In this document: one piece after another, positions 1-48,522 of the stretch
Position numbering within the stretch: position 1 is the first letter of the stretch
Layout: the number at the start of each line of letters is the position of its first letter
The notes under the pieces: model-generated
The model's database searches: none
What the model was told of the DNA's origin: nothing
The model's input: only the letters and a program-made list of their open reading frames with translations
From: an uncultured Nitrosospira sp.
GTDB lineage: Bacteria; Nitrospirota; Nitrospiria; Nitrospirales; Nitrospiraceae
Reading direction: 5' to 3'
Length of the DNA: 48,522 nucleotides
Assembly: GCA_900696515.1 (NCBI GenBank)
Contig: CAADGK010000128.1
Span: 1-48,522 of the forward strand
Position numbers and translations under genes: made by a program

Positions 1-2
1 CC

Positions 3-677
3 GCAGCAATCGACGCTCAATGGATCGTGACGCCGGAGCTTGCGGTGTGCGGACTGCAATTTGCCCATGTCGTTGGCTCTGATTGGATCCAGCCGCAACC
101 CGACCCTTGGATGCAACAGGTCTGCAGCCTGGTCAAGACGTTGAAACGAACGGTCTTTCTCGGTTGCCCCGAGCGAGAGGGCAGGCGGTTCTATAATTCC
201 GTGTTTGTCATTGGTCCGACCGGCGAGATTCTTGGCCAACATCGCAAGATCAACGTGGCGAGTGATTCACTGTCCTGGTCGAGCCCAGGTGACCGTATCG
301 CTCCGATCGAGTGCGACGGGATCAAGGTCGGTGTGCTGATTTGCAGCGATGCCTATACGTCGAATATTGCTCGAGCGCTGAAGTTCGAAGGCGCACAGAT
401 GTTGGTGTCGCCCGCGTCATGGGGGCCAGGCATTCATGGCCCCAATGGGGAATGGGAGCAGCGGAGCCATGAAACGGGACTTCCCGTGATCGTCTGCAAT
501 CGAACGGGTGCGGAGCAGACACTCGACTTTTGGAAGGCGCCGAGCTTAGTTGCGAAGAATGGTGACCGGTTGCTGTCTCATACATCGGACCGATCGGCCG
601 TCCTCACGTTTGACTGGGACTTCTCCAATATGGTACCAAGCACAACTCAATTTCGGACAGACTACATTCGAAGCTAG
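3..677 (+). CDS. Carbon-nitrogen hydrolase (nitrilase superfamily), 5' end outside the window
   Basis: The reading frame is open from the first bases of the window, so the N-terminus is missing; a GTG at 27 is unlikely to be the true start because it lies just before the catalytic glutamate. All three residues of the nitrilase-superfamily triad are visible: Glu in TPELAVCG (codon at 36-38), Lys in GQHRKIN, and Cys in VLICSDAY (codon at 342-344). Members hydrolyse non-peptide C-N bonds in amides or nitriles, usually in the cytoplasm. The substrate cannot be told from this fragment. About 224 residues are present, against 260-300 for a typical full-length member. The next gene begins after a 370-base leader carrying a riboswitch, so this gene ends a separate transcription unit. 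Confidence 0.88.
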   Translation, partial: AAIDAQWIVTPELAVCGLQFAHVVGSDWIQPQPDPWMQQVCSLVKTLKRTVFLGCPEREGRRFYNSVFVIGPTGEILGQHRKINVASDSLSWSSPGDRIAPIECDGIKVGVLICSDAYTSNIARALKFEGAQMLVSPASWGPGIHGPNGEWEQRSHETGLPVIVCNRTGAEQTLDFWKAPSLVAKNGDRLLSHTSDRSAVLTFDWDFSNMVPSTTQFRTDYIRS

Positions 678-720
678 CTCGAACATCGATGATGTCGTAC
701 ATAAGTACTCGTTCTGGACA

Positions 721-744
721 GGAAAAGGCGCATCCTCTTTTTCC
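721..744 (+). terminator. Possible weak terminator after the amidohydrolase gene
   Basis: GGAAAAGG (721-728) can pair with CCTCTTTTTCC (734-744) if two bases bulge out. The 3' arm is T-rich, but no clean T-run follows. The position fits, between the amidohydrolase and the cobalamin riboswitch, but the structure is weak. Confidence 0.22.
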
Positions 745-789
745 GTTCATTGCTGATGGATGCCGATAGGAAGGAGGAAAAACTCACAA

Positions 790-1012
790 CGAGATAGACC
801 GTCAGTGCCGGGGAAGATGGTGCAAGTCCATCACGGTGCCGCCACTGTAAGCGGGGAGTGACTCTGCACGATGCCACTGTCTGGGAAAGCTGTCAGCTGC
901 TAGCAATCAGCATTCAGTCAAAACCTGATCGCTGAACGCTGTGAACTGATTGCTTCGAAGATGGGAAGGCGCAGGGAAACGACGATCCGCAAGTCAGGAG
1001 ACCCAACGGACG
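790..1012 (+). promoter_or_regulatory. Cobalamin (adenosylcobalamin) riboswitch
   Basis: The conserved cobalamin-aptamer blocks occur in the right order. A G-rich segment with a GGTGCAAGTCCATCACGGTG-type core lies at 810-838, followed by GCCGCCACTGTAAGCGG at 839-854. GCCACTG at 873-879 faces GGGAAGGC at 963-970. The B12 box AAGTCAGGAGACCC is at 991-1004. The element sits directly upstream of a BtuB-like receptor and the cobalamin operon, as expected for feedback control by cobalamin. The part between 880 and 960 is enlarged by a hairpin built from repeated CAGC/CTGA words. Boundaries are approximate because the outer helices were judged by eye. Confidence 0.93.
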
Positions 1013-1025
1013 GGAAACATTCACA

Positions 1026-1042
1026 CCCTTCGAGTCAAAGGG
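1026..1042 (+). promoter_or_regulatory. btuB: Possible expression platform: hairpin covering the btuB ribosome binding site
   Basis: CCCTT (1026-1030) can pair with AAGGG (1038-1042), which is part of the Shine-Dalgarno sequence AAAGGGAGAG before the ATG at 1051. It lies just downstream of the B12 box, so ligand binding could hide the ribosome binding site. The stem is only five base pairs and the assignment is inference. Confidence 0.4.
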
Positions 1043-1050
1043 AGAGTTTT

Positions 1051-3084
1051 ATGCGTCGTGTGTATCGGTGTTCCCGGTTTGTTCTGGCCTGCTGTGTTCT
1101 TGTCAATGTTCTGCCCTGCCTCCATACCATTGCATTCGCTCAAGACATCGCGATGGCGTCTCAACAAGAGATCGTTGAGGCTCCCGATGTCGTGGTGAGT
1201 GCGACAAAGACCCCAATTCCAGCCAAACAAGTTACCAGCGCCGTCGAGGTCATCACCGGCGAGGAGATGCAACAGCGGAAGATCAGGACCGTCGCCGAAG
1301 TGCTTCGATGGGCGCCGGGCCTTGCGGTTTTTCAAAGCGGAGGGCTCGGCACGACCGTTGATGTGCGGATGCGCGGGGGAACGCCGGAGCAGACACTTGT
1401 GTTGATTGACGGGGCGATCGTCAATAGCGCGACGCTCGGCAGTTATAATTTCGCCAATCTCACCTCCGACAATATCGAACGGATCGAAATCCTGCGTGGG
1501 AGTCAGAGCATGCTGTGGGGGTCGGATGCCATGGGCGGCGTCATCAATATCACGACCAAGCGGGGACGAGAGAAATCCAACGTCTCAGGTTTTGTCGAGT
1601 ACGGCTCATTCAACACGATTCGAGAAGGAGGGAGCCTGGCCGGAAAGAAGGGACCTATTGATTTCTCGGGATCAATCACGCGGTTGGATACCGCCGGCTT
1701 TTCAGCGATGAGCCATCGGCGTGGCGCGTCCGAGCGAGACGGCTACCACAACTGGCAAGGATCTGTTCGACTCGGTGCGGATCTGCCGAGGGACGGACGG
1801 CTGGAGTTTAGTTTCCGATGGCTGGAAGGTCTTGTACATTTCGATGGATTCACCTTCAATCCGGTCACCTTCGCTTCAGAGCCGGCTGATGTGTTTGGTG
1901 CCAGATCGAAAAGTGCCCAATACATTTTTGCGGGAAATTATACCCAACCGATCACCGACTGGTGGTCGCAACAGCTGACCTTGTCACGGGCAACCGAGAA
2001 CCTTGTGAGTGACGGCGGCGCGGTCGAACGGAGTCTCGTGACCGGAGTCACAGGACCAATCGGATTCCCGTTCAGGTCTCAAATTGGAACCACGAGCAAT
2101 CGGATTGAATGGCAGCATAACATCCAAGTCGGCACACCGCTTCGATTGACAGCGGGGTATCAGTTTCGGGAGCAGCGAGGCGATAATCGTGATCTTTTGA
2201 CCAACACGACCGTTTTTGAGAACAGATCCGTGAGTAGCCACGCTGGATTTGGAGAGGCACAGTTGAATCTTTGGGATCGAGTATTCGGCACGGCGGGCAT
2301 TCGGCAAGATGAGTATAACGTGTTTGGAAGCGCGAGGACCTATCGAGTGACCGGAGGATATCTGGTCAAAGAGACCGGCACAAAGTTCCGAGGCAGTTAC
2401 GCGACGGGATTTCGCGCTCCCACGATCAATCAGCTGTTTTTCCCGGGTTTTGGCAACCCGAATTTGCAACCGGAAAAAAGCCAAGCGTTTGATGTGGCCA
2501 TCGAGCAGGCATTGCCGAATGATCGAGGCAGTATCAGCGTCGGGTATTTTTGGACCCGCTACCGCAATCTCATTTTGTCGGTCTTCGATCCTGCCGTCTG
2601 TACGGAGCCCGGGTCATTCGGGTTCTGTGCACAGAATGTCGGCTTGGCTCGAGCGGAAGGCGTGGAGGTCAGTACCAAGTTGAAGCTCTATCGTGACGGG
2701 CCATGGGTGAAGAATCTGGATCTGCAGATCCAGTATACGTACGCCGCAACGCGGGATATCAGTAGTGGCTCGGATACACGCCTTCCCAAGTGGCCGCTCC
2801 ATCAGATTTCGACCATTCTCAGCTATCAGCCTCTGGAAAGTGTACGAGCCCATTTGGAAGGACGATATGTCGGCGAGCGGTTCGGCAATACCGGGAATGG
2901 AAATCCTACTCCCTCGTTTGTCGTCTGGAATCTGTCGGCGAGCTATGACGTGACGAAGTCCGTGCAAGCCTATCTTCGCTTGGACAACATCTTCAACGAG
3001 AAGTATGAAGAGACACTGTTTTTCGGGACGCCGATCCGCTCCATCTTCGGCGGTGTGCGGATGAATTACGATCTGCCGTTCTAG
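1051..3084 (+). CDS. btuB: TonB-dependent outer-membrane receptor, BtuB-like (cobalamin/corrinoid uptake)
   Basis: This 677-residue protein has a signal peptide (MRRVYR, hydrophobic core, cleavage near AFAQ, about residue 32), a likely TonB-box region around PDVVVSATKT, a plug domain with VLIDGAIVN and RIEILRGSQSMLWGSDAMGGVINI, then a beta-barrel ending in a C-terminal Phe, as usual for outer-membrane proteins. It should move corrinoids across the outer membrane using TonB energy. The frame is open back to 961, but that would translate the riboswitch; ATG 1051, preceded by AAAGGGAGAG, is the supported start. Substrate assignment rests on the upstream cobalamin riboswitch and the cobalamin operon beginning 6 bases after the stop codon. 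No btuCDF transporter genes are in the window. Confidence 0.92.
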   Translation: MRRVYRCSRFVLACCVLVNVLPCLHTIAFAQDIAMASQQEIVEAPDVVVSATKTPIPAKQVTSAVEVITGEEMQQRKIRTVAEVLRWAPGLAVFQSGGLGTTVDVRMRGGTPEQTLVLIDGAIVNSATLGSYNFANLTSDNIERIEILRGSQSMLWGSDAMGGVINITTKRGREKSNVSGFVEYGSFNTIREGGSLAGKKGPIDFSGSITRLDTAGFSAMSHRRGASERDGYHNWQGSVRLGADLPRDGRLEFSFRWLEGLVHFDGFTFNPVTFASEPADVFGARSKSAQYIFAGNYTQPITDWWSQQLTLSRATENLVSDGGAVERSLVTGVTGPIGFPFRSQIGTTSNRIEWQHNIQVGTPLRLTAGYQFREQRGDNRDLLTNTTVFENRSVSSHAGFGEAQLNLWDRVFGTAGIRQDEYNVFGSARTYRVTGGYLVKETGTKFRGSYATGFRAPTINQLFFPGFGNPNLQPEKSQAFDVAIEQALPNDRGSISVGYFWTRYRNLILSVFDPAVCTEPGSFGFCAQNVGLARAEGVEVSTKLKLYRDGPWVKNLDLQIQYTYAATRDISSGSDTRLPKWPLHQISTILSYQPLESVRAHLEGRYVGERFGNTGNGNPTPSFVVWNLSASYDVTKSVQAYLRLDNIFNEKYEETLFFGTPIRSIFGGVRMNYDLPF

Positions 3085-3090
3085 GGTTGC

Positions 3091-4506
3091 ATGAAACAGC
3101 ATCCACGACTGGTGATAGCCGGGACTCACAGCGGTGTCGGGAAAACGACCGCAACGCTGGCCATTCTGGCGGCTCTGCGGGAGCGGGGCCGCCGGGTCCA
3201 GCCGTTCAAGGCAGGACCGGACTTCATCGATCCGAGCCATCATCAGGCCGCAACAGGAAGGCAGTCGAGGAACCTTGACGGCTGGATGTTAGGCGCACAG
3301 GTCAACCGGGAGATCTTTACACGTGCCGCGGAAGATGCCGACATCTCCGTGATCGAAGGGATGATGGGGCTCTTCGACGGCAGCTCTTCCGTGAGCGATC
3401 ATGGGAGTACGGCCGAACTGGCCAAACAATTGGACGCACCGGTTATTTTGGTCATCGACGGCAGTGCCTTGGCTCGTTCTGCTGCGGCGATGGTCGCGGG
3501 GTATGCACGTTTTGATCCTGCCGTACACGTAGTAGGCGTGTTATTTAACAAAGTCAGCAGTGACGGCCATTACAAGTTGCTCAAAACAGCGGTGGAGCAT
3601 GAGACGGACGTCAAAGCCCTTGGTTATCTATGCCCCGATTCCGAACTGACAATCAACGCCCGGCACCTTGGCCTCACCATGGCTCAAGAACAACGGGATC
3701 GGAGTCTCTATCGTCGGTTGGCGAAGACTGCTGGCAACACCGTCGATCTGGATCTGCTCGAAACTCTTGCACGCTCGGGGGCTCCCTTGGCGCAAGATCC
3801 AAGGCCTGTTCTGCACCGTCGACCCAAGACCGTTCGTATCGGTGTGGCACAGGACCAGGCCTTTTGCTTTTACTATGCGGACAATTTGGAATTGCTCGAA
3901 GCAGGAGGAGGCGAACTCGTTGTCTTTTCTCCACTGCATGATGCTAAGCTCCCCGATGCGCTTGGCATGATTTATTTGGGCGGAGGGTATCCCGAATTGC
4001 ACGGTCCAGCGTTAGCGGCCAACGGGCCCATGAGATCGGCGATCAAACGATTCGGCGAGCAAGGTGGGACGATTTATGCGGAATGCGGGGGCATGATGTA
4101 TCTCACGCAGGGCCTGAGGGATTGTGACGGCCGCTTGCATGAGATGGTGGGGCTCTTTCCGGCTGAAGCAACCATGCAGCGTGCGAAGATGACCTTGGGG
4201 TATCGCGCGCTTGAGGTGGCCCGGTCTTGTGTCATCGGGCCGACCGGACTCACTGCGCGTGGGCATGAGTTTCATTATTCGACGATCGAACCAAAAGGCC
4301 CGCTGGCGTATGCGTGCACGTTGACCGATGCAGAAGGCGAGTCGAAGGGGTACGATGGAATGGTTACCTTCAATACGTTGGGCCTCTATACGCATCTGCA
4401 TTTTGGGAGCCAACCGGCATGTGCAGCGGCGCTGGTCGACTCGGCACGTCGCACCGCCCAATACGCATCAGGATCATGTATTGCTTCATCGAAGGTAGGG
4501 GAATGA
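3091..4506 (+). CDS. cbiA: Cobyrinate a,c-diamide synthase
   Basis: This enzyme amidates the a and c side chains of cobyrinate using glutamine and ATP. The 471-residue protein starts with a P-loop amidoligase domain (GTHSGVGKTT near residue 11, then KAGPDFIDP), includes EGMMGLFDG, and ends with a class I glutamine-amidotransferase-like domain. That domain carries the nucleophile Cys in YAECGGMMYL (about residue 330) and the His region THLHFGS near the C-terminus. Length matches the CbiA/CobB family. The ATG at 3091 lies 6 bases after the receptor stop codon, so both are probably on one transcript under the riboswitch. The stop overlaps the next start as ATGA. It is the earliest corrin-ring step encoded in the window. 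Confidence 0.95.
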   Translation: MKQHPRLVIAGTHSGVGKTTATLAILAALRERGRRVQPFKAGPDFIDPSHHQAATGRQSRNLDGWMLGAQVNREIFTRAAEDADISVIEGMMGLFDGSSSVSDHGSTAELAKQLDAPVILVIDGSALARSAAAMVAGYARFDPAVHVVGVLFNKVSSDGHYKLLKTAVEHETDVKALGYLCPDSELTINARHLGLTMAQEQRDRSLYRRLAKTAGNTVDLDLLETLARSGAPLAQDPRPVLHRRPKTVRIGVAQDQAFCFYYADNLELLEAGGGELVVFSPLHDAKLPDALGMIYLGGGYPELHGPALAANGPMRSAIKRFGEQGGTIYAECGGMMYLTQGLRDCDGRLHEMVGLFPAEATMQRAKMTLGYRALEVARSCVIGPTGLTARGHEFHYSTIEPKGPLAYACTLTDAEGESKGYDGMVTFNTLGLYTHLHFGSQPACAAALVDSARRTAQYASGSCIASSKVGE

Positions 4507-4706
4507 GGGGGGCCGTCGAAAAGGTTTGTGAATACTGCAGACAGCCGTTTCAATGTGTCGGGTACCAATGTTGGTGCGGCACAGTGGGGATTACAGAGCA
4601 ACAGATGGACTGGATCGCCGGACAGTTTAAGGACTGTCTCTGTCGGATCTGCCTGGGGAAAGTGGCGACCGGTGAGTTGGGACCACGATCGTCGTCCATG
4701 ATGTAA
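4503..4706 (+). CDS. Small cysteine-rich CWC-type protein
   Basis: A 67-residue protein whose ATG overlaps the cbiA stop codon (ATGA at 4503-4506), implying translational coupling. It has six cysteines: a CEYC pair, FQCVGYQCWCG with the Cys-Trp-Cys motif, and CLCRIC near the middle. This matches my recollection of the cysteine-rich CWC family, which I take to be a small metal-binding fold of unknown function. The frame is open upstream to 4314 inside cbiA, but that part is a shadow. Its place inside a cobalamin operon is the only clue to its role; metal or cobalt handling is a guess. Confidence 0.75.
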   Translation: MRGAVEKVCEYCRQPFQCVGYQCWCGTVGITEQQMDWIAGQFKDCLCRICLGKVATGELGPRSSSMM

Positions 4707-4730
4707 CGGGTAGGCGGAGTCGATCTTGGA

Positions 4731-5531
4731 ATGAGCCGAATACAGGGACGATTTTCAGAGCCGGAGCGTGAGGCGGTGTATCGGGCGATTTTTGAACGCC
4801 GTGATGTGCGCCGGAACTTTCTTCCAAAATCAATTCCTGACGCGGTGATCATGCGGCTGTTGACGGCCGCTCATCACGCGGGATCCGTCGGGTTCATGCA
4901 ACCCTGGGATTTTGTGGTCATCCGTAATGACGCAACGAAACGTGCGGTGAAGAACCTCTTTATCAATGCCAACGGCAAAGCGGCTGCCCGGTATGCAGGT
5001 GCCAAGGGGGCATTGTACCGGCGGTTGAAGTTGGAAGGCATTGAGGAAGCGCCTGTCAATCTGTGTATCACATGCAGCCGGCGACGTGGTGGGCCACAAG
5101 TCCTTGGGCGCTCCACGGTGCGTGCAACGGACTTGTATAGTACCTGTTGCGCGGTTCAAAATCTCTGGCTGGCCGCAAGGGCCGAGGGGATCGGTGTCGG
5201 CTGGGTCAGCATTCTCGATCACGAAGCGCTAAAACGTGTGATCGGGGTGCCGAAATCACTGACTGTGTTGGCCTATCTCTGCCTCGGGTATGTGTCGAGG
5301 TTTGAATCGGCACCCGACCTGGAAACCTCCGGATGGCGGCACCGGATTCCTGTGGACCAACTGATTCACTATGAAGCATGGGGGAATCAAAGTTCTGACA
5401 AGGAGAGCAACGCAAATGCGGATCACCAAGGTCTATACGAGAACGGGCGACGCCGGAAAAACCAGGCTCGCAGGCGGGCAACAGGTGTGGAAGGACAGTC
5501 TTCGAGTCGAGGCGTACGGCACCGTCGATGA
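4731..5531 (+). CDS. bluB: 5,6-dimethylbenzimidazole synthase (BluB), with a C-terminal extension overlapping the next gene
   Basis: BluB is a nitroreductase-fold enzyme that breaks down reduced FMN with oxygen to make dimethylbenzimidazole, the lower ligand of B12. Recognisable parts are the N-terminal RRDVRRNFLP, AAHHAGSVGFMQPWDFVVI, the SRRRGGPQVLGR segment, and the GIGVGWVSIL block. Homology should end near LIHYEAWG, about residue 222. The frame then runs about 44 more codons, and its last 116 bases overlap the adenosyltransferase gene in another frame. The tail is polar and basic (SSDKES, then GRRRKNQARRR) and looks like out-of-frame coding. The original stop was probably lost or frameshifted, or the sequence has an error. 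Oxygen dependence of the enzyme fits an aerobic or microaerobic host. Confidence 0.92.
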   Translation: MSRIQGRFSEPEREAVYRAIFERRDVRRNFLPKSIPDAVIMRLLTAAHHAGSVGFMQPWDFVVIRNDATKRAVKNLFINANGKAAARYAGAKGALYRRLKLEGIEEAPVNLCITCSRRRGGPQVLGRSTVRATDLYSTCCAVQNLWLAARAEGIGVGWVSILDHEALKRVIGVPKSLTVLAYLCLGYVSRFESAPDLETSGWRHRIPVDQLIHYEAWGNQSSDKESNANADHQGLYENGRRRKNQARRRATGVEGQSSSRGVRHRR

Positions 5532-6012
5532 ATTGAATTCCTCGGTCGGAATTGTTCGGGTTTTCAATAAGGAAGCTATCGAACTCAATAAACAGGCCGG
5601 TCAGTTGGAAGATGAGCTTCGATGGGTGCAGAACAAGCTGTTCGATGTCGGGAGCATTCTGGCGACGGCTCCTGGACAGACGTTCAAGAATATGCCGCAG
5701 GTGCAGGCGAGCGATGTCACGCGCTTGGAAAAATTGATTGATCGGTGTCAGAAAAATCTGGAACCGCTCAAGGAATTCATCCTGCCCGGAGGAGGAAAGG
5801 TGTCAGGTTTTCTTCATCAAGCGAGGACGATTTGCCGTCGAGCCGAGCGACTGTGTGTCGCGCTCTCCAAAACCGAGCCAATTGACCCACTGATCATCAA
5901 GTTTATCAATCGCCTGAGCGATGCCTTATTTGTTCTGGCTCGATGGGTAGCCAAGACACAGGGCGAGCCGGAATTTTTATGGGAACGGGATGTCGCCAAA
6001 AACTCGAAGTAA
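5416..6012 (+). CDS. pduO: Corrinoid adenosyltransferase, PduO type
   Basis: This enzyme transfers the 5'-deoxyadenosyl group of ATP to cob(I)alamin or earlier corrinoids. The 198-residue protein begins MRITKVYTRTGDAGKTRLAGG, the ATP-binding N-terminal motif of the PduO family. It also has LPGGGKVSGFLHQARTICRRAER and a C-terminal FVLARWVAKTQGEPE. The ATG at 5416 is chosen because the family motif begins there and AAGGAGAG lies just upstream at about 5400-5406. An in-frame ATG at 5371 would add 15 unrelated residues. The gene starts 116 bases before the end of the bluB frame, an unusually long overlap for this operon, and it overlaps cobU by 23 bases at its 3' end. Confidence 0.94.
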   Translation: MRITKVYTRTGDAGKTRLAGGQQVWKDSLRVEAYGTVDELNSSVGIVRVFNKEAIELNKQAGQLEDELRWVQNKLFDVGSILATAPGQTFKNMPQVQASDVTRLEKLIDRCQKNLEPLKEFILPGGGKVSGFLHQARTICRRAERLCVALSKTEPIDPLIIKFINRLSDALFVLARWVAKTQGEPEFLWERDVAKNSK

Positions 6013-6550
6013 ACGTCGATCTGCTGGACGACCCAATGGCCGTATTATTCTTGTGTTGGGTGGGGCTTCGTCTGGGAAAAGCGAGATCGCGCTTCGCTTA
6101 GGCGGTTCGCGGAGGCCGCGTGCCTTCGTGGCAACGGGCCAGGGGCTCGATGAGGAAATGGCTAACCGAATTGCCCGGCATCAAGCGACTCGTTCAGCCG
6201 AATGGCAGACCGTTGAAGAGCCGATTGATGTGGAGGCTTGGTTTTCCAAACAGGGGGCAGAATACCGGATCATCCTGTTTGATTGTGTGACACTCTGGTT
6301 GAGTAATCTGGTCGGAATTGGTCTCGCGGAATCAGTTATTCTTGCGCGTGTAGAAACCCTTCTTGACGCAATGCGGCGCACCGGGGCCACAGTGATCATC
6401 GTCAGCAATGAATTAGGATCAGGCCTTGTTCCGGCCGAACCATCTGTGCGAGCCTTCCGCGATCTTTCCGGGCGAGTGAATCAATGCCTTGCAACAGGGG
6501 CGGACGAAGCGTATCTGGCGGTCAGCGGACTCCCGCTTCGCCTGAAGTGA
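5990..6550 (+). CDS. cobU: Adenosylcobinamide kinase / adenosylcobinamide-phosphate guanylyltransferase
   Basis: CobU phosphorylates adenosylcobinamide and then attaches GMP to give AdoCbi-GDP, the nucleotide-loop assembly substrate. The 186-residue protein has a basic leader, then the P-loop LVLGGASSGKSEIALRL (about residues 22-38), FVATGQGLDEEM, the RIARHQATRSAEW segment carrying the expected guanylylated His, and LFDCVTLWLSN followed by VSNELGSGLVP. All are standard CobU/CobP motifs. The ATG at 5990 is 23 bases inside the preceding gene; the basic 18-residue leader before the P-loop is longer than usual, so a later start cannot be excluded. Confidence 0.94.
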   Translation: MSPKTRSKRRSAGRPNGRIILVLGGASSGKSEIALRLGGSRRPRAFVATGQGLDEEMANRIARHQATRSAEWQTVEEPIDVEAWFSKQGAEYRIILFDCVTLWLSNLVGIGLAESVILARVETLLDAMRRTGATVIIVSNELGSGLVPAEPSVRAFRDLSGRVNQCLATGADEAYLAVSGLPLRLK

Positions 6551-6563
6551 GAAAAGGAGCGTT

Positions 6564-7616
6564 ATGTCGATTCAGGATGTCTGTCGTCAGATTACGCCGC
6601 TGGATCCAGCTCTGCAAATGGCAGCACGGACTCATTTGGGTCGACTGACCAAACCGCTCGGCAGCCTTGGCAAGCTCGAGGAGTTGGCCGCGGCCTACGT
6701 CACCATGACTGGCGAGATCAAGCCCACTATCCCTCGGGGAATGGTCTTCACCTTTGCGGCGGATCATGGTGTCACCGCGGAAGGTGTGAGTGCCTATCCC
6801 CGTGAGGTCACCCCTCAAATGGTGCTGAATTTCCTGCGAGGTGGAGCCGGTGTGAATGTACTCGCTCGGCATGCAGGCGTGATTGTCCGTGTGATTGATA
6901 TCGGTGTTGATTATGACTTTAAGACCACCCCTGGGTTGATTCACCGAAAAATCATGAATGGGACGGGCAACGTGATGCGTGAACCGGCGATGACGCGAGA
7001 ACAGGCGGAGCAAGCTGTCATGGTCGGGATCGAGTTAGCGGCAGAGGCCGTGCGGGAAGGCATCGGCCTTATCGGGACCGGAGAGATGGGGATCGGGAAC
7101 ACGACTCCCAGCGCGGCCATTACCGCGGTGATGACCGGCCGGCCCGTGGAAGAGGTCACCGGACACGGGACAGGCATTCAGGAGTCCGATCGTGCGCACA
7201 AAGTGAAGGTGATCCAACGGGCGCTCGATCTCCATCGTCCGAAGCAGACCGATCCCATCGGTGTGTTGGCAAAAATAGGGGGATTGGAAATCGCCGGGCT
7301 GGCCGGACTGATGCTCGGGGCAGCGGCCTCCCGTGTGCCGGTGGTATTGGACGGGTTCATTGCCGGCGCCGCGGCATTGATTGCGGTCGGGATTCAGCCG
7401 CTCTGTCGTGACTATCTGATCGCCGCCCATCGATCCGTCGAGAAGGGGCATCGCGCGATTCTGAGCCATCTTGGCTTGACCCCGTTGTTCGACCTCGACT
7501 TTCGACTCGGCGAGGGAACCGGGGCTTGTCTGGGAATGGATCTGGTCTCCGCGGCGGTCAAAGTCTATACGGAGATGGCGACCTTCGAAGAAGCCGGCGT
7601 TGCGAACAAGCTGTGA
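6564..7616 (+). CDS. cobT: Nicotinate-nucleotide:dimethylbenzimidazole phosphoribosyltransferase
   Basis: CobT activates the lower-ligand base by making alpha-ribazole 5'-phosphate from nicotinate mononucleotide. Length is 350 residues, typical of the family. Motifs include RTHLGRLTKPLGSLGKLEEL, TFAADHGVTAEGVSAYP, FLRGGAGVNVLAR, and GTGEMGIGNTTPSAA; the catalytic Glu is expected in the C-terminal LGEGTGACLGMDL segment. The start has GAAAAGGAGCG about 5 bases upstream. It works with BluB (which makes its base) and CobS. The stop overlaps the cobS start as TGATG. Confidence 0.96.
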   Translation: MSIQDVCRQITPLDPALQMAARTHLGRLTKPLGSLGKLEELAAAYVTMTGEIKPTIPRGMVFTFAADHGVTAEGVSAYPREVTPQMVLNFLRGGAGVNVLARHAGVIVRVIDIGVDYDFKTTPGLIHRKIMNGTGNVMREPAMTREQAEQAVMVGIELAAEAVREGIGLIGTGEMGIGNTTPSAAITAVMTGRPVEEVTGHGTGIQESDRAHKVKVIQRALDLHRPKQTDPIGVLAKIGGLEIAGLAGLMLGAAASRVPVVLDGFIAGAAALIAVGIQPLCRDYLIAAHRSVEKGHRAILSHLGLTPLFDLDFRLGEGTGACLGMDLVSAAVKVYTEMATFEEAGVANKL

Positions 7617-8386
7617 TGCCCATGGGAGCCGTCGCCCGTCCATTCGTCTTCGCCTGGCATTTTCTCACGACTATTCCTCTGAGCAGAGCGCATCATGAAC
7701 CGACGGCGCCTGAACTCGCGGCCTCAATGGCCTGGTATCCCGTCGTTGGCTTGCTGATAGGAGGGGGCCTCGTCGCCGTTGATGTGGCATTGCGCATGGT
7801 CTTCGACGGTATCGTCGGGAACGCGCTGTTGCTGGTGTTCTTGGTGCTGCTGACACGCGGACTCCATCAGGATGGATTGGCGGATACGTTGGATGGACTG
7901 GCCGGAGGTCGCACATCGGCCGAACGCCTGGCGATCATGCGCGATCCCCGGATCGGCGCGCTCGGCGCCACCGGGCTTTTTCTTTCGCTGATTCTCCGGT
8001 ATGCCGGCTTGACGGCGTTGCCCCACGAATTGCGGGTACCCGTGCTGTGTTGTATGCCGGCGGTAGGCCGTTGGGCTATGGTGACCTCAGCATGGATCTC
8101 GCCCTATGCCAGAAAAGATGGTGGATTGGCCGCACCGTTTCTTGCCCATCTGTCCTGGAGGCATGCGCTCGCGGCGACAGTGGTGGCAGTCACGGGCCTG
8201 GGCCTGGGCTTTGGCCTGCTCAGCTCGTTTGTGGTCATGATGGGTGGGGCCTGTGTCCTGCTGATGGGCTGGTGGGGATGCCGTCGATGGTTCGGCGGAA
8301 TCACCGGGGATACGCTCGGGGCTACGAATGAGCTGATCGAGATTCTCTTTCTTCTGTCCATCCCCCTCTTGTGCCGGTTGTCATGA
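7616..8386 (+). CDS. cobS: Adenosylcobinamide-GDP ribazoletransferase (cobalamin synthase)
   Basis: CobS is the membrane enzyme that joins AdoCbi-GDP to alpha-ribazole (phosphate). The 256-residue protein starts MPMGAVARPFVFAWHFLTTIPL. It contains LLTRGLHQDGLADTLDGLAGG (about residues 78-98), the Asp-rich metal/substrate motif of the family, then RDPRIGALG. Several hydrophobic segments fit a polytopic inner-membrane protein. The ATG at 7616 shares bases with the cobT stop; a second ATG at 7622 is possible. The frame is open to 7526 inside cobT, but those residues are unrelated to the family. The stop overlaps the cbiB start (ATGA). Confidence 0.94.
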   Translation: MPMGAVARPFVFAWHFLTTIPLSRAHHEPTAPELAASMAWYPVVGLLIGGGLVAVDVALRMVFDGIVGNALLLVFLVLLTRGLHQDGLADTLDGLAGGRTSAERLAIMRDPRIGALGATGLFLSLILRYAGLTALPHELRVPVLCCMPAVGRWAMVTSAWISPYARKDGGLAAPFLAHLSWRHALAATVVAVTGLGLGFGLLSSFVVMMGGACVLLMGWWGCRRWFGGITGDTLGATNELIEILFLLSIPLLCRLS

Positions 8387-9339
8387 CCGGCAGCGAACTT
8401 CTCGCAGCAGGCCTGTTGGATGCAGCGCTCGGTGATCCCCATCGGTGGCCGCATCCCGTCCGCCTGATGGGACGATGTATTACCTGGTGTGATCATGAAA
8501 GTCGGAAGATCTGCCGGAGCGCGACCAGCCTTCGCCTTGCTGGAATCTGCCTCGCTCTCGTATTGCCGACCATGACCTTCGTGCTTGCCACAGTGGTCAT
8601 CGAAGAGGCCCAACAATTTGCGGGGTGGCTTGGGTCTGCGCTCTCGATCCTTCTGGCATCGATGACGCTTGCCGCACGGGACCTGTGGGATCATGTCCGC
8701 GCGGTGGATGGCCCACTCCAGGCCGGGAATCTCTCAGCTGCGCGCCGAGCGGTGGCGATGATCGTCGGGAGAGACACAGAGGGGCTTTCCGAATCAGAGG
8801 TGGCTCGTGCGACCATTGAAACGGTCGCCGAAAGTACGTCGGATGGCGTGGTTGCGCCTCTCTTATGCTTGGCAATCGGTGGTGCCCCTCTGGCCTTGGC
8901 CTACAAGGCGATCAATACGTTGGATTCCATGATCGGTCACCGCGATACCCGCTATGCCGATTTCGGATGGGCATCCGCCAGATTGGACGATGTGGTCAAC
9001 TGGATTCCGGCTCGTGTTGCTGCAGTAGTGTTGATTCTGGGGGCCGGCGTGATGAGGAGACAACTGGAGCCCGTCCGGCGTGGATGGCGGGTACTGAGAC
9101 GGGACGGAGGGAAGCACCCCAGCCCCAACAGCGGCAGGCCCGAGGCAGCGATGGCCGGTATATTGGGGGTCAGACTCGGCGGCACCAATTACTATGACGG
9201 CATTCCACAGGACCGTCCCATACTGGGCTTGGAAGGGCGTCCTATCGAGCCAGGCGATATTGAGGCGGCAGCGCAGGTGATGGTCATAGCGAGCGCGTTG
9301 GCGGTTCTCCTGGCCATAGGAGTCAGATGGCTTCTGTGA
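8383..9339 (+). CDS. cbiB: Adenosylcobinamide-phosphate synthase
   Basis: CbiB attaches aminopropanol (phosphate) to adenosylcobyric acid, giving adenosylcobinamide (phosphate). The 318-residue membrane protein has the family N-terminus AALGDPHRWPHPVRLMG, then RAVAMIVGRDTEGLSESEVARATIETVAESTSDGVVAP split over neighbouring segments, and YKAINTLDSMIGHRDTRYADFGWASARLDD. It ends in hydrophobic segments. The ATG at 8383 forms an ATGA overlap with cobS, so I prefer it to the GTG at 8371. CobD, encoded next, makes its amino-alcohol substrate. Confidence 0.94.
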   Translation: MTGSELLAAGLLDAALGDPHRWPHPVRLMGRCITWCDHESRKICRSATSLRLAGICLALVLPTMTFVLATVVIEEAQQFAGWLGSALSILLASMTLAARDLWDHVRAVDGPLQAGNLSAARRAVAMIVGRDTEGLSESEVARATIETVAESTSDGVVAPLLCLAIGGAPLALAYKAINTLDSMIGHRDTRYADFGWASARLDDVVNWIPARVAAVVLILGAGVMRRQLEPVRRGWRVLRRDGGKHPSPNSGRPEAAMAGILGVRLGGTNYYDGIPQDRPILGLEGRPIEPGDIEAAAQVMVIASALAVLLAIGVRWLL

Positions 9340-10439
9340 AAAAGTCCCCCCATGGTGGAAATATCTACAGTATCGCACGAGAGCTTGGATGTGATCCCGG
9401 CGAGATCCTCGATTTCAGTGCGAGCATCAATCCCTTGGGCCCGTCGGCTCGTGTGTGGAGGGCCATCGCCGCTTCCCGGCATCTTTTGGCCCATTATCCG
9501 GACCCGGATTGCTGGGCCCTTCGCGGGGCGCTGGCCGCATCCTGGCGGATTGATCCGGGCCAGATCGTTGTGGGGAACGGTTCCACGGAGTTGATCGATG
9601 CCTTGCCCCGTGCGTTGGGTATCGATCGTCTCCTTGTCGTCCAGCCTACTTTTTCAGAATATGCCGCAGCGATGAGGCGGGCTGGAACACGGACCACAAC
9701 GCTCTCCGCGGATCGAATGGATCACTATGCCATTCCGGTTGGTCGTCTCTGTCGGGTCATGGAGACAGGCCGGAACGAGGGCCGCTCCTTCGACGGTGTG
9801 ATTCTCTGTAATCCCAATAGCCCGACTGGGCAAGCCTGTACGGTTGACGATCTGATACGATTGGCCAAGGCTGCCCGCAAGCGCGGTCTTTGGCTGATCG
9901 TGGATGAATCGTTCGCCGATTACTGTTCCGACCGGTCGGTCTTGCGACGAGCGGTATCTTGGCCGCATGTCGTGGTCCTGCGCAGCATGACGAAGTTTTA
10001 TGCGTTGCCCGGACTGCGCGTGGGGTATGCGGTATCGGCGCACAGGACCGCCGGACGATTGCAACGACAGCTGCCTCCTTGGTCGGTCGGTGTGATGGGG
10101 CAAGTGGCGGCGTTGGCGGCTCTCACCGATCTGGGTCATGCGCGAAAGAGCCTGACATTCATGACGGAGGAGCGTGCCCGTTTTCGGAGCATGCTCGCCG
10201 CGTTGCCCGGCTGTACGGTGATGCCCAGCTATGCGAACTATTGTCTTATCGAGCTGCCGCGTGGTCAGTGTGCGCGTGATATCACGGGACGGTTACGGAG
10301 CAGAGGTGTGTTGATTCGAGATTGTTCTTCCGTGCCCGGCGCCAACGCACGGTCCGTTCGGGTCGCTGTTCGAACGCGGATCGAGAACGACCGGCTTCTT
10401 CGCGAGCTTTCTCGATTACTTCCCAACAAGGACTCCTGA
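9327..10439 (+). CDS. cobD: L-threonine-O-3-phosphate decarboxylase (PLP enzyme)
   Basis: This 370-residue fold-type I PLP enzyme is related to histidinol-phosphate aminotransferase. It decarboxylates threonine phosphate to (R)-1-aminopropan-2-yl phosphate, the linker of the nucleotide loop. Visible motifs are HGGNIYSIARELG and LDFSASINPLGPS at the N-terminus, VGNGSTELIDALP, ILCNPNSPTGQACTVDDL, WLIVDESFADYC, and the PLP-lysine segment SMTKFYALPGLRVGYA. HGGN and DFSASINPLG favour CobD over HisC. It overlaps cbiB by 13 bases, and its stop overlaps the cbiZ start by one base. Confidence 0.93.
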   Translation: MASVKKSPHGGNIYSIARELGCDPGEILDFSASINPLGPSARVWRAIAASRHLLAHYPDPDCWALRGALAASWRIDPGQIVVGNGSTELIDALPRALGIDRLLVVQPTFSEYAAAMRRAGTRTTTLSADRMDHYAIPVGRLCRVMETGRNEGRSFDGVILCNPNSPTGQACTVDDLIRLAKAARKRGLWLIVDESFADYCSDRSVLRRAVSWPHVVVLRSMTKFYALPGLRVGYAVSAHRTAGRLQRQLPPWSVGVMGQVAALAALTDLGHARKSLTFMTEERARFRSMLAALPGCTVMPSYANYCLIELPRGQCARDITGRLRSRGVLIRDCSSVPGANARSVRVAVRTRIENDRLLRELSRLLPNKDS

Positions 10440-11167
10440 TGAAGCGGCCTTCCGCCGGGGTTCACACACGGTACCGTGTACTGGAACAGACTCTCGTCAT
10501 CGAGCTTGACCGTCGAATGCGCCTGCTTTCCTCAGCGCCACAAGGAGGAGGGTTCACGGTGGCTTCCTGTATCCTCAATCATCAGGTGGAGGCCAATCCC
10601 TCGGTCACAGCGAAGCGGCCCATGAGTTTTCGAAATCCGGCGCGTTGTTTACGGGAATTAGCCGCTCGCATGGGAATCCGCGCCCAGATTGTTGGGCTGA
10701 TGACTGCGGTCCCGATGACGCAAGTGGTGACGGCACGAACTGTGTCGCATGGGCTATGGGTGGAGTGTTTTGCCACGGTCGGCGTCACCAATGCCGTCCG
10801 CGCCGGAGAATGGCCGCCCGAATATCCTGCCGGCAACAGAGCGGCCGACCTCGGGACGATCAACCTCATTCTTATCACGAACGGAAGCCTCTCTCAGGCT
10901 GCAATGGTCGGCGCCGTACAGGTTGCCACGGAGGCCAAGAGCGGTGTGCTGCGGGATCATCATGTCATGAGTTGCCGGACCGGCGACGCGGCCACCGGCA
11001 CCGGAACCGATGCGGTGGTCATTGCCTGTTCGCTGCGGGGAGAAGGACCATGGCATGTCTATAGCGGGACGCATACCGTCATTGGCGCATTGATCGGGCA
11101 AGTCGTGACCGACTGTGTCACGCATGGTTTGGCGAAGGCCAAAGCCTGGCAGGAATCGCCTCGATGA
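10439..11167 (+). CDS. cbiZ: Adenosylcobinamide amidohydrolase (CbiZ), corrinoid salvage
   Basis: CbiZ removes the aminopropanol side chain of cobinamide, or of incomplete pseudocobalamins, to give cobyric acid that can re-enter synthesis through CbiB. The 242-residue protein shows the family segments SAPQGGGF, ILNHQVEANP, TAVPMTQVVTART, WVECFATVGVTNAVRAG, GTINLILITNGSLSQAAMVGAVQVATEAKS (in parts), TGDAATGTGTDAVVIA and YSGTHTVIGALIGQ. The frame extends upstream to 10322 inside cobD, but ATG 10439, overlapping the cobD stop, fits the family N-terminus. Its presence allows remodelling of imported corrinoids, complementing the receptor at the head of the operon. Confidence 0.94.
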   Translation: MKRPSAGVHTRYRVLEQTLVIELDRRMRLLSSAPQGGGFTVASCILNHQVEANPSVTAKRPMSFRNPARCLRELAARMGIRAQIVGLMTAVPMTQVVTARTVSHGLWVECFATVGVTNAVRAGEWPPEYPAGNRAADLGTINLILITNGSLSQAAMVGAVQVATEAKSGVLRDHHVMSCRTGDAATGTGTDAVVIACSLRGEGPWHVYSGTHTVIGALIGQVVTDCVTHGLAKAKAWQESPR

Positions 11168-12720
11168 CGGCGCGAACACTTGCTGTTCTCGGGACCGGAT
11201 CGGATGTTGGGAAAAGCCTCATCACGACCGGGATCTGTCGAGTACTCCATCGTGCAGGCATCCGTGTGGCTCCGTTCAAAGCTCAGAATATGTCCCTGAA
11301 TTCCTTCGTGACTCCTGAGGGTGGGGAAATCGGTCGAGCGCAGGCCCTCCAGGCCGAAGCCTGCGGAATTCCTCCGCATGTCGATATGAATCCGATTTTG
11401 CTCAAGCCGGAATCGGCTACCCGCTCACAAGTCGTCGTGCAGGGAGTTCTGTGGTCCACGCAGGAGGCGTCGACCTATTGTGAACGGAGACGGCAACTGT
11501 GGTCGATCGTGCAGGAAAGCTACGCGCGGCTGGCGAGCCAATATGAGGTCGTCGTGATCGAAGGAGCCGGGAGTGCGGCGGAGGTGAATCTGCGGGAGCG
11601 GGATCTGGTCAACTGGCCGGTCGTCAAACTGGCTCACGCCCCTGTGCTGTTGGTCGCTGATATTGATCGGGGCGGTGTCTTTGCGCAGGTTCTTGGAACG
11701 TTGGATTTACTGGAACCGGACGAGCGGGCTATGGTCTGTGGTGTGGTCATCAATAAGTTTCGCGGAGACGCGACGCTGTTTGCTGACGGAGTGAACTTCT
11801 TGGAGTCCCGGAGCAGGATTCCCGTGTTGGGTGTCGTGCCGTTTCTTCGAGATCTCACGTTAGATCAGGAGGACAGTCTGGATCGACAAGGACTTCGACA
11901 GGCGGAATTCTCCACGAAACGGATCAATATCGCCGTCGTTCTGCTGCCCCACATGAGCAACTTTACCGACTTCAACGTATTGGCGGAAGAGGATGATGTC
12001 GCCTTGAAATATGTCGACGTTCCCGCGGCGCTTGATGGGGCTGACATCGTCATCATTCCAGGAAGCAAGTCTACACAAGCGGATCTCTCCCATATAGTGA
12101 CACTCGGATATGTCCCTGCACTGGCACAGCATGTTGATCGCCATCGAGAGCTGGTCGGTATCTGCGGCGGCTATCAAATGCTTGGTCGAACGATCTCAGA
12201 CCCGTATCGAGTCGAACAAGGCGGGGGAATGTCCGGTCTTGGTTACTTAGATGTCGAGACCGAGCTCGGCAGGAGCAAATGCACCACACAGGTAGAAGCC
12301 AGCGCAATCCCATTCCTTCTGTCTGCTCCATGCGTCGTTCGCGGCTATCAGGTGCATATGGGTCATACGCGGCGAGTCAATGAACGGCCTTGTTTTCAAG
12401 TACACTCTCCTCCCACGGGTGACAATCGTGCCGTGCAGGTTTCTGAGCATGATGCAGAGCATGATGGGGCTGTTCGACGCGATGGTTTGGTCTGGGGGAC
12501 CTATATCCACGGGGTGTTTGATGAACCAGGCTTTCGCCGTGTGTGGCTGAATCGCGCACGTGCCAGGAAGGGGCTTCTCCCGCTGGCTCTCCAAGTGTCG
12601 GATTCAGTGACTGCTCGACGACGAAGTGAACTCGACAGATGGGCGGACCATCTGGCTAGGTCCATGGATCTGGCCGGCCTGGTGGCCGGGTTGAATCGTG
12701 CGCGCATGCAGTCTCAGTGA
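11164..12720 (+). CDS. cbiP: Cobyric acid synthase
   Basis: This enzyme (CbiP/CobQ) amidates the b, d, e and g side chains of adenosylcobyrinate diamide. The 518-residue protein has the P-loop-type LGTGSDVGKSLITTGICRV, then PFKAQNMSLNSFVTPEGGEIGRAQALQA (in parts), NPILLKPES, EGAGSAAEVNLRERDLVN, ADIDRGGVFAQVLGTLDLL and PGSKSTQADL. The C-terminal glutaminase-type domain has its Cys in LVGICGGYQMLG and ends with GTYIHGVFD. Length and order are normal for the family. The start overlaps the cbiZ stop (ATGA). It is the last gene of the cobalamin operon. Confidence 0.95.
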   Translation: MTARTLAVLGTGSDVGKSLITTGICRVLHRAGIRVAPFKAQNMSLNSFVTPEGGEIGRAQALQAEACGIPPHVDMNPILLKPESATRSQVVVQGVLWSTQEASTYCERRRQLWSIVQESYARLASQYEVVVIEGAGSAAEVNLRERDLVNWPVVKLAHAPVLLVADIDRGGVFAQVLGTLDLLEPDERAMVCGVVINKFRGDATLFADGVNFLESRSRIPVLGVVPFLRDLTLDQEDSLDRQGLRQAEFSTKRINIAVVLLPHMSNFTDFNVLAEEDDVALKYVDVPAALDGADIVIIPGSKSTQADLSHIVTLGYVPALAQHVDRHRELVGICGGYQMLGRTISDPYRVEQGGGMSGLGYLDVETELGRSKCTTQVEASAIPFLLSAPCVVRGYQVHMGHTRRVNERPCFQVHSPPTGDNRAVQVSEHDAEHDGAVRRDGLVWGTYIHGVFDEPGFRRVWLNRARARKGLLPLALQVSDSVTARRRSELDRWADHLARSMDLAGLVAGLNRARMQSQ

Positions 12721-13608
12721 CCCGCAGTTTTGCGATCTCGTTCTCCGCCATCCTCATCGTGGTTTTTGCCGAGTGTACCATTCCGAACGAAACCGCCGGA
12801 TATTCACCGTTTTCTTGCCAAGCGTTCATAAGTCGATACACTGCATGAGAGCAGTGTCCATCGCTCGCATCCAACGGATTGAGGGTTGCGGAGTCCGTCA
12901 CCTCTATCGATAGTGGTTGTCGTTTTCCGTGTATTGCCTGGAAAGGGCATGGCTCATTCACGCGCAAGAGATAAGGAAATGCCGGGAGAGCCGCGCCGCA
13001 TGTGGCGGAATGTCTGGAGTATACGAACATCAGGTATGTGGTACGGATGTGTCTCAAGGTGACAATGGTTTCACCGATAAGTTTCTCGAGGGACTGAGAA
13101 TCGGCAACCTAAACGCCGCAACTCGTGTGAATTGTCGTCATCCGACCGAATTGTCCCTCCTTTTCTTAACCATGAAGGGGACACCAAGGGAGATCGTACG
13201 AGAGGAGCAAGCAGCTTGTGATACACGGAGCATCGTCTTCAAAGGCGGTTATCCCATCGGGGTTTCGTTGGAAGACCGTCAATGGTTGTGTTGTAGAGAC
13301 CGTGATCAGCGTCACGTCGGGAGTGAGGAGTACCAATTCTCAAGCCATAGAAGGCTGGGGCCCGATCAAGGTCATGCATGAGGGGATCCACATACATAGA
13401 CGGCGGATGGTGAACGGGGTCTCCGTCTTTTGAGGAGGCTTACTGAGTTTGCCGGTCCGCGGTATGTTCTGGTTCATAATGAGCCAAAATTGAGCGAGCG
13501 CACGTCGGTATCAAACGAGAAGGATGAAAAGAAGGGAATCTCCCCGGCACGATCCATGTGGTCCTGCCGTTGCACCAGACGACTCCCTTCAAGAAGAGGA
13601 ATAGTCTC
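12721..13608 (+). other. Long region without a confident gene
   Basis: About 890 bases separate the cobalamin operon from the chemosensory cluster. Several short frames are open on both strands (for example 12656-13057 minus and 12917-13381 plus), but they overlap each other, have no clear ribosome binding site and resemble no family I know. No strong terminator, tRNA or standard riboswitch is seen. A short candidate frame at 13218-13433 is listed separately. The region may hold decayed genes, a leader RNA or the promoter of the chemosensory cluster. Confidence 0.5.
13218..13433 (+). CDS. Possible small hypothetical protein
   Basis: The 71-codon frame opens with GTG and has GAGGAG about 12 bases upstream. 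The predicted protein has polar, beta-prone segments (GFRWKTVNGCVVETVISVTS, GWGPIKVMHEGIHIHRRRMVNG), which reads more like real protein than the other frames nearby. I do not recognise a family. It lies about 175 bases before the CheY-like gene, on the same strand. Confidence 0.25.
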   Translation: MIHGASSSKAVIPSGFRWKTVNGCVVETVISVTSGVRSTNSQAIEGWGPIKVMHEGIHIHRRRMVNGVSVF

Positions 13609-13971
13609 ATGAGCAAGATTGTCGTCGTTGATGATTCCAAGGCTGAGCTTCAGCTTATTGAGTCATATCTTAAATCCGCCCAGCATACCGTCGTGACGTT
13701 TCCGAATACCGAGAATCTGGAGGAGAATGTTCTGAGGGAAAGTCCCGATCTGATCGTGATGGATGTCGTCATGCCGGGCCGAAACGGGTTTCAGGCATGT
13801 CGAGATCTGAAGAACGATGCGCGGCTCACTCGGATTCCGATCCTCCTCTGTACCTCCAAGGGGCAAGAGAGCGACAAGTTCTGGGGGCAACAACAAGGTG
13901 CGAGCGGACATGTCGTCAAACCGTTCAAGTCCGAAGAGCTTCTTCAGGCCGTAAAGCGCGCATTGGGTTGA
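13609..13971 (+). CDS. CheY-like single-domain response regulator (PilG/PilH type)
   Basis: This 120-residue receiver begins MSKIVVVDDSKAELQLIESYL. It has the acidic pair in VVDDS, the phospho-acceptor Asp in DLIVMDVVMPGRNGFQ (about residue 51), the Thr/Ser in ILLCTSKGQESD, and the Lys in HVVKPFKSEELL. No output domain follows. In Pil-Chp systems a PilG/PilH regulator precedes a CheW, an MCP and a multi-Hpt CheA, as here. The ATG at 13609 is used because the receiver fold starts there; upstream in-frame codons from 13558 add nothing recognisable. A CheW gene follows after 29 bases. Confidence 0.92.
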   Translation: MSKIVVVDDSKAELQLIESYLKSAQHTVVTFPNTENLEENVLRESPDLIVMDVVMPGRNGFQACRDLKNDARLTRIPILLCTSKGQESDKFWGQQQGASGHVVKPFKSEELLQAVKRALG

Positions 13972-14000
13972 CCGCCGGAGGTGTAAAGGGTTGGAGCACA

Positions 14001-14519
14001 ATGCAATTGCCATGTGACCTGCCTCGACTTGTTTCCGACGCCGAGTCCGATCACGGCACACCGACCGGTTCCTGGAAGGCTTGCCTGGTCAGGCTAGGCG
14101 GAGAACTTTTTGCGATCGATTTACGTCAAGTCCAGGAGGTATTTGAGTTGGATGCAATCACTCCGGTCCCGGGGATGCCGGCATCGTTGGTGGGCGTCGC
14201 CAATGTCCGAGGGACGGTCGTGCCTCTGGCGGACTTACGGGTATCGTTGGGTGCTTCGCCATCCATCACTCCACGATATGCCGTCGTCGTACGACATGAT
14301 GCCCATCACATCGGATTGCTGATTGACGAGGTTCCGGAAATTCGATGGATGTTGCCAGAGGACAGGCTCGATCCCTCAGGGACCATGGGGATCGAAGCGC
14401 GTGCGCTATTGTCAGGTCTGATCCGGGTTGAGAACCGGGTCGGGGGGATGTTGGAGATTCCCGCGCTGGTCGCATCCGTCGAGGCCGGCATGGAAACGAA
14501 CAACATTGTGAAACCATGA
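14001..14519 (+). CDS. cheW: CheW-like adaptor (PilI type)
   Basis: The 172-residue protein is a CheW domain (about residues 25-160) with CLVRLGGELFAIDLRQVQEV, the VPGMPASLVGVANVRGTVVPLADLR core typical of CheW, and VGLLIDEV-like IGLLIDEVPEI. CheW couples a chemoreceptor to the CheA kinase at the inner membrane. The start ATG 14001 has GGAG 4-5 bases upstream; the longer frame from 13797 runs through the preceding receiver gene. Of the three CheW-type proteins in this cluster, this is the one with canonical motifs, so it is probably the structural coupling protein. Confidence 0.93.
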   Translation: MQLPCDLPRLVSDAESDHGTPTGSWKACLVRLGGELFAIDLRQVQEVFELDAITPVPGMPASLVGVANVRGTVVPLADLRVSLGASPSITPRYAVVVRHDAHHIGLLIDEVPEIRWMLPEDRLDPSGTMGIEARALLSGLIRVENRVGGMLEIPALVASVEAGMETNNIVKP

Positions 14520-14579
14520 AGAGTCACCCCGAATCCATATGCCAGAGCGGGGGTGATTTTCTGGAGGAGGATGTAGGGT

Positions 14580-16469
14580 ATGCCCAGGCATAGCAAATCG
14601 ACGGCTCGGCCGTCTCCGTCATGGTTTCAGAATCTCAAGACTCTGCCGAAGTTGATCCTCGGGTTTTCTGCAGTCGGTCTCATCATGATCTCCATCGGTT
14701 TCGTCGGCCTCATGGGTCTCCATACAGTGAAGGGCGAGTTACAGGCGATCTATAACGGATCGACGTTGGCACTTTCGAACGTCGGGATTGCCAGTACCAA
14801 CCTTGGCCTCTACCACAGCGCACTGTTACACGTCGGGCGACAGGTCAGGAAAAATGAGTTTGATGAGGCGCTTGCTCCGTTGGCCGAGCTCAAGAGACAG
14901 ACCCTGACTCACCTCAGTGCCTATCAGGCGACCACGCTGCATGAATCAACCAGCGGCCGGAGCGAAAGTAGAGACCTCGCCGGTCTTCATCAGGCATTGC
15001 GGGAATACTTTACGGCAACAGAAGGGGCGATAGGGGCGTATACGGATAGTTTCAACTCCTCGCTCACTGAGGAGCAACGGCAGAGCCTGCGTGAAGCCGG
15101 GCAAACTGCCGTGTCTGTCGATGTCGCAAGAAAGTACAACGCCGCGACGCTCCGGGTCCGGGAACTGATGACGACGATTCTTGAAGTGGCGAAGGAGATG
15201 AACGATCACGGGCAGGCTGAAGCGTCCCATCGGACGAACGTCGTCTTGGCCGGTTCGTTACTGGCGCTTCTGCTGGCCGCTGTGATCGGCTTTTATCTCG
15301 CCCGCTCGATCGCGCGGAACATTACGCATGTCGCCGATGTCGCCCAGCAAGCTGCAGCAGGCAATCTTCAAGCACGAGCCAGGCTTGAGAGCGAGGACGA
15401 GATTGGTCATATGGCGAAGGCGTTTAACATGATGCTCGACCGACTCACAAGTCTGGTTTCAACGGAGGAAGAACGAGATGCCATGCAAAAGCGCCTGGTG
15501 CAGTTTCTGGTCCTCGTGTCCGACGTGGGGAAGGGGGACTTGACCAAGCGCGGTGAAGTCACGGCCGATATGTTCGGGAATTTAGCGGACGGTTTTAATC
15601 TTATGATCCAACGATTTGCACAATTGATGAAACAGGTCAGAGAGTCGGCCGAACGGGTCAATCGTTCAGCCGGGACGTTACGGGATAACGCCGGTCAAAT
15701 GGCCGGCACTGCCAAGCATCAAGCGGACGAATCGATGAGGACGCTCGGGGCGGTAGAACAGCTTGCCGTTTCCATGAGGCAGGTCGCAGAAACCGCCGGA
15801 GCCTCGTCTGAATCAGCACGCCAGGTGTTAAAGGCGACAGAAGAGGGTCGAGTTGCGGTGCAGGAAACGGTGCAGGATATGCAGCGGATTCGGTCTGCGG
15901 TTCAACGAATGTCCAAACAAGTCAAAGCCCTGGGGGACCGCTCATTGGAAATCTCGCAGATCGTCTCGACGATTCGTGAAATCGCCAATCAAACCAACCT
16001 GCTTGCCTTGAACGCCGCGATTGAAGCCGCCGGGGCCGGTGAAGCCGGTGCTCGATTCGGCGTGGTGGCCGACCAGGTTCGTAAACTTGCAGAAAGCTCA
16101 ACGCACGCGACGCGTGAAATTGCCGATCTGGTTAAGGTCATCCAGGGCGAGACGCAGCATGCGGTGGTGGCGATGGAACACGAAACGCAGGCGGTGGAGG
16201 CAGGATCGGCCTCTGCCTTACGGACCGGTGATGTGTTCAAGGAAATTTCAACGATTGCGCAACGGTCCGCGGAGCTTGCCCAGAGCATCGCGGCCGCCGC
16301 GACGAACCAAACCGCATCAACCGATCAAGTCGGCCGATCCATCAAGGATTTCACCGGAGGTGCGCTTGCCACACAAAAAGCAACCGACTCGGCGCGGGCC
16401 ACGGTGGAGGACATGGTGAAATTGGCCGAAGGGCTCACGGCTTCGGTCTCGCAATTTAAGTTGACCTGA
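14580..16469 (+). CDS. Methyl-accepting chemotaxis protein (PilJ-like chemoreceptor)
   Basis: The 629-residue receptor has a cytoplasmic N-terminus, TM1 about residues 25-47, a mostly helical periplasmic region of about 170 residues, TM2 about residues 221-243, and a HAMP domain ([20 protein letters not shown]). A second HAMP-like stretch lies near [19 protein letters not shown], followed by a long signalling coiled coil. The hairpin tip lies near residues 467-507. It reads [20 protein letters not shown] followed by [12 protein letters not shown], where most receptors have AARAGE.GRGFAVVA. The start has a strong GGAGGAGG sequence upstream. The ligand cannot be predicted; the small helical sensor resembles four-helix-bundle receptors. 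Confidence 0.94.
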
Positions 16470-16517
16470 TGGCTCAATATCGATCACGCGCTTCCGTGTC
16501 AGCATAGACGTACGCCC

Positions 16518-19500
16518 ATGGGAGTGGATTCCAATCAACCTGATTTGATTCGAGTCTTCATCTCCGAGGCCTCGGATGGGACCAAAGCGCTAGCGCAAGC
16601 CGTGGGTGCCGCCGGCTGGCCGATTCCTCCTTCACACGAAATTTACGAACAATACATCATCGCGCATCGCCTTCGGGGCGCTGCTGCCCTCTATGGGTAT
16701 GGAGGACTGTCTCGAGTATATGCTGAGCTGGAAGTGATTCTTGAGCGGGGAAACGAAATTGCATCGGATAGCTGGCCACGGGTCGTGGAGGTCATGCGTG
16801 AGGTCATCCGTGGCGTAGACGCCTTGGTGCGCACGATCGGTCGGAATGGCCATGAAGATGAGGCTGTCGTCACACACTGCCTTGGCTTGCTGGAGCAACT
16901 GCAGGTTCTTCCTCCCGCCGTGTCCGTCAGTCTGGACTATGTTCATCCTATCGTTGATGCCGAGATTTTGTCTTACTTTGTCCCTGAAGCCGAGGAGTAT
17001 CTCCGGAACATCGATGAGGTCCTTCGCATTCTACGAGCGGCGCACGACAACGACGATGCCATCGATCGACTGTTTCGAACCGTCCATACGTTGAAAGGCT
17101 CAGCCGATACCGTCGGATTCCAAGTCATTGGAGATGTGGCTCGGCCGATGGAGGAGGGTGTGATTGCGGTAAGGGAAAATCGTTTGACATTGACCGACGC
17201 GATGTTGGGGATGTTTGAGAAAGCCGTCCACACGATCCAGATCCTGCTTCGACGCGATCCTCAAGGAGGGGACCAACTTCAGCGCGATGTGCCGGTTCTA
17301 ATCAACCAACTGAGACAGCTGTGTGAGGGGGCGGCTGCGACTTCTCCCTTGGGAGAAGAGACCGGGGGGCCGGATGTCCATCCGAACAGTCTGTCGAGAC
17401 CTGAACCGACCGTCAGTGTCGAAGTGCCGCCTCCGGATCTGTCTGAGGCGTATTTGCTTCCAGAATTGGATCCGGAGGTCCTCTCGTATTTCGTTCCCGA
17501 GGCGCAGGAACACCTTGAGATCTTGGAGGAGAATCTGCTTCGTTTGGACAAGGATCCTCAGAATAGGGAGCTGATCAACCAACTGTTTCGCACCGCCCAT
17601 ACACTCAAGGGGTCAGCCTATACCGTCGGGTTTCAATCAATCGGCGATCTCGTGCATCACGTTGAAGACTTCATGGGAGCCGTACGGGACGGTCGACTGG
17701 TCGTTCAATCAGGCCATACGGATCTTATCCTTCGCTCAGTCGACGTGGTACGGGTGTTGATGCGAAGAGATCTTGGCGCGGTATCCGGTACCAGACAGCG
17801 ATTCGAGGAGACACGACTTGATCTGAAGCGGCTGGACCAGCCCAATACCGTCGACGGGGCGTCTGCAAGTCCGTTCGTTGATGTGTCACGGGCTCCTGTA
17901 GAATCCCAGATCTCACGCATGGATCCCGTCGAGAACGACAAACCGGCGGAGGGGAAATCCTCAGACGATCGCGAGGCGATTCGTGTCAGTTATGGTCGAC
18001 TCGAACGACTCATGAATCTCGTGGGGGAATTGGTCATCGGGCGTGGTCGACTGGAACAGCGACTGCGTGTCCTCGATCAGCTCTCACAACAGGTCTTGGT
18101 ATTCAAGTCCCGATTGGCCGAGACGGTGCAATCCTTTTCCGACAAGCATACGTTTACCTACCAAGAGACGCCCCACACCGCGACGCCGGTTCCGGCGCAA
18201 GGCGCGGCGGCGTTCGGTGATTTCGGCAGCCTTGAACTTGATAAGTATGACGACTTTAATATCCTGGCCCGGCGTATTAGTGAAGTGACGGCCGATATCA
18301 GCGAGTCGTTGGCGCAGTTGGACGGCTCGATTCACCGGGCGCACGATGATATGAGCCAGTTGCAGCACCTGACTCTCCTGATGCGAGACGAGATAGCGCA
18401 TGCCCGCATGGTTCCGATCGGGACTCCGTTCACTCGATTTCGCCGGGCCATCCGAGAAATCGCGCGGGCTTCGAACAAGGAGGTCGCATTGGTGACGTCC
18501 GGCGAGCAGACGGAAGTTGACGCAGGCGTTGTTGAGCGTCTGGTGGATCCGCTCGTTCATCTGGTGCGTAATGCCGTCTATCATGGCATTGAACCGGCCG
18601 CCGATCGACTGGCCAGGGGAAAGCCGATGGTGGGCACGGTCCATTTGCATGCGGCGCATCGCGGGAATTTCATGACCATTGAAGTCGAAGACGATGGGGC
18701 GGGATTGGACCTGGCCAAAATCCGAGCCAAGGCGATCAAAATGGGACTGGCCGATTCACGCCGGATTGCAAGCATGTCCGATGCGGAGATCCTGCAATCT
18801 ATTTTCCTTCCTGGTTTTTCAACGGCGGAGAAAATCGGCGATCAAGCCGGACGTGGGGTGGGGCTGGACGTCGTGAAACGGGTGATCGAAGGGATGAACG
18901 GCCATATTGCCGTGGAGTCCGAACCCGGTGTCGGAACAAAGTTCACCTTGAGTCTTCCCGTCACGCTGTTGATTGCCACGGCCTTGATCGTACGGTCCGG
19001 CGCCGAGCGCTATGCAGTTCCGTTGCTTAACATTCAGGAAGTGACCATGCCGACGCCATCGTCATGGCGAGTGGAGGATGAGCGGACATTGTTGCAGGTC
19101 GGTGAGCAAATGATTGAGGTGCAGCCGTTGGACCATCTGCTTCGGAGAGCATATGGTCCTGTCACAGGGACAATGCCTGTGGTCATCGTCCGTACGGCCG
19201 GAGGTCCGATGGGGTTGGCCGTCGATGAGTTATTGGGCCAACAAGAAGTCGTGATCAAACCATTGGGCCAACTGAAGCCCCTTGCCCAGTCGTGCTTCGG
19301 GGGAGCCACAATCGATCCGGAAGGGAGAGTCATGTTAGTGGTCGATCCGACGCGGTTGGGCGGGCGAGACGGCAAAGATTCGCGTGTACAGGCCGTACTT
19401 TCACAAAATGCCGTCCGATCACACCAAGTAGTTTCTGACCCGATGAGATCTGCAGCGCATCAAGACGTTCGCCTGTTGTTGATCGACGATTCCCTGAGTA

Positions 19501-19847
19501 TCCGCAAGTTTGTCGGGAAAATGTTGGAGTCGGCGGGATATGAGGTTGACACGGCTGTCGATGGAGAAGATGGCCTCAGAAAGGCGTCAGGCTTTAGGTA
19601 TAGTATGATTCTGACCGATCTTGAAATGCCGAAATTGAACGGATTCGAGGTGATTCAAGCCCTACGAAGACGCTCTGAAACCCGCGAGACACCGGTGGTT
19701 GTGATGACGACAAGGGCAGGGGACAAACACCGACAGTTGGCGATCAATATCGGGGCAAATTCCTATATTGCCAAGCCCGTTGAAGAACGGCTGTTGCTTC
19801 AAGAAGTCGAGCGATGGATTGGGCGTGCGCAAACGCTCGGCCAGTAG
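16518..19847 (+). CDS. Hybrid CheA-type histidine kinase with three Hpt domains (ChpA/PilL-like)
   Basis: This 1109-residue kinase has three Hpt-like domains: a divergent first (His50 in AHRLRGAAALYGY), a second (His190 in VHTLKGSADTVGF) and a third (His361 in AHTLKGSAYTVGF). The second and third each begin with a near-identical SYFVPEA phrase, suggesting duplication. A dimerisation region follows near residue 487 (YGRLERLMNLVGELVIGRG), then an HATPase with HLVRNAVYHGIE, EDDGAGLDL and GRGVGLDVVKRVIEGMNG. Next come a CheW-like domain (about 818-950) and a C-terminal receiver with its Asp near 1034 (MILTDLEMPKLNGFE). The layout is that of ChpA/PilL kinases, which regulate type IV pili or related outputs. 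It should phosphorylate its own receiver and the small regulators in the cluster. Confidence 0.95.
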   Translation: MGVDSNQPDLIRVFISEASDGTKALAQAVGAAGWPIPPSHEIYEQYIIAHRLRGAAALYGYGGLSRVYAELEVILERGNEIASDSWPRVVEVMREVIRGVDALVRTIGRNGHEDEAVVTHCLGLLEQLQVLPPAVSVSLDYVHPIVDAEILSYFVPEAEEYLRNIDEVLRILRAAHDNDDAIDRLFRTVHTLKGSADTVGFQVIGDVARPMEEGVIAVRENRLTLTDAMLGMFEKAVHTIQILLRRDPQGGDQLQRDVPVLINQLRQLCEGAAATSPLGEETGGPDVHPNSLSRPEPTVSVEVPPPDLSEAYLLPELDPEVLSYFVPEAQEHLEILEENLLRLDKDPQNRELINQLFRTAHTLKGSAYTVGFQSIGDLVHHVEDFMGAVRDGRLVVQSGHTDLILRSVDVVRVLMRRDLGAVSGTRQRFEETRLDLKRLDQPNTVDGASASPFVDVSRAPVESQISRMDPVENDKPAEGKSSDDREAIRVSYGRLERLMNLVGELVIGRGRLEQRLRVLDQLSQQVLVFKSRLAETVQSFSDKHTFTYQETPHTATPVPAQGAAAFGDFGSLELDKYDDFNILARRISEVTADISESLAQLDGSIHRAHDDMSQLQHLTLLMRDEIAHARMVPIGTPFTRFRRAIREIARASNKEVALVTSGEQTEVDAGVVERLVDPLVHLVRNAVYHGIEPAADRLARGKPMVGTVHLHAAHRGNFMTIEVEDDGAGLDLAKIRAKAIKMGLADSRRIASMSDAEILQSIFLPGFSTAEKIGDQAGRGVGLDVVKRVIEGMNGHIAVESEPGVGTKFTLSLPVTLLIATALIVRSGAERYAVPLLNIQEVTMPTPSSWRVEDERTLLQVGEQMIEVQPLDHLLRRAYGPVTGTMPVVIVRTAGGPMGLAVDELLGQQEVVIKPLGQLKPLAQSCFGGATIDPEGRVMLVVDPTRLGGRDGKDSRVQAVLSQNAVRSHQVVSDPMRSAAHQDVRLLLIDDSLSIRKFVGKMLESAGYEVDTAVDGEDGLRKASGFRYSMILTDLEMPKLNGFEVIQALRRRSETRETPVVVMTTRAGDKHRQLAINIGANSYIAKPVEERLLLQEVERWIGRAQTLGQ

Positions 19848-19917
19848 ATATGCGGAAAGCTTTGGATTGATTGACGAAATTTGAATTCTTGCGGAGAATG
19901 ATCCGGAACGTGTCATC

Positions 19918-20421
19918 ATGAGCCCTTCGGCGAAGAGAGAGGAGCGTGTGTCACCCACCTCGACTTCTCAGCCACATTTTCTGATCACCACGATCGGCGG
20001 AAGATATCTGGCGTTCGAAGCCGAACTCGTTCAAGGGGTCCTGACCAACGAGGAGGTGGGCCTGCCCCGTCACGATCCTGTTGTGCAAGGCATTCCCTAT
20101 CGAGCGATCGATCTTGTGGAGCGGCTTCACCTGCCATGCGAGTGGCTATTGGGCAAGGCCAGTGTGGTGCTCCTTGCCGATGAGAGGTCTCGAGGGTGTG
20201 TGCGAGTTCAGAAGGTCCATGGCATCCTTGAGACTCATGGAGCCCAGGTCCTCTCCCTTCCTGTTCAGTTCCGTGGGCCGGAACGAAGATGGTACCGAGG
20301 CATGATCCTGTTCGATCGCAGCGTGGCACTTGTGCTGAATACAGCATGGGTATTTGAAGAACAGGTCGAGGGAGTGGAATCAAGTACCATGTCGAAGGGA
20401 ATATCGTCCATTGCGGCTTAG
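19918..20421 (+). CDS. Divergent CheW-like protein
   Basis: The 167-residue protein has a CheW-like pattern (FLITTIGGRYLAFEAELVQGV, later YRAIDLVERL, then CVRVQKVHGILE and MILFDRSVALVLN), but the usual NxRG core is replaced by VVQGIPYRAIDLVERL. It is probably a CheW relative with altered partner contacts. It lies between the CheA gene and another divergent CheW-like gene. The ATG at 19918 is the first in frame; an upstream GGAGAATGATCCGG stretch is only a fair ribosome binding site. Function as an adaptor is inferred from context. Confidence 0.7.
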   Translation: MSPSAKREERVSPTSTSQPHFLITTIGGRYLAFEAELVQGVLTNEEVGLPRHDPVVQGIPYRAIDLVERLHLPCEWLLGKASVVLLADERSRGCVRVQKVHGILETHGAQVLSLPVQFRGPERRWYRGMILFDRSVALVLNTAWVFEEQVEGVESSTMSKGISSIAA

Positions 20422-20450
20422 GCGGGAGCGATTCAGGACAGGAACCGGGC

Positions 20451-20900
20451 ATGTTGAGAACGAGTGGCAATTCTCCGCATCATGAAACGCACGATTCCTG
20501 GCACCTTCTGGTATTTTCCGTAGGGGGAAGACGGGTCGCTGTCAAGACTCTTGAGGTCGGAGATATCTCGCACTGGGATGAATCGATTCCCGTGTCCGGG
20601 CAAACTCCTTTTGTGACCGCGGTTGTTCGGCGTAACCAAGCCGTACTGCCGGTCTTTGATCTGTCTGCAATGCTTCAACGTGTCGTGCAGGGAAGCAGTC
20701 TCCTATGTCTCCGCGTGAAGCATCCTGACGGTGATATGGTGATCTGTATTGATGAAGTCATTCCGGTTCTCCAGACGCTTGATCACGCCATGATACGGCC
20801 CTACCAAGGCACCGATGTGCCGGCCGAGGGAAGCTATGTGCAAGGGCAGGATGAAGTTCCGATTCTTTCCGTGTCCAAACTGGGGATGGGTCCAGGGTGA
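20451..20900 (+). CDS. Second divergent CheW-like protein
   Basis: The 149-residue protein has a CheW-like arrangement: LLVFSVGGRRVAVKTLEVGD, then FVTAVVRRNQAVLPVFDLSAML where the canonical core is VxNxRGxxxPxxDL, then MVICIDEVIPVLQ and a C-terminal DEVPILSVSKLG. The VVRRNQAVLPVFDLS segment keeps the Arg and the PxxDL part of the CheW core. It follows the other divergent CheW-like gene by 29 bases and precedes the receiver/coiled-coil gene by 36. The likely role is adaptor or competitor at the receptor-kinase array; this is inference. Confidence 0.72.
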   Translation: MLRTSGNSPHHETHDSWHLLVFSVGGRRVAVKTLEVGDISHWDESIPVSGQTPFVTAVVRRNQAVLPVFDLSAMLQRVVQGSSLLCLRVKHPDGDMVICIDEVIPVLQTLDHAMIRPYQGTDVPAEGSYVQGQDEVPILSVSKLGMGPG

Positions 20901-20936
20901 TGCCCGTTGGTGGAGGGCCGAACGAAAGGTGCAAGC

Positions 20937-22130
20937 ATGCCGAAGATCCTGATCGCGGATGACAGTATTGCGGTTCGAAAAGTGGCTGAGCGACTCTTAA
21001 TAGAGGCCGGGTTTCAGGTCGCGCTCGCTGCAAGTGGGGAAGAAGCGTTGGCCTATCTTGCGAAGGAACAACCGGACGTGGTGGTGTCGGATGTGATCAT
21101 GCCGGACAAGAGCGGGTACGAGGTCTGTGCATTCGTCCGCAGGCAGGCTGCACTTGCGACCACACCTGTCCTGTTGATTTCCGGCATCGTCAACGACGAA
21201 GTGACCAAGCAGGCGGAGTCTTGCCGGGCAGATGGAGTGTTGAAGAAGCCCTTTCAAGGCACCTCGCTCAAAGATCGAGTCTTCGAGCTGCTGGCAAAAC
21301 GCCAGGAGCCTCCGTCCGCTGCCGTTATTTCGTCACACCCCGCTCAAGGACCGACGGAGGAGAGCCCGCTTCCCGTATTGGGGGATCATCGGCAGGTGGG
21401 GCTTCAGGCGCCAAGTCAGCTCAATGAGCTTGAGCGTCAACTGCAGATGGAGCGGACTCGTTCCGAAGAACTCTCCATGCGGATAGCCGATGTCACCGCA
21501 CAACTGGTTCAAGCCAAGGAGCTTGAATCGCAGCTGACCACGGAGCGAGAGCGAGTCAGCGAATTACAGCAGCAGGTGACCATCCTGGAGCAGCAAGTGG
21601 AGAGAATCCCTGAGCTGGAAGCAACAGTGAAGTCGGAACAGGATGTCGTCAATTCGCTGAAGCAGGCTCTGCTCAATTCTCAGGCAACCTTGAGCCGGGT
21701 GGAAGAATTGGAGTCGTCCTTGAACGCTGAACGAGCGGCAGCCGAACAACTCGTTCAACAACTTTCCGATTTGGAACAGGTTTCGGCACGAGTGAAGGAG
21801 TCTGAAACGAGGTTGGCGGATCACCAACACGAGATCGCGGAACTTCAACAGACTCGCGCATCGCTCGAAGCCGATCTCTTAACCGAACGAAAGCACGCGT
21901 CTGAGACGGTCCAGAGATTGCAGGAATTGGAGCGCGCAGCCGCCAGAATCCCGGAACTGGAGCAACTGCTTGCCGTGGAACGTGACCGCAATGGAGAGCT
22001 TACAGAACGTGCGTTGGAAGCGGAGCAGTCTGCCGAGAGCGCCACCAGGCGGTTCGAGGAGCTGGTAAGAAAACTTGGTGAGATCGCGGGATTGGCGTCT
22101 CAGCTTGGAAGCGGGAAGAGTCAGACGTAG
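20937..22130 (+). CDS. Receiver domain fused to a long coiled coil
   Basis: The 397-residue protein starts with a complete receiver (residues 1-120): ILIADDSIAVRKVAERLL, Asp52 in VVVSDVIMPDKSGYEV, ISGIVNDEV at the Thr/Ser position, and VLKKPFQGTSLKDRV. After a Pro-rich linker, residues about 160-390 form an almost unbroken heptad pattern rich in Glu, Gln, Leu and Arg. It includes recurring phrases such as ELESQLTTERERVSEL, RVEELESSLNAERAAAEQ and IPELEQLLAVERDRNGEL. No enzymatic output domain is present. The start ATG 20937 is chosen because the receiver begins there; the frame opens at 20907. The layout recalls Myxococcus AglZ, a receiver-like domain plus coiled coil that works with a Che-like (Frz) system. 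That parallel is by architecture only. Confidence 0.88.
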   Translation: MPKILIADDSIAVRKVAERLLIEAGFQVALAASGEEALAYLAKEQPDVVVSDVIMPDKSGYEVCAFVRRQAALATTPVLLISGIVNDEVTKQAESCRADGVLKKPFQGTSLKDRVFELLAKRQEPPSAAVISSHPAQGPTEESPLPVLGDHRQVGLQAPSQLNELERQLQMERTRSEELSMRIADVTAQLVQAKELESQLTTERERVSELQQQVTILEQQVERIPELEATVKSEQDVVNSLKQALLNSQATLSRVEELESSLNAERAAAEQLVQQLSDLEQVSARVKESETRLADHQHEIAELQQTRASLEADLLTERKHASETVQRLQELERAAARIPELEQLLAVERDRNGELTERALEAEQSAESATRRFEELVRKLGEIAGLASQLGSGKSQT

Positions 22131-22184
22131 GCCGGACAACGGGATCATTGATGCGATTGGGATGGTGGTGAAGGATCGCCGCAC

Positions 22185-23123
22185 ATGTCTGTTGAGACGG
22201 AAGACGAATTTCAGAAGGAACTAGGAGAGCTGTTTGTACAGGAGGCTTTCGAATGGCTTCAGCAGATTCATGTCGCCCTCGATGAACTTCAACAGGTCCC
22301 GGAGACCGAGAGGCATCGGGCGCTGGCTCTGACGATCAAAGTTGGAATCACCAATCTCGGCGGATCGGCGGCGACCGTCAATCTTATGGATGTCGAACGA
22401 GCGAGTTTCTCCACGCTTCCAATCGTCGAAGCGCTGCAGGATCCGTCCGTTCGTATTTCGTCCGATGACTTCCGCACTCTTGCTCAGCAGTTGGGACACA
22501 TCCATGAAGCACTGACTCGTGCGACAGGAGTGACCTTCAAGACAACCTCTCCGCAGACATCCGGAAATAGACCGTCCGCCACGATTGCAACAACAGAGCT
22601 ACTCGCCACTCTCCAGGGGCTTCAGACCAAATGCGGCGCATCGGGAACGTTTCCTCGGAATCTCGTCCAGGTGATCGTGGCTCAAGCCGAAGCACTTGTC
22701 CAGCGAGGAGTGGAACACTATCAGGTCACGTTGATTCAGGAGTTTCTTGATCGGTCAGCCGAAGGAGATCACGTATTTCTCACGCTTGTTCAACAACAGG
22801 AGAGGCATTTGGTCGCTGTTCTCCGTGCCCTCGCATCGGGGTGTATCGAGGGCGGCACAGGTTCGAGCGATCTGCATAACGCGGTCGAACGAGCGGCACA
22901 GTTGTGGTCGGCGGCTCAGCAGGTGAACGCAGGACAGGCGATGACATTCTTTATGGGACTCCATAGTTTTCTCACGATTGCCTCGCAACAGCGCGTTGTC
23001 ATTCCGGCAAACAGCATGCATGCTGTTGAGTTGCGGTTCGCCCAGTGCGTGAAGGCCATCGAGGAATGGGTGGAACGTGGGCGAGTTGAGCGGTTAGCCA
23101 TCCACAGCGCGGTATTTCCCTGA
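22185..23123 (+). CDS. Hpt-like protein lacking the phospho-accepting histidine
   Basis: This 312-residue protein has an N-terminal segment built like an Hpt domain: FVQEAFEWLQQIHVALDELQ as helix A, then ITNLGGSAATVNLMDVERAS where an active Hpt would have H-x-L-K-G-S-A. Thr56 stands where the His should be, and Lys is replaced by Gly59. The rest (about 130-312) is helical and unrecognised. Context between a receiver/coiled-coil protein and an HD-GYP protein, all on one strand, suggests a binding or scaffolding role rather than phosphotransfer. The ATG at 22185 is the first in frame. Confidence 0.7.
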   Translation: MSVETEDEFQKELGELFVQEAFEWLQQIHVALDELQQVPETERHRALALTIKVGITNLGGSAATVNLMDVERASFSTLPIVEALQDPSVRISSDDFRTLAQQLGHIHEALTRATGVTFKTTSPQTSGNRPSATIATTELLATLQGLQTKCGASGTFPRNLVQVIVAQAEALVQRGVEHYQVTLIQEFLDRSAEGDHVFLTLVQQQERHLVAVLRALASGCIEGGTGSSDLHNAVERAAQLWSAAQQVNAGQAMTFFMGLHSFLTIASQQRVVIPANSMHAVELRFAQCVKAIEEWVERGRVERLAIHSAVFP

Positions 23124-23216
23124 AGGGATCTTCGTGATTGCGTTTATTAGGCACTGTCAGCTGGTGGTCGGCAAGGTGTTCTCTCCTGCCGGCGGCCAGG
23201 ATGCGGGGATGTTCTC

Positions 23217-24236
23217 GTGAAAACCTGGTATGGGAGAGCGATTCAGACCTTGGACGGAATGGCAAGGGCCGCGCAGGGCCGCCAAGCCATTCCAATGCGT
23301 AGCCTTGAAACGCTGGCCTCGGACGTGGTTGCGTCGCTCCAGGAGACGGATGAGCTTGTGGTGGAAGCATTGTCCGGGCCAGCAGGCTCGCCACTGCTGA
23401 CCAATCTACTGAATGTCTCCATCCTTGGGACACGAGTTGGGATTGGATTGGGCTACTATGGGCAGGAGTTGCATCGACTGGCACTTGCCGGGCTTGTGCA
23501 TGATATCGGGGTATTCGCAGTGCCTGTAGGATTGCTGACCAAAAGCGGGCGATTAACTCCGGAAGAACGGAGCCTGATCGAACAACATCCGGAGCGCGGG
23601 TTTGAGATCATCCTCGCATGCGACCCGGCCTGCCATTGGCTGGCGGAAATCACACGGCAGGCGCATGAACGATGGAACGGACAGGGATATCCCCATCGCC
23701 TCAAGGGAAGGCAGATTCACGAGATGGCGCAAATTTGCGGGCTGGTTGATGTATTTGATGCATTAGTCAGTGAGCGTCCGTATCGTCCAAGGCTGTTTCC
23801 GCATGAAGCCATGAAGGAACTGCTTCTGACGGAACGGGCGACCTTCCCACGTGAGATTCTCAAGGCGCTGGTCGAACAGTTGTCTGTGTATCCGCTAGGA
23901 ACCACCGTGCGGCTCACCACCGGGGCGGTAGGAATCGTGGTGAAAATCAATAGCCGCTATCCTCTCCGCCCGGTCGTGAAGCTGATCGGATCAGAGTCCG
24001 AAGCGGGCGTACAATCTCATGAGCTGGATTTGAGCCTCACACCGTTGATTGCAGTCGTTGAGACATTAAAGCCGCCCGTTACCGGACAGGTTCAACCTGG
24101 GAAGGTTATGCCGGGACCGCACGTGTCTTCACCTGCGACGGATGCTTCGGATCACTTTACCTCGCTGTTGGAGAGTCTTGACGCTATTGCCTCGACGCTT
24201 CAAGAGGTTGTTCAAACCAAAAGGCGGCCTTCCTAG
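23217..24236 (+). CDS. HD-GYP domain protein with altered metal ligands (possible c-di-GMP phosphodiesterase)
   Basis: The 339-residue protein begins with GTG and carries an HD-GYP domain at about residues 60-205. It shows LAGLVHDIGVFAVP (HD pair), EQHPERG (next His), AHERWNGQGYPHRLKG (GYP motif) and VDVFDALVSERPY. HD-GYP enzymes hydrolyse cyclic di-GMP using two or three metal ions. Three positions differ from active members: the early HS/HxVNV His is missing (LLNVSILG), HDIGK reads HDIGV, and the HHE doublet before GYP reads AHE. Activity is therefore uncertain. A C-terminal segment (about 220-300) is beta-rich. This is the last gene of the chemosensory cluster. Confidence 0.88.
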   Translation: MKTWYGRAIQTLDGMARAAQGRQAIPMRSLETLASDVVASLQETDELVVEALSGPAGSPLLTNLLNVSILGTRVGIGLGYYGQELHRLALAGLVHDIGVFAVPVGLLTKSGRLTPEERSLIEQHPERGFEIILACDPACHWLAEITRQAHERWNGQGYPHRLKGRQIHEMAQICGLVDVFDALVSERPYRPRLFPHEAMKELLLTERATFPREILKALVEQLSVYPLGTTVRLTTGAVGIVVKINSRYPLRPVVKLIGSESEAGVQSHELDLSLTPLIAVVETLKPPVTGQVQPGKVMPGPHVSSPATDASDHFTSLLESLDAIASTLQEVVQTKRRPS

Positions 24237-24312
24237 CAGTGTGTTGACAAACCCTGCGCCCTTCCTCAAACGGGCCGAGCCTCACGGTGACTGACCGAAT
24301 CGAGATGCCCCG

Positions 24313-24436
24313 CAGGCTGTTCAGAAAGGCTGTCCAGCAAGGCCGCAGCGAGCGAAGGGGCGAATCGTACTCTGGCCCGTACGTTGAGCCTCTGAGCGAC
24401 GTGAGAACGCCGCTGGCGGCCTTTGTCAACAGCCTG
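24313..24436 (+). repeat. Intergenic palindromic repeat, about 124 bp, with 25-26 bp imperfect terminal inverted repeats
   Basis: The left end CAGGCTGTTCAGAAAGGC (running to 24338) is nearly the reverse complement of the right end at 24412-24436 (GCCTTTGTCAACAGCCTG). The interior also folds on itself: AAGGCCGCAGCGAGCG lies towards the left and GAGAACGCCGCTGGCGGCC towards the right. It contains no gene. I recall near-identical intergenic elements in Nitrospira genomes, which suggests a mobile or REP/MITE-like family. That recollection needs a genome search. Confidence 0.8.
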
Positions 24437-24779
24437 CTAGCCTAAGCGAATCAGCACCTCCCGTTTGGGGGGCTCATGCCCCCAGGCCAAGCGTGGTTAT
24501 GACTCAACGTTCCATTCCCCACAAGATCCAAACCCTTTGATCACTTGTGTCGGGTGTCAAGGGGGATTCTGCAAGAGCCGTCCATTGCGTGCCGCCATCC
24601 AGATAGTAGATTCCGAAAGCTATCTGGAATGTCAATGAGATAGGGCATATGACCCTGATGCGTGAGAGGAACGTGTAGAACCACGGAATGGCCGGTAGTC
24701 TCCACTTTTAAGGGACGCAGGAGATCGTTATAATGAAAACTTGCTGAGTAACTGTCGTTTGAATTAGAAGGGGAATGGC
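24437..24779 (+). other. Intergenic stretch with hairpins and a weak minus-strand frame
   Basis: After the palindromic repeat, about 340 bases precede the next gene. GGGGGC (24468-24473) pairs with GCCCCC (24478-24483) around TCAT. CCAGATAG (24599-24606) pairs with CTATCTGG (24620-24627). A minus-strand frame at 24541-24786 (81 codons, TTG start) gives a somewhat protein-like sequence (LLRPLKVETTGHSVVLHVPL, MPYLIDIPDSFRNLLSGWRH) but has no clear ribosome binding site and crosses the promoter of the plus-strand gene. I do not call it a gene. It could be the remnant of one. Confidence 0.45.
24706..24734 (+). promoter_or_regulatory. Possible sigma-70-type promoter of the membrane-protein gene
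   Basis: A perfect TATAAT at 24729-24734 lies about 45 bases before the GTG start at 24780. The -35 position with 17-base spacing (24706-24711) reads TTTTAA, a weak match to TTGACA. The promoter is inferred from these words only. Confidence 0.4.
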
Positions 24780-25310
24780 GTGCCAAAACTCATTACTGTT
24801 CATCATCCGCAGCAAACCATGCAGCAGGCGCTCGAGTACGTGAAGACGTACATTCTCTTCCCGTCAGGCTTTCTCGGTCTGGTCTGCTTGGTCGGGAGTG
24901 TCGGCGGGCTGGGCTACCAGTTGCTCGGAACTGATAGTTATACATGGGATACGTTTTATCAGAGCTCAGGCTTGTTTCTCTCAGGAATAGGGTTGGGAGC
25001 AGCACAAACACTCTATCAGCGGTACCTTCTGCGGGAGTTTCCTGAGGTTCTTGCCGCACGAATGCGGGATGGGTTGAACCGACAGAAGGGGAAACTCAAG
25101 AAACAATCCTCGGCACCGGAGATTGAACATCCGGGGCGCCAACTGATTCCGGTGGCGTATAGTGTTGGTATTCTGGCACTCGTGGGAAGTGCCATTGCCG
25201 CGTTCTCATACGGTCGTGTGCACATGATTCCCGCTATCCTTATGCCTTGGGCGGGGTTCTATTGGGCAAAAATGTTCCTCTGGCGTAGAGTAATCACCGC
25301 TGCGAAGTGA
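24780..25310 (+). CDS. Small hypothetical inner-membrane protein
   Basis: The 176-residue protein starts at GTG 24780 with GAAGGGGAA about 6 bases upstream. It shows about four hydrophobic segments: FLGLVCLVGSVGGLGYQLLG, a glycine-rich LFLSGIGLGAAQ, LIPVAYSVGILALVGSAIAA and MIPAILMPWAGFYWAKMFLW. Between the second and third is a basic cytoplasmic-type loop (RDGLNRQKGKLKKQSS). I do not recognise the family. It stands alone, ending 10 bases from the convergent lpxD gene with no clear terminator between them. Confidence 0.8.
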   Translation: MPKLITVHHPQQTMQQALEYVKTYILFPSGFLGLVCLVGSVGGLGYQLLGTDSYTWDTFYQSSGLFLSGIGLGAAQTLYQRYLLREFPEVLAARMRDGLNRQKGKLKKQSSAPEIEHPGRQLIPVAYSVGILALVGSAIAAFSYGRVHMIPAILMPWAGFYWAKMFLWRRVITAAK

Positions 25311-25320
25311 CGAAGGCGGA

Positions 25321-26415
25321 TCATGAAGCACGACGTTTCTTTGATCCGGACGACCGACGTGAAGATGTCTGAGCTCCGCGTTCCAAAGCCGCCACTCGCT
25401 GTTCAAGGTTACGAACCGTCTCTCGTGTCTCAGGAAGCTGAAAGATTCCACCCTGAATTCTTAGGGCCTTGTCCCGTGGCATGGCAGGTATACCACCGAC
25501 GATTTGGTTCGACTCAATGCTGCGATTGACGCCGGACTTGGCGGCGATCATCACCTGATCTCCAATCGTGAGATGGTCGGCGAGTCCGGCTTGCCCGCCG
25601 ATCATGACATGTCGGCCGATGGTGGTGCTTCCGGCGATGCCGACTTGTGCGACAACGATGCAGTGCTCTCCAACCGTGACATTGTGGGCGATTTGGACCA
25701 GATTATCGACTTTGGTTCCCTGCTTGACAAGGGTCTGTCCGAATGTGGCACGGTCGATCGTCACATTTGCACCCAGTTCGACATCGTTCTCAATGACCAC
25801 CCCGCCGAGCTGAGGGATCTTATGGTGGCGGCCTTGATGCTGGACATAGCCGAATCCATCGGCCCCGATGACCGTGCCGCTATGGACGATCACTCGAGCG
25901 CCTAGTGAACAGCCTTCGCGGACGACGACATTGGGATAGAGCACACAATCATCGCCGATCGTTGAACCTGATCCGATAAAAACTCCCGGGTAGAGGGTCA
26001 CGCGATTTCCAATCGTGACTCGGTCTCCAAGCGTGACGAACGGCCAGATGGACGGGTCGGATCCTATCCGTACGTCCGCCCCTTGAATGACCTGCTCAGA
26101 AATTCCTCTCGGAGGCGGAGCCTGAACAAAAAACTTTTGTGCGACACGAGCAAAGGCCAACATCGGATTGTCGACCACGATTTGAGGAATAGCCAGATCC
26201 GGCTGATGCCGATGAATCAGTAAGGCGGCAACCTGCACATGCGCCGCCGCCTTGGCCATCTTCTCGTTCGTCACGAACGACAGGGCACAAGAGTTGGATT
26301 GGCCGAGACTGGTCAGCGCGGAGACCTGTGTTTGGAGGTCGCCGTGAACGGTTCCTCCCACGACCTCATGGATTTGGGCGAGCGTGAGTGGCGTGGGGAG
26401 TTGAGGCGTACTCAT
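25321..26415 (-). CDS. lpxD: UDP-3-O-acylglucosamine N-acyltransferase
   Basis: LpxD adds the second (N-linked) hydroxyacyl chain during lipid A synthesis, using acyl-ACP. The 364-residue protein has an N-terminal uridine-binding domain (LGQSNSCALSFVTNEKMAKA, then AALLIH) followed by left-handed beta-helix hexapeptide repeats from about residue 105. It includes HSGTVIGADGFGYVQHQGRH and the catalytic His region VDNLVQIAHNVTVGEH (His near 244). The C-terminus ends in a short basic tail (SSRRSSGSKKRRAS) beyond the usual helical end. The start overlaps the stop of the acyl carrier protein gene (ATGA), a strong hint that the two act together. Confidence 0.95.
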   Translation of the reverse strand: MSTPQLPTPLTLAQIHEVVGGTVHGDLQTQVSALTSLGQSNSCALSFVTNEKMAKAAAHVQVAALLIHRHQPDLAIPQIVVDNPMLAFARVAQKFFVQAPPPRGISEQVIQGADVRIGSDPSIWPFVTLGDRVTIGNRVTLYPGVFIGSGSTIGDDCVLYPNVVVREGCSLGARVIVHSGTVIGADGFGYVQHQGRHHKIPQLGGVVIENDVELGANVTIDRATFGQTLVKQGTKVDNLVQIAHNVTVGEHCIVVAQVGIAGSTTIGRHVMIGGQAGLADHLTIGDQVMIAAKSGVNRSIESNQIVGGIPAMPRDKALRIQGGIFQLPETRETVRNLEQRVAALERGAQTSSRRSSGSKKRRAS

Positions 26416-26879
26416 CGTGTCATACCCTTCTTCTTGGTTTTTGAGACCGCCGTCGCGGTCGCTTTGGGTTTTTTAGCGGAGAGTGCTTTGGTTTTTGCCG
26501 AGGATGGTTTCGGCGGCGACGGCTTCTTTGCAGCCGATGTCGGTTTCTTCGAGGCGGACTTTTTGGAGCCGGCCTTGGAGGGTGCCGCTGCCGACTTTGG
26601 AGACTCTGAGTGGGCATTCGTCGACGGTTCTGCAAGCCGTCGTTGAACGTAGGCGGCCACGGATCCGACGGTACTGAGCCCGGGAAGATCTTGATCGGGA
26701 ATTTGAAGTTTAAAGCGTTCTTCAATCTCGAACAGCAACTCGATGACGGCGACTGAGTCGAGTCCTAGGTCGTCTCGGAGGTGGTGGCTCTCCGTTATAG
26801 ACGCAGGGTCTCTTTTCAGGTAGGTGGCCAAGGCATGCACGATTTTTTCGGTGATCGCAGGGTCGATCCGCTCAGTCAT
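26412..26879 (-). CDS. Acyl carrier protein with a long lysine/alanine/serine-rich tail
   Basis: Residues 1-85 form an acyl carrier protein: IVHALATYLKRDPASI, then LRDDLGLDSVAVIELLFEIE with Ser42 as the phosphopantetheine site, then LSTVGSVAAYVQRRL. Residues about 86-155 are a low-complexity tail rich in Lys, Ala, Ser and Pro (repeats such as SKKSASKK, SAAKKPS, SAKKPKATA), like histone H1 tails. Ordinary ACPs are about 80 acidic residues, so the tail is unusual. The frame is open to 26951, but ATG 26879 has GGAG 7 bases upstream and starts at the ACP fold. It lies between a ketosynthase gene and lpxD and overlaps lpxD by four bases, so a dedicated lipid A or special acyl-chain role is likely. 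Confidence 0.9.
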   Translation of the reverse strand: MTERIDPAITEKIVHALATYLKRDPASITESHHLRDDLGLDSVAVIELLFEIEERFKLQIPDQDLPGLSTVGSVAAYVQRRLAEPSTNAHSESPKSAAAPSKAGSKKSASKKPTSAAKKPSPPKPSSAKTKALSAKKPKATATAVSKTKKKGMTR

Positions 26880-26958
26880 TATGAGTACTCCTTCAGTGGG
26901 ATGAGGCTCTTCGCTGTAGCGTCCGCGAGGAGGCGCCTCATTATCAATCATTCAGTAC

Positions 26959-28215
26959 TTACGCCACAAATTTCTTGAAGACCACGGTGGCATTGTTGCT
27001 GCCGAATCCAAATGCATTTAAGAGGGCATACCGAATCTTTCGTTCTTGCACCGTCCGACGAATGCCGTCCAACCGACAGTCTGGGTCCGGTTCCTCATAG
27101 TTGGCGGTCGGGTGAATCTGCCCGGTATGGATCGCCATCGTGGTGGCCACAGCCCCGATTGCGCCGGCTGCGCCAAGCGTATGGCCGACGAGAGACTTTG
27201 TGGCATTGATGGTAATCTTGTCCGCGCGATTCTTGAAGAGATTCCGGATCGCTTTCGTCTCGACGGCATCTCCGATCGTGGTTGACGTTGCATGGGCGTT
27301 GATGTAGTCGACCTGATCGGAGCCGATCCCGGCGGATTCCAGCCCGATCTTCATGGTCATGCTGATCTCCTGCCCGTCTTCCTGGGGAATCACCATGTGG
27401 TAGGCTTCACTTGTCGCTGCATATCCGGCGAGCTCGGCATATACTCTGGCTTTCCGTTTCTTGGCATGCGCCAACGATTCCACGATTAACGCGGCTGCGC
27501 CCTCACCCATGACGAATCCGTCTCGACGCCGGTCGAAGGGGCGTGACGCGCGTTCAGGGGTCTCATTAAACTCGCTGGACAGGGCGCGCAGAGAGCAGAA
27601 GCCTGCGAAGACCAGCGGGGTAATGCTGGCATCGGCACCGACGACAATAACGACATCGGCTTGACCGGTGCGAATGCAATGTAGCGCCTGGCCGAGGGCA
27701 TGAGCGCTGGACGAACAGGCCGTCGAAATGGTGAGGTTGGGCCCTTTCGCTCCATGTGCCATGGCCACGATTCCCGAGGCGGAATTGAGCGTAATGGTCG
27801 GGATAAAATTGGGGTGCACACGATGGGGGCGTTGGGTTTTAAAGAGTTGCGTAATTTCACGCTCACCCATGACCATCCCACCCATGCCGGCCCCGACGAT
27901 CACTCCCACGCGATGCGGGCGCTCCTTCGCCATATTGAGGTCTGCATCGGACAGCGCTTCCTTCGCCGCGACTAGGGCAAACTGCGCATAGCGATCCACA
28001 CGATTGGCTTGGGTGGCGGTCAGATATTGCTCTGGGGAAAAATTATGGACTTGGCCTGCCACCCGAGAACGGTAGTCCGACATGGGGACCCATCCTAAGG
28101 AAGGAATGGCGGTCACCCCGGAACGACCGGTCAGGGCCGCTTTCCAGAACTCGCTGACGCCGATTCCGATCGGGGATATCACCCCTAGACCTGTGATGAC
28201 AACACGTGAGGCCAT
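26959..28215 (-). CDS. fabF: Beta-ketoacyl-ACP synthase II-type enzyme
   Basis: This 418-residue thiolase-fold ketosynthase condenses malonyl-ACP with acyl-ACP. The active-site Cys167 is in ISTACSSSAHALG, His308 in YINAHATSTTIGD, and Lys340/His345 in NATKSLVGHTLGAAGA, so all catalytic residues are present. The length matches FabF. The start ATG has AAGGAGGG upstream. A separate ACP with a tail follows 79 bases downstream. This may therefore be a dedicated ketosynthase for that carrier rather than the housekeeping FabF; the window cannot settle that. Confidence 0.9.
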   Translation of the reverse strand: MASRVVITGLGVISPIGIGVSEFWKAALTGRSGVTAIPSLGWVPMSDYRSRVAGQVHNFSPEQYLTATQANRVDRYAQFALVAAKEALSDADLNMAKERPHRVGVIVGAGMGGMVMGEREITQLFKTQRPHRVHPNFIPTITLNSASGIVAMAHGAKGPNLTISTACSSSAHALGQALHCIRTGQADVVIVVGADASITPLVFAGFCSLRALSSEFNETPERASRPFDRRRDGFVMGEGAAALIVESLAHAKKRKARVYAELAGYAATSEAYHMVIPQEDGQEISMTMKIGLESAGIGSDQVDYINAHATSTTIGDAVETKAIRNLFKNRADKITINATKSLVGHTLGAAGAIGAVATTMAIHTGQIHPTANYEEPDPDCRLDGIRRTVQERKIRYALLNAFGFGSNNATVVFKKFVA

Positions 28216-28234
28216 GCTTTTCCCTCCTTATAGT

Positions 28235-28248
28235 GGCGCCACGGCGCC
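28235..28248 (+). terminator. Small GC hairpin between lptG and fabF
   Basis: GGCGC-CACG-GCGCC forms a five-base-pair stem with a four-base loop. On the plus strand TTTCTT follows, as in an intrinsic terminator, but no plus-strand gene precedes it. On the minus strand it lies just before the fabF ribosome binding site and could affect its translation. Confidence 0.25.
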
Positions 28249-28293
28249 TTTCTTACCGGAAGACCGATAGACAGTCAACTAAGAAACAGGTGT

Positions 28294-29385
28294 CTAATGG
28301 CGAACTTTTAGCAATAAATACAGACCAAAGCTCAGGAACAGGGCGTTCGCCATCCAACCGGCCACGACGGGCGCGAGGACGCCTCCTCGCCCCAGTGCGA
28401 TGGCGACGGAATGCGTGGTCCAGTAGCAAAACCCCACGATGAAGGCTTGTCCGATTCCGACGGTCATACTGCCTCCACGGACGCCGCTGCGCCGCAGACT
28501 CAATGCAATTCCAACGAGGACCATCACGACTGTGACCAGGGGAAACGCCATCCGACCATAATAGTCCGTGAGGAGACGGGAAAAGGTGAATCCTTCCTGA
28601 CGAAAGCGATCCAGGTAGTTGTGAATTTCGCTGAAGGTCATCGTTTCCGAGTTTCCGACGAGCGAGCTCGAGAAATCGTTCGGGATCAACGGAAGGGTGA
28701 CGGTCTGTTCCGAAAACCGAGCGAGCTCAACGGTCTCATGTGAGGGGAATCGGCGATGATGTCCGTTCCGAAGCACCCAGCCGGCATCCGTATAGCGGGC
28801 TTCCTCAGCCTCTGTGATCCGGTCAAGCTGGAACGGCGAGCGGAAGTAATAAATGCGGATCCCTCGCAAGGTCGTGCCTTGCGCGTCGATTTCAGCAACC
28901 TTCATCAGGCTGTTGGCGCTGATCCGAGCCCATGGTTGAACGGCTTTGACGGTGACAGGCTCCGGTTTCTGCTCGATCTGGATTGCACGGACCTCCTCGG
29001 CCTTCTCGGAGGCTAACGGAATAATAGTCGAGCTGAAACTGAAGAGGACCAGCGAGACACCGCCGGCAAAGAGAAGAAAAGGGGACGACATCCAGACCAA
29101 GCTGATTCCACAGCTTCGCATGGCCGTGATTTCATTGCTGCGGGAGAGAAGGCCGAGAGTCAACAGGGTGGCGACGAGAACGGCAAAGGGAGCGACCTGG
29201 AACGCAATCGACGGGATCTTCAGCGCGAAGTACAGCAGAATGGGGAGGATGCCAGAGTCATAGCGGAGGAATCGGCGCACCTTTTCAAAAAAGTCGATGA
29301 CCAGATAGATCGTCACCAGGCCGGAAAAACACATCCCGAAAATTTTTGAATATTCGCGGAGGATGTATCGGAACAGAATCGTCAT
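28294..29385 (-). CDS. lptG: LPS export permease LptG
   Basis: LptG and LptF form the membrane part of the LptB2FGC transporter that pulls LPS from the inner membrane towards the outer membrane. The 363-residue protein has the family N-terminus FRYILREYSKIFGMCF, three N-terminal membrane segments with SRSNEITAMRSCGISL (the coupling-helix region), a periplasmic beta-jellyroll (about 130-260), and three C-terminal membrane segments ending LFLSFGLYLLLKVRH. It lies 4 bases after lptF, the usual order. I assign LptG to the second gene of the pair by order and by the FLRYDSG-like early loop. Confidence 0.9.
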   Translation of the reverse strand: MTILFRYILREYSKIFGMCFSGLVTIYLVIDFFEKVRRFLRYDSGILPILLYFALKIPSIAFQVAPFAVLVATLLTLGLLSRSNEITAMRSCGISLVWMSSPFLLFAGGVSLVLFSFSSTIIPLASEKAEEVRAIQIEQKPEPVTVKAVQPWARISANSLMKVAEIDAQGTTLRGIRIYYFRSPFQLDRITEAEEARYTDAGWVLRNGHHRRFPSHETVELARFSEQTVTLPLIPNDFSSSLVGNSETMTFSEIHNYLDRFRQEGFTFSRLLTDYYGRMAFPLVTVVMVLVGIALSLRRSGVRGGSMTVGIGQAFIVGFCYWTTHSVAIALGRGGVLAPVVAGWMANALFLSFGLYLLLKVRH

Positions 29386-29389
29386 CGTG

Positions 29390-30511
29390 TTATTGCCTAC
29401 TCATCCGGTAGAACAGGACGACGGTGATCGCCATAAATACCACGTTGGGGAGCCATGCGCCCCAGAATGGATGAAGGATCAGGGCCGTCACCAGAAAATC
29501 ACATCCGACATTCAGAATGTAAAATGCGATGATGATGCCGACACCGACGGCGAAACCGCCGACACGACCGGATCGTTTCGACACGATGCCGACCGGGACG
29601 CCAAGGAGGCAAAATATGAGGGAGGCCGTCGGGAATGCCAAGTCTTTATAGTATTCCATCATGCGCCGAAGCGCGCCGGCATCCTTGCCGCCGGTTTCGG
29701 CAAGCCGCGCCGAGATTTGGTCGTACGAAGGACGTTCCTCCGTTGCAGAGTAACTGCTGAGGTTCAAGTTGATCTTGATGTCATAGCTGGCAAAGGCGAC
29801 CTGTTGGGACTGATCGATCTGAGGCGGGCGGCTCTGAATCATGCCGTTCTCCAACTGCAGCGCAACCTGGTCGTGCTCCGCATCCATAAAGATACGATAA
29901 TGTTCCGCCACAATGACGCGTGGGGCATTGGGGAGGCGTTCATCCGAGATGAAGATGCCGGGAGCCGGCCGACCTTGTTCGCCTTCAGGCACATAGATCA
30001 TCATATTCGGAATCGGCTCATTGAAGGTGCCGCGTTCGAGGGCGAGCGCAAGCTGATCTTTCAAGAGATTGAGCGCCACTTTCTTCAGATTGAGAGAACT
30101 CCAGGGTTGTCCCCACTGGGACAAGACCAACGTCAGGGTAAAGACACAGACGGAAAACAAGAGGACCGGTTGCGAAAGGCGCACAAGGCTGAGCCCGGCA
30201 GCTCGCATGGCGACCAGTTCTTTGTCAAAGGACAACCGGCCAAAGGCGGTGACCGAGGCGATCAATCCGGCAATGGGAAGCGTGAGGACAAGGCCGGAGG
30301 GCAGCAGCATGGCAATCACTTTCAGGACGGCCCAGATCCCGACTCCCTTGGAGACCAGGAGCTCAACGAGGCGCAAGAGTTCCCTGGTCAGCATGACAAA
30401 ACAGAGGGCACCGAGGCTGAGCCCGAACGGGGCCAGAAGCTCCGTGAAGATGTAGCGGTCCAGTAGTGTACGTAAGATCACAGAGTTCTTGAGGTGGAGA
30501 AATGTGGACAC
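29390..30511 (-). CDS. lptF: LPS export permease LptF
   Basis: This is the partner of LptG in the LPS transporter. It shows ILRTLLDRYIFTELLAPFGL at the N-terminus, TRELLRLVELLVSKGVG, LPSGLVLTLPIAGLIASVTAFGRLS and DKELVAMRAAGLSLVRLSQP (coupling helix). A periplasmic domain and C-terminal membrane helices with GVPVGIVSKRSGRVGGFAVG follow. The start is uncertain: the frame is open to a GTG at 30541. I prefer GTG 30511, which has GGGAGAGGG about 12 bases upstream; a later start near the DRYIF motif would match many LptF proteins better. lptF and lptG are probably one transcript, perhaps extending into fabF-acp-lpxD. Confidence 0.9.
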   Translation of the reverse strand: MSTFLHLKNSVILRTLLDRYIFTELLAPFGLSLGALCFVMLTRELLRLVELLVSKGVGIWAVLKVIAMLLPSGLVLTLPIAGLIASVTAFGRLSFDKELVAMRAAGLSLVRLSQPVLLFSVCVFTLTLVLSQWGQPWSSLNLKKVALNLLKDQLALALERGTFNEPIPNMMIYVPEGEQGRPAPGIFISDERLPNAPRVIVAEHYRIFMDAEHDQVALQLENGMIQSRPPQIDQSQQVAFASYDIKINLNLSSYSATEERPSYDQISARLAETGGKDAGALRRMMEYYKDLAFPTASLIFCLLGVPVGIVSKRSGRVGGFAVGVGIIIAFYILNVGCDFLVTALILHPFWGAWLPNVVFMAITVVLFYRMSRQ

Positions 30512-30552
30512 TATAGGAGAGTCCCTCTCCCTTGTAAACACAGGAGAAAATC

Positions 30553-30593
30553 TTGTCAGGAAAGATTTCCTTGACAGAGGATACGCCCTATGT
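30553..30593 (+). promoter_or_regulatory. Possible promoter/operator region between lptF and the cold-shock gene
   Basis: TTGACA at 30571-30576 is a perfect -35 word, but only weak -10 candidates follow (TTACAT with 16-base spacing). The -35 word is part of an imperfect palindrome, TTGTCAGGAAA...TTTCCTTGACA (30553-30576). It could control either of the divergent genes. The leader to the cold-shock start would be about 190 bases, as is common for cspA-type genes. Confidence 0.3.
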
Positions 30594-30781
30594 TACATGC
30601 AGCGCCAATTTGATCCTAATATGATGATGGGTTCTGTGAGCGATTCATCACTCCTTCAGGTGCCCGTCCCTCGATCTTCCAGCCGAGTGCGTGTTCGTCT
30701 TAATTTTCCAGTTCTCATCAAGCAAACTATGGGTGGAGGCGCTGCGTAACTATTGGTCGTTGTTGACAAAAGGAGGAGTTC

Positions 30782-31000
30782 GTGAAAACAAAAGGTACGG
30801 TCAAGTGGTTCAATGATCGAAAAGGGTTTGGGTTTATTCGGCTGGATAGTGGTGACGACGTCTTCGTGCACTATTCTGCTCTACAGGGAGACGGGTTCAA
30901 GACGCTCAAAGAAGGTGAAAACGTCGAGTTTGACATTGTTCAAGGAGCCAAGGGGCCACAAGCGGCCAATGTGCTGAAGGCGGCCATCGCCGCTTCGTAA
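30782..31000 (+). CDS. CspA-type cold-shock protein
   Basis: The 72-residue protein is a single OB-fold cold-shock domain: [20 protein letters not shown] with RNP1 (KGFGFI), DVFVHYSAL with RNP2, then [20 protein letters not shown]. Such proteins bind single-stranded RNA or DNA and melt RNA structure. It starts with GTG at 30782 behind a strong AAAGGAGGAG. A clear terminator follows at 31031-31066, so it is probably transcribed alone. Whether it is cold-induced cannot be told from the sequence. Confidence 0.96.
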
Positions 31001-31030
31001 TCTTCATCTCTGTACCGTATTCGGCGAAGG

Positions 31031-31066
31031 GACTGTTTCTCCTGCTCATCGACAGGAGGAACGGTC
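31031..31066 (+). terminator. Intrinsic-type terminator after the cold-shock gene
   Basis: GACTGTTTCTCCTG (31031-31044) pairs with CAGGAGGAACGGTC (31053-31066) around an 8-base loop, giving about 12 Watson-Crick pairs plus G-T pairs. A pyrimidine run (TCTTCCTCC) follows instead of a pure T-run. It lies 30 bases past the stop codon. Confidence 0.7.
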
Positions 31067-31167
31067 TCTTCCTCCGCAGCAAGATTCCCGCCTCATTTCC
31101 CCAATTTCTAGACAAAATGCGATGGGACTGTTAGCGTTTGGTTGTTCCGTTCATGGAGGGCATGTGT

Positions 31168-33099
31168 ATGCCGCCTGACCGCGGTCGTATCCTTCAACAG
31201 GCTCAGTTGCTGGCGTCCCGCGGACAGTATGATGCGGCGATTGGGGAGTGGAAAAAGCTTGCCATTGACAGTCCTGCCGACGGCAGTATCTACAACACGA
31301 TCGGTGATTTGCACATCAAGCGGAACGTGCCGGGCGAAGCGGCATCGGCCTATCTGCAGGCGGCTTCGGCCTTTCGAGCCGAAGGCGCAACTCTCAAAGC
31401 TATCGCTGCGTTCAAGAAGGTCCTCAAGTGTGATCCGACGCGCTACGAGGTCTATCGGTACCTTGGGGATTTGAATGTAGAGCGAGGCCTCACCAGCAGT
31501 GCCGTGCAGGATTATCTCACGCTGGGAAAGTATTACCTCAAAGAGCATCGAGGGAAAGACGCGCTCGACGTGTACAAGAAGATCATTGCGCATGATCCGT
31601 CGAATCTCAATGCGCAACAGCGTGTCGCCGAGCTCTGCATTCAGGAAAATCAGCAGGATGAGGCGACAAAAGTTTACCTCCAGCTGGGTCGAGAGAAGTC
31701 AGCGCAAGGACGATATGACGAGGCGAAGGACGCCTATCTTGCCGTGCTGAAGATTGATCCTCAGAACAGTGAGGCGGCCCAATTTGTGGAAAGCCTCAAG
31801 CAGGGCGGAACCGGATCGGTGAAAGCTGTCCAATCGACCTCTTCTGCACCGGAACTGAAATCCACACTGATCCAAAAACCAGCGGAGCCGGTTGATCTCC
31901 TGGCCGAAGCCGTGCGGCGCATTGCTGAAAAGCAGTACAGCGGCGCAGAAGCCATTCTGAACCAATTGTTGACGAGAGAACCGGGAAACCCCCAGGTCTG
32001 CCAACTGTTGGCCAGGGTCCACTTACAACGCGGTGATTTGCAAGTGGCGGTAGGGGAATACCGTTTTTTGGCTGGAGCTGCGTTGCGTGCCCATGACCCG
32101 GATCTTGCGGAATCACTGATCCAAGAAGTATTGGCTGTGGAGCCAAACTCGGTCCCCTTGCTGGAGCTGAACGGCAAATTGTACGAGGAAAAGGGTCAGC
32201 ACGCCGTGGCTGCACGTCAATATGCCAAGGCGGTCGAAGTTCTGTTGGCCCATCCTGAGCCTGGAATGGAAAGCCTTCACGAGGAATTCTTTGAGAAGGT
32301 CAAGGCCTTGTCTCCTGACGGCGACCTCGTGACGAGATTGGCCGAGATGGTGAGAAAAGCCTCGATGGGAACAGCAGATGATGAAGAACCAGAAAACGTT
32401 CTGGCCGAAGACCCGTCTGGGCATCGGCAGGGTGATGTGCGTGAAAGCGAGGCGTCAAGAGAGGATGAGACTCAGGAGATTGTGATTCTAGGGGCGGAAC
32501 CGGATTTCGTTTCAAATTCCTCAAACATTCTTGTGAGAGATGACCCGTCGCAGGCAATGAGGGCGGGAGAAAACCAGGATGTTCAACGACAGGCGGAGCC
32601 TATCCACTCTTCTGATCAGACGACACAGGATCGGTGGTCGAGCCTGGCAGCGGCCTCCAGTACATTCGCGACGCCGCACATGGGGGTGAAGCGGGAATCA
32701 GCAGAGTCATCACCGGACTATGAGACACACTATGCCCTGGGCGTGGCCTATAAGAATATGGGGTTGTACGAAGATGCGAAAGCCTCGTTCCAGATCGCAA
32801 TGTGCGGTCATTCATTCTATCTTGATTCGGCCTTGATGACCGCCGTCTGTTTGAAGGAAGAGCAACAGGTGATCCAGGCGATTGCGGGACTCGAACCCGT
32901 CCTAGCCGACCCGCGTTGCCACGGAGCGAAGGGACAAGCCATTCGGTATGAGTTGGGACTCCTCTATGAGGCAGTGGAACAGTGGGAGAAGGCAGCCGTC
33001 GCATTTCAGGCGATTCCTTCGTTTCATGATGTCCCGCAGCGCTTGGCGGCGCTCAAGGCAAAAGGGTGGGGAGACGTCGGTTTTCGGTACGCCGCGTAA
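31168..33099 (+). CDS. Tetratricopeptide-repeat protein
   Basis: The 643-residue protein has TPR units across residues about 1-220 (for example QYDAAIGEWKKLAIDSPAD, ALDVYKKIIAHDPSN, RYDEAKDAYLAVLKIDPQN) and again at about 240-360. An acidic, low-complexity linker follows (about 405-510), then more TPRs near the C-terminus (YALGVAYKNMGLYEDAKASF). No signal peptide is seen, so it is probably a cytoplasmic scaffold. ATG 31168 is chosen because GGAGGG lies 7 bases upstream; codons from 31138 are also in frame. The partner is unknown. The layout resembles TPR proteins linked to type IV pilus or gliding functions in other phyla, but nothing here proves that. Confidence 0.88.
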   Translation: MPPDRGRILQQAQLLASRGQYDAAIGEWKKLAIDSPADGSIYNTIGDLHIKRNVPGEAASAYLQAASAFRAEGATLKAIAAFKKVLKCDPTRYEVYRYLGDLNVERGLTSSAVQDYLTLGKYYLKEHRGKDALDVYKKIIAHDPSNLNAQQRVAELCIQENQQDEATKVYLQLGREKSAQGRYDEAKDAYLAVLKIDPQNSEAAQFVESLKQGGTGSVKAVQSTSSAPELKSTLIQKPAEPVDLLAEAVRRIAEKQYSGAEAILNQLLTREPGNPQVCQLLARVHLQRGDLQVAVGEYRFLAGAALRAHDPDLAESLIQEVLAVEPNSVPLLELNGKLYEEKGQHAVAARQYAKAVEVLLAHPEPGMESLHEEFFEKVKALSPDGDLVTRLAEMVRKASMGTADDEEPENVLAEDPSGHRQGDVRESEASREDETQEIVILGAEPDFVSNSSNILVRDDPSQAMRAGENQDVQRQAEPIHSSDQTTQDRWSSLAAASSTFATPHMGVKRESAESSPDYETHYALGVAYKNMGLYEDAKASFQIAMCGHSFYLDSALMTAVCLKEEQQVIQAIAGLEPVLADPRCHGAKGQAIRYELGLLYEAVEQWEKAAVAFQAIPSFHDVPQRLAALKAKGWGDVGFRYAA

Positions 33100-33100
33100 G

Positions 33101-33129
33101 GGCCTACGCACGTCTCTTACGTGAGGGCC
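33101..33129. terminator. Possible bidirectional terminator hairpin
   Basis: GGCC...CACGT (33101-33113) can pair with ACGTG...GGCC (33119-33129) around CTCTT, with a small internal loop. It lies between two convergent genes. There is no T-run, so the call is weak. Confidence 0.3.
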
Positions 33130-33137
33130 GTCATCGC

Positions 33138-34115
33138 TCAGATGACGCGATTCGGTGCCGCTCGACCCTCCAACACAGCTGCAATATTGTTCAAACACAC
33201 AAGTCCCATACGAACGCGAGTCTCGACCGTCGCAGACCCGAGGTGCGGAAGCAAAACGACGTTCGGAAGGGTGACCAAACCGGCAGAGACCGTCGGTTCT
33301 TGTTCATAGACATCCAACCCCGCACCGGCGATGGCTCCGGTCTTCAGTGCGGAGAGTAATGCGGCTTCGTCGATCACCGGTCCACGCGATGTATTGATAA
33401 GGAATGAAGAGGGCTTCATGGCGGCCAATTCTCGCGCGCCGATGAGATGGTGGGTCGCCTCGGTGAGCGGGACATGGAGAGAGAGAAAGTCCGATTCAGC
33501 GAGGAGATCGGGGAGGGATCGACGGATCCATACCATACCGGGTGGAGGAGAAACGGATTGGCGTCCCGCATACATGACGGGCATGCGAAAGCCGGCGGCG
33601 CGTTGAGCCACCGCTTGTCCGATTCGCCCCATCCCGATGATCCCGAGTGTCTTGCCTGAGACCTCAGATCCCAGCATCTGAGTCGGTTTCCATCCCGGCC
33701 AGGTGCCGGTCCGGACCCACGCATCACCTTCGACGATCCGTCTGGAAACAGCCAGTAACAGGGCCCATGTCAGGTCGGCCGTCGCGTCCGTCAACACATC
33801 AGGTGTATTGCTGACGACGATGCCACGTTGTGCGGCAGCAGCCACATCGATATTGTTATACCCAACCGCATAATTCGCGATGATCTTCAGCCGGGTTGAG
33901 CAACTCAACAGCGACGCGTCGATGCGATCCGTCAAGCTACAGATGACGGCATCAGCCTCTGCAAACCCTTCCCGGAGTTCGGTTGCGGTCGGCGGAGCGT
34001 CGGAGGGGAGGGGCAGCAGACGGTATTGTCGGGGGATTGCCTCCAGCACAGGCTGAGGGAGGAGGCGAGTGATGTATAAGGCAGGTCGATCCATGTTCGC
34101 TGGTCCGTTAGCCAT
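33138..34115 (-). CDS. D-isomer-specific 2-hydroxyacid dehydrogenase (glyoxylate/hydroxypyruvate reductase type)
   Basis: This 325-residue NAD(P)-dependent enzyme reduces 2-oxoacids such as glyoxylate or hydroxypyruvate. It shows ANYAVGYNNIDVAAAAQRGI, NTPDVLTDATADLTWALLLA, the nucleotide-binding GKTLGIIGMGRIGQAVAQRA (GxGxxG, about residues 155-175), LINTSRGPVIDEAALLSAL, the catalytic Arg/Glu region, and VVLLPHLGSATVETR with the catalytic His. TDATADLTWALLL favours the GyaR/GRHPR subgroup. It is divergent from a 2-hydroxyacid oxidase gene, with only 48 bases between starts, so the two probably act on related metabolites. A second ATG at 34094 could also be the start. Confidence 0.92.
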   Translation of the reverse strand: MANGPANMDRPALYITRLLPQPVLEAIPRQYRLLPLPSDAPPTATELREGFAEADAVICSLTDRIDASLLSCSTRLKIIANYAVGYNNIDVAAAAQRGIVVSNTPDVLTDATADLTWALLLAVSRRIVEGDAWVRTGTWPGWKPTQMLGSEVSGKTLGIIGMGRIGQAVAQRAAGFRMPVMYAGRQSVSPPPGMVWIRRSLPDLLAESDFLSLHVPLTEATHHLIGARELAAMKPSSFLINTSRGPVIDEAALLSALKTGAIAGAGLDVYEQEPTVSAGLVTLPNVVLLPHLGSATVETRVRMGLVCLNNIAAVLEGRAAPNRVI

Positions 34116-34118
34116 TCT

Positions 34119-34133
34119 AGGAGATTATCTCCT
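34119..34133. promoter_or_regulatory. Palindrome between divergent 2-hydroxyacid genes
   Basis: AGGAGAT-T-ATCTCCT is a perfect palindrome with seven-base arms and one central base. It lies between the divergent starts at 34115 and 34164. It may be an operator for both genes, but one arm could also be a ribosome binding site (AGGAG), so the symmetry could be partly accidental. Confidence 0.4.
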
Positions 34134-34163
34134 TGATCGACAACGGTCTTGTCCTTTGCCGGT

Positions 34164-37049
34164 ATGGCCGTTTACAATGCCATCGTTCTCATGGCATCGT
34201 CCACACTGATTCAGCCGACCAGATCCCGCGCCATCGCTCAAGACCTTCGGGCCGTTCTGGGCCCCTTGAAAGTCAAGGATGATCTACCCACCATTACGGC
34301 GTACGCCGTGGATGCGAGTATCTACCGTATTCCTCCGCAGGCCGTGGTGCTCGTGGAGTCAGAAGATGATATTGCCGCAACGATCAACTATGCCGTCTCG
34401 CGGGGGATTCCGCTCACTCCACGCGCGGCGGGCACCAATTTGACCGGGTCTGCGATCGGTTCCGGGATCATCCTCGATGTGTCACGCCTGAATCGGATTC
34501 TGGAAATCAATCGTGAGGAACAATGGGCGCGTGTGCAGCCGGGAATGGTCTTGGCCGAACTCAATCGGCAACTCAGTTCCCTGGGGCTGATGTTCGGGCC
34601 GGATCCCTCGAGCGGCGACATGTGCAAACTCGGCGGCATGATCGCGAATAATTCTTCCGGACCGCATACCCTGCGGTATGGATCCGTGAAAGACAATGTG
34701 CGCAGTCTTCGACTGTGCCTCGCGTCATCATCATGGCTCGATGCTCGAGCCTATCAACTCAACGATCCCGCGCTCGAACGGCTGCTCACCGCAGTGCCGG
34801 CCTTACGGGACGTGCTTGCACTGACACAGGCCCATACGGACCTTCTCGCGGCGAAACGGCCGACCGTCAGCAAGAACAGCTGTGGTTACAATCTCTTTGG
34901 AATCGCCGATGGACTAGCAACCGGCTACTTCGACCTGCCCAAGCTCTTCGTCGGGAGTGAAGGGACGCTTGGTATCATCAGTGAAGCCACCTTGGCATTG
35001 GTCGAGAAGCCCAAGGCCACATTGACCGCGCTCCTACATTTCGGAAGTTTGGAAGAAGTCGGCGAAGCGGTCCCTCGGTTGCTGACCCTGCGGCCCAGTG
35101 CATTGGAGGTCATGGATGCCAACACGCTCAACTTGATCGGACGAGCGCAACACGGGATTCCGGCCGAGGCGGTCGCCACTCTGCTGCTCGAGCTTGATGC
35201 GGACTCAGACGAGAGCGACCTTCGTGGACGGGCGGACGCCATGACGGCGATCTGCCGTCCCTACAACCTGGCGTCGAAGCCGACCCTCGCCTTCGAGGCC
35301 GAACGGCGAGAGCAACTCTGGAAGGCACGAAAAGCCCTGTACCCCACACTCTATCGATTCGATCCCAAGAAGAAGCCGATCAACTTCGTCGATGATGTGG
35401 TCGTGCCGGCGGAGCGGATCAGCGAGCTGATCCGGTACCTGGAGGAATTCTTCGACGGTCAACACGTACCGGTGGCGATCTTCGGGCACATCGGCAACGG
35501 GAACGCCCATATTGTTCCGCTCTTGAATGTGAATGATCCCGGAGATTTCGGGAAAATGGTCGAAGCCTATCGAGAGATCCATCGTACCGTCCTGAATCGA
35601 TTCGGCGGCTCGGTGTGCGGGGAACATGGTGATGGCCGCATTCGCGCTGAATTCGTCAAAACCATGTTCGGTGAGGAGCTCTACGATCTGTTCATCCGTG
35701 TCAAAGAAGCGTTCGACCCAGGCCATGTGCTGAATCCCGGCATCAAGCTCAGCAACGCCTCATTTACCGACCACATTGACTACACGAGACTCTCCAAATC
35801 TTGCGCCACCTGTGCCAAGTGCAATTCGGTCTGCCCCGTGTACGATGTCTTTCAGTCCGAGGACATGAGCTCGCGGGGCTGGTTCGAGATTGTGACGGCG
35901 AACGACTACAGTTACCTCGACTCAAAACGGGTTGTCGAAGCCTGTTTGAACTGTAAGTCCTGTCGCACCATCTGCCCGGCCGGGGTAGATGTGTCGGATC
36001 TGATCCTGCAGAAGCGTGCGGAGCATCCAAACAGACTGGCCGGTTGGATCTTTAGGCTGCAGGCGAAGGGTACTCTCTTTGAGTCATGCTTGCGATTCTT
36101 GGGAACCACCCAAAGCCTCTGGGACCGGCCCTTCGTCAGACTGATATTGGAGCGGATCACGGCACCGATCATGAAGCGCCTGGCGCCCACGGCGCGATTG
36201 CCGCATGATCTCCGGCTGCCGAAATTGGCACCGCGGCATTTGCGCGAACGGTATCCTCATTTGATTCCCGATGGAACGGACTCCTCTCCGACTCGGCCCG
36301 TGGCCTATTTCCATGGCTGCGCGGCGAACTATTTTGACGACGGAGTCGGCGATGCGGTGATCGAAGTTCTAAAAACACACGGTGTTGAACCGGCGCTGCC
36401 GCCGCAACGGTGCTCAGGGACACCGGTACAAACCTACGGTCATGTCAACCTGGTGCGCGAGGGAGCCCGATTCAACATCCAATCATTGGCTTCATATGAC
36501 ACCATCGTGACCGGCTGTGCCTCCTGTACACTCATGTTGAAAGATTATCCCACGCTCTTTGCCGAAGGGCCTGAACGGGTGCAAGCGGAAGCGCTGGCCA
36601 AGAAGGTCGTCCATATTTCAGAGTTCGTGGCGCGCTCACCGCAGCATCCGCCCATGGCCGCGAGTCCTGGTGGTACCCAACGCGTGACCTATCATTCCTC
36701 ATGCCATCTTCGTGCGGCAGGTGTCACAAAGGAACCAAGGCAGGTGCTGTCATCGCTGCCCGGCGTCAACTTTGTGGAGATGCAGGATGCGGACCGCTGT
36801 GCCGGCGGTGCCGGGACGTACGTGGTCAAAGACTATGACACGTCACGGAAGATCTTTGACCGAAAAGCCCGTGCAATTTCGAAGACCGGTGCGAATGTGG
36901 TGGCCACGAGTTGTCCGGCCTGTATGGTCCAGCTGAGGAATGGCGTGGACGACTCAGTCCAGGTGAAACATGTGGCGCAACTTCTTCAAGAGGCCTATCG
37001 GGCAGGTGAACATGAGAAGAGCGGAGTCATGCTCCCGGATCGTGTATAG
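34164..37049 (+). CDS. FAD-linked 2-hydroxyacid oxidoreductase fused to a cysteine-rich Fe-S domain (D-lactate/glycolate type)
   Basis: The 961-residue protein fuses a GlcD/Dld-type flavoprotein to a GlpC-like iron-sulfur part. The FAD-binding domain (about 25-230) has TPRAAGTNLTGSAIGSGIIL and GMIANNSSGPHTLRYG. The FAD-oxidase C domain (about 235-520) has FGHIGNGNAHIVPLL and CGEHGDGRIRAEFV. Two [4Fe-4S] motifs follow (CATCAKCNSVCPVYD and CLNCKSCRTICPAGVD), then two CCG-type cysteine domains (YFHGCAANYFDDG with RCSGTPV, and YHSSCHLRAAG with RCAGGAG and TSCPACMVQL). Such proteins oxidise D-lactate, glycolate or similar acids and pass electrons to quinone. The exact substrate is open. ATG 34164 is used; TTG 34149 and ATG 34191 are alternatives. 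Confidence 0.93.
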   Translation: MAVYNAIVLMASSTLIQPTRSRAIAQDLRAVLGPLKVKDDLPTITAYAVDASIYRIPPQAVVLVESEDDIAATINYAVSRGIPLTPRAAGTNLTGSAIGSGIILDVSRLNRILEINREEQWARVQPGMVLAELNRQLSSLGLMFGPDPSSGDMCKLGGMIANNSSGPHTLRYGSVKDNVRSLRLCLASSSWLDARAYQLNDPALERLLTAVPALRDVLALTQAHTDLLAAKRPTVSKNSCGYNLFGIADGLATGYFDLPKLFVGSEGTLGIISEATLALVEKPKATLTALLHFGSLEEVGEAVPRLLTLRPSALEVMDANTLNLIGRAQHGIPAEAVATLLLELDADSDESDLRGRADAMTAICRPYNLASKPTLAFEAERREQLWKARKALYPTLYRFDPKKKPINFVDDVVVPAERISELIRYLEEFFDGQHVPVAIFGHIGNGNAHIVPLLNVNDPGDFGKMVEAYREIHRTVLNRFGGSVCGEHGDGRIRAEFVKTMFGEELYDLFIRVKEAFDPGHVLNPGIKLSNASFTDHIDYTRLSKSCATCAKCNSVCPVYDVFQSEDMSSRGWFEIVTANDYSYLDSKRVVEACLNCKSCRTICPAGVDVSDLILQKRAEHPNRLAGWIFRLQAKGTLFESCLRFLGTTQSLWDRPFVRLILERITAPIMKRLAPTARLPHDLRLPKLAPRHLRERYPHLIPDGTDSSPTRPVAYFHGCAANYFDDGVGDAVIEVLKTHGVEPALPPQRCSGTPVQTYGHVNLVREGARFNIQSLASYDTIVTGCASCTLMLKDYPTLFAEGPERVQAEALAKKVVHISEFVARSPQHPPMAASPGGTQRVTYHSSCHLRAAGVTKEPRQVLSSLPGVNFVEMQDADRCAGGAGTYVVKDYDTSRKIFDRKARAISKTGANVVATSCPACMVQLRNGVDDSVQVKHVAQLLQEAYRAGEHEKSGVMLPDRV

Positions 37050-37102
37050 TAGCCCTGTTTTCAGATTGAGATGATGTGGGTGATGCGCCGGGTGGCTCTC
37101 TG

Positions 37103-37381
37103 ATGGTATCCATACAGATCTTCGGTCAGACCTTGCGTGCCGTTGTTGATGAGAGTGAGATCGAAGTACCCATTTCCGATACGACGACCGTGAAGCAACT
37201 CATCGAAGCCAACCCCGCACAACTCGGCGGGCTGCGTGCATTCATTCAGAACCGAGAGGTGCTCATTACCATCAACAAGAAGATCGGTTCGGAAGACTCA
37301 CCGGTTCGTGACGGCGATGTCGTGAAATTCTCCTTCCAGTCCCGTACCTCCTACGACGGCAACCGCGACATTCCGACCTAA
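37103..37381 (+). CDS. MoaD/ThiS-fold (ubiquitin-like) protein without a C-terminal GG
   Basis: The 92-residue protein begins MVSIQIFGQTLRAVVDESEI and continues TTVKQLIEANPAQLGGLRAF, VLITINKKIG and VRDGDVVKFSF, the pattern of the beta-grasp MoaD/ThiS fold. Sulfur-carrier members end in Gly-Gly; this one ends DIPT, so it cannot act as a classical sulfur carrier without processing. ATG 37103 is chosen because the fold starts there; the frame is open from GTG 37076. It follows the FAD/Fe-S gene by about 50 bases on the same strand and may be co-transcribed. Function unknown. Confidence 0.75.
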   Translation: MVSIQIFGQTLRAVVDESEIEVPISDTTTVKQLIEANPAQLGGLRAFIQNREVLITINKKIGSEDSPVRDGDVVKFSFQSRTSYDGNRDIPT

Positions 37382-37521
37382 TCCCCTCTCCGCACCAGCG
37401 TCTTATTGAAGGTGCCGGCTCCCATCGACGCCGAAAGGGCGAATCAGCGGAGGGTGGTCTGCGAAGAGACATGATTTCTGAGTGGACATCGATGTAAGCT
37501 GCCACGACCTGAGGTCCCGGA

Positions 37522-38835
37522 ATGCAACATGCGAGTCGATTTCCTCTCTATGCACAAGTCCTGCTTGCCGTGGTGTGCGGAGCCGTGCTCGGCGTCGTTT
37601 TCGGTCAAGAACCCTATCTGAACGGGCTTCGCAACGAACAGCTGGGAAAACTCGGACTGTGGGTGGTCTGGCTGTTGAAGACGCTCGCTGTGCCGCTCAT
37701 CTTCTTTGCGATTATCGACTCGCTGCTTCGTGCCAGCTTACCGCTGCGTCAGGGGGCGAAACTCATCCTGATTTGCCTGGTCAACGTTTCCGTGGCCATG
37801 GTGATCGGTCTGGCCATCATGAATCTCTGGCAGCCCGGCTTGGCCTGGTTGGGGCACGTGGATGAATTGCTCCACCTCGTGCCAGGCACAACCGTCTCAT
37901 CCTCCGCGCTGGCCAACGTGCAGGCCGGGTCACAAAGTCCGATCGAGTATCTGGCGTCCTATATTCCCCGCACCCTGACCAATCCATTTACAAGTAACAA
38001 TATCATCGGCGTCGTCCTTCTCGCTCTGTTCCTGGGTAGCACCCTGCGATACCTGTACGGCAAATCAGACCAGACGAGTGGAGCAGTTGTGATGGTCGCG
38101 CGGAGTATTGAACGCATCTATGGGTGGCTCGTCTTGATCCTTGAGTGGATTATTGTCGTGGTCCCCCTGGCCGTCTTTGGTGTCGTTGCCCAGGTCGTCG
38201 GCAAGTCGGGCGTTGGTGTGTTTTCCGTCCTCTGGATCTTCCTCGTGGCGATGCTGACAGGCCTGGCGGTCCACTCCCTTCTCTATTACCCCCTGGTGGC
38301 CTGGCTGGTCGGAAACAAATCTCCCAAGCAGTATGTGGGACAGGGGGCTGATGCCATCATGACGGCGGTTTCATGTAATAGTAGTTTGGCCACCGTGCCG
38401 GTCACGCTGCGCTGTCTGGAACGAATGCGGGTCTCGGCCCAATCGGCGCGCCTCGCAGCGTGCGTCGGGACCAATCTCAACAACGACGGCATCACGCTAT
38501 ACGAAGCGATGGCCGCGCTGTTTCTCGCACAAGCGTTGGGCTATGACCTCCCTATGGCAAAACAGGTCCTGATTGTCCTCGCGTCCATCATCGCCGGAGC
38601 GGGTGTCGCCGGCATACCGGAAGCCGGGCTGATTGTCTTACCGCTGGTCTTGGCCGCCGCCGGACTGCCGGATCAGGTCATCTTGGCCGCGATTCCCCTC
38701 ATCATGACGGTGGACTGGATCATCGCCCGCGCCCGCTCGGGTGTGAACGTTATGAGCGACATGCTCGTTGCCATTCTGCTCGATGCCGGAAAGACGACAA
38801 CTCCGATCAAGGCTCAGATCGACGCGGGCATGTAG
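37522..38835 (+). CDS. Dicarboxylate/amino acid:cation symporter (DctA/GltP family)
   Basis: The 437-residue inner-membrane transporter has about eight hydrophobic segments and the family landmarks: QVLLAVVCGAVLGVVFG, LLKTLAVPLIFFAIIDSLLRA, NPFTSNNIIGVVLLALFLG, the reentrant serine-rich SCNSSLATVPVTLRCLE, and NLNNDGITLYEAMAALFLAQ (in place of the common NMDGTA motif). It also has GAGVAGIPEAGLIVLPLVLAAAG and IIARARSGVNVMSD (in place of RT.xNVxGD). It probably imports C4-dicarboxylates or acidic amino acids with protons or sodium. The changed NLNND and ARSGVNV motifs make the substrate uncertain. Its 3' end overlaps the convergent vapC gene by 22 bases. Confidence 0.9.
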   Translation: MQHASRFPLYAQVLLAVVCGAVLGVVFGQEPYLNGLRNEQLGKLGLWVVWLLKTLAVPLIFFAIIDSLLRASLPLRQGAKLILICLVNVSVAMVIGLAIMNLWQPGLAWLGHVDELLHLVPGTTVSSSALANVQAGSQSPIEYLASYIPRTLTNPFTSNNIIGVVLLALFLGSTLRYLYGKSDQTSGAVVMVARSIERIYGWLVLILEWIIVVVPLAVFGVVAQVVGKSGVGVFSVLWIFLVAMLTGLAVHSLLYYPLVAWLVGNKSPKQYVGQGADAIMTAVSCNSSLATVPVTLRCLERMRVSAQSARLAACVGTNLNNDGITLYEAMAALFLAQALGYDLPMAKQVLIVLASIIAGAGVAGIPEAGLIVLPLVLAAAGLPDQVILAAIPLIMTVDWIIARARSGVNVMSDMLVAILLDAGKTTTPIKAQIDAGM

Positions 38836-39203
38836 AGGGACAGACCGGGAATCTTTGTGAAGTGAGTATCGAGGCTGTATACACGGCACCCATGGTCAAT
38901 GGCCAATGCCGCGATCAAGAGATCTGATAGCGGCAGGGTGATCCCTTTGCGAAGAAGCTGTGCCGAGAGGTCGCCGGTATGCATCCACGTCGAGGTGGTC
39001 ACTTCACGATAGGGTAAAGCCGACAGAGCATCAGAAAGGGTCACCCGTTCCGAGGACGTCCTGCACCCTTGGAGTAACTCGGCCAGCACGACGCCTACCA
39101 ACATCACATCGTCAGCATCGATAAGCAGATCCAGCGCGGCTTTTTCCTGGGAGTCCGGGCGGTTGAAGAAGGGAATCCAGACGGAGGTATCAGCGATGAC
39201 CAT
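38814..39203 (-). CDS. vapC: PIN-domain toxin VapC
   Basis: The 129-residue protein is a PIN-domain ribonuclease, the toxin of a VapBC pair. The four acidic residues expected at the metal site are visible: Asp5 (IADTSVW), Glu42 (LAELLQG), Asp94 (LPLSDLLIAALA) and Asp112 (SLDTHF). VapC toxins cut specific RNAs, often tRNA or rRNA, when the antitoxin is lost. The gene starts 14 bases inside the end of vapB. It overlaps the end of the convergent symporter gene by 22 bases, so its last seven codons are constrained by both proteins. Confidence 0.95.
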   Translation of the reverse strand: MVIADTSVWIPFFNRPDSQEKAALDLLIDADDVMLVGVVLAELLQGCRTSSERVTLSDALSALPYREVTTSTWMHTGDLSAQLLRKGITLPLSDLLIAALAIDHGCRVYSLDTHFTKIPGLSLYMPASI

Positions 39204-39429
39204 GGCGGCGGCGCTTTAACGAAGATTGATGCTGGAGTTCGACTGCTTCCAGCCGCTTCCAGTCCAGATCCAGATGGATAGTGCCGCTTAACGACTTGAG
39301 TTGATCCAGCTTTTTTCTTCGGATCAATTCCGCAGCAGCCTGGTGAATGGCATCGGTTTTTGTTTTGGCGGCGGTCACGTTCATCAGTTGCCGAATGAGC
39401 TTTTCATCAAGATCCAATGTGGTCCGCAT
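39190..39429 (-). CDS. vapB: VapB-type antitoxin
   Basis: This 79-residue protein begins MRTTLDLDEKLIRQLMNVTA, the ribbon-helix-helix N-terminus of VapB antitoxins, followed by KTKTDAIHQAAAELIRRKK and a C-terminal toxin-binding part rich in Leu and basic residues. It should bind VapC and repress its own operon. ATG 39429 has AAGGA about 7 bases upstream; the frame is open to 39489. The palindrome 30 bases upstream is its likely operator. Confidence 0.92.
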   Translation of the reverse strand: MRTTLDLDEKLIRQLMNVTAAKTKTDAIHQAAAELIRRKKLDQLKSLSGTIHLDLDWKRLEAVELQHQSSLKRRRHGHR

Positions 39430-39460
39430 AAGTCCTTCCTTGAATGATATGCTCCTATCG

Positions 39461-39479
39461 TATGCATGGTACATGCATA
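39461..39479. promoter_or_regulatory. vapB: Probable VapB operator palindrome
   Basis: TATGCATG-GTA-CATGCATA has perfect eight-base arms with a three-base centre. It lies 32 bases upstream of the vapB start. Antitoxins of this type bind such inverted repeats at their promoter. No protein-binding evidence is available. Confidence 0.65.
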
Positions 39480-39686
39480 AGTCAACCATTCCTCAAGGGG
39501 GGACGCACCGGGGCGCCGACGGGTTGGTGGGGTGGTAGGGTCTTCCATAACTCAAGACTCACCACCCACAATGTCCTGAGCTCACGTAGCCGTCAGACTT
39601 TCCATATCGAGAGGGGGTGCGTGATTTATTAAAGGGAAAAGGGTATCCTTCGGCGGAAAATGCTGGCGCTCGTGCAGATTTCATAG

Positions 39687-42155
39687 ATGGCAGACCTCGA
39701 CAAGAAATTGCTCAGTGAACGCGACATCTGCACCAAGTTCATCACGCCTGCGGTGAAGCAGGCAGGATGGGATGAGATGTCGCAGATTCGCGAAGAGGTC
39801 TACTTCACGAAGGGGCGGATCATCGTCCGGGGGAAGCTCGTCACACGCGGCAAGGCCAAGTTCGCCGACTACGTTCTCTACTATAAGCCGAACATTCCCA
39901 TCGCCCTCATCGAGGCGAAAGACAACCTTCACCCTGTCGGGGGCGGGATGCAGCAGGGGCTGGAGTACGCGGCGACGTTGGATATCCCGTTTGTCTTTTC
40001 GTCCAACGGCGACGGATTCGTCTTTCACGACCGAACGGGCCAGACCGAGAAGAGGGAAACGGACCTGTCGCTAAATGCCTTTCCGACGCCCGAAGCGCTC
40101 TGGAAGAAGTACCGTGCCTGGAAAGGCCTGGCTCCGGCGCAGGAAGAGATCGTCCTCCAGAACTACCACGACGACGCGAGCGGGAAAGAACCGCGCTATT
40201 ATCAGCGCATCGCCATCAACAAGACCATCGAAGCCATTGCCAAAGGGCAGAATCGTCTGCTCCTCGTTATGGCAACCGGCACCGGTAAGACCTACACAGC
40301 CTTTCAAATCATCTGGCGTCTCTGGAAAGCCAAACGCAAGAAACGCATTCTCTACCTGGCCGACCGCAACGTGTTGATCGATCAAACCATGGTCAACGAC
40401 TTCCGTCCGTTCGGGAAGACCATGGCCAAGCTCAGCACCGGTGCCAAGACGATCGAGCGTGAGGACGGAAGCACCGTTGACCTTCCTCTAGCCGTGGACA
40501 AAAAACATCGCCGGATCGATACATCCTACGAGATCTATCTCGGACTCTATCAAGCCATCACCGGGCCGGAGGACAGTCACAAACTATATCGGGAACTCTC
40601 CCGGGACTTCTTTGACCTCATCGTGATCGACGAATGCCACCGCGGGAGCGCCGCAGCTGACTCGGCCTGGCGGGAGATTCTTGACCACTTCTCCAGCGCC
40701 ACCCAGATCGGTTTGACTGCGACGCCCAAGGAAACCGAGTACGTCTCCAACATTCACTACTTCGGCAAGCCGGTGTATAGCTATTCACTGAAGGAAGGCA
40801 TCCGCGACGGATTCCTCGCGCCTTATAAAGTGGTGAAGGTTCATTTGGATGTGGATGTGGAGGGCTACCGCCCGAGCAAGGGAGAGATCGATAAATACGG
40901 CCAGGAGATCGAAGACCGCATCTATAACCAGAAAGATTACGACCGGAATCTGGTGATCGATGAGCGGACCAAGCGCGTCGCTCGCAAAGTGACCGAGTTC
41001 TTAAAGGAAAGTGGCGATCGATTCCAAAAGACTATCGTCTTCTGCGTGGATGTGGAGCACGCCGCCAGAATGCGTCAGGCCCTGATTAACGAGAACCACG
41101 AGCTTGTCCAACAGAATGAACGCTACGTCATGCGGATTACCGGCGATGATGCCGACGGGTGTGCCCAACTCGGCAACTTCATCGACCCGGAGGCGAAATA
41201 TCCTGTGATCGTGACCACCTCGCGTCTGCTCTCCACCGGGGTGGATGCGCAGACCTGCCGCCTGATTGTCCTCGACCGCGAAGTCGGTTCGATGACCGAG
41301 TTCAAGCAGATCGTCGGGCGCGGGACGCGCGTGCATGAAGACACCAAGAAGTACTATTTCACATTGATCGATTTCCGGAAGGCGACCAATCATTTTGCCG
41401 ACCCCGACTTCGACGGAGAGCCGGTGCAAATCTACGAACCGGGCGAACATGATCCGGTTGCGCCGCCGGACGATGTGCTGCCTCCGGCGGATGCGGAAGA
41501 CCCGATTCCTCCCAAGCCGGGGGAAGATGAGCGGGTCGTGGATGACCCAACAAAGCCGAACATCACCATTCCGCCAGGCGGGACTCAACCGCGCAAGTAC
41601 TACATCCACGGCGATGAAGTCAGCGTCATTGCGGAACGGGTCGAGTATCTCGACGAATACGGCAAGCTCGTTACCGAAACGCTGCGCGACTATTCCAAGA
41701 AGACGCTTCGGAAGCGTTATGCCAGCCTCACGGCTTTTCTCAAACAGTGGAATAGCGCCGAGCGGAAGCAGGCCATCATTGAAGAATTGGAACAGGAAGG
41801 CGTGTTGCTCGAACCGCTGGCCGAGGAAGTGGGCAAGGATCTCGATCCCTTCGATCTCATCTGCCATGTGGCCTTCGATCAGCCGCCATTGAGCAGGCGT
41901 GAACGGGTCGAGAATGTCCGCAAGCGGGATGTCTTTACCAAGTACGGACAGCAAGCACGCGCCGTGCTGGAGGCCTTACTTCAGAAATATCAGGATGAAG
42001 GCGTCACCAGCTTGGATGATCCGCAGATCTTAAAGATTTCACCGTTCGACACCATGGGCACGCCGATTGAACTGCTCAAGACATTCGGTGGACGGCCAGG
42101 ATTCGAGCAGGCCGTCCATGAACTCCAATCCGCCCTCTATCAGGGAGCCGCCTAA
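39687..42155 (+). CDS. hsdR: Type I restriction enzyme, R (restriction/translocase) subunit
   Basis: The 822-residue subunit has an N-terminal nuclease domain (Asp61 in FADYVLYY, Glu76 and Lys78 in IALIEAKDN), then a superfamily 2 motor with Walker [13 protein letters not shown] (about 193-204), DEAD-like DECHRG (315-320), LTATPKET, and a second RecA lobe with [15 protein letters not shown] and [13 protein letters not shown]. An acidic, Pro-rich linker ([20 protein letters not shown]) precedes the C-terminal HsdM-contact region. The architecture resembles EcoEI-type HsdR. The gene leads the operon, with R before M and S. It lies 3 bases upstream of hsdM. Confidence 0.96.
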
Positions 42156-42158
42156 CTC

Positions 42159-43607
42159 ATGTCCGTTCGCAACACCGTCAAATCGATTCAAGACATCATG
42201 CGCCAGGACAGCGGCGTCGATGGCGACGCGCAGCGCATCTCTCAGCTCTGCTGGATGTTCTTCCTCAAGATCATCGACGACCAGGATCTGGAACTCGAAG
42301 CGATGCAGAAAGACTATCGCTCGCCCATCCCGAAGCAGTTCCAATGGCGCACCTGGGCCGCTGATCCCGAAGGCATCACCGGCGAACCGCTCATGGAGTT
42401 TGTAAACGATGAGTTGTTTCCTTCTCTGAAAGAGTTAACCGGTAAAGATGGCCGCCGCCGCGTCGTGCGGGATGTCTTCGAAGACGCCTACAACTACATG
42501 AAGTCCGGCCAGCTCATGCGGCAGGTGATCAACAAGATCAACAGCATCGACTTCAATAACCTCACCGAGCGCCAGCACTTCGGCGATATCTACGAGCAGA
42601 TCCTGAACGACCTTCAGAGCGCCGGGAACGCAGGCGAGTACTACACCCCCCGCGCCGTCACGGCCTTTATGGCGGACCGAATCGACCCGCACCCTGGCGA
42701 GGTTCTGCTTGATCCGGCCTGCGGCACCGGCGGCTTTCTCACCTGCGCCATCCGGCACATGCGCGAGCGCTACGTGAAGAAACCGGCGGACGAAAAGAAG
42801 ATGCAAGAGGCCCTGCGCGCCTGTGAGAAAAAGCAGCTTCCGCACATGCTCTGTGTGACGAACATGCTGTTGCATGGCATTGACGATCCCTCCTTCGTCC
42901 GCCACGACAACACCCTGGCGAGGCCCTATATCAGCTATGGCCAGTCTGACCGGGTAGATATCGTCCTCACCAATCCTCCGTTTGGCGGCAGGGAAGAGGA
43001 TGGCATCGAAAGCAATTTTCCGAAGCACTTCCAGACCCGCGAGACGGCGGATCTCTTTCTTGCTCTCATTGTCCGCTTGCTTAAATCCGGTGGCCGCGCC
43101 GCTGTGGTGTTGCCGGATGGATCTCTCTTCGGTGAAGGGGTGAAGACCAGGCTCAAGGAACATCTGATGGAGGAGTGCAACCTCCACACAATCGTCCGGC
43201 TGCCCAACAGCGTCTTTAAGCCGTATGCGAGCATCGGGACGAATCTGCTGTTCTTCGAGAAGGGCGAGCCGACGAAAGAGATCTGGTTCTACGAGCATCG
43301 TATACCAGACGGCCAGAAAGCCTACTCGATGACGAAGCCCATCCGCTTCGAGCATCTGAAGCCCTGCATCGACTGGTGGGGCGGAGCGAAACGGAAGGGG
43401 CGGAAGGAAACGGATGTGGCCTGGAAGGTGACGGCCGATGAGGTGAAAGCCCGTGGCTATAACCTCGATATCAAAAATCCTCACACCGTCACAGACGACC
43501 ACGGCGATCCGGAAGAACTCCTGGCCAAGCTGAACGAAGCTGAGAAAGAAACTGCCAACATTCGCGATCAGCTCAAGGCCATTCTGGAGAAGGCCCTGTT
43601 GCGATGA
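42159..43607 (+). CDS. hsdM: Type I restriction enzyme, M (DNA methyltransferase) subunit
   Basis: The 482-residue subunit methylates adenine N6 at the site chosen by HsdS. Motif I is DPACGTGGFLTCA (about 185-197) and the catalytic motif IV is NPPFGG (about 272-277). The N-terminal helical domain (VKSIQDIMRQDSGVDGDAQRIS) and GEYYTPRAVTAFMADRI are typical of HsdM. HsdR lies 3 bases upstream, and HsdS overlaps its stop by four bases (ATGA), so subunit ratios are probably coupled by translation. Confidence 0.97.
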   Translation: MSVRNTVKSIQDIMRQDSGVDGDAQRISQLCWMFFLKIIDDQDLELEAMQKDYRSPIPKQFQWRTWAADPEGITGEPLMEFVNDELFPSLKELTGKDGRRRVVRDVFEDAYNYMKSGQLMRQVINKINSIDFNNLTERQHFGDIYEQILNDLQSAGNAGEYYTPRAVTAFMADRIDPHPGEVLLDPACGTGGFLTCAIRHMRERYVKKPADEKKMQEALRACEKKQLPHMLCVTNMLLHGIDDPSFVRHDNTLARPYISYGQSDRVDIVLTNPPFGGREEDGIESNFPKHFQTRETADLFLALIVRLLKSGGRAAVVLPDGSLFGEGVKTRLKEHLMEECNLHTIVRLPNSVFKPYASIGTNLLFFEKGEPTKEIWFYEHRIPDGQKAYSMTKPIRFEHLKPCIDWWGGAKRKGRKETDVAWKVTADEVKARGYNLDIKNPHTVTDDHGDPEELLAKLNEAEKETANIRDQLKAILEKALLR

Positions 43608-45259
43608 ATCCAGGGCAACTCCTGGCTCACTTCGACCGCATCAGCGACGCACCAGATGCCATTCCGGGCCTGCGCCAGTTAATTCTCGACCTTGCTGTGC
43701 GGGGGAAGCTCGTTGATCAAGACCTAAAGGACGAACCCGTGTCCTATCTGCTCATGCGTATTCAGGCTGAGAACCGTCAGTTGGAAAACACCTTCAATCC
43801 TCTGGCGGAGGACGAGCAGCCGTTCACAATCCCACAATCGTGGGCGTGGATTCGGTTAGGAAATGCAGCTCATGTTGAAATGGGCCAGTCGCCTCCTTCC
43901 GAGAATTACAACCAATCTGGGGATGGAATCCCCTTCTACCAAGGGAAGGCTGATTTTGGGCTGCGGCATCCTACACCAAGATATTGGTGCGACCTACCGT
44001 CAAAACTTGCCCAGAAGAACGACATTCTCATATCAGTGCGCGCTCCAGTAGGCCCAACAAATGTGGCCTCCGAGGAATGTTGCATTGGTCGGGGTCTTGC
44101 GGCACTACGCCCTCATCATGGTGTCTACGTGGAGTTCCTTCTGTATTCACTGAAAGGCTTTGAGCCGGCGATTGCCGCGATGGGTTATGGCACTACCTTT
44201 GTGGCAATTACAAAGAAGCAGTTAGTATCGTTTGCCGTCCCATTGCCACCTCTCGCTGAACAGCACCGCATCGTCAGCAAGTTGGATGAATTGATGGCGC
44301 TCTGTGATCGCTTGGAGGCGGCGCAGGCGAAGCGGGAGAGTCGGCGAGATCGGCTGGTAGCGTCGTCTCTGAATCGCCTGAACAATGGCGCCGCCGCCGA
44401 CACTTTCCGTGACCACGCCCGCTTCTACTTCAACTACCTCCCGCGCCTTACCACGCGCACTGAACATATCCAGCAATTTCGCCAAACCATCCTCAACCTC
44501 GCCGTCCAAGGGAAACTCGTCCACCAAAACCCCAACGACGAACCGGCATCTGAACTGCTGAAACGTATTCAAGCTGAAAAGCAGCTACTAGTGAAGGCAG
44601 GCATACTTGCTCAGCAGAAATTATCATCCATCGAACCAGAAGAACTGGCATTTGATTGTCCGGAGAACTGGCAGTCAGTGAACTTCATCGACGTGTGCAA
44701 TCTTGTCACGAGTGGATCGCGCGGCTGGGCGGAGTTCTACTCCGACACCGGACCGAAGTTCATTCGTGCTCAGAATATTCGATTCGGAAGGCTCCGGCTT
44801 GAGGATCTTGCTTGTGTCAGCCTACCTAAGAAAACCGAAGGAACGAGAACTCAGATCTCTAAAGGTGACCTGTTGATCGTCATCACCGGTGCCGGTGTCA
44901 CAAACCCTGCGATGTTGGACCATGACCTAGGCGAGGCATATGTGAGTCAACACGTCGCTTTAATCAAACCGACAATAGTAAGTCTTTCCCGGTGGCTCCT
45001 GCTTTGCCTGATGGCACCAGTCGGAGCGCGAGCTGAATTAGTTGAGCGTGCGTATGGTGCAGGCAAGCCAGGATTAAATCTCGACAACATTCGTTTCTTG
45101 AGAATCCCTCTCCCACCTCTCGCTGAGCAGCAGCGCATTGTCGCCAAAGTCGATGAAATGATGGCCCTCTGCGACAAGCTCGACGCGCAGCTCACCACCA
45201 CCCAAACCGAAAGCCGCCGCCTCCTCGAAGCTGTCCTTCACGAGGCGCTTACTGCATAG
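43604..45259 (+). CDS. hsdS: Type I restriction enzyme, S (specificity) subunit
   Basis: HsdS carries two target-recognition domains separated by conserved helices that set the spacing of a two-part DNA site. The 551-residue protein is an internal tandem: LRQLILDLAVRGKLVDQD (about residue 24) recurs as FRQTILNLAVQGKLVHQN (about 294), and PLPPLAEQHRIVSKLDELMA (about 213) recurs as PLPPLAEQQRIVAKVDEMMA (about 498). The domains between the repeats (about 70-210 and 345-495) are unlike each other, as expected for different half-sites. The target site cannot be predicted. Confidence 0.95.
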   Translation: MNPGQLLAHFDRISDAPDAIPGLRQLILDLAVRGKLVDQDLKDEPVSYLLMRIQAENRQLENTFNPLAEDEQPFTIPQSWAWIRLGNAAHVEMGQSPPSENYNQSGDGIPFYQGKADFGLRHPTPRYWCDLPSKLAQKNDILISVRAPVGPTNVASEECCIGRGLAALRPHHGVYVEFLLYSLKGFEPAIAAMGYGTTFVAITKKQLVSFAVPLPPLAEQHRIVSKLDELMALCDRLEAAQAKRESRRDRLVASSLNRLNNGAAADTFRDHARFYFNYLPRLTTRTEHIQQFRQTILNLAVQGKLVHQNPNDEPASELLKRIQAEKQLLVKAGILAQQKLSSIEPEELAFDCPENWQSVNFIDVCNLVTSGSRGWAEFYSDTGPKFIRAQNIRFGRLRLEDLACVSLPKKTEGTRTQISKGDLLIVITGAGVTNPAMLDHDLGEAYVSQHVALIKPTIVSLSRWLLLCLMAPVGARAELVERAYGAGKPGLNLDNIRFLRIPLPPLAEQQRIVAKVDEMMALCDKLDAQLTTTQTESRRLLEAVLHEALTA

Positions 45260-45271
45260 AGGGTTCATGTC

Positions 45272-47044
45272 ATGACTCCGGAAGAGAGAAAAGAAGCGAA
45301 AAGCGCGCAGAGTGTACTGGAAAGACTCCTGCCGGATGGCCAGAGTCGAACTCTGTGTCTTCGGTTTCTGTGTGACACTATTCGGCTAGCCCATCAGCTC
45401 GCTCCCCGTAGTTGGGGTGTTACGCTCCAGAAAGACCTTGTTCGTCTGAATGTCGGGCACATCGAGGTGATGACGATTCTGCAAGATCGTATACATATCG
45501 TCCTTGATCGAAATGCCATACCGCCAGAGTTGCTGACAATTCAGGGTCTTCAGATGGATTCAAAGACGCCTCTCTATAAATGGGTTGCATGCTCTTCGGG
45601 TTGTGATTTTCCGACTAAGCAGGCCAGTGCAACCTTGCCACTGATCCGTGCATCCCACCACCAGCTCACCACACAGGCGGCGGCAACGCCTCGGCACAAC
45701 ATGACCGCTCGTGCTCATTCTCCAGGGGTACTGCGTTATCTCGCAGAGGTTCTTGATCTCGATTTGCCCGATCCGGAGTTTTTAGCGGTCTACCCTATGA
45801 GTCTCAGTGCACTCACGTTCCAAGCGCAGTTTTCTCGCTTTGAAAAGCAAGTGCGTCAGAATTCCGGCGGGGATTCGTTCACCTCATTCCTCGATGGCCT
45901 GCCGGCGGAGTGGGAGGACTACAAGCAAGATGTTCGCGTCGAAGCGCTTCGTCGCTTGAACGTTCCTGCGTGGAAGAAGGCTGAGGTTGGCAAGGGAAGG
46001 ATTCTCAAACGCGTGATCGAGGCGATTGAGATATATGATCCCAAGCGCGATCTGCGGAATAACCTGGTCGCCTGGCAGAATCGGTACGGTCATAAGGCCA
46101 AGTCACATCGTGCGCTGCTGGATGCTCGGGCTGACGCAGGTGCGCGTCGGGATTTCGAACAGTGGGCCTTTGACTTCTTTAATGATCGATCGGCTCATGG
46201 CCAGGCATTTGAGCGGTTTCGCCAGTTGGCGGGGGACCGGTATGACCTCGCCGCATATCTGTTCTTTCTGAAGGACTGGAACCATTTCATGCCGATCGCA
46301 CCCACAACGTTCGATGCGGCCTTTCAATTGCTTGGTATTGACCTTGTTACGACTAAACGTTGCTCCTGGGACAACTATTCGAACTACAACCAGGTTCTTC
46401 TTGCCATTCAGCGTGCCTTGCGCGACATCGCCGAGGTAACGAATGCTCGCCTTATCGATGCTCATTCGTTCTGCTGGATGCTGGTGCGGTTGAAGTTACC
46501 TGCCGCAGACTCGCCGGTCATCATCCCACTGCCCAAGATCATCAGCGGTCTACAGGCCATCCCGCTCACAGCTAAACCAGCCTCAAATGAGAGCGAGACT
46601 GACACTGATTTTGACAAGGTGGACGAAAATCAGTTTGCCCAGCGCGACGCAGAACGCCGGCGTTTAGGACGGCTGGCGCAAGACATTGCCATACAGTCGG
46701 AGTACAAGCGGTTGCGCTCGGCGGGACATCCTAATCCTGAACAAGTGGTTTGCCCGGTCTGGGATGAACCGAGTCGAGGCTACGATATTCTTTCCTGTGA
46801 AATAGATGGCACCCCGCGTCACATCGAGGTCAAAGCCGCCCGGCAATCTGGAAGCAATCTCTCATTCTTCCTGACGCAGAATGAATGGGGGAAGAGTCGT
46901 ACGAAGCCCAACTACTGTTTTTATCTGGTCCTCGAAGCTGGATCAAAGAGACCCGAGGTTCTTATTATTGAAAGCGGAGAAGTGTCTTCAGATTGTCTGA
47001 CATCGCTAAATTACCTGGCCTCGATTCGTACTCCTGGAAAGTAA
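45272..47044 (+). CDS. Putative nuclease with a C-terminal DUF3883-type domain, linked to the hsd operon
   Basis: The 590-residue protein starts 12 bases after hsdS. Its C-terminus (about residues 455-590) matches the DUF3883 pattern: RRRLGRLAQDIAIQSEYKRL, then GYDILSCEIDGTPRHIEVKA. In it Asp505, Glu519 and Lys521 form a D...ExK arrangement of the PD-(D/E)XK nuclease kind, followed by LTQNEWGKS. The middle (about 180-420) contains FLKDWNHFMPIAPTTFDAAF and LLGIDLVTTKRCSWDNYSNY, which looks like a recurrent module in defence proteins. The N-terminus is unrecognised. The start has no strong ribosome binding site but begins directly at the fold. Its position suggests an accessory part of the restriction system or a separate defence protein. 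Confidence 0.8.
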   Translation: MTPEERKEAKSAQSVLERLLPDGQSRTLCLRFLCDTIRLAHQLAPRSWGVTLQKDLVRLNVGHIEVMTILQDRIHIVLDRNAIPPELLTIQGLQMDSKTPLYKWVACSSGCDFPTKQASATLPLIRASHHQLTTQAAATPRHNMTARAHSPGVLRYLAEVLDLDLPDPEFLAVYPMSLSALTFQAQFSRFEKQVRQNSGGDSFTSFLDGLPAEWEDYKQDVRVEALRRLNVPAWKKAEVGKGRILKRVIEAIEIYDPKRDLRNNLVAWQNRYGHKAKSHRALLDARADAGARRDFEQWAFDFFNDRSAHGQAFERFRQLAGDRYDLAAYLFFLKDWNHFMPIAPTTFDAAFQLLGIDLVTTKRCSWDNYSNYNQVLLAIQRALRDIAEVTNARLIDAHSFCWMLVRLKLPAADSPVIIPLPKIISGLQAIPLTAKPASNESETDTDFDKVDENQFAQRDAERRRLGRLAQDIAIQSEYKRLRSAGHPNPEQVVCPVWDEPSRGYDILSCEIDGTPRHIEVKAARQSGSNLSFFLTQNEWGKSRTKPNYCFYLVLEAGSKRPEVLIIESGEVSSDCLTSLNYLASIRTPGK

Positions 47045-47286
47045 CGAAATGCCTCTTGTGCACACAGACAGCCTTCGCCTCATTGAAGACGTGGCTCCTT
47101 GAAGCCCTGGCCCCAGTCGTCTGATCTAGGAGACCCAAGTGGCCAGTACAATCTTCATCGCTTATTGAAAATCGTTCTGAATGATTGGTCCTCAGGGAAT
47201 TTCCGGTTGGACGCATGCTACAATGTGCTCATCGAAGGATGGTGGTACGTAACTGGCAGTTGTCAATTTAGGAAGGGGGAATGCCC

Positions 47287-47664
47287 ATGAGACGATATAC
47301 GACGCACGGGAGTCTTACACTCGCCGCACTGTTTGTCCTCGTCACCTCAACAGTCCTGCCCTTGCAACCGGTGTTTGCGGAAGGCGGGGCACGTCGTGAT
47401 GCAGTCCGTTCCGAAGACCAGCACCGCCAAGAAGCGATCAAGCTCGCCAAGGAAGCTGCGGACCATAGCAAACAAGGTCATATGGGACCATTCTTGACCA
47501 GTGCGGAAGCAGCCATGCAGCATGCGCTGAAGGCACGGAAGGATGCGCATGTGGACGCCGCCGTCGCAGAGCTCAAACATGCTGTCGAGCATGGGAGCGC
47601 GGGACATGCGGACGTGGCGACGAAACATGCGGAACAAGCAGTCACGCACCTGTCTGAGAAGTAG
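47287..47664 (+). CDS. smbP: Small histidine-rich periplasmic metal-binding protein, SmbP-like
   Basis: The 125-residue precursor has a signal peptide (MRRYTTHGS, hydrophobic core, cleavage near VFA-EGG, about residue 31). The mature part of about 94 residues is helical, with ten His at regular spacing and an internal two-fold repeat (QHRQEAIKLAKEAADHSKQG and the later EHGSAGHADVATKHAEQAV). This is the pattern of SmbP, first described in the ammonia oxidiser Nitrosomonas europaea, which binds copper and other divalent metals. ATG 47287 is chosen because GGAAGGGGG lies about 7 bases upstream; ATG 47281 is too close to it. It is convergent with the nuclease gene. Confidence 0.9.
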   Translation: MRRYTTHGSLTLAALFVLVTSTVLPLQPVFAEGGARRDAVRSEDQHRQEAIKLAKEAADHSKQGHMGPFLTSAEAAMQHALKARKDAHVDAAVAELKHAVEHGSAGHADVATKHAEQAVTHLSEK

Positions 47665-47680
47665 GGTGCGGAGAAGCTGG

Positions 47681-48190
47681 CTAAGGCAGTCGTTCCAAGA
47701 CACCGACCGGTGGCTTTTGTTTTAACTTGCGATATACCCATGGGGGGACGGGATTGGGGTCGATCCAGAGCCCTCGTTTCGTCTCTCGTGCCTGGGTTTC
47801 CAACGTTTCCAGCACCGGATCGTCCGGCGCATACTTCCGGTACCACCAGCACCACCCGTCTTTGACGAGGAGCTGGTTCACATTCGTCTCATCCGCAAGT
47901 ATCACCTCGGCAACAAGTCGCCCGTACTTATCTTTTTCATGCGGGTGAATCGTGACGGCCTGGCCAAAGGTCAAGACAGCCGTGGCAAGTTTTGCCCGAT
48001 ATCCATAGGCCTGGCGCTTCTCAGGGCAATCGATCCCGTGTAAGCGAATCTTTGTGGTTTGCCCATTCGACAGGACTTCAATGGTGTCACCGTCTTTGAC
48101 GGATACGACCAGGCCAGTGAACGAGAAGGCAGGGGTACTATACAGAAGAAGGAGAAGGGGAACTTGCAGTGGGAGTAGGAGTAATCGCAT
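47681..48190 (-). CDS. Secreted staphylococcal-type (SNase) nuclease
   Basis: This 169-residue protein has a signal sequence (MRLLLLPLQVPLLLLLYSTP, cleavage near AFS), then a thermonuclease domain: VVSVKDGDTIEVLSNG, IRLHGIDCPEKRQAYG (catalytic Arg and Glu), EKDKYGRLVAEV (second Arg), and NVNQLLVKDGWCWWYRKYAP. All three catalytic positions are present, so it should cut DNA or RNA outside the cytoplasm with calcium. The frame is open to 48280; ATG 48190 begins at the signal peptide and is preferred. The C-terminal KLKQKPPVGVLERLP is not conserved in the family. Confidence 0.9.
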   Translation of the reverse strand: MRLLLLPLQVPLLLLLYSTPAFSFTGLVVSVKDGDTIEVLSNGQTTKIRLHGIDCPEKRQAYGYRAKLATAVLTFGQAVTIHPHEKDKYGRLVAEVILADETNVNQLLVKDGWCWWYRKYAPDDPVLETLETQARETKRGLWIDPNPVPPWVYRKLKQKPPVGVLERLP

Positions 48191-48416
48191 GCCTGTGCCA
48201 GGCCGTACCAGTTTCGAAGGGGAAGCCGGCTGCCGACCTGTGAATTCGTATACGATAAGACACGTACGTATACATTGCAAATAGTATCGATACGTAATTT
48301 ATGAAAAGAACACGGGAGGATGGACGGCTGCCTGCAGTGCGTCATCCGTTCTTATGTCAGATACGACGAAGGTCGTAGGGAAACGGTGTCAGCCGTTCAC
48401 CCACCTACGCAGGAAA
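48191..48416 (-). promoter_or_regulatory. Upstream region of the nuclease gene
   Basis: No gene is seen here. On the minus strand TTGCAA with 17-base spacing to TATCGT could be a weak promoter of the nuclease gene. The stretch 48245-48296 is rich in small palindromes (GTATACGTACGT-like and TATCGATA words). TACGAC-GAAG-GTCGTA at 48362-48377 is a small hairpin. Confidence 0.3.
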
Positions 48417-48505
48417 CCACAGCTGTCAAGCTGTGGAGGAATGCGCAGTGGGTGTCCTCCGAAGCCTTGGCGAAGGAGGACACGCTTCGGCGGGTTCCGC
48501 CGAAG
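48417..48505 (+). repeat. Cluster of three strong hairpins at the window end
   Basis: Three perfect stems follow one another. CCACAGCT (48417-48424) pairs with AGCTGTGG (48429-48436). GTGTCCTCC (48452-48460) pairs with GGAGGACAC (48475-48483). CTTCGGCGG (48485-48493) pairs with CCGCCGAAG (48497-48505). There is no coding frame. I recall GTCCTCCGAAG...CGAAGGAGGAC-type palindromes in intergenic DNA of several environmental bacteria, so this may be a repeat family cut by the window end. Confidence 0.7.
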
Positions 48506-48522
48506 ACACAAAAGGGACCACG

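Follow-up and report, generated by a model that had tools for sequence, protein, structure and literature searches.

The Pil-Chp system of Pseudomonas aeruginosa contains a receiver, more than one CheW, a chemoreceptor (MCP), and a CheA with multiple Hpt domains and a C-terminal receiver, all of which recur in the locus described here. Its pseudo-Hpt partner, FimL, which has a possible counterpart in a protein of our locus that we term HptL, is presented in the accessible part of PMC3019171 as Hpt-like with Gln replacing His and with a proposed link to the Chp system. CheA proteins with multiple Hpt domains are known from both the alternative-cellular-function (ACF) and Tfp classes. In Myxococcus xanthus, FrzS consists of a receiver-like domain and a coiled coil and regulates exopolysaccharide (PMC3158785, in excerpt), and the chemosensory kinase DifE of the Dif system also regulates exopolysaccharide, with StkA acting between pili and Dif (PMC4671073 and PMC4319316, in excerpt). 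Nitrospira are dominant nitrite oxidizers, and some are complete ammonia oxidizers (PMC5596200, in excerpt). In their accessible portions, the genome papers PMC5767232 and PMC5596200 treat chemotaxis and flagella and chemotaxis only, respectively, and a term search of these portions found no words starting with pili or pilus. Among the Nitrospira chemosensory and pilus papers listed, as covered by open-licence titles and the starts of abstracts, we found no description of the present cluster.

Within the window, by which we mean the whole 48,522-nucleotide stretch of DNA analyzed here, ORF and Pfam domain searches revealed nine genes, all on the + strand, that fill positions 13609 to 24236. 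The first four encode a stand-alone PilG/PilH/CheY-like receiver with its Asp retained (13609..13971; Response_reg, 86 bits), a PilI-like CheW (14004..14519; CheW, 98.8 bits), an MCP with 4HB, HAMP, and MCPsignal domains (14580..16469), and a CheA with three Hpt domains, dimerization, ATPase, and CheW domains, and a C-terminal receiver (16518..19847). These are followed by genes for divergent CheW-like proteins 2 (19918..20421; CheW, 30.7 bits) and 3 (20451..20900; CheW, 39.3 bits; cut-off of 23.5 for both), a receiver-coil protein of FrzS-like build (20937..22130; Response_reg, 81.8 bits), the 312-residue HptL (22185..23123), and an HD-GYP protein (23217..24236; HD_5, 97.6 bits). The preliminary description of nine one-strand genes with small gaps held, with gaps of 29 to 93 bases that depend on the start codons that we chose. 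Pfam also bore out its view of the first four genes as classical for Pil-Chp, except that a CheA with three H-x-L-K/R-G motifs (at residues 50, 190, and 361 by motif scan) was limited to the window and one relative, L034, among 41 CheA ORFs scanned, the others having one or two. A small protein encoded at 24780..25310 on the same strand, which matched no Pfam family, is present at the cluster border in genus and family loci extending that far, and its membership is uncertain. Scans for promoters (5 matches versus 5.6 in shuffles) and terminators (12 versus 9.7) gave no clear excess.

The PilG/PilH-type receiver, PilI-type CheW, and MCP are Tfp/Pil-Chp traits matched by domain rather than by orthology, and a CheA with several Hpt domains and a C-terminal receiver is a further such trait; PDB searches with the cluster receivers returned generic CheY- and PleD-type matches. 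In contrast to Pil-Chp, the locus has no PilK/ChpB pair, no methylation motif, and 4HB as its sole sensor family match, and it has in addition a third CheW, the receiver-coil protein, the HD-GYP protein, and, in relatives, an ATPase. All nine genes occurred in the same order in 24 of 42 loci fetched from relatives, a set in which L032 and L043 are a single contig counted twice and L031 is the contig of G027; the 24 include L035 and L067, where the receiver-coil frames are split or short, as is the HptL frame of L067. The receiver protein and HptL lay downstream of CheA in 41 of the 42 loci; in L062 (genome G062), all that is present is an HptL-like fragment, which lies at a contig end and is nearer to a second, fused HptL (54%). 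Thus, the 3' half is part of the CheA cluster, and the linkage first proposed from the window alone extends to its relatives and withstands the refuting condition set for it at the outset. The stand-alone receiver was 65 to 89% identical at loci retaining it, CheW-like protein 2 was 34 to 65% identical where present within the genus, and, of 110 family genomes sampled, 100 carry HptL.

By motif scan, the window MCP carries no methylation motif, as against five and two in a further pair of MCPs encoded by this genome. Among MCP ORFs of relatives longer than 580 residues (n = 37), 28 had no motif and 9 had one. A PilJ-type sensor domain was absent from the window MCP in Pfam searches, 4HB_MCP_1 being the only sensor family match. 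As first described, the cluster contains neither cheR nor cheB; the only matches to CheR and CheB in the genome are on contig C73, away from the contig of the window. We also found no PilK/ChpB-type methyltransferase and methylesterase in the cluster, and several carriers had no match of either kind anywhere. CheR was missing in six, and CheB in five, of the seven HptL-bearing genomes of family f2. Judged from these sequences, the cluster seems to lack methylation adaptation, the usual memory chemistry of such systems.

The receiver-coil protein retains Asp52 and was modeled with a 232-residue helix spanning residues 160 to 391, at a block pLDDT mostly of 87 to 95. It resembles FrzS in having an N-terminal receiver-type domain, a long coiled coil, and a chemosensory tie, but the FrzS receiver is missing the Asp that the window protein keeps. 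HptL matched no Pfam or NCBIfam family, and its family profile matched CheA P1 domains of solved structures (E values of 4e-4 and 5e-4), so that HptL is Hpt-like at the level of profiles, in an N-terminal part followed by a C-terminal part. In the profile alignment, HptL has T at the position of the phosphorylated His of CheA, and none of the 42 rows covering this site, among 43 aligned HptL rows, has His, the residue being mostly T or A, in agreement with the initial report of an Hpt-like protein without His. An AlphaFold model of HptL built from three sequences was set aside as poor (mean pLDDT of 45.9). FimL and HptL are alike in being Hpt-like without the phosphorylated His, a likeness by description and not by sequence alignment, and differ in that FimL contains a pair of Hpt-like domains in which Gln occupies the sites whereas HptL has one recognizable Hpt-like part. 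By build, in its resemblance to FimL and FrzS, the output could plausibly be a scaffold or polarity system, as initially suggested. We lean toward the cluster being a Pil-Chp-like array (Tfp-type by domain content) without methylation adaptation, whose FimL- and FrzS-like output parts would set pilus activity and probably exopolysaccharide.

The distribution of type IV pili is consistent with this reading. In a test of 58 of the 110 family genomes (all 10 HptL-less and 48 HptL-bearing genomes, relatives that are not independent), strong PilM matches occurred in 47/48 HptL-bearing versus 4/10 HptL-less genomes (Fisher, 3.4e-5), at a strict threshold chosen after the scores were known; at the curated Pfam cut-off, the HptL-less count rises to 6/10 (P = 0.002). 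PilT over the cut-off gave the same split (47/48 versus 4/10; Fisher, 3.4e-5). Because the HptL-less genomes are mostly small (1.7 to 3.2 Mb), the joint loss of HptL and pili may be general genome reduction. Strong PilM is kept in four HptL-less genomes, as it is in G023, G036, and G041, incomplete genus members outside the pilus test (77 to 86% complete) for which no HptL was detected; PilT also exceeds the cut-off in many f3 genomes, with HptL in none among the matches listed. The window's genome itself has type IV pilus genes, with PilM on contig C5 and a PilT-type pair on C98, both apart from the contig of the window. The tie to pili that had been suggested therefore stands as co-occurrence with HptL but not as proximity: no pil gene was present among ten neighbor proteins scanned beside the cluster in relatives, and PilM is far from the cluster in single-contig relatives such as G053, G061, and G022. 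The idea of pil genes beside the cluster in f2 genomes was rejected, since the neighbors scanned there comprised enzymes of the pyrimidine pathway, subunits of antiporter type, a regulator of LuxR type, an oxidoreductase, and a protein related to helicases.

Relatives provided two observations on the HD-GYP end of the cluster that the preliminary description, otherwise accurate in its list of 3' genes, had overlooked. In 11 of 42 loci, a count that includes one contig twice, the HD-GYP protein carries a second HptL as a fusion partner, and in 14 of 42 an AAA ATPase gene precedes the HD-GYP gene. By tblastn, the site of this ATPase gene corresponds to the gap at 23124..23216 on the + strand of the window, where a remnant test of the 93 bases found no frame at the 95% shuffle level. 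The same test in L034 gave weak matches, with 7 to 13 of 300 shuffles equally good. The ATPase scored 215.8 and 211.5 bits in two relatives against TIGR03015, below its 324.5-bit cut-off; TIGR03015 is the XrtA/PEP-CTERM-associated ATPase, whereas the ATPase of these relatives sits in a chemosensory cluster. A CheA tree of relatives (43 rows; L055, with 543 residues, L062, with no CheA, L031, and L043 were omitted, and the window, L085, L086, L088, and L089 were taken in) indicated that the ATPase gene was lost repeatedly.

Copies of these genes, also missed initially, occur in exopolysaccharide-export loci: HD-GYP paralogues of the genus, and in f2 an ATPase/HD-GYP pair located there instead of in the cluster, share these loci with genes for a Wzc-type kinase, Poly_export, Wzy_C, and glycosyltransferases. 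These copies, the regulation of exopolysaccharide by FrzS, and the occurrence of multi-Hpt CheA in ACF as in Tfp systems speak for an ACF system, with exopolysaccharide or biofilm matrix as its sole output and with pili merely accompanying the surface lifestyle of larger genomes. We regard this as unlikely, since all five of the tested family genomes without both PilM and PilT are HptL-less (0/48 HptL-bearing genomes) and since the clusters of f2 and of seven deep genus loci are missing the HD-GYP and ATPase genes yet keep CheA and HptL. For the species of the window, the exopolysaccharide link is indirect because the ATPase gene, which was lost repeatedly, is absent there and no HD-GYP paralogue was found in its genome at an E value of 1e-40.

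An alternative is that the HD-GYP protein is still an active phosphodiesterase, for c-di-GMP or another cyclic nucleotide, and that the second messenger itself is the output. The protein retains the HD and GYP motifs and equivalents of H250, H277, and D305, but, in keeping with the changed ligands noted earlier, alignments place N63, V99, and A149 at the positions of H189, K225, and H276 of PmGH, so that it does not have the full metal and catalytic residue set of an active enzyme. The accessible text of PMC4159591 reports that H189A, H276A, and K225A each abolished PmGH activity, and among 18 aligned members N63 is invariant and neither Lys99 nor His149 occurs in any. Due to the absence of residues whose loss abolished PmGH activity, c-di-GMP breakdown by the window protein is unlikely, and we hold a second-messenger output to be very improbable.

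As first noted, the cluster has no flagellar gene, and the only FliG match in the genome is on contig C143, together with a further CheA and CheW. FliG was matched in 61 of 69 genus members and was without a match in the HptL-bearing genomes G002, G014, G021 (99% complete), G048, and G062 (99%, with its HptL match a fragment at a contig end), as well as in all seven HptL-bearing f2 genomes. An ordinary second chemotaxis system serving the flagellar motor, as the prevalence of FliG might suggest, is barely credible given that the cluster persists where FliG has no match, as in G021 and all seven f2 genomes, that a separate CheA and CheW accompany FliG, and that the window MCP has no methylation motif.

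For the favored Pil-Chp-like array, we propose that the MCP and three CheW-type adaptors would hold CheA in an array and that phosphate from the His-bearing Hpt domains of CheA would reach three receivers: the stand-alone one, that of the receiver-coil protein, and that of CheA itself, which is a likely phosphate sink. HptL would not be phosphorylated in the usual way and may bind these receivers or CheA, as proposed for FimL, and together with the long-helix receiver protein it might position the output. The HD-GYP protein could be a non-cleaving switch or adaptor partnered with HptL. The output would be pilus activity, probably set jointly with exopolysaccharide export, so that the cluster probably tunes cell movement on, or sticking to, surfaces; such an array would resemble Dif, as described in the excerpts cited above, in tying a chemosensory system to exopolysaccharide. 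A bolder version, which we consider rather doubtful, is that methylation memory was given up and a pilus-type CheA array was coupled to exopolysaccharide export via HptL and a dead HD-GYP protein, a c-di-GMP-sensing switch bound by HptL and recruited with the ATPase from an exopolysaccharide-export locus.

The role of Hpt domains without His is called yet to be determined in the accessible literature, and the array offers a test of what such domains do. It is also a natural test case for chemosensory function without methylation. As a conserved array independent of flagella, it provides a concrete handle on how Nitrospira sense and hold on to surfaces.

The chemosensory cluster at 13609 to 24236, carried by contig C128 of a 4.59-Mb genome, comprises nine plus-strand genes with intergenic gaps of 29-93 bases. 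Close matches that bear a name are Nitrospira MAGs, one of them labeled Nitrospiraceae; the window's family is designated f1 below. Domain searches agreed with the domain content that the preliminary description gave for all nine: a receiver, CheW, an MCP, CheA with three Hpt domains and a receiver, two further CheW-like proteins, a receiver-coil protein, a 312-aa pseudo-Hpt protein (HptL), and an HD-GYP protein. The cluster is real and conserved across the family. All nine genes occurred in order at 24 of 42 loci (40 fetched plus L031 and L032, with L032 and L043 on the same contig). Seven loci of a second family (f2) were missing HD-GYP and, in some cases, further genes; seven from deep lineages of the window's genus kept CheA, the receiver-coil protein, HptL, and the MCP, with CheW in six; three were partial (L047, L068, and L070); and L062 was interrupted by a contig end. 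A receiver protein and HptL lay downstream of CheA at 41 of the 42 loci. We also observed at two f2 loci, L057 and L061, a reduced receiver-CheA-receiver protein-HptL set with no adjoining MCP or CheW match. HptL was present in 71 of 116 relatives, and a profile search across 395 genomes of the phylum recovered it in 109, comprising 100 of 110 in the window's family (f1), three in f2, and six in other families (E 7.5e-11 to 9.7e-7).

One border of the genus and family loci consists of a small unknown gene and the genes for LpxD, ketosynthase, and LptF/LptG, and the opposite border, where a locus extends that far, of a CobB/CobQ-type or neighboring cob-type gene, with domains determined on the window's own copies. 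A conserved protein of unknown family at 24780-25310 marks the cluster border and is kept also where the cluster is reduced; the 543 bases before it (24237-24779) contain no called gene. Immediately upstream of the receiver gene, L044 has a Tll0287-like (PF11845) gene (1220-1978) and several other loci have unlabeled ORFs of 244-280 aa; the window has no gene call at that position.

At 14 of 42 loci, HptL and HD-GYP were separated by an intact AAA ATPase gene, and remnants were found at four (three contigs). The single copy scanned matched PF13401, and those of two loci scored 215.8 and 211.5 bits against TIGR03015 (cut-off, 324.5). The window has no such gene between HptL and HD-GYP, and its genome has none at E 1e-40. 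Since intact, remnant, and absent states interleave on the CheA tree, the ATPase was lost repeatedly. HD-GYP paralogues lie adjacent to an ATPase in three f2 genomes (L073-L075) and without one in six genus genomes (L079-L084); at E 1e-40 the window's genome has no such paralogue. Because the paralogue loci scanned (L073, L075, and L079) encode Wzz/Wzc-type kinase, Poly_export, Wzy_C, or glycosyltransferase domains, recruitment of HD-GYP and the ATPase from an exopolysaccharide locus is suggested, with this direction being putative. A fusion joins HD-GYP with a second HptL at 11 of 42 loci.

The changed HD-GYP ligands noted earlier were borne out by profile alignment to the reference PmGH (4mcw, whose chain numbering is the paper's plus six), which placed N63, V99, and A149 opposite H189, K225, and H276; the HD pair and the equivalents of H250, H277, and D305 are kept. 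PMC4159591 describes PmGH activity as essentially abolished by H189A and H276A and likewise by K225A. All 18 aligned members, including five paralogues encoded elsewhere than in the cluster, have N63, indicating that this alteration is a subfamily trait.

HptL had no match in Pfam or NCBIfam, and a profile of 22 relatives matched CheA P1 domains (E 4e-4 and 5e-4) with T opposite the phospho-His. In an alignment of 43 rows (the window plus 42 loci), none of the 42 covering this site had His, in agreement with the preliminary description, and in seven deep-lineage rows the Hpt motif itself was eroded. The C-terminal part (about 130-308) gave no convincing match. HptL is likened to Pseudomonas aeruginosa FimL as an architectural analogue, and the receiver-coil protein in the same sense to Myxococcus xanthus FrzS, which lacks the receiver Asp, whereas the window's protein retains Asp52. 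The predicted structure of the receiver-coil protein has a receiver of low to middling confidence and a single helix at 160-391 (block pLDDT mostly 87-95).

The strict methylation motif, as given in PMC12632253, had no match in the window MCP; it was absent from 28 of 37 MCP ORFs of relatives and present once in nine. The motif occurs five times and twice in two other MCPs of the genome, which score 180 and 183 bits against MCPsignal; one shares a contig with a second CheA and FliG, and the other adjoins CheR and CheB. Both terminate in EEF, a CheR-docking-like tail. CheR was missing in six and CheB in five of seven HptL-bearing f2 genomes (87-94% complete). According to PMC12632253, both PilJ methylation and directional motility depend on ChpB and PilK. 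Pil-Chp has both but the window's cluster has neither, and their absence is thus its main functional difference.

PilM was compared across 58 genomes of the family. A strong match (E of 1e-30 or lower, chosen after the scores were seen) occurred in 47 of 48 with HptL versus 4 of 10 without, a set that includes small genomes, and the compared genomes share ancestry. PilT exceeded its cut-off in 47 of 48 versus 4 of 10, and both were missing in 0 of 48 versus 5 of 10. The curated PilM cut-off gave 47 of 48 versus 6 of 10 (p 0.002, for genomes of shared ancestry); the two additional HptL-less matches were weak (28 bits), and similar ones accompany strong PilM elsewhere. PilM was present with HptL not found in G023, G036, and G041 (77-86% complete), and many genomes of a third family have PilT without HptL. 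G047, which belongs to the genus, is 99% complete, and lacks HptL, has a PilT-like frame interrupted by four stops (C51:11548-12246) and no PilM, CheR, CheB, or FliG match. FliG had no match in the HptL-bearing G021 (99% complete), G002, G014, G048, and G062 or in any of the seven HptL-bearing f2 genomes. Together with PilM/PilT co-occurrence, these FliG-less genomes indicate that the cluster occurs together with pili and does not require flagella. The cluster goes beyond a normal Pil-Chp system, although the core belongs to a known kind, and the functions assigned to it are predicted.
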